From Acidibrevibacterium fodinaquatile (GTDB taxonomy: Bacteria > Pseudomonadota > Alphaproteobacteria > Acetobacterales > Acetobacteraceae): a stretch of DNA of 64,000 bases. Positions 1-64,000 of this stretch are shown one piece after another. The stretch is taken from the NCBI RefSeq assembly GCF_003352165.1, contig NZ_CP029176.1, positions 1,054,001 through 1,118,000 of the forward strand. Direction: 5' to 3'. The notes below the pieces were generated by a model. The model did not search any database. It had not been told where the DNA came from and saw only the letters and a list, made by a program, of their open reading frames with translations. Positions within the stretch are counted from its first letter, which is position 1, and the number at the start of each line of letters is the position of its first letter. The position numbers and the translations under genes were made by a program.

Positions 1-1812
1 CACCGCACGCCCGGCGAGGCCATAACGCGCAAGCCGCGACCGCACATCCTCGCTCGGACACAAAACCCGGTCGGCTTCGGCGAACAGGAACCGATAGCGC
101 GCCCGCCACGCCAAAATGTCGCGCGCGCCGTGCGCCGGGCGGGCGGCGATGCAGGCGTTGCAAACCGCCGGCCCCGGCTCGCCGCAATAATGGGCATCGA
201 GCCAGGGCAGCAAATTCACCTGCGGACAGATCGTGTAATAATCATGCACCGTGAAATCGAACGGCACATCGAGGCGGCGCAGCAAGGGCGCGAGATCGGC
301 GTCATAAAACCGCATCAGATGATGCACATGCACCCGGCGCACGGCGAAGTTTTTGAGCAGGACGACGAGATCGTCGATCTGGTCGGCGGTCATGGCAAGT
401 TTGGGATGGCCGGGAAAGCCCGGGATACTGAGCTTGAAACCGCCCGCTTCGGGGTGCAGCAGCAGCAGGTTGGCACGCCCCTCGAGGCGCTCCGCGAGCG
501 TCTCGAGGTGGCGCTCGATGCCGCCGCCGAGATCGTGGCTTATCATCAGGATGGTCGGCGACCCCGAGCGGCGGAACAGTTCCGCACTCAGGGCAAAGCG
601 CGCCGAATCGGCAACGCCGAAGCGCACCCAAAGGCTGATCGTGCGGGAAAAATGCGGATAGCGCTCGTTGATGCGGCGCACGCCCTCGTCGCGCGCCTCC
701 GAGCCGCTGCCAAAACTCACCTCGCCGGCGTGATAGATGAAAACATCGCAGGCGAGCAGATGGCGCCAGCCGCGGGCGCTGGCGCGCAGACAGAAATCGA
801 CCTCCTCGCCATAGCCATGGCCGAAATAATCGCGGTCGAAATCGCCGATCTCCTCGATCGCGGCGCGGCGGACATACATGCAAGAGCCGACGGTGACCGG
901 AATATCCACCGCGCGCCCGACATTGACGGCGCGCGTTGCGGCATCGATCGCGGCGAAATCGAGAGGCGGGGGGAGTTCGCCGCCGTCGAGATTGGGATAG
1001 GAGCAAATCGTCGCGTTGTTGGAAAATGGCGAGACGGTGGCGATCCGCGCCCCGCCGTAAGCGTGCGCGGCGAGACGTTTGAGCCAGCCGCGTGGCACCT
1101 CGGTATCGCTGTTGAGCAGGACCACGTCCCGGTCACCGGCCGCTTGGATGCCGCGATTGACGGCGGCGACGAAGCCGAGATTGCGCGGCGGCCGAATGAG
1201 GCGGATCGCCCCGGTCTCGTTCAGCCGATCGAGCCAAGCCGAAAGCGCCGGCTCGGGCGAGCAATCATCGATGACGATGACATCGCCGAGTGGCGCCGCA
1301 AGGTCGGCAAGCACCGCGGCGAGACAACGCCGCGTCTCCCCCAATCCGCGATAGACCGGGATGACGACATCGACGAGAAGCCCCGGCGGCAGCGCCGGCG
1401 CCGGGCCGGGCGATGGCAGATAGGCGGCGAGATCGAAGCCGCGGGCCGTCGGGAAACCTTGCGCCGCGCCATGGGTCGCGTGGAAAAACAGCGGATTGCC
1501 CGCCGCCTCGGGATGAAGAAACACATAATAGGCAGCGTCGAAGCGCGGATGCGGGTTGCGCAACTCACTCGCGCCGAATTGGAGATAATGGAGAAATGGC
1601 GGGATGCCGGCGGCGGCGACATCGGGGTAGGTCTGGCGATACCATTGGCTGTCGAAAAACCGGTTCGGATCGCGGCCCTCGGCGAGACCGAAGGAGAGAT
1701 AATGTGAAAGCGGATCGATCCCGGTATTGGCGATATCCGGATAGTGTGACCGATACCACTCGCCGTCGAAGATCGCCCGAATGATGTCTTCGAAGGTGGT
1801 TATTCTGATCAC
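1..1812 (-). CDS. Multidomain glycosyltransferase (GT2 + GT4-like), partial at left edge
   Basis: The frame is open over 604 codons and leaves the window before its stop. Residues ~10-115 carry three tandem units of about 35 residues with the pattern FD-x2-WY-x3-YPD...P-x2-HY...G..E.R.P. A GT-A type family 2 domain follows at ~140-400: VDVVIPVYRG, VIVIDDCSPEP for UDP-sugar binding, a NSDTEV metal-binding triad and a GHGYGEEVDFCLR acceptor motif. From ~405 a second Rossmann-like domain begins (TILMISHDLGGGIERH, then VHVHHLMRFYD), typical of GT4 glycosyltransferases. It probably builds surface polysaccharide or glycosylates a surface protein. The start is a GTG at 1812, 22 bases after the stop of the DUF3035 gene; no in-frame ATG lies near and no strong ribosome site is visible, so the start is uncertain. 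The same N-terminal units occur in the large transferase at 38077-41901. Confidence 0.85.
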   Translation of the reverse strand, partial: MIRITTFEDIIRAIFDGEWYRSHYPDIANTGIDPLSHYLSFGLAEGRDPNRFFDSQWYRQTYPDVAAAGIPPFLHYLQFGASELRNPHPRFDAAYYVFLHPEAAGNPLFFHATHGAAQGFPTARGFDLAAYLPSPGPAPALPPGLLVDVVIPVYRGLGETRRCLAAVLADLAAPLGDVIVIDDCSPEPALSAWLDRLNETGAIRLIRPPRNLGFVAAVNRGIQAAGDRDVVLLNSDTEVPRGWLKRLAAHAYGGARIATVSPFSNNATICSYPNLDGGELPPPLDFAAIDAATRAVNVGRAVDIPVTVGSCMYVRRAAIEEIGDFDRDYFGHGYGEEVDFCLRASARGWRHLLACDVFIYHAGEVSFGSGSEARDEGVRRINERYPHFSRTISLWVRFGVADSARFALSAELFRRSGSPTILMISHDLGGGIERHLETLAERLEGRANLLLLHPEAGGFKLSIPGFPGHPKLAMTADQIDDLVVLLKNFAVRRVHVHHLMRFYDADLAPLLRRLDVPFDFTVHDYYTICPQVNLLPWLDAHYCGEPGPAVCNACIAARPAHGARDILAWRARYRFLFAEADRVLCPSEDVRSRLARYGLAGRAV

Positions 1813-1834
1813 CGGCCGGGCACCACCATCGCTT

Positions 1835-2389
1835 TCAGAACAAGCCCTGAAATAGCCCAGGATTTTGTGCCTTGAGGATGGGAATGGGACCATCGGTCAG
1901 GCTTTTGCCGGACGCTTTCGCCGCCTTGATCCGCGCCGCTTCGGCGGCCGCGTCCAGCGTCTCGGGCACCGGCTGTGCGCGCGGGCGCCAGAAGTCGATC
2001 ACGTCGGACAAGCCGCGCGCGGTGCTGCGCTCGTCGGCGCTATTGTCGACGAGGACGCGGATGTTTTTTGGCGCGGGCGGACCGGCGGCTTTGAGCAGCG
2101 CCTCCTCGCCCGCCGAAGGCTTGGCCGCCGCCGACGCGGCGAGAGCGAGCTGCGGCGCCAGCACCGCCTCCGCCTGCTGGCGCAAGCTCTGCTGCGGCGG
2201 GCCGGACGCCTCGGGATTCGGTGGGACGAGATTGTCGGTTTTCGGCATCTCGAGCGGCGTGCGCGTCGTCACCTCGAATTCGAACGGGACATCGACGAGA
2301 CCGCCAAATGTCTGCGCAACATCGTTGCCGCCATGATCGCAGCCAGCGAGAGCAAAAACAGCGAGAAGAGGAAGAAATATTTTAGTCAA
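1835..2389 (-). CDS. DUF3035-family lipoprotein
   Basis: This is a 184-residue secreted lipoprotein. A short N-terminal signal ends in a lipobox LAGC (Cys about residue 17), followed by a segment of the form VPFEFEV...R.PLE.P...LVPPNP, which matches the DUF3035 family of alphaproteobacterial lipoproteins. The C-terminal half is Ala/Pro-rich and probably unstructured. Function is unknown. The order ileS-lspA-DUF3035 is common in Rhodospirillales, and the product is itself a substrate of the LspA encoded upstream. I chose the TTG at 2389 because it gives a normal signal peptide; there is no ATG before residue ~40 of the mature part. The bases just upstream belong to a dispersed T-rich repeat, so its leader may have been rewritten by that element. 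Confidence 0.75.
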   Translation of the reverse strand: MTKIFLPLLAVFALAGCDHGGNDVAQTFGGLVDVPFEFEVTTRTPLEMPKTDNLVPPNPEASGPPQQSLRQQAEAVLAPQLALAASAAAKPSAGEEALLKAAGPPAPKNIRVLVDNSADERSTARGLSDVIDFWRPRAQPVPETLDAAAEAARIKAAKASGKSLTDGPIPILKAQNPGLFQGLF

Positions 2390-2400
2390 TAAAGAAGTAG

Positions 2401-2522
2401 AGTCTTCTTTTTCTGAAGAAAAAGAAGCAAAAAGACGTTTGTCTGTTAGGCAGCGCCGACGGCGCTGCCCGCTCCGAAGAAACGGGACAAAAGTTTTTTG
2501 GTTCTTTTTTTCAAAAAAGAAC
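2401..2522 (-). repeat. T-rich hairpin repeat, copy A (terminator-like)
   Basis: Read on the minus strand, downstream of lspA, this stretch holds a 10-bp hairpin (GTTCTTTTTT/AAAAAAGAAC), an A/T-rich link, a GC hairpin (GGCAGCGCC/GGCGCTGCC at 2449-2469), and the string GTCTTTTTGCTTCTTTTTC leading into a further A/T palindrome. Close relatives lie at 28064-28159 and 62877-62931, with partial ones at 19887-19923 and 61939-61975. All follow a gene end in the same sense, so they probably act as transcription terminators. Confidence 0.7.
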
Positions 2523-2567
2523 AATTTCCCTAAATCCCTTATACGGTTGCGTCCACGCTCGCTAAGT

Positions 2568-3077
2568 TTAGCGCCCATTTTCAATGCCGGCGAGATTTTT
2601 AGCATCGGGACGCCGGCGCAGCCCCTCCAGAAGCAGGACAGCGACGCCGCAGACGATGGCGGAGTCGGCGACGTTGAAGACATACCAGGAAAGATGCCCG
2701 ATATGGGCCTGGATGAAATCGACCACGGCGCCGAAACGCAGCCGATCGATGATATTGCCGACCGCGCCACCGGCGATGGCGCCGAGCGCGCCGGCGACCA
2801 GCGCGTTTTCGGCGCGGCTGAGCCAAACGCCAAGCGCGGCGACGATGACGAGGGCGCCGAACACCAGGGCCGGGCTCGCCCAGGCGCCGAGCCCGTTCAG
2901 CATCCCGAAAGTGACGCCACGGTTCCACACCAGAACGAAATTCAGCACCGGCAAAAGCACCAGCGGGCCGCGCGCAGCGAGAGCGAGGCCATGCAGCACC
3001 CAGAGCTTGCTCGCCTGATCGAGCGCCAGCACGATAAGGGCGACGGCGAGCCCGAGCGCGAGGCGCCGCCCCTTCAT
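2568..3077 (-). CDS. lspA: Lipoprotein signal peptidase (signal peptidase II)
   Basis: The product is a 169-residue inner-membrane aspartyl protease that removes signal peptides from diacylglyceryl-modified prolipoproteins. Four hydrophobic spans are visible. Conserved parts are LDQASK in the first span, the NxxV.WNRGVTFG loop, [10 protein letters not shown] with the first catalytic Asp, and VFNVADSAI with the second. Its ATG at 3077 overlaps the ileS stop in an ATGA arrangement, so the two are translationally coupled; ileS-lspA is a very common bacterial pair. A longer open frame extends upstream inside ileS, but the coupled ATG gives the normal protein length. Confidence 0.96.
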
Positions 3078-6001
3078 GCCGCTGCCGCGCGGCACACCAG
3101 CCCCGATTCCACGGCATCGGCGCAGCGGCGGCAGAGTTTCGGGTGTTTTTTGTTCTCGCCGACCTCTTCGAGCACTTTCCAACAACGCGCGCATTTCTGG
3201 CCGGGGGCGGAGGTCGCGCCGAAACTCAGCCCGTTGGCCGAGGATGCGAATTGGACTTTTGAGACGATCAGCACATCCGCCCAGGTGTCGGCATCGAGCA
3301 GCGTCTCGCGTTCTGTCTCAGAGGGCAGAATGGCTCCGGCTTCGAGCGATGACCGGAGTCTTCCTTCGCTGCGCTCCCTTTCTATCGAGAGCGTTGTCAT
3401 TCCGCGCCACTCGCGAATTTTTTCCCACCGCGCCGCGAGCACCTCATCGCGCCACTCGGCCGGCATCTCGGGAAAAGTTTCCAGATGCACGCTGTTCTCC
3501 TCGCCAAAGCGCGCGCACCACGCTTCCTCCGCGGTGAAGCAGAGCACCGGTGCGAGCCAAGTGCAGAGCGCGCGATGGAGATGATCAAGAACGGTGCGGG
3601 CGGCGCGGCGGCGCGGGCTATCGGGCCGGTCGCAATAGAGCGAGTCTTTCCGAATATCGAAATAAAACGCCGAGAGGTCGTTTGCGCAGAAGGTATGGAT
3701 TTCGGGATAGATTCCAGTCCAGTCATAGGTCTCAACGGCGCGGCGGATGCGGGTGTCGAGTTCGGTCAGGCGATGGAGGATATAGCGCTCGAGTTCCGGC
3801 ATCTCGGCATACGCGACCCGCTCGTCCTCGGAAAATCCATCGAGACAGCCGAGCAGCCAACGCAGCGTGTTGCGGAGCCGCCGATAAAGCTCGGCCTGCT
3901 GCTTCAAGATTTCGCGGCCGATGCGCAAATCCTCGGTGGTGTCTGACATCATCACCCAAAGGCGCAAAATATCGGCGCCATAGTCCTTCATCACCTCCTG
4001 CGGGGCGACGACATTGCCGAGCGATTTCGACATTTTCCGCCCCTGCTCGTCGAGCACGAAGCCATGCGTCAGCACCGCCTTGAACGGCGCCCGCCCGCGC
4101 GTCCCCACCGACTCGAGGAGCGAGGAATGGAACCAGCCGCGATGCTGATCCGATCCCTCAAGATAAAGATCGGCCGGCCAGGGGAGGTGGCGCGCTTCCA
4201 AGACGAACGCATGGGTTGAGCCGCTCTCGAACCAGACATCGACGATGTCCGTGACCTGCTCGTACTCGGCCGGGTCGTAGTTTTTGCCCAAGAATCGTTC
4301 GGGCGGCGAAGCATACCAGGCATCGGCGCCTTCGGTCTCGAACGCGGCAACGATGCGCGCCATCACCTCGGGATCACGGAGCGGCTCGCCGCTCGCGCGG
4401 TGGACGAAGACGGCAATCGGGACGCCCCAGGCGCGCTGGCGCGAGATGCACCAGTCCGGCCGCGCGGCGACCATCGCGCCGATGCGATTGCGCCCTTGCT
4501 CCGGGACAAAATGGGTTTCGGCAATCGCTTGCAGCGCTTTTTCGCGGATTTTTTCCTCGCCATCCATGCGGATGAACCATTGCGGCGTTGCGCGGAAAAT
4601 CACCGGCGCTTTCGAGCGCCAGGAATGCGGGTAGGAATGGACGAATTCCTCGCGTCCCAGCAACGCGCCGGCCTTCTGTCCGGCCTTCCGTCTGGCCTTC
4701 TTTAACTCCTCGCAAACGCGGTCTGCGGCTTTGTAAACGTGCAAGCCAGCAAACAGCGGCACCCATTCGTTGAACGTGCCATCCGGCCCGACGGTATCGG
4801 GAATCGTGAGATTCTTATCGCGACCAAGCTCAAAATCATCCGGACCATGCCCGGGCGCGATATGGACGAAGCCGGTGCCTTGCTCGGCGGTGACAAAGCC
4901 GGCCGCTATCAACGGTATCAATCCTGCATAACCATAATTGACGGCTTCTTTTCCCGGAGCCGCCCCCAAAGGATATCCGTCTAAAGGATGATCGCATGTG
5001 ATCGCCGCCATTTCCGGGCCATTACCAGGCATTTCTCGGATAATGTCATAGCCCGTTATGCCAACGGCGCCGCAAAATTGCGCCAGGAGATCCCTGCCCA
5101 CCAACAGCTTCTCGCCAACGATCGCCAGAGATCCCGGCGCGATACCTGTCACCGTGATCAAGGCGTATGTCATGCGCTCATTGAATGCGATCGCTTCGTT
5201 GCCGGGTATCGTCCACGGCGTCGTTGTCCAAATGACGATCGAACTTCCATGCAGGTCCTCATTTGAGCCCCTGGAGGAATGTCCGTCATAGTGGCTGGTT
5301 GCTCGTACAATCGGAAACCTGACCCAGATCGCCGTCGATTTATGATCGTGATACTCGATCTCGGCCTCAGCGAGCGCGGTTTTTTCCACCGGCGACCACA
5401 TCACCGGGCGCAAGCCACGATAGAGCGCGCCGTTCATGAGAAACTTGCCGATTTCGGCAACGATCGCGCTTTCCGCCGCATAATCCATCGTCGCGTAACG
5501 ATGCGCGAAATCGCCCTCGACGCCGAGGCGTTTGAATTCCTCGCCCTGGACCTGCATCCAATGCGCGGCATAGGCGCGGCACTCGGCGCGGAAATCGAGG
5601 ATCGGGACGGCATCCTTGTCGCGGCCGGATTTGCGGTATTCCTCCTCGATCTTCCATTCGATCGGCAGACCATGACAATCCCAGCCCGGGATATAATCGG
5701 CGTCAAACCCCGCCATTTGACGGGTGCGATTGATGACATCCTTCAGAATCTTGTTGAGTGCCGTCCCGATATGAAGATTGCCGTTGGCATAGGGCGGCCC
5801 GTCATGGAGGATGAATTTTTTCCGCCCCGAGGAGGCCGCGCGGATTTTCTCAAAGAGCCCGATCGCTTGCCAGCGGGCGAGGATTTCCGGCTCGCGCCGC
5901 GGCAGATCGGCGCGCATCGGAAAGCCGGTGCGGGGCAGGAACACTGTTGCGCGATAATCCATCTCGCGATCGGCTTCGGGGGGGGGATTTTCGGTCATCA
6001 T
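3074..6001 (-). CDS. ileS: Isoleucyl-tRNA synthetase
   Basis: This 975-residue class I synthetase charges tRNA-Ile in the cytoplasm and edits mischarged valine. The signature HIGH ([12 protein letters not shown], residues ~70-82) and KMSKS (656-660) are intact. The editing CP1 domain lies at ~190-400, with the [11 protein letters not shown] and [12 protein letters not shown] motifs. The C-terminus has a zinc-binding CxxC...CxxC (CARCW...CRRCA). Length and motif order match bacterial IleRS. lspA follows with a 4-base overlap. The stretch that encodes the first half of the editing domain (about 4880-5340) is visibly poorer in G+C than the rest and carries an unusual [16 protein letters not shown] insert. 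Confidence 0.97.
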
Positions 6002-6019
6002 CGTCTCCGGGGCGCGAAA

Positions 6020-6988
6020 CTATGCGAATGCGCTGCGATCGCGGTCAAGCGCGGCGCGGGCGGCGGCGGCATCGGCGGCGATCTGCGCCTGCAACGCCGC
6101 GAGATCGGGGAATTTGCGCTCCTCGCGGAGATAGGCGATGAGGCTGACGGTGATTGTCTCACCGTAGATATCCTCTGCAAAATCAAAAAGATGCGCTTCC
6201 AGCCGGGTTTCCGGATCGCCGCCGAGCGTCGGCCTGCGGCCAAGATTGGCAACCCCCTCGAGACGCCTGCCATCGGCCAGCGTGACACGCACGGCATAGA
6301 CCCCGCGCGCCGGCTCCAAAACCGGCCCGAGCGGCAGATTGGCGGTCGGGAAGCCGAGCAAGCGGCCGCGCGCATCGCCATGCGCGACCACCCCCTCGAT
6401 CGCGAAGGGGCGGCCGAGAAGCGCGCCCGCGCGCTCCGGGTAGCCATCGCGCAGCAGGCGGCGGATGCGGCTCGAGGAAATCCGCCCCTCCGCGTCCGCG
6501 AGCGGCGGGACGATCGAAAGCCCGATGCCGAGCGCCTCGGCGCGCGCCGCGAGCAGCGCGACATCGCCGCCACGTCGGTGCCCGAAGGCGAAATCCGGCC
6601 CGCAGGCGAGATGGCGCGCACCAATCCCCGCCGCCAGCACCTCGCCGATGAACGCGTCGGCCGAGAGATCGCTGAAGGCGCGATCGAAACGGAGTTCGTA
6701 GAGCAGGCGAACCCCGTGCTCGCCGAGCAGCCGCGCCCGCAACGCGCTCGGGGTGAGCCGGAACGGCGGATCATCGGGGCGGAAGACCTCGCGCGGATGC
6801 GGCTCGAAGGTGAGCACCGCGAGCGGCGCATCGGGGCGGGCGGCGTGGGCGGCGGCGATGACCTGGGCGTGGCCGAGATGGACGCCATCGAAATTGCCGA
6901 GCGCGACGCTCGCGCCTCGTGCGTCCGGCGGCAGGTCACGCCAGTCATGAAAAATGCGGATCACGTCGCGTCTCTGTTCCTGAGCCAT
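6020..6988 (-). CDS. ribF: Bifunctional riboflavin kinase / FMN adenylyltransferase
   Basis: The 322-residue enzyme makes FMN from riboflavin and then FAD from FMN. The N-terminal nucleotidyltransferase domain shows GNFDGVHLGH, an ATP-binding motif like those of class I synthetases, then LTFEPHPREVF and the SSSRIR motif. The C-terminal kinase domain shows GRLLGFPTANL and the GVANLGRRPT segment. The ATG at 6988 gives the standard N-terminus (MAQEQRRDVIRIFHDW). The gene lies 18 bases upstream of ileS on the same strand; ribF-ileS-lspA is a classic bacterial operon. Confidence 0.96.
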   Translation of the reverse strand: MAQEQRRDVIRIFHDWRDLPPDARGASVALGNFDGVHLGHAQVIAAAHAARPDAPLAVLTFEPHPREVFRPDDPPFRLTPSALRARLLGEHGVRLLYELRFDRAFSDLSADAFIGEVLAAGIGARHLACGPDFAFGHRRGGDVALLAARAEALGIGLSIVPPLADAEGRISSSRIRRLLRDGYPERAGALLGRPFAIEGVVAHGDARGRLLGFPTANLPLGPVLEPARGVYAVRVTLADGRRLEGVANLGRRPTLGGDPETRLEAHLFDFAEDIYGETITVSLIAYLREERKFPDLAALQAQIAADAAAARAALDRDRSAFA

Positions 6989-7181
6989 GCGAGCCTCTAG
7001 CCGGCTCGGCCGAGGCGTTTCTCTCGCCCCTTGCGGCGCGCAAGGCAAGGCCCTATTCGCCGGTCGGCGTGCTCGGTCGGAGCAAAACGCCATGGCAATC
7101 GGACGATGGCAACCCATATCGAGCGGTTGGACCGCGGCCGATCCGGCCGGAAAGGTAAGGAAGAAGAGAGGATTGGCCGGT

Positions 7182-8315
7182 ATGCGGCGATTTTCGTGGT
7201 TGCTTCTCGGGGGTGTTTTGTTGCCGTTTGCGGCCGGCGCCCAGCCCATCGAGGGGCTTTACGTCTCCGGCGGCGCTGGCGCCAATCTTTTGATGAATCA
7301 GCCGCTTACCCCGTCGCCCGCGCTCGGCGCGCTCGGCGGCGGCAATCTGCAATATAACGCCGGCGCGGCGTTCGAGGGCAGCGTTGGCTACGGCTTCGGC
7401 AACGGTTTCCGCCTCGAACTCGAAGGCGACGAGATGATGAACTCGCTCTCGGCGCGGGCCGGCGCCCTGCTGCCGAGCACGGTTTCCGGCTCGACGCAGG
7501 ATTATGGCTTCATGGCCAATGCCTTGTTCGATCTCGATATCGGGTCGCGTTACGTTTTCCCCTATTTCGGCGTCGGCCTCGGCTATCAATGGACCAATTT
7601 CGGCAATCTCCGGGTCACGACGCCGGCCGCCGGCAGCGACTTCACCGGCAACGGCACGGCGGGGAGCCTCGCCGGGCAGGGTATCGTCGGCCTTTCCTTC
7701 CCCGTCCCGCACGTGCCGGGGCTTTCGATCACCACCGAATACCGCTTCCTCGGCCTGATCGGGCCCGAGCATTTCGGCGCGACGCTAGGGCCGATCGGCG
7801 GCGCTGGGCGCGCCATCGGCACCCAGGAGGTCTCCGACAACCTCAATCAGATGTTCATGGTGGGGCTGCGTTACGCATTCTCGGTCAAGCCGCCGCCGCC
7901 GATCACCCCGGCGGCCGCCAGCCCGCCGCCGGCAGCCCCCGCGCCGGCGCCGGCGCGGACTTATCTCGTGTTCTTCGATTGGGATCGCGCTGACCTCAGC
8001 GACCGCGCCCGGCAAATCATCGCCGAAGCCGCCGCCAATGCCGCCCACATCGCCGAGACCCGCATCACCGTGAACGGCTACACCGATCGGAGCGGGAGTG
8101 CCACCGCCAATCAAGCGCTATCGCTGCGCCGCGCCAACGCCGTCGCCGCCGAGCTGGTGCGTGACGGGGTCGCGAAGGACACGATCACCATCAAGGGCTT
8201 CGGCGAGACCCACCCGCTGGTTGCGACCGCCGCCGGCGTGCGCGAGCCACAAAACCGGCGCGTCGAAATCATCATCGGCAACGAGGCGGAAGACGCGAAA
8301 AAGCCTCAGACATAA
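7182..8315 (+). CDS. OmpA-family outer-membrane protein with peptidoglycan-binding domain
   Basis: The 377-residue protein has a signal peptide (MRRFSWLLLGGVLLPFAAGA, cleavage after AGA), then an eight-strand type beta-barrel at ~25-235 (alternating aromatic strands, GAGANLLM, FPYFGVGLGYQW). A Pro/Ala hinge follows at ~240-262, then a C-terminal OmpA domain with VFFDWDRADLSDRA, TVNGYTDRSGS and NRRVEI, the residues that bind diaminopimelate in peptidoglycan. It should tie the outer membrane to the wall. The ATG at 7182 has a purine-rich site (AAGAGAGGA) upstream; longer starts fall in the region antisense to ribF. Its last 10 bases overlap the end of flgL, which runs the other way. Confidence 0.92.
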   Translation: MRRFSWLLLGGVLLPFAAGAQPIEGLYVSGGAGANLLMNQPLTPSPALGALGGGNLQYNAGAAFEGSVGYGFGNGFRLELEGDEMMNSLSARAGALLPSTVSGSTQDYGFMANALFDLDIGSRYVFPYFGVGLGYQWTNFGNLRVTTPAAGSDFTGNGTAGSLAGQGIVGLSFPVPHVPGLSITTEYRFLGLIGPEHFGATLGPIGGAGRAIGTQEVSDNLNQMFMVGLRYAFSVKPPPPITPAAASPPPAAPAPAPARTYLVFFDWDRADLSDRARQIIAEAAANAAHIAETRITVNGYTDRSGSATANQALSLRRANAVAAELVRDGVAKDTITIKGFGETHPLVATAAGVREPQNRRVEIIIGNEAEDAKKPQT

Positions 8316-9397
8316 TTGGCGAGCGAGAGGCTCTGGACGCTGGCGATGAGTTTATAAGAGGCCTGAAGCTGCGTTTGCACCATGGTGAGGTTGGAGAGCG
8401 TCTGCGCCATGTTGACGTCCTGGACCGAGCTGACCTGGGTTTTCAGCGCGGTGGTGACATTGCCGAGCGTGGTGCTGGTCGCGGTCAGGCTGTCCTGGGT
8501 CGCGCCCAGCCCGCCTTCCTCGTTGGCCATGGCGCTGATCGCGCCGGTGAGCGAGGTTTGGATGTCGCTGATCAGGCCGGTAAATCCCGCGGCGCTGGCG
8601 CTGGCAGGGGTGAGCGAGCCAACCATCGCCAGCGCATTCATGAGATCGCGCGTGTAGGATCCGGTGGTGTAAGGACCGCTTGACGTGGCATAGGTGTTGG
8701 CGCTGGCGAGCAGGCCAACCGAGGTGCTTTGGCCGGGCCCGGTCTCAACGGTCGCCTGGAAATTCGCTGGTGGCGGCGAAAGGGCGGCGGAAAATGGCGA
8801 GGTGCCGCCGGCCGTGGGCAAAGTGTTGGAACTCGCGACACTGAGCGAGGTTGCCATGGTGGTGGCGGCGCCATTGGTCGCAAGTCCGGCCACCGCCGCC
8901 TGGATCTGGGTGAAAAACGGCGAGGAGAGGATAGCGCCGGGATTGGGCACCGGCGGATTGCTCGCGTCTTGTCCCGCGAAAATATAGTTCGTGCCGTTCT
9001 GCGTGTTGAGGAGATTGGCGACCTGCTGGAGATCGTTCTGCGCTTGCTCGGCGAGCGTCGAGATCGAGGTGCCGGTAATGTTGTCGAGCTGCGAGGAAAT
9101 CCCGGAGGCGATCTTGCTCAACTGGTTCATCACCGTCTGGGTGATGCCGATCGTGGTATTCGCGGACGTGATGTTGGCGACATAGGTGTTGTTCTGCGCG
9201 ATCTCGGTATTGAGATTGAGATCGGTCAGGGCATTGGCGCCGAGGCCGGAATAGGTCTGCGAGATATTGCCGGTCGATGCCTGCTGCGCCAGGGCATCGA
9301 GCTGGGTTTGCACCGTGCTCGCGCCCTGGACCAATTCGCCGAGCATCCCGTAGGATGAAGGCGCAAGCGCATAATTGCTGGAAATCGCGCCGCTCAT
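8306..9397 (-). CDS. flgL: Flagellar hook-associated protein 3 (hook-filament junction)
   Basis: The 363-residue protein is one of the two junction proteins that connect hook and filament. The N-terminal coiled coil (LVQGASTVQTQLDALAQQA, then SQTYSGLG) and the C-terminal helix (TLSNLTMVQTQLQASYKLI ending SLSLANYV) are typical flagellin-like D0/D1 segments; the middle is Ser/Thr/Ala-rich. It is exported through the flagellar type III apparatus. It is the last gene of flgE-flgK-flgL, 15 bases after flgK, and converges with the OmpA-family gene. Confidence 0.9.
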   Translation of the reverse strand: MSGAISSNYALAPSSYGMLGELVQGASTVQTQLDALAQQASTGNISQTYSGLGANALTDLNLNTEIAQNNTYVANITSANTTIGITQTVMNQLSKIASGISSQLDNITGTSISTLAEQAQNDLQQVANLLNTQNGTNYIFAGQDASNPPVPNPGAILSSPFFTQIQAAVAGLATNGAATTMATSLSVASSNTLPTAGGTSPFSAALSPPPANFQATVETGPGQSTSVGLLASANTYATSSGPYTTGSYTRDLMNALAMVGSLTPASASAAGFTGLISDIQTSLTGAISAMANEEGGLGATQDSLTATSTTLGNVTTALKTQVSSVQDVNMAQTLSNLTMVQTQLQASYKLIASVQSLSLANYV

Positions 9398-9412
9398 CGG
9401 TCATCCCTCTCC

Positions 9413-10951
9413 TCAGGCATACATCAGGTCGCTTTGCAGGGTCGACCACATCGATTGGACCGTCGCCATGATTCGCGCATTGGCGCCATAGGCGTTCTGC
9501 AACTGCACCATATTCGCCATTTCGGTGTTGATATTGACGCCGGAGGCGGATTTGAAACTCGATTGCAGGCTTGATTGCATCGCCTGGGCGTCGTTGAGAT
9601 TGGTGCTGGTGGTCGCGATGTCGTTCGATTGCGCGCCGATCAAGGTGGACGCGAAATCGGTGATCGTCGCGGGCGAGGAAAACGGCGCATTGAGCGTGCC
9701 GAGCGCGCCGAGCCCGGTGACATTGCTCGCTGGCTGCGCGACACCCGCCTGCACGTCCGCACCAAACGTGTAATTCAGCACCCGATTGATCAGCGTCGTG
9801 AAACCGGACGGCCCCGTCGGGGGATTGGGCGTGAACGCGCTGGCGCCGGTTGGGCTGCCGGCGATCGCATTGGTGCCGTTGGTGACCAGGGTCGGGTCGG
9901 CAACCACCGCCGGGTTGACCTTGATCTCGGCGGCAAAGCCGACATAGCCCGATTGCACCGGGCCGCCCGTGCTGGTCGGCACCGTGCCGCTGCCATTGGT
10001 GAACAATGTCAGGCCCTGCGCCTGAAAGCGGCTCGCGGTGTTTTGCGCAAACTCGTCGAGTTCCGCTTGATAGGTCGGGATCGTGGTATCGCGGAGTTGA
10101 ATATCGGCGCCGATGCTGCCGCTGGTGATCTGGTTGGTGACATCGACCCCGTTCATCATGATGCCTGGGATCGTGCCGGGATAGGTCGCGCCGGGCGCGA
10201 TCGTCGCATTCGCCGTGGTCAGCGCCGCGCCCGGCCCGGTCGGCAGCACGAGGCCGTTTTGGGTTGCAACCAGGATGCTGCCATTGGCCTGCGGTATCGC
10301 TTGCGCGCCGATCAGTTGCGAGACCGTCTGCATCGCAGCATCACGCTGATTTTGCAGGTCAGCAACGCTTTGCCCCCGCGCGAGGCCGGAGATGATTTCG
10401 GTATTGAGCGTGCCGATGTTGGTGAGCGATGCGTTGAGCTGTTTGAGCGAGGAGACGATGTTGTTCTGCGCGGTTTGCCCGGCGCTGGTATAGGCTTGGC
10501 TGAGCGCATTGATGCCGGCGGCGAAGCTTTGCGCATCGCTCACCACGCTTTGCTGCAAGGTCGAACTGTCTGGTGTGCCGAGCAAGGTGGAAAAGGCGTT
10601 TTGTAGCGCCCCGAGCTGGCTCGCGATATCGCCGCCCTGTCCCGGCGTGCCGAGCGCCGCATTCACCGGCTGCAACACCGTTTGCCTTTCCTGCAAGGCG
10701 CTGACTTCGCCGTTCTGCGCCCAGAGATTGGACTGGAGCTGCTGATTGACATAGCGGGTGACGGCGCCGTTGGCGACCCCCATGCCGGTGCCGTCGGCGG
10801 TCATACTCTGCTGGGTCTGGGTCTCGGCGGCATAGCCGGTGGTGCCGGCATTGGCGACATTCTGCGACATGACGGCGAAATTGGCGCCGATGTTGGCGAT
10901 GCCGCTGTTTGCAATCATCAGCGACGTTTCAAGCCCCGTAATGCCGCTCAT
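9413..10951 (-). CDS. flgK: Flagellar hook-associated protein 1
   Basis: The 512-residue protein starts with the FlgK-type rod/hook N-terminus (LMIANSGIANIGANFAVMSQNVANAGTTGY) and ends with the matching C-terminal helix (NINTEMANMVQLQNAYGANARIM). Together with FlgL it forms the junction between hook and filament. The central region is variable and rich in Ala, Thr and Gly, as usual. It lies 17 bases after flgE and 15 before flgL, so the three are surely one transcript. Confidence 0.94.
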   Translation of the reverse strand: MSGITGLETSLMIANSGIANIGANFAVMSQNVANAGTTGYAAETQTQQSMTADGTGMGVANGAVTRYVNQQLQSNLWAQNGEVSALQERQTVLQPVNAALGTPGQGGDIASQLGALQNAFSTLLGTPDSSTLQQSVVSDAQSFAAGINALSQAYTSAGQTAQNNIVSSLKQLNASLTNIGTLNTEIISGLARGQSVADLQNQRDAAMQTVSQLIGAQAIPQANGSILVATQNGLVLPTGPGAALTTANATIAPGATYPGTIPGIMMNGVDVTNQITSGSIGADIQLRDTTIPTYQAELDEFAQNTASRFQAQGLTLFTNGSGTVPTSTGGPVQSGYVGFAAEIKVNPAVVADPTLVTNGTNAIAGSPTGASAFTPNPPTGPSGFTTLINRVLNYTFGADVQAGVAQPASNVTGLGALGTLNAPFSSPATITDFASTLIGAQSNDIATTSTNLNDAQAMQSSLQSSFKSASGVNINTEMANMVQLQNAYGANARIMATVQSMWSTLQSDLMYA

Positions 10952-10968
10952 TGACCGTTACCTCGGCT

Positions 10969-12282
10969 TCACTGGATCATGTTGATTGCGGTCTGCAGCA
11001 TTTGCGAGGCGGTGGTGATCGACTTCGCGTTGGCGCTATACGCCTGCTGGGCGACGATCAATTGCGTGAACTGGGTCGCGATATCGGTGTTCGATTGTTC
11101 GATCGAGCCGACGACGAGGCCGCCGGCGCCGTTATTGTTCGGTGCCTGGCTGCTCGGGTTGCCAGAGCCGGCGGTGGCGGTGAAGGCCTGGCCATTCTGG
11201 CTTTGCAAGGCATCGGCATTGTTGAAGGTGGTGATCGGCACCTGCGCGATGGTGAGCGACTGGCCGTTATTGTAGTTGGCGACGATGTTGCCGGTCGATT
11301 GGATGGAAATCCCGGTAAACGCCCCGGCCGGCACGCCGTTTTGGCTGAAATTGATCAGCGAGTAGGTCGAGCCGGCATATTGGGTAACCCCATTGGCCTG
11401 GCCGAAATTGCCGAAATTCAAGGTGATCGGCTGCGTGCCGTTGCCGAAATTGGCATTCACGGTGAGCGTCGCCGGCTGCCCGGTGGTATAGGTCGAGGCG
11501 GTGGTGCCGGCGCCGGCGGTGATGCCGCTGATGGTGCCGGGCGGTGCCGCCGCATTGCCGGCGGTCGGGCCGAAATCCACCGTCGCGGTGCCGATCGTCG
11601 TCGCGGGTGAGTTGTTCGGCGACGAGACGGTCACATTCCATTGTCCCGGTGTTGCCGTCTGCGCCCAGTTGAGCGTCAGGGTCTGCTGCGTCCCGAGCGC
11701 GTCATAGATCTGCACCTGGGATGACATCGGCGTCCCCGCCGCCGGGGTCGCGGGCAGGTTGGCAGAAAAATCCGCGCTCGAGGTTGCGACCGGATTGAAC
11801 TGCGCCTGATTAACCTGGATTGGCGCGAGCTTGTTCTGATCGGCGATGCCGTTCGTCGGATTGACCGTCCAGCCCTGCAGATATTCGCCGGCGCTGTTCA
11901 CCAGATAACCCTCGTTGTTCATGGTGAAATCGCCGGCGCGGGTATAATATTGCAGCGGGTTGAACGTGGTCTGGCCGTTGGCATTGGTGCCATTGGCCTC
12001 GGCCACCGAAAAAAAGCCCTGGCCGGAGATCGCCATCGCCAACGGGTCGCTGCTTTGCGCGATCGTCCCTTGCACCTCGTTCTGATAGCTCGGCAGCGCC
12101 ACCACCGAGCCGGGCTCGTTCTGGGTTGCCGTGCTGTAGGTGAGGTAATCGACGAAATTGGTATTGACGCCCTTATAGCCGGTGGTCTGGCTATTGGCGA
12201 TGTTCTGGCTGATATTGCCGAACGCGTCGGACTGGGAGGTGAGGCCGCTGACGGCCGTGTTCAAGGCGCCGAAGATAGACAT
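10969..12282 (-). CDS. flgE: Flagellar hook protein
   Basis: The 437-residue protein polymerises into the flagellar hook. The N-terminus (SIFGALNTAVSGLTSQS, then NIANSQTTGYKG) and C-terminus (QLIVAQQAYSANAKSITTASQML) are the conserved D0 helices of FlgE; the SGQGFFSV and YTRAGDFTMN...GYLVN motifs follow the family. The ATG at 12282 has a clear ribosome site (GAGGGGAAA). A sigma-54 type promoter is read about 60 bases upstream (12341-12357), which is what controls hook genes in Caulobacter-like bacteria. It heads the flgE-flgK-flgL operon. Confidence 0.96.
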   Translation of the reverse strand: MSIFGALNTAVSGLTSQSDAFGNISQNIANSQTTGYKGVNTNFVDYLTYSTATQNEPGSVVALPSYQNEVQGTIAQSSDPLAMAISGQGFFSVAEANGTNANGQTTFNPLQYYTRAGDFTMNNEGYLVNSAGEYLQGWTVNPTNGIADQNKLAPIQVNQAQFNPVATSSADFSANLPATPAAGTPMSSQVQIYDALGTQQTLTLNWAQTATPGQWNVTVSSPNNSPATTIGTATVDFGPTAGNAAAPPGTISGITAGAGTTASTYTTGQPATLTVNANFGNGTQPITLNFGNFGQANGVTQYAGSTYSLINFSQNGVPAGAFTGISIQSTGNIVANYNNGQSLTIAQVPITTFNNADALQSQNGQAFTATAGSGNPSSQAPNNNGAGGLVVGSIEQSNTDIATQFTQLIVAQQAYSANAKSITTASQMLQTAINMIQ

Positions 12283-12340
12283 GGTTTTCCCCTCTCGAAT
12301 CCCCCGATGGGATTTGCGGTCGGAACGGTCGCGAGGGAGA

Positions 12341-12357
12341 AAGCAGGAACCATGCCA
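12341..12357 (-). promoter_or_regulatory. Sigma-54 type -24/-12 promoter for flgE operon
   Basis: On the minus strand the bases read TGGCATGGTTCCTGCTT. The GG and GC pairs are exactly ten bases apart, as required for RpoN promoters (TGGCACR-N4-TTGCW), with two mismatches. It lies ~60 bases before the flgE start, a suitable distance. Known class III hook genes of alphaproteobacteria use RpoN with FlbD-type activators; no activator site was identified here. Confidence 0.6.
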
Positions 12358-12521
12358 AAACCCGGCGGCGCCAATTTGCCGGCTGTTCCCCGAAAATCCG
12401 CGGGCGTGGCGGCGGAATCCTTCGCCGCCCGGCAGGGTTGACCCGGCACGCTTTGCCGCCCGCAGCGGCGGGGATCGGCGCGCGCCACGGCGGCGCGGCG
12501 CTCGCGCGCTATCGCGCCGTC

Positions 12522-12536
12522 TGGCCCAGAATTTGC
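12522..12536 (+). promoter_or_regulatory. Sigma-54 type -24/-12 promoter for fliK-flgD
   Basis: TGGCCCAGAATTTGC matches the RpoN consensus with correct ten-base spacing between GG and GC and only one mismatch before the last position. The fliK ATG at 12585 lies ~49 bases on. Together with the minus-strand site at 12341-12357 it makes a divergent pair in the 302-base gap between flgE and fliK. Confidence 0.62.
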
Positions 12537-12584
12537 GATGTTCGCCGCGGCCCCGCCGTTTCGGCCGGCCGGAGAAATGTTCGC

Positions 12585-14588
12585 ATGCCGCTCGCTGCCT
12601 TGCTCGCGCCTTTGTCACCAACGCTTGCGCCCGGGGCCACGCTCTCGCCGACCGCGGGCGCCGCTAACACGTCTCTCGACCCGTCCGCGCCGGCAGCCGC
12701 AGCCTCCGGCTTCGCGCAACATCTGCAGCAGGCGCAAGCGCAACGCCCCGCCGCCGCCAGCACCGCGGTGCCAGCATCCGCCGCAACCACCCCCTCGCCG
12801 GCAGAGTCGCCGACCAGCGCTACCCCTGCCAAACCCGCCACGCCCACCCCGTCCGCGCCCCCGACCAGCGGGCCCGATGCCGCGAAACCCGCCGCTTCGG
12901 CGGCGCCGGCCGCGACACACTCCGGCGTGCCGGCGCCGCCGCTCGTTCTCCCGCCCGCCACCGGCAAAGCCCCGCCGCTCGCGGCAGCGGCGGACGCGCA
13001 ACCCGGCGGGACGGCATCGGCATCACAGGCGGCGGGCGTGTCAGCACAGACGCCACCATCGCAAGCGGCGTCTCAAGCCGGTCCTTCCGCCGCGATACCC
13101 GCCGCGCCGCCGGCACCGCTCCCGACAGCGCCCGCCGCTTCATCAGCGGCTGCGTCAGCGGCTGCATCGGCGGCGCCATCATCGGTCAACGCCCTCTCGA
13201 TCGCCGCGGCCGAGCGCTCAAGCGCCGCCGCCAGCGCGATTGTCGCCAGAAGGCGACAAAGCTACGGGGCCAAAATGGCCCTTTCGCCGGCGACGAGTGC
13301 CCCGGCCGCGGCCAGCGCGCCGCCCACCGTCATCGCCCAGCCACCGCCGAGCCCACCACCGCCGAGCCCACCACCGACGCCCCTCGCCACGCCCTCGTCG
13401 GCATCGACGCCGCACGAAATCAACAGTGCCAGTGACATTGCGTCCGGCCGAAAGCCGCGCATCGTCCTTGCCGCCGCCACGGCCGAGACAGAGAGCATCG
13501 CCAACACCGCGACGGCCGCGGCGTCGCAAGGCGCGACGATGGACGCGACGCCCACGCCCGCGCCCGCCGCGAACGCCGCGCCCGCCGCAAAACCAGCCCC
13601 GCCCGGCGCCAAAGCCGGCTCGGCCACTCTCTCCTCTGCGGCAGAAGCGGCGAGCCAAGAAGCGCCCCCTGCCACGGCCGCCGCTTCATCGGCGGCTGCA
13701 ACCGCGCCGACCCATGCCGCCGCGAGCCCACCCCAAGCGACCGCCGCGCGGACGAATTCGGCGCCGTTGCCCTCGGCCAATGCCGGCGCCAGCCATGCCG
13801 CGACGATGCTCCTTGCCGCCCAGGCCAGCGCCCAGACCAACCCCGCATCCCTCGGCCCGAACCTCGCCGCCGCGAACGGGCCGGCCGCCAACCCGGCGAT
13901 CACCAATCAGGTGACAAGCCAAATCGCCAATCAGCCCGCGAGCACCCTCGCCGCCTTCACCCAGGACGCGAACGGCGCGGCGCGGCTGACGGTTCAGCTC
14001 CACCCCGAGAGCCTCGGGCAGGTGCAGATCGCGCTCGTGCAGCCGAAATCGGGGCCAACCGAGGTGCAGATTCTTGCCGAGCGCCCGGCAACCCTTGCCG
14101 CCTTGGTGCAGGATCAGGGGCAGTTGCAGGCCGCGCTCGACCGCGCCGGCGTGCCGGCGAGCGGCGGGCGGGTGCTGAGTTTCCATCTCGCTCCGGCGAG
14201 CCCGATCGCGCCGGCGGGCGGGGCCGCGACAAACGCCATATCGTTGAATAACCAAGGGTTTGCTGTGTCGCCGGGGGCAAGCGGGCAAGGCGCCGGCGGA
14301 TTTGGCACCGGCGCCGGCGCGACGCCGGGCGGCGGCAATCCGTTCGCGAACGCCACCGGCGCGGGCTCCGGATCGGCGCCCGCCGCCGCCAACGGCTCTG
14401 GCAGCTTTCTTGCTCAGTCCGGTTTCGGGGCGGGAAGCCAAGCGGGCCCCGGCGATGGGAGGGCCAGCCAGCGCCAGAGCGGCGGCACCAGCCCAGGGCA
14501 AGCCACCGCCGCGATCAGCGGCGGCGAGAGGATCGCCCCCGCCGCCCTGCCGTCTTGGCTGCGCGCCGGTCTCGATATCACTGCCTGA
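12585..14588 (+). CDS. fliK: Flagellar hook-length control protein
   Basis: The 667-residue protein acts as the molecular ruler that sets hook length and switches export specificity. The first ~460 residues are extremely rich in Ala and Pro with short imperfect PPSPPP-type runs, as expected of an extended ruler. The conserved C-terminal Flg_hook domain lies at about 460-540 (AARLTVQLHPESLGQVQIAL, then ILAERPATLAALVQDQGQL). A Gly/Ala-rich tail follows. The ATG at 12585 (MPLAALLAP) is preceded by GGAGAA and a sigma-54 promoter; the TTG farther upstream at 12438 would place the promoter inside the gene. flgD follows 49 bases on. Confidence 0.9.
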   Translation: MPLAALLAPLSPTLAPGATLSPTAGAANTSLDPSAPAAAASGFAQHLQQAQAQRPAAASTAVPASAATTPSPAESPTSATPAKPATPTPSAPPTSGPDAAKPAASAAPAATHSGVPAPPLVLPPATGKAPPLAAAADAQPGGTASASQAAGVSAQTPPSQAASQAGPSAAIPAAPPAPLPTAPAASSAAASAAASAAPSSVNALSIAAAERSSAAASAIVARRRQSYGAKMALSPATSAPAAASAPPTVIAQPPPSPPPPSPPPTPLATPSSASTPHEINSASDIASGRKPRIVLAAATAETESIANTATAAASQGATMDATPTPAPAANAAPAAKPAPPGAKAGSATLSSAAEAASQEAPPATAAASSAAATAPTHAAASPPQATAARTNSAPLPSANAGASHAATMLLAAQASAQTNPASLGPNLAAANGPAANPAITNQVTSQIANQPASTLAAFTQDANGAARLTVQLHPESLGQVQIALVQPKSGPTEVQILAERPATLAALVQDQGQLQAALDRAGVPASGGRVLSFHLAPASPIAPAGGAATNAISLNNQGFAVSPGASGQGAGGFGTGAGATPGGGNPFANATGAGSGSAPAAANGSGSFLAQSGFGAGSQAGPGDGRASQRQSGGTSPGQATAAISGGERIAPAALPSWLRAGLDITA

Positions 14589-14637
14589 TCATGCCACCCG
14601 TGTCGCCTTCACCCCGTCGATAGGAGTTGTCACCCCC

Positions 14638-15369
14638 ATGAGCGCCAGCGTCTCCTCCCCGCAAAATAGCAACAGCGCCGCCGCCGCTGCCGCTGCCGCG
14701 CAAGCGGTCGCCGCCAACGCCAATGCCGCCTCGGCCTCCAGCACGACGAACAGTTCGACGAGCAATCCGCTCGCCTCGCTCTCGAACAATTTCAATGATT
14801 TTCTCAACATGCTGATGACCCAGTTGCAAAACCAGGATCCCACCAGCCCGATGAACACCGACCAGTTCACCAGTGAATTGGTGCAGTTCACCGGGGTCGA
14901 GCAGCAGATCAACACCAATGGCAGCCTGACCAAGCTGATCCAGCTCACCCAGGGCGGCGAGATGCTGCAATCGTCCTCGATCGTCGGCAAAACCGTCGAC
15001 GTCAACAGCAACCAGTTGCCGCTGCAAAACGGCAGCGCGACCCTCACCTACACGACGACGACCGCCGAGCCGGTCTCGATCGCGATCTATAATGGCTCGG
15101 GCCAAGAGGTGAACAGTTACTCCCTACAATCGACGGCGGGCGCGAATACCTGGACCTGGAACGGCGCGACCAGCAGCGGCACGACCGCGCCCGATGGCGC
15201 CTATACGGTTGCGATTTTCGGTGGCGCGAACGGGGCGACGCCAACCGCGGTGCCCTTTACCGTCCAGGGCACCGTCACCGGCGTCTCCTCGCAAACCGCC
15301 GGCACCGTCGATCTGCAAATGGGCGGGGTTTCGACCAGCGTCGGCAATATCCAGCAGGTCGTGAACTGA
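14638..15369 (+). CDS. flgD: Flagellar hook cap / basal-body rod modification protein
   Basis: The 243-residue protein forms the cap that guides assembly of FlgE into the hook. After an Ala/Ser-rich N-terminus it has the FlgD signature NDFLNMLMTQLQNQDPTSPM with FTSELVQFTGVEQQ; the C-terminal half has the FlgD tudor/FnIII-like core (VSIAIYNGSGQEV, WTWNGATSSG, DGAYTVAI). ATG 14638 is preceded by AGGAG. It is transcribed with fliK and converges with rnd across a 17-base gap. Confidence 0.94.
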   Translation: MSASVSSPQNSNSAAAAAAAAQAVAANANAASASSTTNSSTSNPLASLSNNFNDFLNMLMTQLQNQDPTSPMNTDQFTSELVQFTGVEQQINTNGSLTKLIQLTQGGEMLQSSSIVGKTVDVNSNQLPLQNGSATLTYTTTTAEPVSIAIYNGSGQEVNSYSLQSTAGANTWTWNGATSSGTTAPDGAYTVAIFGGANGATPTAVPFTVQGTVTGVSSQTAGTVDLQMGGVSTSVGNIQQVVN

Positions 15370-15386
15370 GCGGCGGGCGGCGCGCC

Positions 15387-16574
15387 TTAGAGCGCGATCG
15401 GCACCAGGGTGATGCGTTTGCCCGCGGCGCCGAGCGCAACCCGCCCCGCCTTGAGCGCCAGCGCCGCCTCGCCGAAGACCTCCCGGCGCCAGCCATGGAG
15501 GGCTGGGATGTCGGGCGCGTCCTCGGCGGCGAGGCGCTCGATCTCCTCGCTGGAGGCAAGCAAGCGCGGGGCGACACGATGCTCCTCGCTGCGCGCCGCG
15601 AGCAGCACTTTCAGCAGCGCGACCAAGCCCGGGGACGGACGCGGCCCTTCGCGCACGCGCGGTGGTTCGGGGAGAGCGGACTCAGGCAGGGCACGGGTCG
15701 CGGCGATGACCTCAAGCAGGCTTTGGCCGGTTTTCCCCTCCGCGAACCCTTTGGAGACGCCGCGCGCCCGCGCCAGCGCCTCCGCCGTTTCCGGGGCGGA
15801 GGCGGCGATTTCCATCAGCGTCTCGTCTTTCAGAAGGCGCGGGCGCGGGATATTGATGCGCTGCGCCTCCCGCTCGCGCCAGGCCGCGAGGGCGCGCAGC
15901 ATGGCGAGAAAACGGCGATTGCCGCTCCGCGGACGGAGCCGCTCCCAAGCGGTTTCGGGGTCGGCGCGATAGGCCGCGGGGTCGACGAGCGCCGCCATCT
16001 CCTCGGCAACCCACGCCTCCCGCCCCTCGCGGGCGAGCCGCGCCGCAAGGCGCTCATAGACGGTGCGCAAATGGGTGACGTCGGCGGCGGCATAGGCAAT
16101 CTGCGCCGGCGATAGCGGCCGCACCGACCAATCGCTGAAGCGGTGTGACTTGTCGATCTGGCCATCGCCGAGGGCGGCGACCAGCGCCTCATAGCCGACC
16201 TGGTCGCCGAATCCGGCAACCATGGCGGCGATTTGCGTATCGAACAACGGGGTCGGCACGGCGCCGAATTTGAGCACGAAAATCTCGATATCCTGGCGCC
16301 CGGCATGCACCACCTTCAACACCGCCGGATCGGCGAGGAGCGCGCCGAGCGGCGCGAGATCGATCCCCTCGGCCTCCGCATCGATGATCGCGACCTCGTG
16401 CGTGCCGGCGACCTGAACGATGCAGAGTTCCGGCCAGTAGGTGCGTTCGCGCATGAACTCGGTATCGATCGTCACGAAACGCTCGCCGTGCAAGCGTCTG
16501 CAGAACGCGGCGAGGTCTGCCGTCGTCGTGATCAAATGCGGGGCGGGGAAATCGGGGCGAGAGGAGCGCGACAT
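15387..16574 (-). CDS. rnd: Ribonuclease D
   Basis: The 395-residue 3'-5' exonuclease trims tRNA precursors and other structured RNAs. The DEDDy core is complete: [18 protein letters not shown] (Exo I, Asp and Glu), [10 protein letters not shown] (Exo II Asp) and [10 protein letters not shown] (Exo III, Tyr and Asp). HRDC-type helical domains fill ~205-380. I placed the start at ATG 16574 ([12 protein letters not shown]), which precedes the first beta strand; longer in-frame starts overlap the aspS leader. It is divergent from aspS (140 bases). Confidence 0.94.
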
Positions 16575-16713
16575 CGCGCCCCCTCTACACGAGCCCGGCG
16601 CCCCGGAAAAGCCCGCTTGGCGGCGGGGCTTGACAGGGGCGCGGACGCTGGCTTGTCTGCCGCGCCCATCCGCCCCTTTTCGCCCCGCTCCGCCGGGGCC
16701 GAGGATCGCCATC

Positions 16714-18501
16714 ATGCATGTCTATCGCAGCCACCATTGCGCCGAACTCAGCGCGAGCCACATCGGCGAGGTCGCCCGGCTGTCCGGCTGGGTGCATGCC
16801 AAGCGCGACCATGGCGGCCTCTTATTCCTCGATCTCCGTGACCATTTCGGCCTGACGCAATGCGTCATCGCGCAAGATAGCCCGGTCTTCGCCGAGGCCG
16901 AGCGGCTGCGGGTCGAGAGCGTGATCACCGTCACCGGCGAGGTGGTGGCGCGCGCGCCGGGCACGGTCAACCCGAAGCTCGCGACCGGCGCGATCGAGCT
17001 TCGGGTCGAGGCGCTCGAGGTGCAATCGGCGGCCGATGTGCTGCCGATCCAGGTCGCCGGGGATGGGCAATATCCGGATGACCTCCGCCTCAAATATCGG
17101 TTCCTCGATCTGCGGCGCGAGCGCGTCCATCGCAACATCTTGCTCAGGAGCCAGGTCATCACCTCGATCCGCCGGCGGATGATCGAACGCGGCTTCACCG
17201 AGTTCCAGACCCCGATCCTCACCGCCTCATCGCCCGAGGGCGCGCGCGACTTTTTGGTGCCAGCGCGGCTGCATCCCGGCAAATTCTACGCGCTGCCGCA
17301 GGCGCCGCAGCAATTCAAGCAGCTCTGCATGGTTGCCGGCTTCGATCGCTATTTTCAGATCGCGCCCTGTTTCCGCGATGAAGCGTCGCGCGCCGACCGC
17401 TCCCCGGGCGAGTTCTATCAGCTCGATTTCGAGATGAGCTTTGTCACGCAAGAGGACGTGTTCGCCGCGATCGAGCCGGTGATCGCTGGCGTCTTCGAAG
17501 AATTCGCCGCCGGCCGCGCAGTTACGCCGGCGCCGTTTCCGCGCATCCCCTATGACGAGGCGATGCTCGCGTTTGGCTCCGATAAGCCCGATTTACGCAA
17601 TCCGCTGCGGATCTGCGACGTCACGGCCGCGTTCGCCGGCTCCGGGTTCGGCTTGTTTGCCAAGATCGCAGCGCAAGGCGGCATCGTGCGCGCCATTGCC
17701 GCGCCGGGGGCGGCGGCGCGGCCGCGCTCGTTCTACGATAAATTGAACGAGTGGGCGCGCGCCGAGGGCGCCGGCGGGCTCGGCTATCTCGTTTTCGAGG
17801 GTGATGGCGCCAAGGGGCCGATCGCACGCAATCTCGAGCCCGAGCGCGCCGAGGCGATCCGCGCCGCCTGTGGCGCGGCCCCCGGGGATGCGGTGTTTTT
17901 TGCCGCGGGCAGCCGGGCGGAGACGGAGAAATTCGCCGGCCAAGTGCGCACGCGCCTCGGCGCCGAACTCGATCTCTGCGAGAAAAGCGCCTTTCGTTTC
18001 TGCTGGATCACCGATTTCCCGATGTATGAGCGCAATGAAGAGACCGGCGAGATCGATTTCAGCCACAACCCGTTCAGCATGCCGCAAGGCGGGCTCGCCG
18101 CGCTGGAGAACGCGGATCCGCTGACGATCAAGGCCTATCAATACGATATCGTCTGCAACGGCATCGAGCTGTCGTCGGGCGCGATCCGCAACCATCGCGC
18201 CGATATCATGCTTAAGGCTTTCGCGATCGCGGGCTACGGCGCGGATGTGGTGGAGGCGCGGTTCGGCGGCATGCTCAACGCCTTCCGCTATGGCGCGCCG
18301 CCGCATGGCGGGGCGGCGCCGGGGATCGACCGCATCGTCATGCTGCTCGCCGACGAGCCCAATATCCGCGAGGTCATCCTGTTCCCGCTCAACCAGCAGG
18401 GCGAGGATCTGATGATGGGCGCGCCGGCCGAAGTGGCGCCGGCACGGCTGCGCGAATTGTCGCTCCGGCTCGATCTGCCGCCGCGAAAAACGGGCTCGTG
18501 A
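16714..18501 (+). CDS. aspS: Aspartyl-tRNA synthetase
   Basis: The 595-residue class IIb synthetase has an N-terminal OB-fold anticodon-binding domain ([19 protein letters not shown]), class II motif 2 ([23 protein letters not shown]), a bacterial GAD insertion domain at ~280-410, and motif 3 (GIDRIVMLL). Length and architecture match bacterial AspRS. Whether it also charges tRNA-Asn cannot be decided from what I can see. The start MHVYRSHHC at 16714 is the typical bacterial N-terminus. Confidence 0.97.
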
Positions 18502-18581
18502 GCGGTGCTGGCAATGCGGTGGCTAGCGAAGGCGCCAAGGCACCCCTAATGTCATCAGACCGTATGCGGAGTGCCACGCGC

Positions 18582-19451
18582 ATGAAACCTTGGCTTCTGG
18601 CCATTGCGGCCGCGCTTTGTCTGATCACGCTGCCTTGGGCGGCCTTTGCCGAGCCGCCGATGCCGCTGACGCCGGCCGCCGATAACCCGGCGGCGCATCT
18701 CGGCGAGCCGACGGCCGCGAAAATCGCCGCCGGGCTTGCCGCCCATCGCGCCTTTTACAAGCTGACCCTCGATACCAGCCATGGCGGCGACGTGATCGCT
18801 GCGACCGGCACGATGAGCTATGAGGTCATGGATGCCTGCGATGGCTGGGCGGTGCAGCAGCGCCTCGACATGACCATCACCAACCGCGACGGCCAGGATG
18901 TCCGCATGGTGTCCGATTACGCCACCTGGGAATCGAAAGATGGTCTCAGAATGCGTTTCCGCATGCGCCAGACCACCGACGCCGCGACCACCGAGGTGAC
19001 CTCCGGCGAGGCGTCCGTCGATCATCCCGGCGGCGCCGGCGAGGTGCGCTATTCGCTGCCCAAGGTGAACGTGCAGAAACTCCCCGCCGGCACGCTGTTC
19101 CCGATGTGGCATACCGCGACCATCATCGCCGCCGCCGAACAGGGCAAGAAGGTGCTCGCCCTGCCGCTGTTCGATGGCACCGGCGATACCGGCGCGCAGG
19201 ATACCTCGGTGGTGATCACCTCATGGCACAAGCCCGAGCCGTTCCGTTTCGCGCCGCTGGCGGCGCTGCCGAGCGGGAATGTGCATGTGGCGTTTTTCGA
19301 CCGCACCCCGGATGCGTCCGAGCCGGATTATGAGGTCGGCATGCATTATTGGGAAAACGGCGTCGCCGATCAGTTGAACATGGATTTCGGCGATTTCGTG
19401 ATGCAGGGTAAGCTCGACCAATTCAAGCTTGCGTCCCCGCATCATTGCTGA
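18582..19451 (+). CDS. EipB-like (DUF1849) periplasmic envelope-integrity protein
   Basis: The 289-residue protein has a signal peptide (MKPWLLAIAAALCLITLPWAAFA) followed by a beta-rich region with the features of DUF1849/EipB: AHRAFYKLTLD...G.M.YE..D.C.GW.VQQRL, SDYATWESKDG and GTLFPMWH. EipB in Brucella is a periplasmic beta-spiral protein needed for envelope integrity; the role here is transferred by similarity. Two in-frame ATGs upstream (18549, 18564) are possible; 18582 gives the cleanest signal peptide with a GGAG upstream. It lies 80 bases downstream of aspS. Confidence 0.8.
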   Translation: MKPWLLAIAAALCLITLPWAAFAEPPMPLTPAADNPAAHLGEPTAAKIAAGLAAHRAFYKLTLDTSHGGDVIAATGTMSYEVMDACDGWAVQQRLDMTITNRDGQDVRMVSDYATWESKDGLRMRFRMRQTTDAATTEVTSGEASVDHPGGAGEVRYSLPKVNVQKLPAGTLFPMWHTATIIAAAEQGKKVLALPLFDGTGDTGAQDTSVVITSWHKPEPFRFAPLAALPSGNVHVAFFDRTPDASEPDYEVGMHYWENGVADQLNMDFGDFVMQGKLDQFKLASPHHC

Positions 19452-19530
19452 CCGGCGGAAGGGGGCTTGCCGGTCTTGACCGGGCGTGGTTACCTCATCG
19501 CCGCAAGACACAAAATCGGGGAGGTCGAGG

Positions 19531-19842
19531 ATGATCAAGGTCAGCGTTCTTTATCCGCATGGCGAAAACAAGCGTTTCGACATGCAGTATTACGCAACCA
19601 AGCATATCCCGATGGTGCAAGGAAAGCTTGGCGCCGCGCTCAAGAAAACCGAAATCGATGAGGGCCTCGCCGGTGGCACGCCGGGCGCGCCGCCCGCTTT
19701 CGTCGGCGCCGCCCATCTCTATTTCGACAGCGTCGACGCCTTCCAAGCGGCGTTTCATCCCCACGCCAAGGAGATCATGGCCGATATCCCGAACTATACC
19801 GACATCGCGCCGACCATCCAGATCAGCGCCGTGCGGTCATAA
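19531..19842 (+). CDS. EthD-like small ferredoxin-fold protein
   Basis: This is a 103-residue single-domain protein of the EthD/dimeric alpha-beta barrel type: IKVSVLYPHGENKRFDMQYY followed by HIPMVQ (the conserved Y..KH.P motif), then FVGAAHLYFDSVDAFQAAF and the terminal IPNYTDIAP.IQI. Such proteins form dimers and include degradation-pathway accessory proteins; a precise role cannot be given. It has a GAGG-containing ribosome site. A T-rich repeat copy and a transposase scrap follow it. Confidence 0.85.
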   Translation: MIKVSVLYPHGENKRFDMQYYATKHIPMVQGKLGAALKKTEIDEGLAGGTPGAPPAFVGAAHLYFDSVDAFQAAFHPHAKEIMADIPNYTDIAPTIQISAVRS

Positions 19843-19886
19843 CGCGTCATACGAAACGATTTGCGACGGCGCCGCACCTGACCCAC

Positions 19887-19923
19887 GGATAAAAAGTTTT
19901 TGGTTCTTTTTTCAAAAAGAACC
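19887..19923 (+). repeat. T-rich hairpin repeat, copy C (partial, terminator-like)
   Basis: This partial copy contains AAAAAGTTTTTGG and the palindrome GGTTCTTTT/AAAAAGAACC, as in copy A (2401-2522). It lies 45 bases after the EthD-like gene in the same transcription sense, with T-runs that suit a terminator. Confidence 0.6.
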
Positions 19924-19960
19924 GCTTTCTTCTGCTTTGTCCCGGCGCGGCGTGACGCGC

Positions 19961-20086
19961 GACATCGACGACACCGTCGATGTCGTGCGTGGCCACCAGC
20001 AACTCGCCTTATTCAATGCGCAATACGACGAACGCTGCTTTCAGCCGATCCACGTCTACGACACCGCGACCGTGCGCTGGAAATGA
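19961..20086 (+). pseudogene. IS1380-family transposase fragment
   Basis: About 40 codons read DIDDTVDVVRGHQQL, FNAQYDERCF and PIHVYDTATVRW, which corresponds to the start of the catalytic core of IS1380-family DDE transposases (the first catalytic Asp is in DIDDT). The frame then stops (WK*), and a few related residues resume in another frame (SRPVILLALP) before malQ. No terminal repeats or the rest of the gene are present, so this is a dead remnant. Confidence 0.75.
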
Positions 20087-20130
20087 TTTCCCGTCCGGTG
20101 ATCCTGCTCGCCCTCCCTACGCCAGCGCGG

Positions 20131-22194
20131 CTATAGCGCCGTGTCCGCGGCCGCCGCGCGGGTATGGGCGAGGGTGGCGAGGATCGTGCGCAGACCGTCA
20201 TCGTGATCAAACGCCTCGAGCGGCAGCCGGTGGCGATGTCGCCAATTCGCGGCGGCGGCGGTTCCGGGATGGTTGATCTGCGCCGCCTCGGCGAGCAGAT
20301 CGCAGAGCGAGGCGAGCACTAGCGCGCTCGGGCTGCGGCCGAGAAAAGCGTGCAACGCCTCGACAAGCTGGGCCAGAGCCGCGGCGTCGAGATCGGTTGT
20401 CGCGGCGATGGCGGCGGGGGCGAGGCCACGATCGCGCAAGGCGGCGAGCAGCCATTCCCGCTCCTGCGCGCGTTGCGCGCGCGCCGCCGGCGGCAGCTCG
20501 GCCCCGGCCCACCAAGCGCGAAAGCTCGGCAGATCGTGGGTTGCGAAACTGGCGAGCGCGAGGCGTGGATAATCGCCGGGGCGATGGAACAGGCCGCTCG
20601 GCCAGCGCTCAAACAGCAGTAACCGGTAAGACAAGACCCCAGCCGCCGCGAGCCTGGCGCGAAACCCCTCCGGCACCGTGCCGAGATCCTCGCCGATCAG
20701 GAGACAGCGATGGCGATGGCTTTCGAGTGTCAGAAGGCCGAGGAGATCGGCGCCCGGATAGCGGAGATAGGCCCCCTCCGTCGCCGCCATGCCGGGCGGG
20801 ATCACATAGAGCCGCTCAATCCCCATCACGTGATCGATGCGCAGCGCCTGCGCATGGCGCATATTGGCGCGGAGCAGCGCGATATAGCCGGCATAGCCCG
20901 AAGCCGTGAGGGCGCGCGGGTCGGGCGGCGGCAGACCCCAATCCTGCCCGTCAGGGGTGAAGGCGTCGGGCGGCGCGCCAATCCGCGCTCCGGCGAGGAA
21001 CTGGTCGGGATCGGCCCAGACCTCCGCCCCATCGGGATCGACACCGACCGCAAGATCGCGATAGAGCCCGGCGCCGGCCTGGCCGGCTCGCGCCATCTGC
21101 CCCTCGGCGAGCCATTGCAGCCAGGCGTGATAGGTGATGCGCTCGGCATTTTCGTGGCAAAACGCGGCGATGCCGGGGGACGAGGGGTGGCGCAGCGCGG
21201 CTGGCCAGTCCCGCCATGGGCGCGGGGCGAAATGCTCGGCGAGGGTGTTGAAAAGTGCAAAACGCGCCAGGGCGACGCCGCCCGCGGCGCGAAAGGCCGC
21301 AAACCCTGCGCCATCCCACGCGCCGGCGCGAAAATGCGCGGCGAGGGCCGCGTGTTTGCGCTGATGGACCACAGCATAATCAACGCCCGCCGCCGGCGCC
21401 GGCCATGGGCCGGTTGCTGCGATCCCGAGCGCCGCGAGATCGAGATGCAGCGGATTGAGACAAAGGCGGCTGGAGGGGCGGTATGGGTTGGGATCGGCGT
21501 CCGGCCCCGGCATCGGTGCATGCACGGGGTTGATGCCGAGCGTTTCTGCCCCCCATTGCCGCGCCAGCGCCGCGAGCGTCGCGAGATCGCCGTAATCGCC
21601 GATCCCCCAGCTCCGCTGTGACCAGAGGCTAAAGAGCGCGGTGCTGATGCCCCATCGCCGCGCCCCTTCGTCGAACCATTCGGGAAGCCAGGCGCGGGCC
21701 GGCGGCTGTGCGAGGCGTGTGCTCGCGCAGGCGGCCCCCGCCGTGATCTCAAGGTGATGATAGCCGGGCGGCAGATCGGCCGGCAGTGGCAAGGCCAGCC
21801 TGACCCGGCCCATCTCGGCGGCATCTTCGCGGAGAGCGAGATCGGCGAGCGCCACACTTCCCTCGCGCCTTGCGCCATCCTCGAGCGCGATCCGCCAGCG
21901 CAGCGTCTCCGAACGCGCACGCGCCGCGACCACCAGAGAGATTTCCGGCGCCGCGCCGGGGGGCGCGAGCACCACCAGCGGCGCCAACATCGCCCGCCAA
22001 GGCGCCTGCTCGAGCGCCGCCACCGCATCACGCACCGCGCCGGGCGTATCGGGATCGAAGCCGAGCGCGCGCAAAATGCCGGCGCGATTGGCGGGCGTGA
22101 GCGCACGGCATCGCCCCTCGGTATCGCGATAGGAGGGCGCGATGCCCGCAAGCGCCGCCAGCCGCGCCAACATCGCTTCGCCGGCTTGCGTCAT
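20131..22194 (-). CDS. malQ: 4-alpha-glucanotransferase (amylomaltase, GH77)
   Basis: The 687-residue enzyme transfers alpha-1,4-glucan segments between maltodextrins. The three GH77 catalytic residues are all present: nucleophile Asp454 in ALRIDHVMG, acid/base Glu502 in IGEDLGTVP, and the transition-state Asp554 in FATHDLPS. The region before ~165 is an N-terminal beta-sandwich extension found in long MalQ types. No other glycogen or maltose gene is close. It follows a diguanylate cyclase gene on the same strand by 70 bases and may be co-transcribed with it. Confidence 0.93.
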   Translation of the reverse strand: MTQAGEAMLARLAALAGIAPSYRDTEGRCRALTPANRAGILRALGFDPDTPGAVRDAVAALEQAPWRAMLAPLVVLAPPGAAPEISLVVAARARSETLRWRIALEDGARREGSVALADLALREDAAEMGRVRLALPLPADLPPGYHHLEITAGAACASTRLAQPPARAWLPEWFDEGARRWGISTALFSLWSQRSWGIGDYGDLATLAALARQWGAETLGINPVHAPMPGPDADPNPYRPSSRLCLNPLHLDLAALGIAATGPWPAPAAGVDYAVVHQRKHAALAAHFRAGAWDGAGFAAFRAAGGVALARFALFNTLAEHFAPRPWRDWPAALRHPSSPGIAAFCHENAERITYHAWLQWLAEGQMARAGQAGAGLYRDLAVGVDPDGAEVWADPDQFLAGARIGAPPDAFTPDGQDWGLPPPDPRALTASGYAGYIALLRANMRHAQALRIDHVMGIERLYVIPPGMAATEGAYLRYPGADLLGLLTLESHRHRCLLIGEDLGTVPEGFRARLAAAGVLSYRLLLFERWPSGLFHRPGDYPRLALASFATHDLPSFRAWWAGAELPPAARAQRAQEREWLLAALRDRGLAPAAIAATTDLDAAALAQLVEALHAFLGRSPSALVLASLCDLLAEAAQINHPGTAAAANWRHRHRLPLEAFDHDDGLRTILATLAHTRAAAADTAL

Positions 22195-22264
22195 TCCCGC
22201 CTCACTCCCTTACCAGACCGATGGCGCGGCGCTCACTGGCACGCCTCGCGGCATGCCGCGCTGC

Positions 22265-23320
22265 TCACCTCGCGAGCAGCCCGCCATCCTCGGCGACTGG
22301 CCAAGCAAGGGTTGCCGGATCGAACAGCCGCCAGCAATGCCGGCCGGCGGCTTTGGCATGATAGAGTGCGGCATCGGCGTTGCGCAACAGATCGCCGGCG
22401 CCGATCCCATCGCCGCTCAGCGCGCAGCCGACGCTGATCGCAACCGGAACCCGCCGCCCCTCCAGCACATAGGTGCCACACACCGCCGCGATCAGCCGCT
22501 CCGCGAGCGTGAGCGCTTGCTCACGGGTGCGGCAATCGGGCAAAAGGATCGCGAATTCATCGCCGCCGAGCCGGGCGACGGTATCGGTCTCGCGGATCTC
22601 GGCGTTGATCCTGGTTGCCACCTGTTGCAGCAGGAGATCACCAGCGGCATGGCCGAGTGTGTCATTGACGTCCTTGAAATGGTCGAGATCGAGGCAGAAC
22701 GCCGCGATCTGCCGCCCCGGTCGCGCGGTCTCGATCGCCGCCGTGAGGCGCTCGTGGAACGAGCGGCGATTGGCGAGGCCGGTGAGCGGATCCTGGCGGG
22801 CGAGCAGGGCGATTTCCTCGGTCCGCCGCGTCAGTTCCGAATGGCGCGAGCGGGCTTCGAGCAATTCGATCGCGGTGCCAGCGAGGTGGCTCAGGATATC
22901 GGCCTCATGGGCGGTGAAATCATCGCGCGGTTTGGTGTCGAGGACGCAGAGGCTGCCGACCCGCAACCCGCCCGGGGCAATCAACGGCGCGCCGGCATAA
23001 AACCGCACGAACGGTGCCTCCGCCACGACCGGGGCGGCGGCGAAGCGGGCATCGACCCGCGCATCCGCGACCACGAACACATGATCACCGCTGATCGTCT
23101 CGTTGCAAAACGACATCCGCCGCGGCATCTCGCGCCCTTCGACGCCGACCCGCGCCTTGAACCAGTGACGCTCGGCGTCGGCGAGGCTCAAGGTCGCGAT
23201 CGGGGTTTTGAATACCCGCGCCGCGATCCACGCCAGCCGATCGAAATTGGGTTCTGGCTCAGTGTCCAGAACCGCGTAGTCATAAAGTTTGCGGAGTCGT
23301 TGAAACTCCTCATCGCCCAT
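22265..23320 (-). CDS. GAF-GGDEF diguanylate cyclase
   Basis: The 351-residue cytoplasmic protein makes cyclic di-GMP. A GAF domain lies at ~20-155 (ARVFKTPIATLSLAD, SFCNETISGDHVFVV, SLCVLDTKPRDDF), then a linker helix and a GGDEF domain at ~170-335. The active motif GGDEF (252-256) is intact, and an RETD sequence (243-246) exactly five residues before it forms the inhibitory I-site, so product feedback is expected. The GAF ligand is unknown. It is divergent from chrA (86 bases between starts). Confidence 0.93.
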   Translation of the reverse strand: MGDEEFQRLRKLYDYAVLDTEPEPNFDRLAWIAARVFKTPIATLSLADAERHWFKARVGVEGREMPRRMSFCNETISGDHVFVVADARVDARFAAAPVVAEAPFVRFYAGAPLIAPGGLRVGSLCVLDTKPRDDFTAHEADILSHLAGTAIELLEARSRHSELTRRTEEIALLARQDPLTGLANRRSFHERLTAAIETARPGRQIAAFCLDLDHFKDVNDTLGHAAGDLLLQQVATRINAEIRETDTVARLGGDEFAILLPDCRTREQALTLAERLIAAVCGTYVLEGRRVPVAISVGCALSGDGIGAGDLLRNADAALYHAKAAGRHCWRLFDPATLAWPVAEDGGLLAR

Positions 23321-23406
23321 GGGAATCTTGCCTTTCCTGGCGCCGGCCGCGCACGCAGTATAGGCGATGTAAAGTTAAGATTACACCAAAAAGGAACCTT
23401 AACGGC

Positions 23407-24624
23407 ATGAGCGCTGAGACAAGGGCAAACACCGGAGACGCCGCCAACCCCGGCGGGATCGGCGAGGTTTTGCGGGTGTTCCTGCGGCTCGGGTGCACGA
23501 GCTTCGGCGGCCCGATCGCCCATCTCGGCTATTTCCGCGCCGAATTCGTCGCGCGCCGCCGCTGGCTCGATGAAGCGCATTATGCCGATCTCGTCGCACT
23601 TTGCCAATTCCTCCCGGGCCCGGCGAGCAGCCAGGTCGCGGTCAGCCTTGGCATCCTGCGCGCCGGCCTGCCCGGTGGCATCGCCGCTTGGCTCGGCTTC
23701 AGCCTGCCCTCCGCCATCGTCCTGATCGCCTTTGCATTGGGGCTCGGCGCGATCGGCGCGATGCGCGACGCCGCTTGGCTCGCGGGGCTGCGCATCGTCG
23801 CGGTCGCGGTGGTCGCGCAAGCGGTCTGGGGGATGGCGCGCACGCTCTGTCCGGACCGGCCGCGCGCGACACTCGCGGTTGCGAGCGCGATCCTGGCGCT
23901 CGCCCTGCCCGGCGCGCCGGGACAGATCGGGGCGATCGCGCTGGGCGCTGCGATCGGCTGGGGTGCCTTTCGCGAGCCGCTGGCGGCGCCGACGGGCGAA
24001 CTTGGCATCGCGCTTTCGCGCGCCTTCGCCGCCCCCGCCCTGGTGGCGTTCGCCGCCCTTTTGCTCGGCTTGCCGTTTCTCGCGCACGAAAGCCATCTCC
24101 TCGCCCTGATCGCGGCGTTTTACCGCGCCGGCGCCCTGGTTTTCGGCGGCGGTCATGTCGTCCTGCCGCTTCTGCAAGCGGCGGTGGTATCGCCCGGCTG
24201 GGTGGATAATGACGCGTTTCTCGCCGGCTACGGCGCGGCGCAGGCGGTGCCGGGGCCGCTTTTCACCTTTGCCGCCTATCTCGGCGCGGTGATGCGCCCG
24301 GCACCGCATGGCCCGCTCGGCGGGATGATCGCGCTGGTTGCGATCTATGCGCCGTCTTTTCTGCTGCTCATCGGGATTCTGCCGTTCTGGGACGAATTGC
24401 GGCGAAACATCGCCGTGCGCGCGGCGTTCCGCGGGGTCAACGCCGCCGTCGTCGGGGTTTTGCTCGCGGCCCTCTATACCCCGGTCTGGACCGGCACGAT
24501 CCAAGGGCCGCGCGACTTTGCGCTCGCGCTCGCCGCCTTCCTCGCCCTCGTCTTCTGGCGCGTCCCGCCCTGGCTCGTCGTGCTCGGCGGCGCGGTTTGC
24601 GCTGCAGCACTCGCCGCATTCTGA
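23407..24624 (+). CDS. chrA: Chromate transporter family protein (long CHR type)
   Basis: The 405-residue membrane protein has two homologous CHR halves. The first shows RLGCTSFGGPIAHLGYFR...RWLDEAHYADLVALCQFLPGP, the second GALVFGGGHVVLPLL...WVDNDAFLAGYGAAQAVPGP. The paired FGGP/FGGGH and PGP motifs are characteristic. About ten hydrophobic spans are visible. Characterised members export chromate; others of the family may move different oxyanions. It ends 26 bases before a MITE-like repeat and converges with hflX. Confidence 0.9.
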   Translation: MSAETRANTGDAANPGGIGEVLRVFLRLGCTSFGGPIAHLGYFRAEFVARRRWLDEAHYADLVALCQFLPGPASSQVAVSLGILRAGLPGGIAAWLGFSLPSAIVLIAFALGLGAIGAMRDAAWLAGLRIVAVAVVAQAVWGMARTLCPDRPRATLAVASAILALALPGAPGQIGAIALGAAIGWGAFREPLAAPTGELGIALSRAFAAPALVAFAALLLGLPFLAHESHLLALIAAFYRAGALVFGGGHVVLPLLQAAVVSPGWVDNDAFLAGYGAAQAVPGPLFTFAAYLGAVMRPAPHGPLGGMIALVAIYAPSFLLLIGILPFWDELRRNIAVRAAFRGVNAAVVGVLLAALYTPVWTGTIQGPRDFALALAAFLALVFWRVPPWLVVLGGAVCAAALAAF

Positions 24625-24650
24625 CGGCTCTCATCACCCGTGGTCGGTGC

Positions 24651-24756
24651 TAGAGCGCGATCGGTTTAAGTCGATCACGCTCTACACCTATTTTGGCGAG
24701 CAAGTTAGCCGGTTTTGATTGAACAGGATGGTTCAATCAAAACCTACCTTGCTCTA
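24651..24756 (+). repeat. 106-bp MITE-like element, copy 1
   Basis: The element runs from TAGAGCGCGATCGG to ACCTTGCTCTA. It contains two hairpins: an 11-bp stem GAGCGCGATCG/CGATCACGCTC with one mismatch around TTTAAG, and a perfect 14-bp stem starting GGTTTTGATTGAAC around the loop AGGATG. The ends are short inverted GAGC/GCTC flanked by TA. The second copy at 31086-31191 is inverted and differs at a single base. It sits in the convergent gap between chrA and hflX. Confidence 0.85.
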
Positions 24757-24763
24757 GGCGACG

Positions 24764-26032
24764 TCACGGACCCTTCTCGAAGCGGGCGCGATCGGCGGGC
24801 AGGAGGCGCACACGGAGCCGGATCGCGCCTTCGCCATCGGTGCGGCCGATCACCTCGCCATGCTGATAGAGCCAGGCGATGCGCGCGCCATCCTCGGGCG
24901 GGAGGGCGTATTCCGCCTCCTCCATCCCCGCCGTGATCCGGCGATCGATCGCCACCTCGAGATCGGCGATGCCGGCGCCGGTGATCGCTGAGACGCGGAT
25001 CGCGCCCGCGCGCGGCGGCACGCTGTCTGCGAGAAGATCGGCCTTGTTCTCGACCTCGATCACCCGGCGTTGCCAGTCCGCCTCCAGCATGCCGTCCGCC
25101 GCCATGCCGGCGAGCACCGCGAGCACATCGGCGCGCTGGGCCAGCGTGTCGGGGTGGGCGGCGTCGCGGATATGGAGAATGATTTCGGCCTCGGCCACCT
25201 CCTCCAGGGTCGCGCGGAAGGCGGCGACCAGTTCGGTCGGCAATTCGCTGATGAAACCGACGGTATCGGACAAAATCACCCGCCGCCCGGAGGCGAGGCG
25301 CAGCGCGCGCATCGTCGGATCGAGGGTCGCGAAGACCTGATCGCGCGCCTCAACCGCCGCCCCGGTCATGGCGTTGAACAGCGTCGATTTGCCGGCATTG
25401 GTGTAGCCGACCAGCGCGACGACCGGAAACGGCACCCGCCGGCGCGCCGCGCGATGGAGGCCGCGGGTGCGGCGCACCTGGTCGAGATCACGCTTGAGCC
25501 GCACGATGCGCTCGCCGATCAGCCGGCGGTCGGCCTCGATCTGGGTCTCACCGGGGCCGCCCAAGAAGCCGAAGCCACCGCGTTGGCGCTCGAGATGGGT
25601 CCAGGAGCGGACGAGGCGGCTGCGTTGATATTCGAGATGGGCGAGTTCGACCTGCAGCGCGCCCTCGCGGGTGGCCGCGCGCTCGCCGAAAATATCGAGG
25701 ATCAGGCCGGTGCGGTCGATCACCTTGCAGCCCCAGGCGCGCTCGAGATTGCGCTGCTGCACCGGGCTCAGCGCACTATCGACGATGATCACCGTGACCG
25801 ACTGGCCGGCGATCGCCTGGGCGACGAGTTCGATCTGCCCGGGGCCGAGCAGGGTTGACGGGCGCACGGCGCGGAGCGGCAGGATGGCGGAATGGACGAC
25901 GACGAGGCCGATCGCGGCGGCAAGATTGGCGGCCTCGGTCAGCCGCGCCTCGGCGGCGCGGGCGGCGCTGGCGCGATCCTCCCGATCCCAGGGGAGGATC
26001 ACGGCGGCACGAACCGGGCTTCCGCCGCTCAC
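24764..26032 (-). CDS. hflX: Ribosome-associated GTPase HflX
   Basis: The 422-residue GTPase splits or rescues stalled 70S ribosomes under stress. An N-terminal nucleotide-binding-like domain (ILPLRAVRPSTLLGPGQIE...DSALSPVQQRNLE) and coiled coil precede the G domain: G1 GYTNAGKST, G2/G3 with SDTVGFISELP, and G4 VENKADL. The coiled-coil region has RGGFGFLGGPGETQIEADRR, highly conserved in HflX. It lies 51 bases downstream of hfq on the same strand, the classical hfq-hflX pair. Confidence 0.96.
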   Translation of the reverse strand: MSGGSPVRAAVILPWDREDRASAARAAEARLTEAANLAAAIGLVVVHSAILPLRAVRPSTLLGPGQIELVAQAIAGQSVTVIIVDSALSPVQQRNLERAWGCKVIDRTGLILDIFGERAATREGALQVELAHLEYQRSRLVRSWTHLERQRGGFGFLGGPGETQIEADRRLIGERIVRLKRDLDQVRRTRGLHRAARRRVPFPVVALVGYTNAGKSTLFNAMTGAAVEARDQVFATLDPTMRALRLASGRRVILSDTVGFISELPTELVAAFRATLEEVAEAEIILHIRDAAHPDTLAQRADVLAVLAGMAADGMLEADWQRRVIEVENKADLLADSVPPRAGAIRVSAITGAGIADLEVAIDRRITAGMEEAEYALPPEDGARIAWLYQHGEVIGRTDGEGAIRLRVRLLPADRARFEKGP

Positions 26033-26083
26033 GCCCTGCGCCGCAAGCAGATCATACCAGCGGCAAGGCTGCCCGGCCTGGTG

Positions 26084-26371
26084 TCAGACGTCACCGGCCG
26101 GCGCTGCCTCCCGCCCGATCGCCGCCCCGGCTTCGACCTTGGGGCCGTCAAACAGCTGGATCGGGCCACTCGGCATGACCGTGCTGATCGCATGCTTATA
26201 CACCAGCTGGGTATGGCCATCGCGGCGGAGGAGGACGGAAAAATTGTCGAACCAGGTGATAATACCCTGGAGCTTCACGCCATTGACCAGAAACACGGTC
26301 ACCGGCGTCTTGTTCTTGCGCACGTGGTTCAGAAAAACATCCTGAACATTCTGCGATTTCTCGTTGGCCAC
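26084..26371 (-). CDS. hfq: RNA chaperone Hfq
   Basis: The 95-residue Sm-like protein forms a hexamer that pairs small RNAs with mRNAs. Sm1 ([25 protein letters not shown]) and Sm2 with the RNA-binding YKHAIST are intact. A short Ala/Gly tail of ~20 residues follows. It lies upstream of hflX. A 147-base gap separates it from the HAD gene upstream, enough for its own promoter. Confidence 0.98.
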
Positions 26372-26518
26372 GATATCATCCTTCTTCGTTTTTTTGGCTC
26401 CGACCGCAGGCGATCCACGCCAGCCCGCCGCAGCTCAAGCCCCGCACGCCTTTTATTTAGCATCGCAACCGGCGACGACAACATCCCGCAGACGCCATCG
26501 CCGCCGCTAAGCGACGCC

Positions 26519-27175
26519 TCAAGCGGCCGTCAGATACGCGGCCAGCGCATGGCCGTCCGCGAACTGAAGCTCGGGTGCTGCGCGGGCGATGCCGCCGTCG
26601 TGGCTCGCATCGCCGAGCAGCACGGGCCGACAGCCGGCAGCCCGCGCCGCCTGCATATCAAGCGCGGTATCGCCGATATACCACACGTGCGGCCCGACTT
26701 CTGCCCCCATCTTGCGCAAGGCGAGATGGAGCGGCGCCGGATCGGGCTTATCGGCCGCCGCGTCGCCCGCGCCGATGACCGCGCGAAAATGCCCATCCCA
26801 GCCGAGATGCGCGACCTCGGCGCGGAGGAACGCCCCGGCCTTGTTCGAGACCACCCCTTGCGGCCAGCGTCCACCGGCTGCCAGGAGCGCTTCCACGCCG
26901 GGCATCGGGCGCAGATGCGCGAGATGCTCGCCCTTCAGCGTCGCATAGAAAATATCCCGCGCCCGCTCCCACTCCGCGCCGAACATCGCCGGGAAGCTTT
27001 CGGCGAGCGAGACCCGCACCCGCGCCCGGGTCTCGTCGGCGCGCCAGAGCGGGCGCCCGAAAGCGGCGAACACCGCGTTCAGCGCCGCGGTGATCCCGGC
27101 CCAGCCATCGACCAGCGTATTGTCCCAGTCATAGAGCAGGATTTCTGGAGGGGGTGCGGGCTCAGGGCTCGGCAT
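26519..27175 (-). CDS. HAD-superfamily phosphatase (phosphoglycolate-phosphatase-like)
   Basis: The 218-residue enzyme has HAD motif I YDWDNTLVDG with the nucleophile Asp, a helical cap at ~20-85, motif II VVSNKAG, Lys in DKPDPAPL and motif IV WYIGDTALDMQAARAAG. This is the Gph-like class C1; the substrate is not known. The ATG at 27175 overlaps the end of dat by 14 bases; an in-frame ATG at 27196 is the alternative. The gene is co-transcribed with dat and precedes hfq. Confidence 0.85.
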   Translation of the reverse strand: MPSPEPAPPPEILLYDWDNTLVDGWAGITAALNAVFAAFGRPLWRADETRARVRVSLAESFPAMFGAEWERARDIFYATLKGEHLAHLRPMPGVEALLAAGGRWPQGVVSNKAGAFLRAEVAHLGWDGHFRAVIGAGDAAADKPDPAPLHLALRKMGAEVGPHVWYIGDTALDMQAARAAGCRPVLLGDASHDGGIARAAPELQFADGHALAAYLTAA

Positions 27176-28034
27176 GGTTGCGCGTCCCCGCGGCATGGGC
27201 GGCGAGCAGCGCGAACAGGCGCCGCGTCACCGGGCCCACTTCGCCATCGCCGATCGGCGCGCCATCGAGGCGGAGCAGCGGACGGACGAAGCTCGTGGCA
27301 CTGGTGAGAAAGGCCTCACGCGCCGCGCGGAGGTCATCGAGCGAGAAGCCACGCTCCTCGAAAACGATGTTTTCTCCGCCCAAAAGCCCGATCAGCGCGG
27401 CGCGGGTGCAGCCGGGCAGGATCGCGGGGCCGAGGGCGCGGGTGCGCAGAACGCCGGCGGCATCGACGATCCAGACATTCGCCGCCGCCCCTTCCGTGAC
27501 GTTCCCGGCGCCATCGATCAGCACCGCCTCATAGGCGCCCTGCTCGCGCGCCGCCTGGCGGGCCAGGACATTGGGGAGGAGGCCGATGGTCTTGATATCG
27601 CAGCGCGCCCAGCGCTCGTCCGGCCGGGTGATGGCGGCGATGCCCCAGCCATCGGGCGCGTCCGGAACCCGCGCGCCGCGACGGGCGGTGACGACGAGGG
27701 CGGGTTTCACGTCGGGCAGCGGAAACGGATGCTCGCGCCGCGCAACGCCGCGCGTCACCTGAAGATAAACCATCCCGTCCGCGACCCGGTTCCGCCGCAC
27801 GACCTCGCGCAAAACGACACCAAGCGCCGCGCGCGTCATCGGCGGCGCGATCCTGATCTCGCCAAGGCTGCGCGCCAAGCGATCGAGATGCAGCCCCTCG
27901 TCGATCAGCCGCCCGGCCAGCACCGGAATGACCTCATACACCCCATCGGCGAACTGATAGCCGCGATCCTCGATCGAAACCGCCGCCTCACGATGGGGCA
28001 GATAATGGCCATTGACATAAGCGATACGGGACAT
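27162..28034 (-). CDS. dat: D-amino-acid transaminase (class IV PLP enzyme)
   Basis: The 290-residue fold-type IV aminotransferase has the PLP lysine at K148 in CDIKTIGLLPNVLA, the conserved Glu in GNVTEGAAANVW (E181), and the N-terminal SIEDRGYQFADGVYEVI motif typical of D-amino-acid transaminase rather than IlvE. It probably supplies D-Ala/D-Glu or recycles D-amino acids. The dat-HAD-hfq-hflX order is seen in other Rhodospirillales. Its start lies 30 bases from a T-rich repeat copy at 28064-28159. Confidence 0.88.
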   Translation of the reverse strand: MSRIAYVNGHYLPHREAAVSIEDRGYQFADGVYEVIPVLAGRLIDEGLHLDRLARSLGEIRIAPPMTRAALGVVLREVVRRNRVADGMVYLQVTRGVARREHPFPLPDVKPALVVTARRGARVPDAPDGWGIAAITRPDERWARCDIKTIGLLPNVLARQAAREQGAYEAVLIDGAGNVTEGAAANVWIVDAAGVLRTRALGPAILPGCTRAALIGLLGGENIVFEERGFSLDDLRAAREAFLTSATSFVRPLLRLDGAPIGDGEVGPVTRRLFALLAAHAAGTRNHAEP

Positions 28035-28063
28035 CAGGAGATCACACTAAACCAAGGAAAAAA

Positions 28064-28159
28064 TCTTCTTTTTCTGAAGAAAAAGAAGCAAAAAGACTTT
28101 TATCCCGGTTTCTCGGAGCGGCAACTTCCGCGGCGCGGGCAGTGCCGTAGGCACTGCCC
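28064..28159 (-). repeat. T-rich hairpin repeat, copy B (terminator-like)
   Basis: Read on the minus strand after ilvD, there is first a GC hairpin (GGGCAGTGCC/GGCACTGCCC, 28137-28159), then a 50-base link, then AAAGTCTTTTTGCTTC and the palindrome TTCTTTTTCTTCAGAAAAAG. The T-rich half matches copy A (2401-2522) nearly base for base. The GC hairpin differs from A but in a compensating way (GCGCC to GTGCC with GGCGC to GGCAC), so pairing is kept. Confidence 0.75.
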
Positions 28160-28172
28160 AACGGGGAAAAAT

Positions 28173-29903
28173 TCACTGATCGGCGTAGCAATGCGTCTCT
28201 GCCGCGCCACCGGGATGGGTCAGGGCGCCGAGATGGGCGGGGCCGACGAGCTGGGCGTATTTCCAGAGTGCCCCGGCGTTGTAATCGGTCGGCCGTGGTT
28301 TCCAGGCCTTGCGGCGCTCGGCGAGTTCAGCCTCCGAGAGCGCGACCTCGATGGTGCCGGCGATGGCGTCGATGGTGATGCGATCGCCGTTGCGCAAAAG
28401 CGCGATCGGGCCGCCCACCGCCGCCTCCGGCCCGACATGGCCGACGCAGAAGCCGCGTGTGCCGCCGGAGAAGCGGCCATCGGTGATCAGCGCCACCTGC
28501 TCGCCCATCCCCTGGCCGTAGATCGCGGAGGTGGTGGAGAGCATCTCGCGCATCCCGGGCCCGCCCTTCGGCCCCTCATAGCGGATGACGATGACATCGC
28601 CGGCTTTGTAGGCGCGGGCCTGGACGGCGGCGAAGGCATCTTCCTCGCAATCGAAGCAGAGCGCCGTGCCCTCGAAACGCTGCGCTGCGAGCCCGGCGAC
28701 CTTCACGATCGCGCCGTCCGGCGCGAGATTGCCGCGCAGACCAACGACGCCGCCGGTCGGCGAAATCGCCCGGCTCACCGGATAGACCACGTCCTGGTCG
28801 GTCGGGAAGACCACGTCTTTGAGGTTTTCGGCGAGCGTCTTGCCGGTGACGGTGATGCAGTCGCCATGCAGCAGGCCGGCATCGAGCAGCGCCTTCATGA
28901 TCACCGGAATGCCGCCGATGCGATGGACATCGAGGGCGACATATTTCCCGCCCGGCTTGAGATCGGCGATATAAGGCGTGCGCCGCATGATCGCGACGAC
29001 ATCATCCATGGTGAAACGAATACCGGCCTCGTGCGCGATCGCCGGCAGATGGAGGCCGGCATTGGTCGAGCCGCCGGTGGCGCCGACGGCAACGGCGGCG
29101 TTTTCGAGGGCCTTGCGCGTTACGATGTCGCGCGGGCGGAGATTGCGCTCGAGCAGCGCCATTACCGCGCGGCCGGACTCAAAACCGAAGCGGTCGCGCT
29201 CCTCATAGGGCGCCGGCGCGCCGGCCGAGCCGGGAAGCGCGAGCCCCATCACCTCGCTCACCATCGCCATGGTGTTGGCGGTGAACTGCCCGCCGCAGGC
29301 CCCGGCCGAGGGGCAGGCGACGCATTCCAGCTCGTGCAGCTCCTCATCCGTCATCTTGCCGGCAGCGTGTTGGCCGACCGCCTCGAAAACATCGACGACG
29401 GTGACGTCGCGGCCTTGATAGCGCCCCGGCAGGATCGAGCCGCCATACATGAACACGCTCGGGACATTGAGCCGGAGCATCGCCATCATCATGCCGGGCA
29501 GCGATTTGTCGCAGCCGGCGAGGCCGACCAGCGCGTCATAGCAATGCCCGCGCATCGTGACTTCCACCGAGTCGGCGATGATCTCGCGCGAGACCAGCGA
29601 GGATTTCATCCCCTGATGGCCCATGGCGATGCCGTCGGTCACGGTGATGGTGGTGAATTCGCGCGGGGTTCCGCGCGCTTCGGCGACCCCGCGCTTGACC
29701 GACTGCGCCTGGCGCGAGAGCGCGATGTTGCACGGCGCGGCCTCGTTCCAGCAGGTGGCGACACCGACCAAGGGCTGCTCGATCTCTTCCTCGGTCAGCC
29801 CCATGGCGTAATAATAGCTGCGATGCGGGGCGCGATCGGGGCCGACGGACACATGCCGCGACGGCAGGCGGCTCTTGTCCCAGCGTTTTTCGAGCATCTT
29901 CAA
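28173..29903 (-). CDS. ilvD: Dihydroxy-acid dehydratase
   Basis: The 576-residue iron-sulfur enzyme makes the 2-oxo acids of valine, leucine and isoleucine synthesis. Probable cluster ligands are Cys58 (APCNIAL), Cys131 ([14 protein letters not shown]) and Cys203 ([15 protein letters not shown]); the last two are 72 residues apart as in known members. The C-terminal swivel domain carries [21 protein letters not shown]. The start is MKM at 29903; the second Met at 29897 is equally possible. It is read separately from dat, with repeat copy B between. Confidence 0.96.
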
Positions 29904-30040
29904 GTCTCTCCTCGGGCTGCGGGCGGGCGCGCCGATGATGGCGCGGGTCGTGAAAGCGGCGTAGAATGCGCCGCCTGGGCTTGCGCCGCAACTCTCCGCA
30001 GCCCCGAAATCGCCCGGAAAACCCCGCGAGGAGGCTTGCG

Positions 30041-31030
30041 ATGGCCGTGCCCCCCACCCGCCGGACGCATGCGGTCAACGGCGTCACGCTCTCGGTTCTC
30101 GAAGCGGGCGCCGAGGATGCGCCGCTCGTCATTCTGTGCCACGGCTTTCCCGAACTCGCGCTCTCCTGGCGCCATCAGATCGCGGCCCTGGCCGCGGCCG
30201 GCTACCGCGTCGCAGCCCCCGACATGCGCGGCTATGGCGAGAGTTCGGCGCCGGCGGAGAGCGCCGCTTACAGCGTGTTCCACCTCACGGGGGACATGGT
30301 GGCGCTGGCGGGCGCCCTGGGCGCCGCGCGGGCCGCGATCATCGGCCATGATTGGGGGGCGCAGATCGCCTGGCAGGCGGCGCTGTTCCGCCCCGATCTG
30401 TTTCCCGCGATCGCCGCCCTCAGCGTCCCGTTCCGCGCGCGCGGCCCGGCGCCGCCGCTCGCCATGCTGCGTGAGGCCGGGATGACGCGGTTTTACTGGT
30501 TTCATTTTCAGGCCGAGGGGCCGGCCGAGGCCGAATTCGCGCGCGATCCAGAGGCGACCTTCCGCCGCTTGTTCGCAACCGGCGCCCGCGCCGACGCGGC
30601 GGCCGCGGCGAGCGCGCTCGACATTCCCGAAGGCGGCGGGTTTCTGACGAAACTGCCCGACCCCGGGGCGCCACCACCCTGGCTGGATGCGGAAACCTTC
30701 GCCGCTTTCGTCGCAACCTATCGCCGCACCGGATTTCGCGGCGGCCTCAACTGGTATCGCAACATTGACCGCAATTGGGCGCTGACGGCGCCCTGGCAGG
30801 GCGCGAAAATCCACCAGCCGGCGCTCTTCATCGCCGGCGACCACGATGCCGTCATCGCGGGACCGATGGGCGCGCGCGCCTTGGCGACATTGGCGGAAAA
30901 TGTGCCGGGGCTGACCCGAACCCTCCTCCTCCCCGGCGCCGGGCATTGGGTGCAGCAAGAACGCGCCGCCGAGGTCAGCGCGGCGCTGGTCGATTTTCTC
31001 GGGCGCCATTTTCCCGCGCGGCCGGGATGA
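30041..31030 (+). CDS. Epoxide-hydrolase-like alpha/beta hydrolase
   Basis: The 329-residue hydrolase has the oxyanion motif HGFPE (34-38), nucleophile Asp104 in the GHDWGAQ elbow, an acid in AGDHDAVI and a catalytic His in GAGHWVQQE. An Asp nucleophile with HGFP is the pattern of soluble epoxide hydrolases and haloalkane/haloacetate dehalogenases; the cap with paired Tyr-containing helices ([18 protein letters not shown]) favours epoxide hydrolase. ATG 30041 has a strong GAGGAGG site. It is divergent from ilvD. A MITE-like repeat follows. Confidence 0.85.
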
Positions 31031-31085
31031 CGGCGGGGTTGCGCGGCAACGCGTTGCGCGCTCAGCAAGGAGCCGTGCCGCGCCT

Positions 31086-31191
31086 TAGAGCAAGGTAGGT
31101 TTTGATTGAACCATCCTGTTCAATCAAAACCGGCCAACTTGCTCGCCAAAATAGGTGTAGAGCGTGATCGACTTAAACCGATCGCGCTCTA
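31086..31191 (-). repeat. 106-bp MITE-like element, copy 2 (inverted)
   Basis: This is the reverse complement of 24651-24756 with one substitution (AGTTAGCC in copy 1, AGTTGGCC here). It lies 55 bases after the epoxide-hydrolase gene and directly abuts the truncated IS5-type transposase at 31192. Both hairpins are retained. Confidence 0.85.
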
Positions 31192-31345
31192 GGCGATGAC
31201 CAATGGGCTCGTATCGAGAATTTGCTTCCGGGACGTGAAGGCACGGTCGGAGTGACCGCGCAGGACAAACGGCTTTTCGTCGAGGCAATGCGGTATCGCT
31301 ATCGCGCTGGCATGCCCTGGCGCGGCCCGTTGTCTTTCCGACAGC
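31192..31345 (+). pseudogene. IS5-family transposase N-terminal fragment
   Basis: From 31195 the frame reads DDQWARIENLLPGREGTVG, then DKRLFVEAMRYRYRAGMPWR, the well-known N-terminal part of IS5-family (IS427-like) transposases. After PWR the expected DLP is replaced by unrelated sequence and the DDE core is missing. The 5' part is cut by the end of the MITE-like element, so no start codon of the original gene is left. It is a dead fragment. Confidence 0.8.
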
Positions 31346-31405
31346 GGGGGCGTGAAGTGCCGTCGCGAGGTGATCGCGATGATCGGAGAGCTGCGAGGGG
31401 CTGGG

Positions 31406-33847
31406 TCAGGCCTGGTTGGCGGCGGCTTCGAAGTGCGGGAAGCGGCCGCCGGCCTGCTTTGCCGCGCCAGTCGCGAGCAGGCCCGAGAAGGTATCGGCGG
31501 GGGCAGGGCGGCCGAGCAGATACCCCTGCATCTCGGCGTTGGATTCCTCTTGCAGCAAGCGAAGCTGCGTCTCGGTTTCGACCCCTTCGGCCGTGACGTC
31601 GAGGGTCAGGCTATCGGCGAGCGCGACGATCGCCCGCACGATCGCCATCGCCTCGTCATTCTCGCCGAGCGCTTGGATGAAGGAGCGGTCGATCTTCAGC
31701 TTGTCGAAGGGGAAACGGCGAAGATAGCTGAGGCTGGAATAGCCGGTGCCGAAATCGTCGAGCACGATGCGAAGCCCGAGCGCCTTGAGTGCGCTGAGCG
31801 TCGCGAGCGTCGCCTCGGTATCCTCGATCAGTAGGCTTTCGGTGACTTCGAGTTCGAGACGGCTGGGTGGAAGGCCGGTTCTGGCCAGCACTTCGGTCAC
31901 CGTCGCGACGAGGTTGCCAGCGCGGAGCTGGGCCGGCGAAATATTGACGGCGATGCGGTGCGGTTGTGACCAAGACGCCGCTTCGGTGCAGGCGGTTTCA
32001 AGAACCAAGCGGCCGAGCGGCACGATGAGGCCGCTTTCCTCGGCCAGCGGAATGAAATCGGCGGGTGAGATCGGGCCGAATGCGGGATGCCGCCAGCGCG
32101 CCAGCGCCTCGAAACCGGCCAAGGTCTTACCATCGTTCTTGAAGAGCGGTTGGAAATGGATGTCTAGCGTCCGCCGCCGGATGGCGAGGCGGAGATCCTG
32201 TTCGAGATGCCGGCGGCGCCGCAATTCGGCATCCATCGCCGGGTCGAACATGCGCTGCGTGCCGCGGCCGGCGCGTTTGGCCGAATAGAGGGCGGTATCG
32301 GCGTTTTTCAGCAACTCGTCGGCGTCGGCGCCGTGCTGCGGATAGAGTGAAACTCCGATGCTGGTGTTGATTTGGAGGAATGATGCGCCGACTTCGAACG
32401 GCTCGGTCAGGGACGCGATCACGCGCTGTGCGACCTCGGCCGCGCGCGCGGCCTCCGCCCCGGCCTCGGCCGTGAGGAGGATGACGAATTCGTCGCCACC
32501 GAGCCGCGCGATGATTTCGGCGCCGCGCGCGGCGGCACGCAGCCGGGCGGCGACGCGGACCAGAACCTGGTCGCCGATGGGATGACCATGGAGATCGTTC
32601 ACCGCCTTGAAGCGATCGAGATCGAGCAGGAGCAACGCCAGGCTCTCGTCGCTTTTCTCCGCGAGCGCGATCGACGCGCTGATGCGCTCGCGCAGCAGGG
32701 AGCGGTTGGCGAGACCGGTGAGCGGATCGTGGTGCGCGAGATATTCGAGCTGCTCAGCGGCTTTTTTCCGCTCCGAAATATCGCGCAGGGCAACGACCTT
32801 CGCAGGCTTGCCGCCATATTCGATGTCGCGCGCGAGGACCTCGACCGGCAGAACCGTGCCATTGGCGGCGCGGAACGCACACTCCTCGAGGTCGTTCCGG
32901 CTGGTGGCAAGCCGCTCCTTCACATGCGCGATGTCCTGCTGGGCGGCGAAATCAAGCACCGAGCGGCCGATGATCTGATCCTTGGGCAGGCCGACCATCC
33001 CGGTGAAGGCGGCATTGACATCGATGATGATCCCGTCACGGTGGATCATCAGCCCCTCGAAGGCGGAATCGGCGATCTGACGGAGCCGCCACGTCTCGGC
33101 GAGGTCGCGCCGCTCCATCCGCGCGTCGATGAGGGCGAACATCAGCCCGGCGAGCAATATCAGGCTGCTGATCGCGGCCACCGCGATCGCGAGCAGCGCC
33201 GGCGTGAACACCGCATCCCCAGGCGCGATGCCAGGGCCGAGCACCGGCGCTAGCACCACCGCCGTCATGCCGGTGAAATGCATGGCGACGATGGCGAAGG
33301 CCAGCAAAAGTCCGCCCAGCAGCCGGCCGGCGGTGGTCTGCCAGCGCCCGGCGACAAAGAGCGCGAGCGCCCCGAATGCGGCGCCGACGATGATCGCGGC
33401 GATGACGTAAGAGCGCTGAAATATCACGATGGCGCCAAGGCGCATCGCCATCATGCCGGTGAAATGCATGGCGGTAATGCCGAGGCCGACGATCGTGCCA
33501 CCGAGCAGGGCGACGAGCGGGCGGCGAGGCGCCGAGAGGAATAGGGCGAAGCCCGGCAGCGTGCCGATGATCGCAACCAGGATCGAAAACACCGTCCATG
33601 AGACGTCATAGGCGACAGGCATATGCGCCTGAAAGGCCAGCATGGCGATGAAATGGAGCGCCCAGACGCCGCTGCCGAACGCGAAGGTTGCAGCGATGGT
33701 CCAGGCGGCGCGGCCCATGCCGCGGTTTTTCAACGCCCGCGTGAGCATCGCGACCACGGTGATGCAGGCAATGGCGCAGATAAAAACGGCCAGAGCAATC
33801 AACCGTGGGTCATGCTGCTGCGTCAGACACGCAAGAACTTTGATCAT
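31406..33847 (-). CDS. MHYT-PAS-GGDEF-EAL cyclic-di-GMP signalling protein
   Basis: The 813-residue inner-membrane protein begins with a seven-helix MHYT sensor at ~1-245: LHFIAM at 64-69, and MHFTGM at 127-132 and 189-194, proposed to bind copper and sense O2, CO or NO. A PAS domain follows at ~255-365. GGDEF is at 450-454 and intact, but the I-site position reads RGAE instead of RxxD. The EAL domain at ~555-800 keeps EAL (580-582), the Asn of AVNISPAQL, VLDDFGTGYSS, LKIDRSF and AEGVET, so phosphodiesterase activity is likely. The ATG at 33847 (MIKVLACLTQQHD) has CGGAG upstream and avoids a long unlikely leader. Confidence 0.92.
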   Translation of the reverse strand: MIKVLACLTQQHDPRLIALAVFICAIACITVVAMLTRALKNRGMGRAAWTIAATFAFGSGVWALHFIAMLAFQAHMPVAYDVSWTVFSILVAIIGTLPGFALFLSAPRRPLVALLGGTIVGLGITAMHFTGMMAMRLGAIVIFQRSYVIAAIIVGAAFGALALFVAGRWQTTAGRLLGGLLLAFAIVAMHFTGMTAVVLAPVLGPGIAPGDAVFTPALLAIAVAAISSLILLAGLMFALIDARMERRDLAETWRLRQIADSAFEGLMIHRDGIIIDVNAAFTGMVGLPKDQIIGRSVLDFAAQQDIAHVKERLATSRNDLEECAFRAANGTVLPVEVLARDIEYGGKPAKVVALRDISERKKAAEQLEYLAHHDPLTGLANRSLLRERISASIALAEKSDESLALLLLDLDRFKAVNDLHGHPIGDQVLVRVAARLRAAARGAEIIARLGGDEFVILLTAEAGAEAARAAEVAQRVIASLTEPFEVGASFLQINTSIGVSLYPQHGADADELLKNADTALYSAKRAGRGTQRMFDPAMDAELRRRRHLEQDLRLAIRRRTLDIHFQPLFKNDGKTLAGFEALARWRHPAFGPISPADFIPLAEESGLIVPLGRLVLETACTEAASWSQPHRIAVNISPAQLRAGNLVATVTEVLARTGLPPSRLELEVTESLLIEDTEATLATLSALKALGLRIVLDDFGTGYSSLSYLRRFPFDKLKIDRSFIQALGENDEAMAIVRAIVALADSLTLDVTAEGVETETQLRLLQEESNAEMQGYLLGRPAPADTFSGLLATGAAKQAGGRFPHFEAAANQA

Positions 33848-33952
33848 CAAAATCTCCGCGTCGGACGAAGATGACGTGGACGCGATCACAGAATGGACCG
33901 TAAAAATTGATGAGGCGTTAATGAACGACCATCGAAAAGATGTCGCCATGCC

Positions 33953-33993
33953 GGGGACGCCCACGGCGGCCTGCCGCGGGCGCCCCCTTTTTT
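33953..33993 (+). terminator. GC hairpin with T-run between two minus-strand genes
   Basis: A 15-bp stem with two mismatches (starting GGGGACGCCCACGGC) and a 5-base loop is followed on the plus strand by six T. It has the form of an intrinsic terminator for plus-strand transcripts, yet both neighbours (transporter and MHYT protein) are on minus. It begins two bases after the transporter stop. Confidence 0.5.
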
Positions 33994-33994
33994 C

Positions 33995-35620
33995 TCAGGC
34001 GTGAATATCGACGTCCTTGGTTTCGTGCAGGAACAGCGCCGCGACCACGGCGTTGAGCGCCGCGACGAGGATCGGGAACCAGAGTCCATAATAAATATTG
34101 CCCGACCAGGCGACCAAGGCCGTCGCCAACAGCGGCAGGATGCCGCCGAACCAGCCATTGCCGATGTGATAGGGCAGCGACATCGAGGAATAGCGGATCT
34201 TTGCCGGGAACAATTCGACGAGATAGGCAGCGATCGGGCCGTAGATCATGCCGACATAAGCGAGCATGATCCAAAGCCAGAGAACTGCGAGCGGCCAGTT
34301 GATCTTTGCCGGATCGGCTTTCTCGGGATAGCCGGCGGCCTTGAGGGCCGCCGAAATTTTGGCCGTATCCGCCCCTTCGAGGGTCACCCCGGCAACTGTC
34401 GTTACCACGTCCTTGCCGGCGATACCGGGTAGCGACTGAAACGAGAGCCCGGATTTGGTCAATAGGTCCTTGACCTTGTCACAGGCGCTGAAATGCGACC
34501 AGGGGCCGACGAAAACATGGAAATTGCAGTTATCCGCGGCGACGGTGATCGGCGTTGCGGCCTGGAAGGCGACCAGATCGGGATTGACCGCGCTACTCAG
34601 GGCATGAAACAGCGGCATCAAGGTCAGCGCCGAGAGCACGCAGGACGCGATCATCAGCTTCAGCCGGCCGATGCGATCGGAAAGCCAGCCGAAGAAGACG
34701 AGTGTCGGCGTGCCGAGCACGAGTTGCAGGCCAATCATCAGATAGGCGAGCTTGTAATCGAGATGCAGCGTGATGGTGAGGAAGAACAGCGCGTAAAATT
34801 GCGCCGTGTACCAGATGACCCCTTCGCCAGAGCAGGTGCCGAAAAGCGCGAGGGCAACGTATTTGTTATTGGGATAATGGAAAAAACTTTCGGTGAGCGG
34901 GGCCTCGGAGCGCCGATTTTCTTCCTTGATCCGCAAAAACACCGGGCTTTCATTGAGCTTGAGCCGGATGTAGAGCGAGATGATCAGCAGGATGAGCGAC
35001 AGCAGGAAGGGGATCCGCCAGCCCCAGGCGGTAAAGTCGGCCGGGGCGAACGTCTCGCGGCAGGTATAGATCACCGCCAGCGAGAGCAAGAGGCCGAGTG
35101 AGCCCGTGGTCTGGATCCAGCTCGTCGCGTAGCCGCGCCCATTGGCGGGGGCATGCTCGGCGACATAGGTCGCAGCACCGCCATATTCACCGCCGAGCGC
35201 AAGCCCCTGCAGGAGACGGAGAACGATCAAGAGAATAGGCGCCGCCCAGCCGACGGAGGCGAAAGTCGGCATCAGGCCGGTCCCGAACGTGGCAAGGCCC
35301 ATGACCAGGATGGTGACGAGAAAGGTATATTTGCGTCCCACCAGGTCGCCGATGCGCCCGAACACCAGAGCGCCGAAGGGCCGCACCATGAAGCCGACCG
35401 CATAGGCCGCGAAGGCGTTGAGGAGGGCGGCGGTGTCGTTGCCCTTGGGGAAAAAGAGGCCGGCGAAAAACGGCGCCAAGGTCGCGAAGATGAAGAAATC
35501 ATACCATTCGAACACGGTGCCGAGCGACGATGCAAAGATGACCTTGCGTTCCTCGGCCTTGGTGATCGGGGTTAGGTGGGAAAAGCCGGCGGTCCTCCGC
35601 GGGGCTTCGGCGTAACTCAT
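33995..35620 (-). CDS. MFS metabolite:H+ symporter (MHS family)
   Basis: The 541-residue inner-membrane transporter has about twelve spans. Motif A copies GRIGDLVGRKYT (~88) and GWLSDRIGRLK (~311), the VFEWYDFFIFATLAPFF first span and RLLQGLALGGEYGGAA are typical of the ProP/KgtP/ShiA group, which carries small organic acids or osmolytes. An extracytoplasmic insert of ~100 residues (343-444) with two Cys sits before the later spans. The ATG at 35620 has GGAGGAA. It diverges from a propionyl/acetyl-CoA synthetase across 246 bases, which suggests that it imports a short carboxylate. Confidence 0.88.
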   Translation of the reverse strand: MSYAEAPRRTAGFSHLTPITKAEERKVIFASSLGTVFEWYDFFIFATLAPFFAGLFFPKGNDTAALLNAFAAYAVGFMVRPFGALVFGRIGDLVGRKYTFLVTILVMGLATFGTGLMPTFASVGWAAPILLIVLRLLQGLALGGEYGGAATYVAEHAPANGRGYATSWIQTTGSLGLLLSLAVIYTCRETFAPADFTAWGWRIPFLLSLILLIISLYIRLKLNESPVFLRIKEENRRSEAPLTESFFHYPNNKYVALALFGTCSGEGVIWYTAQFYALFFLTITLHLDYKLAYLMIGLQLVLGTPTLVFFGWLSDRIGRLKLMIASCVLSALTLMPLFHALSSAVNPDLVAFQAATPITVAADNCNFHVFVGPWSHFSACDKVKDLLTKSGLSFQSLPGIAGKDVVTTVAGVTLEGADTAKISAALKAAGYPEKADPAKINWPLAVLWLWIMLAYVGMIYGPIAAYLVELFPAKIRYSSMSLPYHIGNGWFGGILPLLATALVAWSGNIYYGLWFPILVAALNAVVAALFLHETKDVDIHA

Positions 35621-35866
35621 GATGTTCTGTTCCTCCCATATCGCCGGTCGGCATTCGGTGCCGATCGATGGATTGACTGATCGCGTGTCCGGTCGCGGTT
35701 GGTCCGCAACCGTCATCCGCGCGTATCTTTATCCGCAACCGAGCCGGAATCCAGATATTTCACCCAGCATCGCCGGCCACGGCATTTCAACCTCGAACTA
35801 TTGCCGGAGCGGCGCGGCGCGCGCAAGATTGCCGGCAGAGCTGGCGCCAAGACCGGGAGGACGAAC

Positions 35867-37765
35867 ATGAACCATCAAGAAAGTCGCTATGGCGAGGTCT
35901 ATCGGGCTTGGCTGCGCGACCCCGCAGCCTGGTGGGCGGAGGCCGCGAGCGGCATTGCCTGGCACAAGAGCTGGGATCGCGTGTTCGATGCGTCGATCGG
36001 CCCCTATGGCGTCTGGTTTCCTGGGGCAGAGCTCAATATCTGCGAGAATTGCCTTGATCGCCACGTCGCCGCCGGCCGCGGCGCGCAGCCGGCGCTGATC
36101 TGGGACAGCCCGCTTACCGGCCGGATCGAACGCTTCACCTACGCCGAACTGACCGCGCGGGCCGCACGGGTCGCGGGCGCGCTCAAGGCGCTCGGCGTCG
36201 GCCGCGGCGATCGGGTGGTGATCTACATGCCGATGGTCCCGGAAGCGGCGATCACCATGCTCGCCTGCGCCCGGATCGGCGCCATTCATTCGGTGGTTTT
36301 CGGTGGATTCGCCGCCGCCGAACTCGCTGCCCGCATCGCCGATGCCAAGCCGCTTGTGATCGTCGCCGCGTCCTGCGGGTTGGAGCCCGGCCGCGTCGTC
36401 GCCTATCAGCCCATCCTCGATGCCGCCCTCGCGCTTTCGCCGCATCAGCCGGAGGCCTGCCTGATCCTGCAGCGCGAGATGGCGCCGGCGACACTGACCC
36501 CGGGGCGAGATCACGATTTTTTGACCGCGGAAGCAGCCGCGCAGCCGGCCGCGCCGGTGCCGGTGCGCGCCACCGATCCGCTCTATATTCTCTACACCTC
36601 CGGCACCACCGGGCGGCCGAAGGGGGTGGTGCGCGATCACGGCGGATACGCCGTCGCCCTCAATCTCTCGATGGGGATGATTTATGGTCTCGGCGCCGGC
36701 GATGTGTTCTGGACGGCCTCCGATGTCGGCTGGGTGGTCGGGCACAGTTATATCGTTTATGCGCCGCTGCTCGCCGGCTGTACCACCGTCATGTATGAGG
36801 GCAAGCCGGTGGGAACGCCGGATGCCGGCGCGTTCGGGCGGGTGATCGCGTCGCACGGGGTGAAAGTTCTGTTCACTGCGCCGACCGCGCTCCGCGCCAT
36901 CAAGCAGCAGGACCCCGAGGCCAAATTGCTCACCGCCCATGATCTTTCGCGCTTTGAGGCGCTGTTCCTGGCCGGCGAGCGCTGTGATCCGCCGACCGCC
37001 GAATGGGCAGCGGCGAGGCTCGCGCGGCCGGTGATCGATCATTGGTGGCAAACCGAAACCGGCTGGCCGATCACCGCCGGCTTCCGCGGGCTTGGCCTGT
37101 TTCCCTTCAAGCCCGGCTCGGGTGGCCGGCCGGCGCCGGGTTATGATCTACAAGCGCTCGACGATGCAGGCGCGGTGCTGGCGCGTGGCGTGAGCGGCAA
37201 TCTCGCCATTCGTTTGCCGCTGCCGCCGGGGGCCGCGCCGACGCTCTGGCACAATGACGCGGGGTTTCGCACCGCTTATCTCAGCGATTTTCCCGGCTGG
37301 TATCGCACCGGTGACGCCGGCATGATCGATGACGACGGCGATGTCTGGGTGATGGGCCGCACCGATGACATCATCAACACCGCCGGCCACCGGCTTTCCA
37401 CCGGCGCGATCGAAGAAGTGCTGGCCTCGCACCCGGATGTCGCCGAATGCGCCGTTATCGGCGCTCGCGACGCGCTCAAAGGACAGGTGCCGCTCGGCCT
37501 TGCGGTGCTCAAAGCGGGGGTCGATCGGGCGCCGGCGGATATCCGCGCCGAGTTGGTGCAACTCGTGCGCGAGCGAATCGGCCCGGTCGCGTCGTTCAAG
37601 ACCGCGCTGGTCGTGCCACGCTTGCCGAAAACCCGCTCTGGCAAAATTTTGCGCGCCGCCATCCGCCGCCTCGCTGACGGCGAAGCGGCCAATCCGCCGC
37701 CCACCATCGAGGATCCCACCGCTCTCGACGATATCGCGACCGCCCTCGATGGGGCCTCACGCTGA
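35867..37765 (+). CDS. prpE: Propionate/acetate-CoA ligase (PrpE-type)
   Basis: The 632-residue ANL-superfamily enzyme activates a short-chain carboxylate as acyl-AMP and then acyl-CoA. Visible motifs are the P-loop-like YTSGTTGRPKGVVRDHGG, HWWQTETGWPI (the Trp-Trp pair limits acyl size to two or three carbons), RTGDAG..DDDGDVWVMGR and the A10 lysine in LPKTRSGKILR. DHGGY and the absence of the longer Acs N-terminus point to PrpE over Acs. ATG 35867 follows GGGAGG. The divergent MHS transporter may supply its substrate. Confidence 0.85.
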   Translation: MNHQESRYGEVYRAWLRDPAAWWAEAASGIAWHKSWDRVFDASIGPYGVWFPGAELNICENCLDRHVAAGRGAQPALIWDSPLTGRIERFTYAELTARAARVAGALKALGVGRGDRVVIYMPMVPEAAITMLACARIGAIHSVVFGGFAAAELAARIADAKPLVIVAASCGLEPGRVVAYQPILDAALALSPHQPEACLILQREMAPATLTPGRDHDFLTAEAAAQPAAPVPVRATDPLYILYTSGTTGRPKGVVRDHGGYAVALNLSMGMIYGLGAGDVFWTASDVGWVVGHSYIVYAPLLAGCTTVMYEGKPVGTPDAGAFGRVIASHGVKVLFTAPTALRAIKQQDPEAKLLTAHDLSRFEALFLAGERCDPPTAEWAAARLARPVIDHWWQTETGWPITAGFRGLGLFPFKPGSGGRPAPGYDLQALDDAGAVLARGVSGNLAIRLPLPPGAAPTLWHNDAGFRTAYLSDFPGWYRTGDAGMIDDDGDVWVMGRTDDIINTAGHRLSTGAIEEVLASHPDVAECAVIGARDALKGQVPLGLAVLKAGVDRAPADIRAELVQLVRERIGPVASFKTALVVPRLPKTRSGKILRAAIRRLADGEAANPPPTIEDPTALDDIATALDGASR

Positions 37766-37825
37766 GCCCCGGCGGCCCCCTCCGCCCGCGAGAAATTGGC
37801 GTAATATCATTATCTTGACCGGGGG

Positions 37826-37924
37826 CTCCGGCCTTTCGCCGGAGGATGTCCGCACCCCTGCGCGCCGCTCAGAGGATGTCCGAGGCGAAATTTCGCCTCG
37901 GAAGATACCCGCCTATAGCGCGGG
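37826..37924 (+). other. Cluster of three hairpins after prpE
   Basis: There are three successive inverted repeats: CTCCGGC/GCCGGAG at 37826-37844, a perfect 22-base palindrome around CGAAATTTCG at 37880-37901, and CCCGC/GCGGG at 37908-37924. GAGGATGTCCG occurs twice between them. None has a T-run, so intrinsic termination is not evident. The rest of the 311-base gap (to 38076) is AT-rich and probably holds the promoter of the next gene. Confidence 0.5.
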
Positions 37925-38076
37925 TCAGCCATGACCACTCGTTTAACGAGAGGTAAATTTTGTTCTTCTCTTTATGAGCGCATTTGGTTAATAAACTTTT
38001 GGTTTTGGCGTGATATGTGGGCGCACAATGCAACCAATATGGGAAGCCATCGTCGATTCCCCGCAGGAGTGCGGGT

Positions 38077-41000
38077 ATGGCGCCTGACGATTTCGCCTAT
38101 GGCGTCGGTTATGGCGTCGGTCAGCTCATCCCCTATTCCGGGCTGACACGGCTCACCCCCGACGAGGCGGCGCTCGCCGGCCGCGACACCGCGCGCGAAC
38201 TCGACATCCTGCGTTGCTCCGGTCTTTTCGACGCCGCGTTTTATCTCCATGCCAATCCCGATATCGCCAGCAGCGGCGTCGAGCCGCTGACCCATTACCA
38301 TCTCCATGGCTGGGCGGAGCGCCGACGGCCGAATTTTTACTTCGATCCCGCCTTCTATCTCGACGAGAATCCCGATGTTCGCGCCGCCGAGATAGATCCC
38401 CTGCTGCATTATGTCTGGGCGGGCGAGCGGGAGGGGCGGCGGCCGGTGCTATACTTCGACCCGGCCTGGTATCGCGCCCGCTACGCCGTGCCCGAGGATG
38501 AAATCTGCCTCGCCCATTTCCTGGCCCGGCGCCTGAGCGGCGAGACCAGCCCGCTCGCCGAATTCGATTCCGCCTGGTATCTCAAGACCTATCCCGACAT
38601 TGCCGCGGCCGGGATGGATCCTTTCGAACATTTCCTTGTCCAAGGCCATCGGGAGGGGCGCAACCCCTCGCCGGGGTTCGATGTCCGGTTTTATCGCCGG
38701 CGCTATCTCCGCGGCGCGCCAGACGAAAACCCGCTCTTGCATTATCTTCGGCATCGCGGTGAGCCCGGGATTCACCCGTCCTGCCCGCCCGATGAGGTCA
38801 GTCTGCCGCGGGAAATGCGGCGTAATACTCGCCCCGGCCTGCATTTCGAGACCGTCGAGCCGGTCCCGGCGACGCATCCCAGCGGGGCAAAGGTGCTCGC
38901 CTTCTACTTGCCGCAATTCCACCCTTGCCCGGAAAACGACGCCTGGTGGGGCAAGGGGTTCACCGAATGGACCAATCTCGGCCGCGCTTTGCCGCGCTTT
39001 GCCGGCCATTATCAGCCGCGCATCCCGCGCGATCTTGGCCATTACCGGCTGGATGGGGCGGAGACGCTGGCGCGGCAGATCGAACTCGCCAAGGGGGCGG
39101 CGCTCGGCGGCTTCGTCTTTTATTTCTACTGGTTCAACCGCCGCCGCCTGCTCGATCAGCCGATCGAGACCTTCCTCGCCAATCCGCACCTCGATTTTCC
39201 CTTCTGCTTGATGTGGGCCAATGAAAACTGGACCCGGCAATGGGACGGGATGGATCAACAGATCCTCATCGCTCAGGAATATCGGCCCGAGGATGAGGCG
39301 GCGCTGATCGCCTGTTTCGCCCGCCATTTCGCCGATCCGCGCTATATCCGCATCGCGGGGCGGCCGCTGCTTTTCATCTATCGCGCCGCCCTGATCCCCG
39401 ATTCGGGCGCTGCCATCGCCCGCTGGCGCCAGCGTTTCCGCACCGAGCATGGCGAGGATCCGCTCCTCGTCATGGCGCAGAGCTTCACCGATCACGACCC
39501 GCGCGCGCACGGGCTCGACGGCGCGGTGGAGTTCCCGCCCCACAAGCTCACCACCGGGCTCGAGATGATCAATGACCGGCTGGAGCCGTTCGATCCCGAT
39601 TTCTCGGCCGAAGTCTACGATTACGACGATATCGTCATCCGTTCGCTGACCACCGCGCGGCCGGATTACCCGTTGATCAAGACCGCGATTCCGGGGTGGG
39701 ACAATGATCCGCGGCGCGAAGGCGGCGGGCTTGTTGTCCATGGCGCGACGCCGGCGCGCTATCAGGCCTGGCTCGGCCGGCTGATCGATGAGGCGAGGGC
39801 GCGGCCGTTCCACGGCGAGCCCTTAGTCTGCATCAATGCCTGGAACGAATGGGCGGAAGGGGCCTATCTCGAACCCGACGTCCATTTCGGCGCGGCCTTC
39901 CTCAACGCCACTGGCCGCGCCATCACCGGCCGGCCGGCCTCTGCCGCCGGGCTCGTGCTCGTCGGCCATGATGCGCTCGCCCATGGCGCGCAACAGCTTC
40001 TGCTTCATCTCGGCCGCCATTTGCGGCGCCATGCCGGGCTCGCGGTGACGTTTCTGCTGCGTGACGGCGGGCCCTTGGAGGCGGAATACGCCAAAGTGGC
40101 GCCGACCCTGGTGGTGCGCGAGGATGACGCCTTCGCGGCGACGGTGCAGATGCTCTATCACGAAAAAGGGGTGCGAAGCGCGATCGTCAACACCACCGCC
40201 GCCGCAGCACTCTGCCCGCATTTCGCGCGCCACGGCATCGCGGTGACGTTGCTCGTGCATGAAATGCCGCGCCTGATCGAGGAGAAGCAGCTTCTCGGCG
40301 CGGCCCGCGCCGCCGCCGCACATGTCCGCCACGCGGTGTTTCCGGCAGCCTTGGTGCGCGAGCGTTTCACCGACCTCATCCCGCTCGCGGCGACAAAGAC
40401 GCATATTCTGCCCCAGGGGCTCTATCAGGCGATCAGCTTCGATGCCGAGGCGCGCCGCACGCTTCGCGCCAGGTTTGCCATCCCGCCGGACGCGGTGCTC
40501 GCGATCGCCGTCGGCTACGGGGATCTGCGCAAGGGGTTCGATCTTTTTCTCCAGACCTGGCGCGCGGCGCGGCGGCGGGCCCGCAGCGTGCATTTCGCCT
40601 GGGTCGGGCGTATCGACCGCCAGCTCGAAGCCTATCTCGGGCCCGAGATCGAGGCCGCGAAAGCCAGCGGCACCTGCCATTTCCCGGGCTTTTGCGACGA
40701 TGTCGCGGCCTGGCTCTCGGCGGCGGACGCGTTGCTTTTGCCGTCGCGAGAGGATCCCTATCCGTCGGTGATGCTCGAAGCCGCGGCCGCCGGGATACCG
40801 GTGATCGCGTTTGCGGAAAGCGGCGGCGCGGCCGAGTTCATCCGGCGCGAGGCGGCGGGCGAGGTGGTTTCGTTCGCCGAGTGCGAGGCGATGGCGCGCG
40901 CTTTGCTCGCCCTCACCAAGACCGTGCCGAGCCCCGAGGAGCGCCAGCGCCGCGGCGCCGCGACGGCCGCGAAAAGCGCCTTCGGCGATTATGCGAGCGG

Positions 41001-41901
41001 TCTCCTCGCGCTCGCCTTGCCGGATCTCGTCGATATTTCGGTGGTGGTGCCGAATTTCAATTATGCCCGCTTCCTCCGCGCGCGGCTTGCCTCGATTTTT
41101 GGCCAGACCTACCCGGTGCGCGAGGTGATCGTCCTCGATGACGCCTCGAGCGATGACAGTATCGCCGTCGCCGAGGCCACCGCCCGCGAGTGGCAGCGCG
41201 ATATCCGCGTCATCGCCAATGCCCGCCCCTCGGGCTCGGTTTTCGCGCAGTGGCGGCGCGCGGCGGAGGTGGCGCGCGGCGAATTTCTCTGGATCGCCGA
41301 GGCCGATGACGCCGCCGAGCCACAATTTCTCGAAAAACTCGCAGCCAGCCTCGCCAGCGCCGCCGATGCGGTTTTCGCCTTCGCCGACAGCCGCGCGATC
41401 GATGCCGAGGACCGGACGCTATTTGCGAGCTATCGCGGCTATTATGCCGAAGCCGCGGGTGAAGGCGCGCTCGGCGCCGATGACGTGTTTTCGGCGCGCG
41501 GTTTCGCCCGCCGCTTCCTTGCCGAGCGCAATCTGATCCTCAATGCCTCTTCGCTGCTGTGGCGCCGGCAGGCGCTGCTCACGGCGTTCGCCGGGGTTGG
41601 CGATGACCTCGGGCGGTTTCGCCTTGCCGGCGATTGGCGGCTCTATCTCGAAGCCTTGACCGGCGCCGGCGAGAAGCAGGCCGGCGGCAGCGTCGCTTAC
41701 GTCGCAGCCCCGCTCAATCTCCATCGCCGTCACGAGGCGAGCGTCACCGCGCGCCTCGATCCCGCCCGCCATGTTGGCGAGATCCGCGCCATGCACCGTC
41801 TCGCCGCGGCCCGCCTCGGCGGCGGCAAACCCCTGCGCGCCCGGCAGGCGGCCTATCTTCACCACGTCATCGCGACGCTGCGAAAACCGCAGAGGCGCTG
41901 A
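38077..41901 (+). CDS. Large surface-glycan enzyme: WbsX + GT4 + GT2 with N-terminal repeats
   Basis: The 1274-residue protein has four parts. Residues ~45-235 contain five FDxxWYxxxYPD...HY-type units. At ~270-615 lies a WbsX/GH99-like domain (LAFYLPQFHP, WWGKGFTEWTN, FYFYWFNRRRLLDQP, NENWTRQWDG, NAWNEWAEGAYLEP). A GT4 domain occupies ~625-985 (HILPQGLY, DLRKGFDLFLQTWR, LLLPSREDPYPSVMLEAAAAG). A GT2 domain fills ~995-1274 (ISVVVPNFNYARFLRARL, VIVLDDASSDDS, WIAEADDAAEP). It likely assembles several sugars of a cell-surface or O-polysaccharide. ATG 38077 follows CAGGAG; the GTG at 38017 is less likely. It stands alone, so no operon clue is available. Confidence 0.88.
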   Translation: MAPDDFAYGVGYGVGQLIPYSGLTRLTPDEAALAGRDTARELDILRCSGLFDAAFYLHANPDIASSGVEPLTHYHLHGWAERRRPNFYFDPAFYLDENPDVRAAEIDPLLHYVWAGEREGRRPVLYFDPAWYRARYAVPEDEICLAHFLARRLSGETSPLAEFDSAWYLKTYPDIAAAGMDPFEHFLVQGHREGRNPSPGFDVRFYRRRYLRGAPDENPLLHYLRHRGEPGIHPSCPPDEVSLPREMRRNTRPGLHFETVEPVPATHPSGAKVLAFYLPQFHPCPENDAWWGKGFTEWTNLGRALPRFAGHYQPRIPRDLGHYRLDGAETLARQIELAKGAALGGFVFYFYWFNRRRLLDQPIETFLANPHLDFPFCLMWANENWTRQWDGMDQQILIAQEYRPEDEAALIACFARHFADPRYIRIAGRPLLFIYRAALIPDSGAAIARWRQRFRTEHGEDPLLVMAQSFTDHDPRAHGLDGAVEFPPHKLTTGLEMINDRLEPFDPDFSAEVYDYDDIVIRSLTTARPDYPLIKTAIPGWDNDPRREGGGLVVHGATPARYQAWLGRLIDEARARPFHGEPLVCINAWNEWAEGAYLEPDVHFGAAFLNATGRAITGRPASAAGLVLVGHDALAHGAQQLLLHLGRHLRRHAGLAVTFLLRDGGPLEAEYAKVAPTLVVREDDAFAATVQMLYHEKGVRSAIVNTTAAAALCPHFARHGIAVTLLVHEMPRLIEEKQLLGAARAAAAHVRHAVFPAALVRERFTDLIPLAATKTHILPQGLYQAISFDAEARRTLRARFAIPPDAVLAIAVGYGDLRKGFDLFLQTWRAARRRARSVHFAWVGRIDRQLEAYLGPEIEAAKASGTCHFPGFCDDVAAWLSAADALLLPSREDPYPSVMLEAAAAGIPVIAFAESGGAAEFIRREAAGEVVSFAECEAMARALLALTKTVPSPEERQRRGAATAAKSAFGDYASGLLALALPDLVDISVVVPNFNYARFLRARLASIFGQTYPVREVIVLDDASSDDSIAVAEATAREWQRDIRVIANARPSGSVFAQWRRAAEVARGEFLWIAEADDAAEPQFLEKLAASLASAADAVFAFADSRAIDAEDRTLFASYRGYYAEAAGEGALGADDVFSARGFARRFLAERNLILNASSLLWRRQALLTAFAGVGDDLGRFRLAGDWRLYLEALTGAGEKQAGGSVAYVAAPLNLHRRHEASVTARLDPARHVGEIRAMHRLAAARLGGGKPLRARQAAYLHHVIATLRKPQRR

Positions 41902-41986
41902 TGCCACGGGGACAACCTCCCGAGAAAACCGGATGAGAGGTTTTTTTGTGTCTTTTCTGACGTCACAAGAAACATATTCCTGTTCT

Positions 41987-43297
41987 TTACAGTAAAAACT
42001 CAACGGCGCGCGCGCTTTCCTCCTCGAGTCGCTCGAGCAGCGAGCGGTGCGCCCAGGTTTGCGGGTCGATCGGACGCGAGGCGGCGACATCGTCGGAAAA
42101 CAGCGCCTCCATCCGCTGGGCGAAGGCGCGATCGAGGATCACCGCGTTGATTTCATTATTATAGATTACGCTGCGCCAATCGAGATTGGCCGAACCCACG
42201 GTCGCCCAGAGATGATCGATCACCGCCGTCTTGGCGTGGAGGACGACCGCGCGCCGCTCATAGATTTTTACCCCGGCTTTCATGAGCGCCGCGTAATGGG
42301 CACGGCCGGCGGCGACTACGGTTGCGCTAGAGCTATGCGCCGGCACCACGATCTCGACATCGACGCCGCGCCGCGCCGCCGCTTCCAGGGCGCGGTCGAG
42401 ATCGGGGGTCGGCGCAAAATAGCCGGTGGTGAGGTGGATCGAGGTCCGCGCCAGTGAGATCGCCATGAGCAGCGTGCGGTAGATCAGCGTTCGATGCTGC
42501 GAGGGCGTGCCATCGATCGCCTGCACCAGGGCGTCGCCGCGCGGCGACGCTGGCGGCGGCGGTGGCGGCGACAGGGCGGGGCCGTGCTGGCCCTGCCAGG
42601 TCTGCTCGAAAATCTGCTCGAACTGCGCGACCACCGGCCCCTCGATCCGCACATCGGTATCGCGCCAGGCCAGTTTCGTCGGGTCCACCGGTTGGCCGCG
42701 GCGTTTCTGGCGGCGAATGTCATAGACCTGGTTGATATTGACGCCGCCGGTGATCGCGACGGCGTTATCAACGACCAGGAGCTTGCGGTGGTCGCGCCGG
42801 TTGAGGTCGAGCGGCAGGCCGGTGAAGAACCCGACCGGGTGATATTCGAGCACCCGCACCCCCCCCTGACGGAGCCGTTCGATCAGGGAAGCCGGGGTAT
42901 CGAGCGAGCCGAAACTGTCGAAGATGAGGTTGACCTCGACCCCCTCCGCCCGTTTGGCGAGCAGGAGATCGCCGAAGCGCGCCCCTTCGACGGGATCGAA
43001 CTCATAGCTCTCCATATCGATCCGCCGCCGCGCGCCGGCGATCGCGGCACGGAGCGCCGCGTAGGTCTGCTGGCCATCGGTGAGCAGGGTGACCGCGTTG
43101 CCGCCGACGAATTGGGTGTGGGTGATCCGCTCCTCCTGGCGGCGCATGAGGTCGAGGGTGCTGCTCGAATAGGCGTCCGCGCGCGCGGCGGCGGCGATAT
43201 CGGCGTCAACCACCGGGAGCTGCGCACAACCGGCAAGCGCGAGCACCAGGGCGACGAGCGCGGGGACCAGCGGGCGGCATTGTCGCATGCGAATCAT
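41987..43297 (-). CDS. Phospholipase D-family lipoprotein (cardiolipin-synthase-like)
   Basis: The 436-residue protein starts with a lipoprotein signal (VALVLALAGC, Cys24). It has two HKD motifs: HRKLLVVD (H170, K172, D177) with the following GGVNI, and HAKTAVIDHLWATVGSANLD in the C-terminal half. Both belong to the cardiolipin synthase/PLD superfamily, likely joining or cleaving phospholipids at the envelope. A Pro/Ala linker separates the halves. The start may be MIRM at 43297 or the second Met at 43288. It is divergent from cheA (99 bases between starts). Confidence 0.88.
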   Translation of the reverse strand: MIRMRQCRPLVPALVALVLALAGCAQLPVVDADIAAAARADAYSSSTLDLMRRQEERITHTQFVGGNAVTLLTDGQQTYAALRAAIAGARRRIDMESYEFDPVEGARFGDLLLAKRAEGVEVNLIFDSFGSLDTPASLIERLRQGGVRVLEYHPVGFFTGLPLDLNRRDHRKLLVVDNAVAITGGVNINQVYDIRRQKRRGQPVDPTKLAWRDTDVRIEGPVVAQFEQIFEQTWQGQHGPALSPPPPPPASPRGDALVQAIDGTPSQHRTLIYRTLLMAISLARTSIHLTTGYFAPTPDLDRALEAAARRGVDVEIVVPAHSSSATVVAAGRAHYAALMKAGVKIYERRAVVLHAKTAVIDHLWATVGSANLDWRSVIYNNEINAVILDRAFAQRMEALFSDDVAASRPIDPQTWAHRSLLERLEEESARAVEFLL

Positions 43298-43396
43298 TCC
43301 GAAGCGCCGCTTCCTTTACTCTTTCTTTGGACCCAGGCGGCACACTAGGCCGCATCGTGAGGCGTCACACGCCGGATGCCGGGGAAGGAGAAGCTG

Positions 43397-46030
<2,634 letters not shown>

Positions 46031-46043
46031 GGAAAGAAAACCG

Positions 46044-46538
46044 ATGAGCGCAACCCTGATGGAAAGACCGCGCGCGGATGAGAGCGCCTATGATGGTGAC
46101 ACGAGCGGCGAGCAGGTTTTCGTTACCCTCACCCTCGCCGATCAGCTCTGCGGCATTCCGGTCTTGATGGTGCGTGACGTGTTGTCGGCACAGAACATCA
46201 CCCGGATTCCGCTGGCGCCGGCGGAGATCGCGGGCAGCCTCAACTTGCGCGGGCGCATCGTCACCGCGATCGACCTTCGTCGCCGCCTCGGCCTGCCGCG
46301 GGTCGAGGGGGAGGCGGCACGGATGGCGGTGGTCACCGAGCAGAGCAGCGAACTCTACGCCTTCCTCGTCGATCAGGTGAGCGAGGTTCTCAGTCTCTCG
46401 GGGCGCGATTTCGAGCGTAATCCGCCGACATTGCCGCCGGTCTGGGCCAATCACAGCCGCGGCATCTATCGGCTTTCCGGCCGGCTGATGGTGGTGCTCG
46501 ACGTTGCGCGCATCCTTGCTTTGGCCCCGGTTCAATAA
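46044..46538 (+). CDS. cheW: Chemotaxis coupling protein CheW
   Basis: The 164-residue protein is a single CheW domain (VFVTLTLADQLCGIPVLMVRDVL, RIPLAPAEIAGSLNLRGRIVTAIDLRRRLGL, VDQVSEVLSL) that couples receptors to CheA. The start at 46044 lies 13 bases after the cheA stop with a GGAAAG site. Length and domain match the family. Confidence 0.95.
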   Translation: MSATLMERPRADESAYDGDTSGEQVFVTLTLADQLCGIPVLMVRDVLSAQNITRIPLAPAEIAGSLNLRGRIVTAIDLRRRLGLPRVEGEAARMAVVTEQSSELYAFLVDQVSEVLSLSGRDFERNPPTLPPVWANHSRGIYRLSGRLMVVLDVARILALAPVQ

Positions 46539-46560
46539 GTGACCAGCGAAGGGAATGCCG

Positions 46561-46938
46561 ATGACCGCTGAAGGGTGCGTCTGTCTCGTCGTCGATGACA
46601 GTCGCGTCGTGCGTAAGGTCGCGCGACGCATTCTGGAAACCCAAGGATTCGCCGTCGAAGAAGCCGAGGATGGCCAGCAGGCGCTGGAGGCCTGCCGTCG
46701 ACATTTGCCCGGCGTCATTCTGCTCGACTGGAACATGCCGGTGATGAACGGCATCGAATTTCTGCGCGCCCTACGCCAGGAGTTCGGCCCTGACCGGCCG
46801 ACGGTGGTGTTCTGCACCACCGAAACCGAGATGAGTTTCATCGAGCAGGCGATCGAGAGTGGCGCTCAGGAATTCATCATGAAGCCGTTCGACGAGGGGA
46901 TCCTGCTCGGAAAATTCGCCCAGGTGGGTCTGCTTTGA
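46561..46938 (+). CDS. cheY: Chemotaxis response regulator CheY
   Basis: The 125-residue single-domain receiver carries the acidic pair in LVVDDSRVVRK, phospho-Asp in LLDWNMPVMNG, Thr in FCTTETE and Lys in IMKPFD, all standard for CheY that binds the motor switch. The second of two near ATGs (46561) is best placed after AAGGGA. It lies 22 bases after cheW, and its TGA overlaps the TTG of cheB. Confidence 0.93.
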   Translation: MTAEGCVCLVVDDSRVVRKVARRILETQGFAVEEAEDGQQALEACRRHLPGVILLDWNMPVMNGIEFLRALRQEFGPDRPTVVFCTTETEMSFIEQAIESGAQEFIMKPFDEGILLGKFAQVGLL

Positions 46939-48044
46939 TCGCCGCCAGCACGACGGCAGCGACGCCCCGGCCGGCCACGAACGGCGGCGAGGCGAAGATC
47001 CGTGTCGCCATTTGCGACGACTCTCTGGTCATCCGCGGCGCTCTCGCGCGGATGCTGGAGGCGGAACCCGATTTCGCCGTCGTCGCCCGGGTTGGCGATG
47101 GGGCGCAGGCGGTGGCGACGATCCGGCGCCTGGCCACGACGACGCCGGTTGACGTCCTGATTCTCGATATCGAAATGCCGGTGCTGGACGGGATGGCAGC
47201 ACTCCCGCAATTGCTCGAAGCCGACCCCGGATTGCGGGTCATCATGGCGTCGACGCTGACGACGCGGGGGGCGGAGATCGCGCTTCGGGCGCTCCGTCTC
47301 GGGGCGGCCGATTACGTGCCCAAACCGTCGACTGCGATGATCGCCGATGACAGCTTCCGCCGCGAACTGATCGCCAAGATCCGCGGCCTCGTCCGCCTGC
47401 GCCGGAGCGGGGCACGGCCGGCGCCGTCAGCGTCCGCGCCGCCGGTCGCGCTTCGTCCGGGGCTTGCGCGCCCGCCCCGCTTGCTCGCGATCGGCAGTTC
47501 CACCGGCGGCCCGCAAGCCTTGTTCACGCTCATCCCCGCCCTCGGGAAGGCGCTTTCGGTGCCGGTGGTGCTCACCCAGCACATGCCGGCGACATTCACC
47601 CCCATCCTTGCCGAGCATCTTGGCCGCCTCGGCGGCATGCCGTGTGCCGAGGCGCGGGATGGCGAGGCGCTGCAGCCCGGGCATATCTATCTCGCGCCCG
47701 GCGACCGCCATCTGTTGATCCAGCGCGACGCCACCACCCTGAGGGCGAGACTGAGCACCGATCCACCGGTCAATTTCTGCCGCCCCGCCGTCGATCCCAT
47801 GCTCCAGAGCGCCGCCAGCGCCTGCGAGGGGCGCGTGCTCGTCGTGATGCTGACCGGTATGGGCCATGACGGGCGCGAGGGCACCAGCGCCGTGGTCGCC
47901 GCTGGTGGCGCCGCGATCGCCCAGGACGAGGAGTCGAGCGTCGTCTGGGGCATGCCCGGTGCTATCGCCCAGGCCAAACTCTGCCACGCGGTTTTGCCAC
48001 TTGCGCGCATCGCGCCAAAGGTTCTGGAGATGATCAGACGATGA
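46935..48044 (+). CDS. cheB: Chemotaxis protein-glutamate methylesterase CheB
   Basis: The 369-residue adaptation enzyme removes methyl groups from chemoreceptors. A receiver domain (ICDDSLVIRGAL, phospho-Asp in LILDIEMPVLDG, Lys in VPKPS) at ~20-145 is followed by a linker and the esterase domain with the triad Ser (GSSTGGPQ), His (TQHMPATF) and Asp (TGMGHDGREG). The TTG at 46935 overlaps the cheY stop (TTGA) and is the only start that keeps the receiver whole. Its own stop overlaps cheR as ATGA. Confidence 0.94.
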   Translation: MIAASTTAATPRPATNGGEAKIRVAICDDSLVIRGALARMLEAEPDFAVVARVGDGAQAVATIRRLATTTPVDVLILDIEMPVLDGMAALPQLLEADPGLRVIMASTLTTRGAEIALRALRLGAADYVPKPSTAMIADDSFRRELIAKIRGLVRLRRSGARPAPSASAPPVALRPGLARPPRLLAIGSSTGGPQALFTLIPALGKALSVPVVLTQHMPATFTPILAEHLGRLGGMPCAEARDGEALQPGHIYLAPGDRHLLIQRDATTLRARLSTDPPVNFCRPAVDPMLQSAASACEGRVLVVMLTGMGHDGREGTSAVVAAGGAAIAQDEESSVVWGMPGAIAQAKLCHAVLPLARIAPKVLEMIRR

Positions 48045-49018
48045 CACCGGCGGCATTCGAGGTCTTTGCGAGCCTGCTCAAATCCCGCTCCGGTCTCGCC
48101 ATCGGGCCGGACAAAACCTATCTCCTGGAAACCCGCCTCGCGCCGCTGCTGCGCGCGCACAATCTCGTCGATCTCGAGGCGTTGGCGCTCACTCTGCGCA
48201 GCGGTGGCCATGCCGCGCTCGCCGCCGCGGTGGTCGAGGCGATGACCACCAACGAGACGTTCTTTTTCCGCGATGACAAGCCGTTTGCGCATTTTCGCAA
48301 CCAGGTTCTGCCGCAGCTTGTTTCATCCCGTCCGCCCGGCGCCGGGCTTCGCGTATGGTCGGCAGCGGCGTCGACCGGGCAGGAAGCCTATTCGCTGGCA
48401 ATGATCGCGGCCGAGAGCCAGGCGCTGCTCGGCGGGCGGCGGGTCGAGATTATCGGCACCGATATCGCGCGCGAGCCGCTCGAGCGCGCGCGCGCCGGCC
48501 TATACACCCAGTTCGAGGTCCAGCGCGGCGTGCCCATGACCGCTCTGGTCAAGCATTTCCGCAAGGAGCCGGAGGGCTGGCGGATCGTCGAGCCGCTGCG
48601 CGCCATGGTCAGCTTCCGGGAGTGGAATTTGCTCGCCGATCTCCGCCCGCTCGGCCAGTTCGACACCATTTTTTGCCGCAATGTGCTGATCTATTTCGAC
48701 CAGCCGACCAAGAGCCGGGTTTTGGAGGCGATCGCCGAGCGGCTGGCGCCGGATGGCGTGCTCTATCTCGGTGGCGCGGAGACCATTCTCGGCCTGACCG
48801 AGCGCCTCGTCGCCGCGCCCGGCGGCCATGGCGTCTATAGGCGCGCCATGGCCGGCGCCTCTCCTGCCGCCTCGGCTCCCGCCGGCGCAGCCTCGCCGCC
48901 GGGCAAGACTTTGGGGGCGATCGCCTCGGCGATGAAGCCGATCAACGCCTCGGCCGCCGCCGTCACCGACAGCCGTCCGGTATCGAGCCTGAGATCAGGC
49001 TTGGCGGGCGCTTCATAA
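48041..49018 (+). CDS. cheR: Chemotaxis protein methyltransferase CheR
   Basis: The 325-residue S-adenosylmethionine-dependent enzyme methylates receptor glutamates. The N-terminal helical domain ends with [13 protein letters not shown]; the catalytic domain has [26 protein letters not shown] and [12 protein letters not shown]. The normal domain ends at VYRRAM (~residue 268). The remaining ~55 residues are an Ala/Pro/Ser-rich tail encoded antisense to the end of cysNC, 184 bases of overlap. It is the last gene of the che operon. Confidence 0.94.
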
Positions 49019-50781
49019 CTGCCATCGATGCCGGTGAAGCCGGGCAAAACGCCGGCGCGGGCCTTGGCATAGAGCCCTTTCGGGTCGCGCGCCTCGCAGG
49101 TCGCGGCGTCGGCGGCGATGTGGATTTCGTGGAACAGATCGCCGCCGATCCGCCGCGCCTCGGCGCGCATCGCCGCTTGCGGTGAGATCAACGCAACGAT
49201 GACGACGAGCCCGGCATCGGCCATCAGCCGCGCGACCTCGGCGGTGCGGCGGACATTCTCCTCGCGCTCGCGCGGCGAGAAGCCGAGATCGGCGTTGAGG
49301 CCGGTGCGCAGCGTGTCGCCATCGAGCACGACGGCATCGATACCGTCGGCGAAAAGCCGCTGCTCGGCCTGGCGGGCAAGCGTCGATTTGCCGGCGCCAG
49401 GCAAGCCGGTGAGCCAGAACACAGCGCCGCGATAGCCTTTCGCCGCCGCGCGCGCGGCATGCGAGACCGCGGCGTCGAGCGGGAAGACGTGCTCGCGCCC
49501 GGCGGCGATGCCAAGGATGGGCGCGCCGCCGACGATGTGCTGATGCCCGTCGACCAGAACGCCGCGCCCGCCGCCCTCGGGGCGGAAGGGATCAAACAGC
49601 ACCTCCTCGGCCGCCGTCAGGGTGATGTCGGCGAAGCCCTCCGGCGGCACTTCGGTGCCGGCCTCGGCCGAGAGATCATCGATCCGCACCACCCGCTCGA
49701 TGGCGCTGACCCGGACCTTGTATTCGGCGGTCGCGAGGCGGAGCTGAAAGCTCTCGCCCAAGCGCAACGGCTCTTGGCGCAGCCAGAAAATCCGTGTCGC
49801 CAGGCGCCGGGCGCGCAGCGGGGCAGCGTTCGGGTGATAGAGCAGATCGCCCCGCGCGACCACCACCTCCGGCGCCAGCTCCAGTGCAACCGATTGGCCG
49901 GCGCCGGCGCTTTGCGCTGGCGGCGTCGGCCAGCCGGCGAGTGCTGTGATCGTCGCGCGATGGCCGGCGGCGCCGATCGCGACGGTATCGCCGGCGGCGA
50001 GCCGGCCGCTATCGATGCGCCCGACGACGAAACGCCGCTCCCCCTGGCGATAGACGTCCTGGACCGAGAGGCGGAGCGGCCCCGCGGTCGCGGGCAGCGG
50101 GCGTGGCAGGGCGGCCAGCGCCTCGGTCAAGGTCGGGCCGCGATACCAGGCGAGATGCGGCGAAGGCGCTGCGATATTGTCGCCATGACGCGCCGAGACC
50201 GGGATGACGGCGCGCGGCGTGATGTCGAGCGGGGTGAGGAGGGCGGTGAGCTGGCTCGCGACGGCGTCGATGCGGGTGCGGTCGAAATCGAGCAGGTCGG
50301 CCTTGTTCAAGACCACGATCACGTCTGCGACACCGATCAGGCGGAGCAGCATGGCGTGGCGCCGCGTCTGGTCGCGCACCCCCTCGGTCACGTCGATGAC
50401 GAGAACGGCAGCGCTGGCGCCGGCGGCGCCGGTGATCATGTTGCGCAGGAATTGGCGATGGCCAGGGGCATCGACGATGACGAAGCCACGCCCGCCGAGG
50501 GTGAAGGGCAGCCGCGTCGCATCGATGGTGACGCCTTGGTCGCGTTCGGCCTGAAGGGAATCGAGCAAGAACGACCATTCGACGCCGAGCCCGCGCTTTT
50601 CGGATGATAGCCGGGCGGCGTCGAATTTGCCGGCGAGGAGATTATCGGTGTCGTGCAAAAGCCGGCCGATCAACGTCGATTTGCCGTGATCGACATGGCC
50701 GACGATGACGATCGGGGTCGGCATTTCGCCAGCAAATGGCGGGTTGGTGACGGCCGGGGCGGGATCGAATTCGGTGTTCAT
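48835..50781 (-). CDS. cysNC: Sulfate adenylyltransferase subunit 1 / APS kinase fusion
   Basis: The 648-residue protein is an EF-Tu-like GTPase that drives sulfate adenylation, fused to adenylylsulfate kinase (NodQ type). GTPase motifs: GHVDHGKST (28-36), DAPGH, and NKAD. Kinase P-loop: GLPGAGKST (459-467) with [16 protein letters not shown] and FTGIDGSYE. Beyond ~625 is an Ala/Glu/Pro-rich tail that overlaps cheR. ATG 50781 has AAGGAG at good spacing; the start at 50802 would overlap cysD. It is the last gene of cysH-cysD-cysNC. Confidence 0.95.
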
Positions 50782-50804
50782 GGAGGGCTCCTTGCCGTGC
50801 ACGC

Positions 50805-51611
50805 TCAGAGATACCCGGCGACGCGCAGCCGCTCGAAGGCGTCCTCTGATTCATGGTCCATGGCGCGGCCGGCGCGCTCGGGCTCACGCGTCGCATGAAG
50901 CTCGGCGATGATGTCCTCGACCGTGCCGGCCGTGCTCGCGACCGGGAAGGTGATGTCCTGGTCGCCGAGCGAGCGATAGCGTTTGCCGTCACGAGAAAAA
51001 TAGAGATCGACGACGGGGATCTTCTCACGCGCGATGTAGCGCCAGATATCGATCTCGCGCCAGGCGAGCAGGGGATGGACGCGAACATGGGCGCCATCCT
51101 CGAGCGGGGTTACGAACTGGTCCCAGAATTCCGGCGGCTGGTTGCGGACATCCCAGCGGTGGCTCGCGCCACGCGGGCTGAAGACGCGCTCCTTGGCCCG
51201 GGTTGCCTGCTCGTCGCGGCGGATGCCGGCGATCACGCCGGCGAAGCGGTGGCGCTCGATGAGGGCGGCGAGGCCCGCCGTCTTGCGCGCCGCCGAGCGC
51301 GCCGCCGGCGGCAGGCTGGGATCGATCTCCTCCACCGGCGGGCAGGTGCCGATGATCAGATCGAGCCCCCATTCTTGGGCGTAGCGTTCGCGGAAGGCGT
51401 ACATTTCGGGGAATTTCTTGCCGGTATCGACATGCACCACCGGAAACGGCACTTGGCCGAGAAAGGCCTTGCGCGCCAGCCAGACGCAGACATTGGAGTC
51501 CTTGCCGAGCGACCACAGCATGGCGAGCGGCTTGAGGCGCTGATAGGCCTCGCGCAGGATAAAGATGCTTTGGCTCTCGAGATGGTCGAGATCGGTCATA
51601 TCCGGGGTCAT
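50805..51611 (-). CDS. cysD: Sulfate adenylyltransferase subunit 2
   Basis: The 268-residue subunit carries the ATP-PPi-loop ([20 protein letters not shown]) that joins sulfate and ATP to [38 protein letters not shown] and [16 protein letters not shown] are conserved CysD segments. The ATG at 51611 forms ATGA with the cysH stop. It acts with the CysN part of the next gene. Confidence 0.95.
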
Positions 51612-52378
51612 TCGGGGTGGTGTCTCTCGCTGGAAGGGCTCATCGACGACGCCGCGGCCCGATCGGATAGCGGGGCGCCGGGGACGTGTATACCGCATTC
51701 GGTCTTAATTTGTCCTGACCAACGCCCGGCCCGGGGATCCTCGTCGGGCGCGGTCGCGCGCGTGCAGGGGGCGCAGCCGATCGAGCGATATTGGCGCGCG
51801 GCCAGCGGATGCGGGGGCAGGGCGCGGGCGGTGAATTCGGCGGCGATGCGGGCGGCGTCCCAGTCGGCGAGGGGGTTGAGTTTGACCTTGCCCGCCGCGA
51901 TCTCGATGAACGGCAGGCGCGCGCGGGTTGCCGCCTGAAAACGCTTGCGGCCATTGACCCAGGCATCGAACGGCGCCAACGCGGCGGCGAGGGGTGCGAC
52001 CTTGCGCCGGGCGCAGCAGGCATCGGGATCGAAATGCCAAAGCGTTCCATCCGGATCGTCGCGCGCCAATGTCTCCCGATCTGGGGAAATATCGCGGACG
52101 TCGCGCAAGCCGAGATGGGCCGCAAGCGCGCGGCGATAGGCGAGGGTTGCGGGGAAATGCTGGCCGGTTTCGAGGAACAGGACCGGGGTTGCCGGATCGA
52201 TTTCGGCGACGAGGGCAAGCAGCACGGCGGATTCGGCGCCAAAGGACGAGACCACGGCGATGCGGCCCACAAAAGCGACGGTGAGCGCGTGGCGCAGCAG
52301 GGCAATCCCGTCGAGCGGGGTATCGCGCGCGGCCGCGACGGGCAGCGGGTGAGGCGGGGTGGGGAGAAACGGGGGCAT
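51608..52378 (-). CDS. cysH: Adenylylsulfate (APS) reductase, iron-sulfur type
   Basis: The 256-residue thioredoxin-dependent reductase makes sulfite. SSFGAESAVLL is the PP-loop. The pair Cys121-Cys122 (DACCARRK) and Cys202/Cys205 (GCAPCTR) are the four ligands of the [4Fe-4S] cluster that marks APS reductases and is absent in the PAPS-specific enterobacterial enzyme. The catalytic Cys228 is in KTECGIH. The N-terminus is uncertain: ATG 52378 lacks a good ribosome site. It is first of the cys operon; the 120 bases upstream are AT-rich. Confidence 0.92.
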   Translation of the reverse strand: MPPFLPTPPHPLPVAAARDTPLDGIALLRHALTVAFVGRIAVVSSFGAESAVLLALVAEIDPATPVLFLETGQHFPATLAYRRALAAHLGLRDVRDISPDRETLARDDPDGTLWHFDPDACCARRKVAPLAAALAPFDAWVNGRKRFQAATRARLPFIEIAAGKVKLNPLADWDAARIAAEFTARALPPHPLAARQYRSIGCAPCTRATAPDEDPRAGRWSGQIKTECGIHVPGAPLSDRAAASSMSPSSERHHPE

Positions 52379-52435
52379 GGCGGTGGCTCGGCGACAGGGA
52401 GGCCGGCATTTAGCCCCAATTTCACTAACGCACAA

Positions 52436-52498
52436 GGTGAAATTTTATAATATATCAAATTAGTGTATGTATTTATAAATAACAGAAATTCATCGCTA
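52436..52498 (-). promoter_or_regulatory. AT-rich leader region of the cys operon
   Basis: About 60 bases between the end of pfkB and the start of cysH are almost only A and T (for example TTTGATATATTATAAAATT on minus), in sharp contrast to the coding DNA around. It likely holds the cys promoter; I could not fit a convincing -35/-10 pair or a named operator. Confidence 0.4.
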
Positions 52499-53455
52499 TT
52501 AAGCCGATCCTGCGGCGCTTTTGGTGCGTAAGGCGGCATAGCGCCGTTCGACGGCGCTGCGCGTGACGCGCGCGGTGCCGATCCCGGCGATCGCCACGGC
52601 GCCGGCGGCAAGCCCCCAATCGAGCGCATCCTCGGGCGCAGCCCCGCGCGCCAAGGCGAGCACCATGGCGGCGAGAAACGCATCGCCGGCGCCCACCGCG
52701 CTGTGGACCTCGGCCGGCGGCGCTTGGCGGCGGAGGACGCCGGCTTCACTCGCCAGGATCGCGCCAGCGTCACCGAGCGTCACCACCACCATCCGCGCCG
52801 CGCCATTGCGCACCAGGGCGAGCGCTTCCTTCTCCTGCGCCGCCGGATCGGGAAGGGTGCGGCCGACCAGCGTTTCGAGTTCGCGCAGGCTCGGCTTCAA
52901 AAGCGTGATGCCATGCCCGAGCGCGGCGCGCAGAGCCTCGCCGGAGGTATCCAGCACGAAAGCCTGGCCGCGCGCCGCCGCGAGACGCGCGGCTTCGGCA
53001 TAAATCCCGACCGGCACCGCGCGCGGCAGGCTGCCGCTCGCGACCACATAGTGCTCTGATGCCGCCGGGAGAGCGGCGAGGGCGGCATGCCACTCGGCGT
53101 CCGACAGCGTCGGCCCTTCCGGCACGAAGCGATATTCGCGCCCGCTGGTCTCTTCGCGGAAGGTAAACGAAACCCGCGTCCGCCCGGCGATCGGCACGCG
53201 ATGGCGCGGCACCCCGGCCTCCTCGAGCAATTCGTCGAGAAACCGCCCGGTCACGTCGCCCGCGGTAAAGATCGCCAGCGTCTCGCCGCCGAGCGCATGC
53301 ACGACGCGCGCGACATTGACGCCGCCGCCACCGGGATCGACATGCTCGTCATGGGTGCGGATTTTGTGGGTCGCGGCGATCACCGGGGCGGTGGAGACGA
53401 AATCGACGGCTGGATTGAGGGTCCACGTGACGATGCGGGGTGGCGTCAGGGGCAT
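52499..53455 (-). CDS. pfkB: PfkB-family phosphofructokinase (hexose kinase)
   Basis: The 318-residue ribokinase-family sugar kinase begins TWTLNPAVDF, has DPGGGGVNVARVVHALGG for sugar binding, and carries the catalytic VGAGDAFLAAM with the anion-hole GAGD and base Asp. It is close to the 1-phosphofructokinase/E. coli PfkB group, so the substrate is fructose 6-phosphate or a related phosphosugar. It lies 9 bases after the BON gene and is the last of ppsA-BON-pfkB. Confidence 0.88.
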   Translation of the reverse strand: MPLTPPRIVTWTLNPAVDFVSTAPVIAATHKIRTHDEHVDPGGGGVNVARVVHALGGETLAIFTAGDVTGRFLDELLEEAGVPRHRVPIAGRTRVSFTFREETSGREYRFVPEGPTLSDAEWHAALAALPAASEHYVVASGSLPRAVPVGIYAEAARLAAARGQAFVLDTSGEALRAALGHGITLLKPSLRELETLVGRTLPDPAAQEKEALALVRNGAARMVVVTLGDAGAILASEAGVLRRQAPPAEVHSAVGAGDAFLAAMVLALARGAAPEDALDWGLAAGAVAIAGIGTARVTRSAVERRYAALRTKSAAGSA

Positions 53456-53464
53456 GGCATCGGC

Positions 53465-54127
53465 TCAGGGCACGACCCGCATCCGGTCGATCACATTTTC
53501 GACCCCGGTGGCCGACCAGGCGGCATTTTCGGCGATGCGACGGGCAGCGAGGCTCCGCACCTCGCCGGCGAGCGTGACTTCGCCACCCTGGGTCACGACC
53601 GTGATGCGCGAGGCGTCGATCTCGGCGTGGCGGGCCAGCGCCCGACGCACGGCGTCGTTGATATTGGAGGCGCCTCGGGGCGGGCGGACGACGATCTCGT
53701 TCTTGATCGCAACCACGCCGGCGAGCGGCTGCACCCGCGCCTCGACATCCTCTTTCTGGTATCGCCAATCGACCGCGCCGATCAGGGTCACGACCCCGGC
53801 CTCGACCTTGACCTGGATCCGCCCCTCGGGAATCCGCGCGTCCCAGCGCAGGATGCTCGCGATGCGGTGGGCGATTTCCTCGTCGGAATGGCGGGCCTCG
53901 GGGTTGAGGCGAACCTCGATGTCCTGGGCGAGGCCGAGCACCCCGCGGACATGCCAGACCGCGCGCTCGGCGGCTTTTTTCTCGGCGTAGCTCGCGACGA
54001 AGCCGCCCAAGGTGACGATGCCGTCACGGACATGGACGGTGATGTTCGTTGCATCGACGTGCGGCGCCCATTCCAGCTCTTCCCGCACGAGACCGTCGAG
54101 AACGAGGTCATCCCTATGATCGGACAT
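53465..54127 (-). CDS. Triple BON-domain protein
   Basis: The 220-residue protein has three BON domains (~10-78, 80-150, 152-218), each with the I.V.V.dG.VtL.G.v..y.ek..Ae..v..v.GV pattern. No signal peptide is evident, so it is probably cytoplasmic, unlike the secreted OsmY type. BON domains are thought to bind phospholipid or other surfaces and are common in stress-induced proteins. ATG 54127 follows GGAG; a GTG at 54148 is the alternative. It sits between ppsA (17 bases) and pfkB (9 bases) in one operon. Confidence 0.88.
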   Translation of the reverse strand: MSDHRDDLVLDGLVREELEWAPHVDATNITVHVRDGIVTLGGFVASYAEKKAAERAVWHVRGVLGLAQDIEVRLNPEARHSDEEIAHRIASILRWDARIPEGRIQVKVEAGVVTLIGAVDWRYQKEDVEARVQPLAGVVAIKNEIVVRPPRGASNINDAVRRALARHAEIDASRITVVTQGGEVTLAGEVRSLAARRIAENAAWSATGVENVIDRMRVVP

Positions 54128-54144
54128 GGTCGGAAACTCCACAA

Positions 54145-56556
54145 TCACGTTGCGCTGGCGGTTTGTTCGGCATCATGGACGATGGCGAGGGTGCGGAGCA
54201 GGCTCGCCGGATTGACGCTGATCGAGCCGATGCCGAGGCGGGCGAGAAACGCGGCGATTTCGGGGTAATTCGCCGGCGCCTCGCCGCAGATGCCAACCTT
54301 GCGGTGATTGCGCGCAGCGCCGGTGACGGCAAGGCGCAGCATCTCCAGCATGCCGGGATCGCGCTCGTCGAAATCGAAGGCGACGATGTCGGAGTCGCGA
54401 TCGACGCCGAGCGTGAGCTGGGTCAGATCGTTCGAGCCGATCGAGAATCCATCAAAGACTTCAGAAAACGCGTCGATCTGGATGACGTTGTTCGGGATCT
54501 CGCACATGACATAGATTTCGAGCCCGTCCTCGCCGCGCCGCAGGCCGTGGCGCGCCATTTCGGCGAGCACGGTTTTCGCCTCGTCGACGCGGCGGCAAAA
54601 CGGCACCATCACGAGCAGATTGGTGAGACCCATCTCGCGGCGGACGCGCAGCAAGGCCGCGCATTCGAGGGCGAAGCCTTCGGCATAGGCCGGATGCGCA
54701 TAGCGCGCGGCCCCACGGAAGCCGAGCATGGGATTGGCCTCTTTGGGCTCGAAGGCGCTGCCGCCGAGCAGGGCCGCGTATTCATTGCTCTTGAAATCGG
54801 AGAGCCGGACGATCACCGGCCGGGGATGAAACGCCGCCGCGATGGTCCCGATCCCCTCGGCCAGCTCGCGGATGAAGAAGGCTTGCGGCGAGGGATCGTT
54901 GCGGCTCAGTTCGCTGATGCGGCTTCGTTCGGCGTCGCTGACCTTCTCCGGATGCACGAGCGCCATCGGATGGACGCCGATATGCTCGTTGATGATGAAT
55001 TCCATGCGCGCGAGCCCAACCCCGGCGCTCGGCAGCATCGCCGTCTTAATGGCGAGATCGGGATTGCCGAGATTGACCATGATCGGCGTTTTCGGAAGCG
55101 GCAGCGCCGCGGCATCGACATGGCTGACCTCGAAGGCGAGCGCGCCGGCATAGACCGTGCCGACCTCGCCATCGGCGCAGGAGACGGTGACGGTATCGCC
55201 GGTATGGAGCGCCGCCGTCGCGACCCCGGCGCCGACCACCGCGGGGACGCCGAGTTCGCGCGCGACGATCGCGGCGTGGCAGGTGCGTCCGCCGTGATCG
55301 GTGACGATGGCGCCGGCGGTTTTCATCACCGGCTCCCAATCCGGGTTGGTCGCCGCGGCGACGAGAACTTCGCCCGGTCGGAAAATTTCCAGATCCTTGG
55401 CCGAGGTGACCACGCGGACAACGCCGGTTGCGATCTTCTCGCCGACCGCCCGCCCGGTGACCAAGACGGGGCCGCGCGTTTGCAGCGTATAGGTGTCGAG
55501 CCTCCCCGCCCTCTTGCGCGCGGCGACGGTCTCGGGGCGGGCCTGGACGATGAAGAGCGCGCCGCCTTCGCCATCCTTCGCCCACTCGATGTCCATCGGC
55601 TGGGGATGGCCGGCCTGAGCGGAATAATGCGCCTCGATGGCGAGCGCCGCGGCGGCGAGTGCGAGCACTTCCTCATCCTTGAGGCAAAAGCGCAGGCGTT
55701 TCGCGGCCTCGGTCGGCAGGTTCCGGGTCGTTGCGCCGAAATGGCCGGGGGCGAGCCCCATGGTGAGCTGCTTGCTGCCGAGCGTCCGGCGCAGCACGGC
55801 GCGATGCCCGGCGCGAAAACTCGGCTTGTGGACATAGAATTCGTCGGGATCGACGGCGCCTTGCACGACGTTTTCGCCAAGCCCGTAAGAGCCGGTGATG
55901 AACACCACGTCGCGAAAGCCGGATTCGGTGTCGAGCGTGAAGATCACGCCACTCGCGGCGGCATCGGCGCGGATCATTTTCATCACCCCGACCGAAAGCG
56001 CGACCTTGAAATGGTCGAAGCCGTTATTGACCCGATAGACGATGGCGCGATCGGTAAACAGGGAGGCGAAACAGCGGCGGCACGCCTCGAAGAGATCCTC
56101 CTCGCCGACGATGTTGAGGTAGCTCTCATGCTGGCCGGCGAAGCTGGCTTCGGGCAGATCCTCGGCGGTCGCGGAGCTGCGGACGGCGACCGCGACGTCC
56201 GGGCCGTATTCGCGCGCGAGTTCGGCATAAGCATTCGCGATGGCGGCGCGGAGGGTCGCGGTCCCGGTCGCCTCATAGACGATCCGGCGCGCCGCGGCGC
56301 CGGCCCGCGCGAGGGCGGCAATGTCGGTGATAGCGAGGCGATCGAGCACTGTGCGCAGCTTGGCCTCGGCGCCGGCGGCGGCGAGCGCCTCGCGATAGGC
56401 ATAGGCGGTGAGCGCGAAACCGTTCGGCACCCGCACCCCGGCGGTGCTGAGGCGGCTATACATTTCCCCGAGCGAGGCATTCTTGCCGCCGACCTCGGCG
56501 ACGTCGCTTGCGCGCAAATCGGCGAACCAGCGAACGAGCGGCGTGTTTTCGGACAT
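54145..56556 (-). CDS. ppsA: Phosphoenolpyruvate synthase
   Basis: The 803-residue enzyme converts pyruvate, ATP and water to phosphoenolpyruvate, AMP and phosphate. The N-terminal ATP-grasp domain shows VGGKNASLGEM, AVRSSATAEDLPEASFAGQ and GSYGLGENVVQG. The phospho-His domain has GGRTCHAAIVARELG (His427). The C-terminal PEP/pyruvate barrel has IGSNDLTQLTLGVDRDS and the Cys of VGICGEAP. ATG 56556 with GAGGGA fits the family; it is upstream of BON and pfkB. A perfect FNR-type box with a suitably spaced -10 lies upstream. Confidence 0.96.
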   Translation of the reverse strand: MSENTPLVRWFADLRASDVAEVGGKNASLGEMYSRLSTAGVRVPNGFALTAYAYREALAAAGAEAKLRTVLDRLAITDIAALARAGAAARRIVYEATGTATLRAAIANAYAELAREYGPDVAVAVRSSATAEDLPEASFAGQHESYLNIVGEEDLFEACRRCFASLFTDRAIVYRVNNGFDHFKVALSVGVMKMIRADAAASGVIFTLDTESGFRDVVFITGSYGLGENVVQGAVDPDEFYVHKPSFRAGHRAVLRRTLGSKQLTMGLAPGHFGATTRNLPTEAAKRLRFCLKDEEVLALAAAALAIEAHYSAQAGHPQPMDIEWAKDGEGGALFIVQARPETVAARKRAGRLDTYTLQTRGPVLVTGRAVGEKIATGVVRVVTSAKDLEIFRPGEVLVAAATNPDWEPVMKTAGAIVTDHGGRTCHAAIVARELGVPAVVGAGVATAALHTGDTVTVSCADGEVGTVYAGALAFEVSHVDAAALPLPKTPIMVNLGNPDLAIKTAMLPSAGVGLARMEFIINEHIGVHPMALVHPEKVSDAERSRISELSRNDPSPQAFFIRELAEGIGTIAAAFHPRPVIVRLSDFKSNEYAALLGGSAFEPKEANPMLGFRGAARYAHPAYAEGFALECAALLRVRREMGLTNLLVMVPFCRRVDEAKTVLAEMARHGLRRGEDGLEIYVMCEIPNNVIQIDAFSEVFDGFSIGSNDLTQLTLGVDRDSDIVAFDFDERDPGMLEMLRLAVTGAARNHRKVGICGEAPANYPEIAAFLARLGIGSISVNPASLLRTLAIVHDAEQTASAT

Positions 56557-56614
56557 GGTTCCCTCGCTTTCGCCCGATGGGGTGCGTTTCTTCGCGGCAT
56601 CGCCGGATTTTGGA

Positions 56615-56656
56615 AAAATAGCCAATGTTTGCAGGAAGATCGTTGATCTGCATCAA
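56615..56656 (-). promoter_or_regulatory. FNR/FixK-type box and -10 element of ppsA operon
   Basis: TTGATCTGCATCAA at 56643-56656 is a perfect TTGAT-N4-ATCAA half-site palindrome, the site for FNR, Anr and FixK regulators. On the minus strand a TATTTT hexamer lies 22 bases further (56615-56620), which puts the box near -41.5 relative to a start around 56608, the class II activator position. This predicts induction of ppsA-BON-pfkB at low oxygen. Confidence 0.7.
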
Positions 56657-56693
56657 GCCCGCGCGGCGGCGCCGCCGCTCGCTGCCGGTTCGA

Positions 56694-56722
56694 TTGACAA
56701 GCCCGGCGCTTTGGCCCTACTC
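56694..56722 (+). promoter_or_regulatory. Promoter of tRNA-Tyr
   Basis: TTGACA at 56694-56699, a 17-base spacer and CTACTC at 56717-56722 form a sigma-70 type promoter. The mature tRNA begins at 56742, ~20 bases after the -10. Confidence 0.55.
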
Positions 56723-56741
56723 GATCACCGCTGAAAGACCT

Positions 56742-56827
56742 GGAGGGGTGCCCGAGTGGCTAAAGGGGGCGGACTGTAAATCCGCTGGCGCACGCCTACG
56801 TTGGTTCGAATCCAACCCCCTCCACCA
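56742..56827 (+). tRNA. tRNA-Tyr (anticodon GTA)
   Basis: This 86-base class II tRNA pairs GGAGGGG with CCCCTCC in the acceptor stem. The D arm is GCCCGAGTGGC; the anticodon arm CGGACTGTAAATCCG gives GTA (Tyr). A long variable arm follows, then the T arm GTTGGTTCGAATCCAAC, discriminator A and encoded CCA (56825-56827). Confidence 0.97.
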
Positions 56828-56900
56828 TGTCTCCGCCGCAACCGGCGGTCGTCACGCGCCAGCAGTTCCGTTTGGCCGGAGAATGCTCTAAGGGCGGGGG

Positions 56901-58814
56901 ATGGCGGTGCGTAATCCTTCGCTGGTCCGGCTTTTGGTCAATGTCGTGCTCGATGGCGCGCTCGGCGCGCTTGCGGTGCCGCTCGCTTTCTGGCTCGCGC
57001 GCCCCGAGCAGCCACTGGCCTCCGGCTTCGCGATCGCGGCCGGCGCGATCGCGCTGATCGCCGGTGGGGTGCCGTTCGGCTTGGCGACGCAGTATTGGCG
57101 CTTTGCCGGCCTTGGCGATATGCGCGCGATCGCCGGCAGCGCGGTTCTCGGGGCCGGGCTTTATGCGCTGCTCTTCCTGGCCGCCGGCCTCGCGCTGCCG
57201 AGCGTGAGCTTCCCCGCCATTCACGCGCTGGCGCTCGCAACCCTGCTCGCCGTCCCCCGTCTTGCCTATCGTCTCTGGCGTGACCGCCGCGATGGCCGCG
57301 CCGGTGAGGCGGGTGATGCGGTGCCGATCCTTCTGGTCGGCGATGGCGAGGGGGCCGATCTCTTCCTCCGCGCGCTCGGGCGCGGGCGCGGCGCGCTTTA
57401 TCGGGTGCTCGGCCTGCTCGCGCCCTCGGCCCGCCAGACCGGGCGGCGGATCCAGGGGCAGCCGATCCTCGGCACCATCGCCGAGACCGAGCAGATTCTC
57501 GAAAAACTGGCTGCCGCCGAAACCCCGCCGCGCTTTCTCGTCGTCACCACCGATCTCCCGGGCGAGACCCTCGGCCATCTCCTCGAGTGTGCCGATCGCG
57601 CCGGGCTCGCGGTTCGCCGCGCCCCCGACCCCACCCGTCTCGCCGCCGCCTCGACAGCGCGCGCGCAAGCCGGGCTCGATCTCCGCCCCATCGCCATCGA
57701 GGATATTCTCAACAGAAAACAGGTGCCGCTTGATCGCGACGGCATGGCCCGGCTGATCGCCGGCCGCCGCGTGCTCATCACCGGCGCCGGCGGCAGCATC
57801 GGCGCCGAACTGTCGCGCCAGGTGGCGGGGTTCGGGCCGGCGGAAATCGCCCTCCTCGACAATGGCGAATATGCGCTTTGGCAGATCGATCTCGAACTCG
57901 CAACCGCGCATCCGACGCTCGCCCGCAGCACCCTGATCGCCGATATCCGCGACGCGGCGCGGCTTCGTGCCGTCTGCGAACGTTTCCGCCCCGACCTCGT
58001 TTTTCATGCCGCCGCCCTCAAGCATGTGCCGATGGTGGAAGCCAATCCGCTCGAGGGGCTGCTCAGCAACGCCGTCGGCACCCGCAACGTCGCCGATGCC
58101 GCGCGCGCCGCCGGGGCGACGGTGATGGTGCAGATCTCGACCGACAAGGCGGTCAACCCGACCAGCGTCATGGGCGCCGCAAAGCGGCTCGCCGAGATGT
58201 ATTGCCAGGCCCTCGATCTCGCCGGGCGCGAAAAAGCCGGCGGCCTGCGCTGCATCACCGTGCGTTTCGGCAATGTGCTCGGCAGCACCGGCTCGGTGGT
58301 GCCGCTGTTTCAGCGCCAGCTCGCCGCCGGTGGCCCGCTTACCGTGACCCACCCCGATATGCGGCGCTATTTCATGACCGTGCGCGAAGCGGTCGGGCTG
58401 GTATTGCAGGCTGCTGTCGTCGGCACCACCGCGCCGGAGCTGTCGGAAGCGGCGTTGGGCGGGATTTTCGTCCTCGACATGGGCGAGCCGGTGAAAATCG
58501 TCGATCTCGCCCGCCAAATGATCCGGCTTGCCGGGCTTCGCCCCGAGACCGATATCGCGATCCGTTTCACCGGCCTCCGCGCCGGCGAAAAACTGTTCGA
58601 GGAAATGTTTCATGGCCAGGAGCCCCCCAAACCGACGCGCTATCCCGGCCTTCTGATGGCAGCCCCCCGCACCGCCGATCTCGCTATCATCAGCCGCGCG
58701 CTTGACGAGCTTGCCGGCGCCTGTTCGCGCGGCCAGGAGGGGCAGGCGCTGGCGCTGCTTGCGCGCCTGGTGCCGGAATTCTCCCATAACGCCGCCGGCG
58801 CCGCGCGCGCCTGA
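56901..58814 (+). CDS. Membrane-anchored nucleotide-sugar 4,6-dehydratase (CapD/WbpM/PglF type)
   Basis: The 637-residue protein has four hydrophobic spans in the first ~125 residues, a degenerate Rossmann part at ~140-270 and a full short-chain dehydrogenase domain from ~285: ITGAGGSIGAELS for NAD, VFHAAALKHVPMVE, and STDKAVNPTSVMGAAKR, where Met replaces the usual catalytic Tyr as in WbpM-type C4/C6 dehydratases. RFGNVLGSTGSVVPLF and GLRAGEKLFEEM also fit. It makes a UDP-4-keto-6-deoxy sugar for surface glycans. It is followed after 14 bases by a DegT aminotransferase that can use this product. Confidence 0.93.
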   Translation: MAVRNPSLVRLLVNVVLDGALGALAVPLAFWLARPEQPLASGFAIAAGAIALIAGGVPFGLATQYWRFAGLGDMRAIAGSAVLGAGLYALLFLAAGLALPSVSFPAIHALALATLLAVPRLAYRLWRDRRDGRAGEAGDAVPILLVGDGEGADLFLRALGRGRGALYRVLGLLAPSARQTGRRIQGQPILGTIAETEQILEKLAAAETPPRFLVVTTDLPGETLGHLLECADRAGLAVRRAPDPTRLAAASTARAQAGLDLRPIAIEDILNRKQVPLDRDGMARLIAGRRVLITGAGGSIGAELSRQVAGFGPAEIALLDNGEYALWQIDLELATAHPTLARSTLIADIRDAARLRAVCERFRPDLVFHAAALKHVPMVEANPLEGLLSNAVGTRNVADAARAAGATVMVQISTDKAVNPTSVMGAAKRLAEMYCQALDLAGREKAGGLRCITVRFGNVLGSTGSVVPLFQRQLAAGGPLTVTHPDMRRYFMTVREAVGLVLQAAVVGTTAPELSEAALGGIFVLDMGEPVKIVDLARQMIRLAGLRPETDIAIRFTGLRAGEKLFEEMFHGQEPPKPTRYPGLLMAAPRTADLAIISRALDELAGACSRGQEGQALALLARLVPEFSHNAAGAARA

Positions 58815-58828
58815 TTTCGCGAGGGCCC

Positions 58829-59977
58829 ATGACCGCGCACCCGATCGCTTTCCTCGACCTCAAGGCGCAACAGGCGCGCCTCGGCCCCGATTTGCGCGCC
58901 CGCATCGAGGCGGTGCTCGCGCATTGCCAGTTCATTCTCGGCCCCGAGGTCGGTGAATTGGAAACGCAGCTCGCGCAATTTTGCGGCGCCGCCCATTGCG
59001 TCGCGGTCAGCTCCGGCACCGACGCCTTGCAGATCGCCCTGATGGCAGAAGGGATCGGGCCGGGGGATGCGGTGTTTCTCCCCGCCTTCACCTATACCGC
59101 GACCGCCGAGGTCGCGCTGGTGCTCGGCGCGACGCCGGTTTTCGTCGATATCGATGCGCGGACGTTTCAGATCGATCCGGAAGCGCTCGAGGCACGCATC
59201 GCGGCGGTCAAGGCCGCGGGGAAGCTGCGGCCGCGGGCGCTGATCGGCGTCGACCTCTTCGGCCAGCCGGCGGATTGGCCGCGCCTTGCCGCCATCGCCG
59301 CGCGCCATGAGCTTTTTACCCTCGATGATTGCGCCCAAAGCTTCGGCGCCCGCCTCGGCGGCGCGCCACTCGGGCGCGCGGCGCACGCGACGGCGATCAG
59401 CTTTTTCCCCTCGAAACCCCTCGGCGGCTATGGCGATGGCGGCGCGCTGTTCACGGAAAGCGCCGAACGCGCGGCCCTTTATCGGAGTCTCCGCAGCCAT
59501 GGTGAGGGCACGACCCGCTACGAGGTGCTGCGCACCGGCATGAATGGCCGCCTCGATACGCTCCAGGCCGCCGTTTTGCTCGCCAAGCTCGCGCATTTTC
59601 CGGCCGAGATCAAAGCCCGCCAGCACCTTGCCGGGCTTTATGATCGGGCGCTCGCCGGCCTCGTCGAGACGCCGGCGCGGGTGCCCGAGAGCGAGAGCGC
59701 CTGGGCGGTCTATGCCATTCTGCTCGCCGATGGCGCCAAGCGGGAGGCAGCGCAGGCGGCGCTGCGCGCGGCCAATATCGCGAGCGCGATCTATTATCCG
59801 AAGCCACTCCACCATCAGCCGGCCTATCGCGCCCATCACGACGGCACGCCGCTCCCCGTCTCAGAGGCGGTCGCCGCGCGCATCCTCGCGCTTCCGATCC
59901 ATCCCGATCTCAGCGATGACGACGTCGCCCGCGTCGCCGCGACTCTGAGCACGGCACTCGCCCCGCCGGCCAGGTGA
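58829..59977 (+). CDS. DegT/DnrJ/EryC1/StrS sugar aminotransferase
   Basis: The 382-residue PLP enzyme adds an amino group to a keto sugar. SSGTDALQIALMAEGI, FLPAFTYTATAEV, LDDCAQSFGA and the PLP lysine K196 in SFFPSKPLGGYGDGGA are all family hallmarks; MNGRLDTLQAAVL follows. It starts 14 bases after the dehydratase gene, so the pair most likely makes a 4-amino-6-deoxy or 3-amino sugar nucleotide for a surface polymer or flagellin glycan. Confidence 0.94.
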   Translation: MTAHPIAFLDLKAQQARLGPDLRARIEAVLAHCQFILGPEVGELETQLAQFCGAAHCVAVSSGTDALQIALMAEGIGPGDAVFLPAFTYTATAEVALVLGATPVFVDIDARTFQIDPEALEARIAAVKAAGKLRPRALIGVDLFGQPADWPRLAAIAARHELFTLDDCAQSFGARLGGAPLGRAAHATAISFFPSKPLGGYGDGGALFTESAERAALYRSLRSHGEGTTRYEVLRTGMNGRLDTLQAAVLLAKLAHFPAEIKARQHLAGLYDRALAGLVETPARVPESESAWAVYAILLADGAKREAAQAALRAANIASAIYYPKPLHHQPAYRAHHDGTPLPVSEAVAARILALPIHPDLSDDDVARVAATLSTALAPPAR

Positions 59978-60062
59978 GTCTCGCGCGCGTCTGGCATAAC
60001 GCCCCCGATCCAATCCAGGCGCGGGCCTTGATCGTCGGCGCCAGGCGGGCGATCCATGCCGC

Positions 60063-61925
60063 ATGAGTGTGCTCGAAATCACCGCCGTCAGCTACGCGAT
60101 CCAGGGCCGGATGCTGCTCGATCGCGCCGATCTCGCCATCGCCGCCGGCCAGCGGGTCGGGCTGATCGGCGCGAATGGCGCCGGGAAATCGACCCTGCTG
60201 CGCCTTATCGCCGGCGAACTCGCCGCCGATGGCGGGGAAATCCGCCTCGCCGGCCGCGCCCGCCTCGCCTGGGTGCGCCAGGAGGCGCCAACTGGTGCGG
60301 GCAGCGTGCTCGAGACCGTGCTTGCCGCGGATCAGGAACGGCTCACGCTGCTTGCCGAGAGCGCAGGCGCCGCGCCGGCGCGCCTTGCCGAAATCCATGA
60401 GCGCCTCCGCGCCATCGGGGCAGAGGCGGCGCCGGCCAGGGCTGCGCGCATTCTCGCCGGGCTCGGCTTCGATGCCGCGGCGCAAGCGCGCCCGATCGCC
60501 GATTTCTCGGGCGGCTGGCGGATGCGCGTTGCCCTCGCCTCGGCGCTGTTTCTCGCCCCCGATCTGCTGCTGCTCGACGAACCCACCAACCATCTCGACC
60601 TCGAAGCGGCGCTCTGGCTCGAATCCTGGCTCATGCGCTTTTCCGGTGCCGTCCTCGTGGTCTCGCATGATCGCGGCCTCCTGGATCGCGCCGTCCACGC
60701 CATCGCCCATCTCGATCGCGGCAAACTCTCGCTGACCCCCGGCGGATTCGAGGCTTTCGCGCGCATCACCGCCGAGCGCCGCGCCCAGGAAGCGCGCGCC
60801 GCCGCGCGCGTCGCCGGCGAGCGGGCCCGGATCGAGGCCTTCGTCGCCCGCTTCCGCGCCAAGGCGACCAAGGCGCGCCAGGCGCAATCCCGGCTCAAAG
60901 CGCTGGAGCGGCTGCCGCAGACGGTCGCGGTGGTGGAAGCGGCGCCGGCGCGGTTCGATTTCCCCGCGCCACGCCCGATCGCGCCGCCGATGCTGCGGCT
61001 CGATGCGGTCAGCGTCGGTTATGACGGGACGCCGGTGCTACGCGGCATTTCGCTCCGCCTCGACATGGAGGACCGGATCGCCCTGCTCGGCGCCAACGGC
61101 AACGGCAAATCGACGCTGGCGAAGCTGCTGGTCGGCCGGCTCGCGCCGCTCGCAGGAGAGATTGAGCGCGCGCGCGGGCTCTCCGTCGGCTATTTCGCGC
61201 AGCATCAGCTCGAGGATCTCCTGGTCGAGGAGAGCCCGCTCGATCACCTCGCGCGGGTCTTGCCGCGCGCTAACGTCACCGCTCTCCGCGCGCATCTCGC
61301 GCGTTTCGGCCTCGATGCCGAGCGGGTAGAGCGCCGGGTCGGCGAGCTTTCCGGCGGCGAGCGGGCGCGCCTTGCGCTCGCGCTCGCAACCCGCGAGGCG
61401 CCGCATCTTCTGGTGCTCGATGAGCCGACCAACCATCTCGATATCGACGCGCGGCAGGCGCTGGTGACCGCGCTCGCCGAGTTTCCCGGCGCGGTGGTGC
61501 TGATCAGCCATGACGCGCATCTCATCGACCTCATCGCCGACCGGCTATGGCTGGTTGCGAATGGGCGGGTGCAGGCGTTCGACGGCGATCTCGCCGCGTA
61601 TCGCGCTGGCCTTGCAACGCCCGAGCCGGCCGCGGCCAGCGAGCGGCGCGAAAGCAGCGCCCGCCTCGCGCGGCGCGCCCGGGCGGATGAAAGGGTCGCT
61701 TCGGCGCCACTCCGGCGCGCCGCGCAAGCGGCGGAAGCACGGCTCGCCGCCCTCACCGCCGAACGCCAAGCGATCGAAGGGCTGCTCGCCGATCCGGCGC
61801 TCTATGCCGCAACCTCGGCGGCCGACATCGTGCGGGCGAATAAGCGCCTCGCCGCCATCGCGGACGCCATCGCCGAAGCCGAGGAAGCCTGGCTTGCCGC
61901 CGCCTCGGCGCTGGAGGAGGGGTAG
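60063..61925 (+). CDS. ABC-F family ATPase (ribosome-acting)
   Basis: The 620-residue soluble protein has two ABC domains in one chain and no membrane part. First: Walker A GANGAGKST, signature FSGGWRMR, Walker B LLLLDEPTNHLD. Second: GANGNGKST, LSGGERAR, LVLDEPTNHLD. The linker with RFRAKATKARQAQSR is the ABC-F interdomain helix, and the C-terminal tail is a coiled coil (residues ~545-615). The layout is nearest to YheS/Uup-type translation factors. It lies 85 bases after the aminotransferase and may be transcribed with it. Confidence 0.92.
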   Translation: MSVLEITAVSYAIQGRMLLDRADLAIAAGQRVGLIGANGAGKSTLLRLIAGELAADGGEIRLAGRARLAWVRQEAPTGAGSVLETVLAADQERLTLLAESAGAAPARLAEIHERLRAIGAEAAPARAARILAGLGFDAAAQARPIADFSGGWRMRVALASALFLAPDLLLLDEPTNHLDLEAALWLESWLMRFSGAVLVVSHDRGLLDRAVHAIAHLDRGKLSLTPGGFEAFARITAERRAQEARAAARVAGERARIEAFVARFRAKATKARQAQSRLKALERLPQTVAVVEAAPARFDFPAPRPIAPPMLRLDAVSVGYDGTPVLRGISLRLDMEDRIALLGANGNGKSTLAKLLVGRLAPLAGEIERARGLSVGYFAQHQLEDLLVEESPLDHLARVLPRANVTALRAHLARFGLDAERVERRVGELSGGERARLALALATREAPHLLVLDEPTNHLDIDARQALVTALAEFPGAVVLISHDAHLIDLIADRLWLVANGRVQAFDGDLAAYRAGLATPEPAAASERRESSARLARRARADERVASAPLRRAAQAAEARLAALTAERQAIEGLLADPALYAATSAADIVRANKRLAAIADAIAEAEEAWLAAASALEEG

Positions 61926-61938
61926 AAAGAGGAGGGCA

Positions 61939-61975
61939 AGAAAGAACTTCTTTTTTGAAAAGGCGCTTTCGCCCT
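61939..61975 (+). repeat. T-rich repeat-like terminator after ABC-F gene (copy E, weak)
   Basis: AGAAAGAACTTC then TTTTTTGAAAAGGCG follows the ABC-F stop by 13 bases. It shares the GAAC-T-run-GAAAA style of copy A but is shorter and diverged; the T-run suits termination of the plus-strand transcript. Confidence 0.4.
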
Positions 61976-61991
61976 TCTCCAACCTACTCTG

Positions 61992-62492
61992 TCAGAGATT
62001 ATTGCGCCGTTCCCTTGAACTTTTCTCTTCGGCTTCCTTGAGGCAGCGATCCCAGAAAGCGATGGCGTCGCGCAATCGTGGCAGCACCGGCCTACCCATG
62101 AAGTCGCGGGCCTTATGAACGTCAAAGGTTGCGACCCGGGAGACGCAGTCCGGCATCGACGGATCAGCGACGACGCCCACGGAGCCGAAGGCGTCGCTCT
62201 GCAGTTCGAGCCCGCCCCGGAACTCTTTCAGCAGAGCGTTTCGCTTCGGCTCGATGAAGTTCTTGAAAATCTTCTCCTCTCGCCAGTCCGGCCATTTCGC
62301 TCTGAGCCAGTCGCGCGGGCCAGGCTCAACGCAGTCCACCTTTTCGAGGACATGGCCGACGGAGCGCAGGAGGGCAATGATCGCGATATATAGCGATTGG
62401 TGGTCGGCGACCGGACGCATCACGCTGTCGTCCCGTTCGAAACGGGCGAGGAGTTCGCGGATCAAGTTTAGTTGGGCGCGCGCGACCAGCAT
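61992..62492 (-). CDS. Unrecognised helical protein (166 aa)
   Basis: I do not recognise this gene. The protein is predicted largely helical from its pattern: an N-terminal amphipathic helix (ARAQLNLIRELLARF), then SLYIAIIALLRSVGHVLEKVD, then KIFKNFIEPKRNALLKEF. The RNALLK segment is faintly like the Rx4-6H motif of HEPN RNases but has Lys where His is needed, so that idea is weak. There is no signal peptide or membrane span. It starts 3 bases after the 113-residue gene, so the two are translated together. The DNA is poorer in G+C than the neighbours (27 of 60 in one line I counted), which suggests transfer. Confidence 0.65.
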   Translation of the reverse strand: MLVARAQLNLIRELLARFERDDSVMRPVADHQSLYIAIIALLRSVGHVLEKVDCVEPGPRDWLRAKWPDWREEKIFKNFIEPKRNALLKEFRGGLELQSDAFGSVGVVADPSMPDCVSRVATFDVHKARDFMGRPVLPRLRDAIAFWDRCLKEAEEKSSRERRNNL

Positions 62493-62495
62493 CGG

Positions 62496-62837
62496 TCATA
62501 GCTTCCGAAAGAACGCCTCGATGTCGGCGACGCTATTGGTGTCGTCGACGGCGTACAGCACCCTGCCGGTCTGGGTGCGATCGCGGATTTCGATCTTTTG
62601 GGTCTCGTGATTGTAGGCGAAGGCGTAGGTCTTTCCGGCGATGGTCACCCAAAGCATGTTGGCGGGTCTGCCCAAGAACGGACGAGTACGGATGGAATTT
62701 GGCTCGCCACGCCAGATGATGCCACCAAGCAGAGCCAGGGCGATGCCTTTGACCTGGCCGGCATGGTGATCGGCGCGCTCCATGACGCCCTTGGCATAGG
62801 TGTGAAGTGCTTCGACATCTTTGGCGGTGATGGGCAT
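62496..62837 (-). CDS. Unrecognised conserved-looking protein (113 aa)
   Basis: The function is not known. The protein begins MPITAKDVEALHTYAKGV, followed by ERADHHAGQVKGIALALLGG, then a compact beta-rich part (NMLWVTIAGKTYAFAYNHET, then KIEIRDRTQTGRVLYAVDD) and an acidic helix ADIEAFF. It resembles small orphan proteins found scattered in alphaproteobacteria. ATG 62837 was chosen over an upstream in-frame start because the longer N-terminus runs into repeat copy D. It forms a tight pair with the following 166-residue gene. Confidence 0.7.
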   Translation of the reverse strand: MPITAKDVEALHTYAKGVMERADHHAGQVKGIALALLGGIIWRGEPNSIRTRPFLGRPANMLWVTIAGKTYAFAYNHETQKIEIRDRTQTGRVLYAVDDTNSVADIEAFFRKL

Positions 62838-62876
62838 ATGTTGCTCAGGCTTGCACTCTGCAGTGGTCAGGCGCGT

Positions 62877-62931
62877 AGAAAAAAGAAGCAAAAAGACTTT
62901 GACACGGTGGGCAGCGCCGACGGCGCTGCCC
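62877..62931 (-). repeat. T-rich hairpin repeat, copy D (terminator-like)
   Basis: On the minus strand, 8 bases after the alpha/beta hydrolase stop, comes the hairpin GGGCAGCGCC/GGCGCTGCCC (62909-62931), then AAAGTCTTTTTGCTTC and TTTTTTC. The GC hairpin is identical to copy A, and the T-rich end matches A and B. Confidence 0.75.
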
Positions 62932-62939
62932 TCTTCTCT

Positions 62940-63605
62940 CTAATCCGCGGCCATCGAAAGATGGCGGCCGACCATTTTCTTGCCGACATGATCCTCCACC
63001 GCCGCGGCGATCGCTTCGGCGTGATTGGCCATCACATGGTCGGCGCCGGGGAGAACCCGATAATCGACGCTGACGCCCTTCTGCGTGTTCAGCTTATCAA
63101 CGAGCTTTCTCACCGCGGGCTCAGGCACCAAATCATCGGCGTCGCCATGGATCATCAGCCCGCCGCACGGGCAGGGCGCGAGAAAGCCGAAATCATAGTG
63201 GCTGGCCGGCGGCGCGATGCTGATCCAGCCAGAAACCTCCGGCCGGCGCATCAGCAATTGCATGCTGACGAAAGCGCCGAAGGAATAGCCCGCGATCCAA
63301 AGCCCGCCAGCGTTCGGATTGACCGCCTGCAGCCAATCGAGCGCCGCCGCGGCATCGCCGATTTCGCCGATGCCGCCGTCATAGCGCCCCTGGCTTCGCC
63401 CGACGCCACGGAAATTAAAGCGCATGGTGGAAAACCCCAGCCGCTGGAACGACTGATAAACCGTATAGGTGATACGGTTATTCATCGTCCCGCCATGCAA
63501 CGGATGCGGGTGTAGCACCAGCGCCACCGGGGCGCCGGTTTCTTTCGAATGGTGGTAACGGCCTTCCAACCGCCCATCAGGGCCGGCGAACATCACCTCG
63601 GGCAT
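62940..63605 (-). CDS. Alpha/beta hydrolase (serine type)
   Basis: The 221-residue hydrolase has HPHPLHGGTMNN near the oxyanion hole, MRFNFRGVGRSQG, the nucleophile elbow GYSFGAFV, an Asp in HGDADDLVP and a C-terminal His in GADHVMA. This is the dienelactone-hydrolase/KANL3-Tex30-like group with unknown substrate. No signal peptide. Repeat copy D marks its 3' end. Confidence 0.88.
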   Translation of the reverse strand: MPEVMFAGPDGRLEGRYHHSKETGAPVALVLHPHPLHGGTMNNRITYTVYQSFQRLGFSTMRFNFRGVGRSQGRYDGGIGEIGDAAAALDWLQAVNPNAGGLWIAGYSFGAFVSMQLLMRRPEVSGWISIAPPASHYDFGFLAPCPCGGLMIHGDADDLVPEPAVRKLVDKLNTQKGVSVDYRVLPGADHVMANHAEAIAAAVEDHVGKKMVGRHLSMAAD

Positions 63606-64000
63606 GATCTCTGCGTTCCATTTCTACTGACTATGATACTCGGCAACCTTATCGCCTATCAGCACGTCGAGGACATAAGTATTATGATTGCGTTATTGAG
63701 CGATCCTAAACGTTTTCGCGAAGCTACCGCAGCGCGCCATCGGCAAATTCGACAATCCCGACGCTTCCGGCGATATCGACCCTTTCGCTGATCCCTTTCG
63801 TTGACTAAATCTCGAGAGGGTAGATCGGAAAGTGGGGTGACCATCGATGACCGGCACCTGGGTTGCAGCCACGGCGTTGAACCACAGGATGACCGGCGGG
63901 AGAGCGTCTGTGGCGGGACGGTCTTGCGCGCGGGGCTCCTGGCTTACTCCTCCATTTCGTGCGAATCCTTGGCGCGAGCCGAGGATTCGGGGGTTGACGG
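63606..64000. other. Right-edge region without recognisable gene
   Basis: The last ~395 bases have short open frames only (61 codons on minus at 63659-63844; an open frame from ATG 63847 on plus to the edge). None shows a familiar motif. The part from 63620 to 63720 is rather AT-rich and may hold the promoter of the alpha/beta hydrolase. The 63847 frame may be the start of a gene beyond the window. Confidence 0.4.

Follow-up and report, generated by a model that had tools for sequence, protein, structure and literature searches.

A predicted class II FNR/FixK-type promoter, conserved among family members, upstream of the ppsA-BON-pfkB genes of Acidibrevibacterium fodinaquatile

Genes and promoter elements at the ppsA locus

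The stretch of A. fodinaquatile DNA analyzed here (64,000 nucleotides in full, hereafter the window) carries genes for a phosphoenolpyruvate (PEP) synthase, a protein with three BON domains, and a pfkB-family kinase (Table 1). Family searches agree with the names ppsA, BON, and pfkB that an earlier reading, made from the sequence alone (the sequence-only reading), had given to these genes. PpsA is matched over its full length by the PEP synthase models TIGR01418 (1049 bits, cut-off 739.75) and NF005057 (1103 bits, cut-off 598), and many homologs align from residue 1 of the called start. The start of the BON gene overlaps the stop of ppsA by 4 nt, and a further 9 nt precede pfkB, a layout that fits an operon and from which we infer that the three genes are co-transcribed. 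Sulfate-assimilation genes (cysH by family search, CysD- and CysN/C-like genes by eye) lie on the same strand at window positions 48835-52378, 120 bp downstream of pfkB, and read-through into them from the putative ppsA operon is possible.

Table 1. Positions in the window of the genes and of the predicted regulatory elements at the ppsA locus
Feature	Positions	Strand	Remarks
ppsA, phosphoenolpyruvate synthase (pyruvate, water dikinase), 803 aa	54145..56556	-	TIGR01418
Three-BON-domain protein, GTG start	53465..54148	-	below OsmY cut-off
pfkB-family hexose-phosphate kinase	52499..53455	-	best solved relative E. coli 6-phosphofructokinase 2
tRNA-Tyr, divergent neighbor	56742..56827	+	probably no target of the box
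Predicted FNR/FixK-type box TTGATCTGCATCAA	56643..56656	minus strand: TTGATGCAGATCAA	perfect TTGAT-N4-ATCAA palindrome
Putative -10 element TATTTT	56615..56620	-	read from sequence
Putative ribosome-binding site GAGGGA, before ppsA ATG	56560..56565	-	read from sequence

Upstream of ppsA lies the palindrome that the sequence-only reading had singled out as a full match to the FNR/Anr/FixK consensus, and the match is indeed complete. This predicted FNR/FixK-type binding site is centered 93.5 bp before the ppsA ATG, and a scan of the 64-kb window with one mismatch tolerated returned no second TTGAT-N4-ATCAA match. The box alone is weak evidence, because shuffled sequences yield an expectation of 0.84 matches with at most one mismatch per 64 kb; the case for it comes from its position, its conservation, and the genome-wide set of such sites. 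With regard to position, among the window's 45 called gene starts only that of ppsA has a zero-mismatch TTGAY-N4-RTCAA site 20-150 bp upstream. The sole other start with a one-mismatch site is that of the BON gene, whose upstream region falls within ppsA.

The same reading had placed a TATTTT -10 element at class II spacing, and the distance between this hexamer and the box is 32 bp from center to center. Such a distance fits a site at -41.5 combined with a -10 hexamer, so that, judged on sequence, the region has the two features of a class II FNR/CRP promoter. From this arrangement the ppsA transcript is predicted to start near position 56608, ~52 nt before the ATG at 56556. A simple scan of positions 51500-57200 found no sigma-70-like promoter, neither for ppsA nor for the divergent tRNA-Tyr gene, and a recognizable -35 element is absent from the proposed class II promoter. 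For ppsA, the lack of a sigma-70 match is expected because its promoter would be activator-dependent.

Conservation of the box at ppsA loci

Among 200 genomes of the same family, 40 (own included) have ppsA. We scanned 24 orthologous loci from 17 genera (at least 69% identity and upstream region present, own included), together with 13 distant ones (53-57% identity); two loci without their 5′ end (L128 of G113, and G182) and a distant one that runs off its contig (G188) were left out. The best TTGAY-N4-RTCAA site 20-150 bp before the start has no mismatch in 17 orthologs, one in four, two in one (G164), and three in two. Thus 21 of 24 orthologs, from 15 of 17 genera, keep a box with at most one mismatch before ppsA, many of the boxes being TTGAC-type. 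The two orthologs in which it is absent (three mismatches) belong to one genus, g43 (G174 and G123), though an FNR-type protein is present there. The corresponding frequency in same-size coding windows from 23 of the ortholog loci is 2 of 437, and that in mononucleotide shuffles of the upstream stretches is ~0.5%. By eye, the box persists while its flanks diverge beyond the closest genomes.

The spacing of the putative -10 element was assessed in 21 promoters anchored on a box with at most two mismatches (G065 set aside). The pattern xAxxxT occurs at the exact offset seen in the window in 12 of the 21 promoters (TAxxxT in 5), compared with 0-6 promoters at each of the 49 other offsets tried. 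In G065 the box is perfect, and the hexamer TAAGTT lies one base off this offset.

The distant ppsA group of the family had been intended as a negative control and proved to be mixed. All three loci of one genus (G127, G177, and G047) have FNR-like boxes, and TTGCGC-type half-sites occur at 5 of the other ten loci scanned. In a wider sample, TTGAT-N4-ATCAA with at most one mismatch was found between 400 bp upstream and 60 bp downstream of the start at 6 of the best 80 named ppsA loci (one of them without upstream sequence), and thus the box is no general feature of ppsA. A class-wide sample of 387 genomes gave 39 with ppsA. Of these 39 non-own rows, 35 were counted; G535, G473, and G304 were excluded for a cut 5′ end and G349, whose box has two mismatches, for an uncertain start. 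When up to one mismatch is tolerated in the 200 bp before the start, 6 of 15 class loci with at least 59% identity have a TTGAY-N4-RTCAA site and 8 of 15 have a TTGA-N6-TCAA site; for the more distant loci (20 from the class and 7 from the family) the counts are 6 of 27 and 10 of 27. The box therefore also occurs beyond the closer group, in which it is only a little more frequent. A locus of this sample, from the 8.0-Mb genome G500, carries TTGACCTGCCTCAA, which is the box printed for blr4655 of Bradyrhizobium diazoefficiens (PMC9104804).

Other boxes and candidate regulators in the genome

The sequence-only reading had proposed two checks in the genome, one for further TTGAT-N4-ATCAA sites and one for an FNR or FixK gene, and both returned what was sought. 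The 4.04-Mb genome contains 15 perfect boxes, where a dinucleotide model of the window predicts ~1.8, and none with the pattern reversed; TTGAY-N4-RTCAA sites number 32, versus 5.4 expected and 2 reversed. Placed against the output of a simple gene caller, 10 of the 15 perfect boxes have a called gene starting no more than 200 bp downstream, 4 are elsewhere intergenic, and 1 is intragenic, and the 32 sites divide in the same way into 19, 5, and 8. The intragenic boxes are probably not functional.

Perfect or near-perfect boxes stand, among others, before a COX1-type oxidase operon (cbb3 CcoN-like; a DsbD-like gene lies on the opposite flank of the box), a pair of CydDC-like ABC transporter genes, UbiT/UbiU-like SCP2-U32 genes, Host_attach followed by Hsp20 genes, and a PhaC (PHA synthase) gene, wherein the names cbb3, CydDC, and UbiT/UbiU are our reading of sequences and domains. 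Glycogen synthase and glycosyl hydrolase 15 genes are also preceded by boxes, and two boxes 19 bp apart (C1:191730 and 191749; L135) lie between an acetate kinase gene and a CBS-BON gene. Some further boxes stand before genes that have no obvious connection to oxygen, and xAxxxT stands at the class II offset in only 6 of the 27 box-gene pairs of this genome, ppsA included.

Two of these loci have additional features. The genes after the CBS-BON gene resemble, by eye, an HlyD/ABC export system. The box TTGATCTAGATCAA (C1:2097224; L144) is symmetric even through its spacer, and has a gene of unassigned function on one side and, on the other, SCP2 and U32 genes resembling those for oxygen-independent ubiquinone synthesis.

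Three proteins of the genome score above the Pfam HTH_Crp_2 cut-off, each with an E-x-x-S-R recognition helix. One is a Fe-S FNR-type protein (C1:2496418-2497152) with CKSCWARRFSFC (CxxCx7C) near its N-terminus and a further cysteine that aligns with a cysteine of solved FNR. Another is a FixK-type protein (C1:2369125-2369841) that is without the CxxCx7C motif and whose best solved match is FixK2 (4i2o, E 4e-40). Neither passes an NCBIfam equivalog cut-off. Either of the two, or both, is a candidate for the regulator acting at ppsA.

At least one CRP/FNR match is present in each of the 27 family genomes tested. G137, of the same genus, has the FNR type (84% identity) and no FixK ortholog was found in it; G185, a congener, has the FixK type (77%) and no Fe-S FNR was found in it. 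Both keep a perfect ppsA box, and retention of the site seems compatible with either type of protein. When the best match of each genome was examined, seven genomes whose ppsA box has one mismatch or none (G185, G147, G194, G094, G017, G082, and G091) showed no CxxCx7C protein; most of them are drafts, and G065 lay outside this search.

The FNR-type protein (L151 and L159) is no more than ~38% identical to the best matches in family genomes other than G137, among those tested, and a replacement or horizontal gain of its gene is possible. The FixK-like gene, within the stretch C1:2366760-2370306 (L150), is flanked on one side by a small gene without a Pfam match that looks receiver-like by eye, and on the other by an AAA_33/zeta-toxin-like kinase gene, followed by a universal stress protein gene.

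Proposed control of ppsA-BON-pfkB, its alternatives, and known systems

On the sequence evidence, a conserved class II FNR/FixK-type promoter before ppsA-BON-pfkB is very likely, and the kind of control is one already known. We hold it to be highly probable that this promoter is activated at low oxygen. An active FNR/FixK-type dimer would then occupy the palindrome and contact RNA polymerase from a box at about -41.5, with TATTTT as the -10 element. The outcome would be the switching on of a single transcript for PEP synthase, the BON-domain protein, and the PfkB-type kinase. The sequence-only reading had remarked that such control would place the operon in a hypoxia regulon. Comparative footprinting, the conserved distance to the -10 element, and the kinds of genes found behind other boxes lend good support to both the class II mechanism and membership in a low-oxygen regulon, whereas the reason which that reading gave for interest does not stand in view of the published work discussed below.

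The palindrome could instead be a chance match, with ppsA transcribed from another promoter, and the near-unit expectation for one-mismatch sites in 64 kb would allow this. We rejected this explanation as very improbable given a box in 21 of 24 orthologs and a conserved distance to the -10 element; the scan described above also offers no sigma-70-like site from which ppsA might otherwise be transcribed. Even less credible is control of the divergent tRNA-Tyr gene (or of the gene after it) rather than of ppsA. The palindrome is symmetric and centered ~92 bp from the tRNA, for which the scan likewise detected no promoter. However, just 3 of the 24 family loci (L105-L107) have tRNA-Tyr beside ppsA (flanks of at most 1500 bases, some cut by contig ends), and therefore the box tracks ppsA and not the tRNA. 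The -10 spacing is likewise conserved on the ppsA side, and tRNA-Tyr was rejected as the target.

Binding by a different CRP/FNR member that answers to another signal, such as nitric oxide or redox state, is also unlikely, albeit less so; the operon would then not be strictly part of an oxygen regulon. DNR and NnrR proteins share the FNR/FixK site, and three proteins with the fitting recognition helix are available in this genome. Against this, boxes precede the cbb3-like oxidase, CydDC-like, and UbiT/UbiU-like genes, which make up a low-oxygen set, and Bradyrhizobium PpsA responds to microoxia (PMC6515984).

If activation by an FNR/FixK-type protein at low oxygen is accepted, its metabolic meaning depends on PfkB. 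A profile search found no PF00365 (PfkA/PPi-type) phosphofructokinase in the genome, and the operon PfkB has no strong counterpart (30% identity for the next match), which makes it the sole recognizable phosphofructokinase candidate. Its closest solved structure is E. coli PFK-2, but it scores 213 bits against a cut-off of 353 in the NCBIfam 6-phosphofructokinase II model (PRK10294), and passes only the hexose kinase subfamily TIGR03168 among the models listed (261, cut-off 216). PfkB is therefore described here as a pfkB-family hexose-phosphate kinase, with 6-phosphofructokinase as a candidate activity. The genome also encodes one pyruvate kinase and a second PPDK_N protein. We reasoned that if PfkB were a 6-phosphofructokinase, then low oxygen would open the EMP route, because no PF00365 enzyme is present and PfkB has no strong counterpart. 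It would also permit PEP/pyruvate exchange by PpsA, possibly run toward ATP. That the box serves in this lineage as an oxygen gate on upper glycolysis is a tentative proposal, and we consider it rather unlikely.

Under this proposal, the very ability of these bacteria to run upper glycolysis may depend on oxygen being low. More broadly, ppsA (with PfkB close by) is a known low-oxygen target in Bradyrhizobium, and the comparative evidence for adding another alphaproteobacterial family, the second, is strong; the 32 candidate sites and two candidate regulators render low-oxygen control directly testable. Literature searches directed at this family or a genus of it showed no report on ppsA control there. 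GoxR is a Gluconobacter regulator. The mycobacterial DosR hypoxia regulon also groups a pfkB gene with universal stress proteins, but both the regulator and the DNA site differ from those found here.

FnrN/FixK regulons of Alphaproteobacteria have the same type of site, with cbb3 oxidase among their targets (PMC4999443). The main text of that study contains neither "phosphoenolpyruvate" nor "pps" in a word search, and reports only FnrN in Rhodospirillales, whereas the present genome also encodes a FixK-like protein without the cysteines.

The closest parallel is the FixK2 system of B. diazoefficiens. The sequence-only reading did not know oxygen control of PEP synthase as established in an alphaproteobacterium; such control, with PfkB also induced, is established and in print (PMC9104804, PMC6515984). 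There, ppsA (blr4655) is a FixK2 target with TTGACCTGCCTCAA at -47, is expressed at a lower level in a fixK2 deletion strain at 0.5% oxygen, and was validated by in vitro transcription (PMC9104804); it is also called FixK2-regulated elsewhere (PMC10888616, PMC6201568). Among microoxia-induced proteins are PpsA (log2 4.3) and the 1-phosphofructokinase-family kinase blr4659 (log2 5.2), both unmarked in the FixK2-target column of that source (PMC6515984). A phaR mutant has more PfkB blr4659, and the EMP route was earlier regarded as inactive (PMC10888616). In contrast to that organism, for which ppsA is listed as a single gene, A. fodinaquatile has BON and pfkB in a probable operon with ppsA. Its box has the perfect TTGAT form unlike TTGACCTGCCTCAA, and a Fe-S FNR-type protein is present in addition. 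The FixK2-dependent list of B. diazoefficiens includes host-attachment, Hsp20, CBS, and PhaC2 genes, and similar genes are boxed here. In both organisms, a PEP synthase gene lies behind an FNR/FixK palindrome (PMC9104804).
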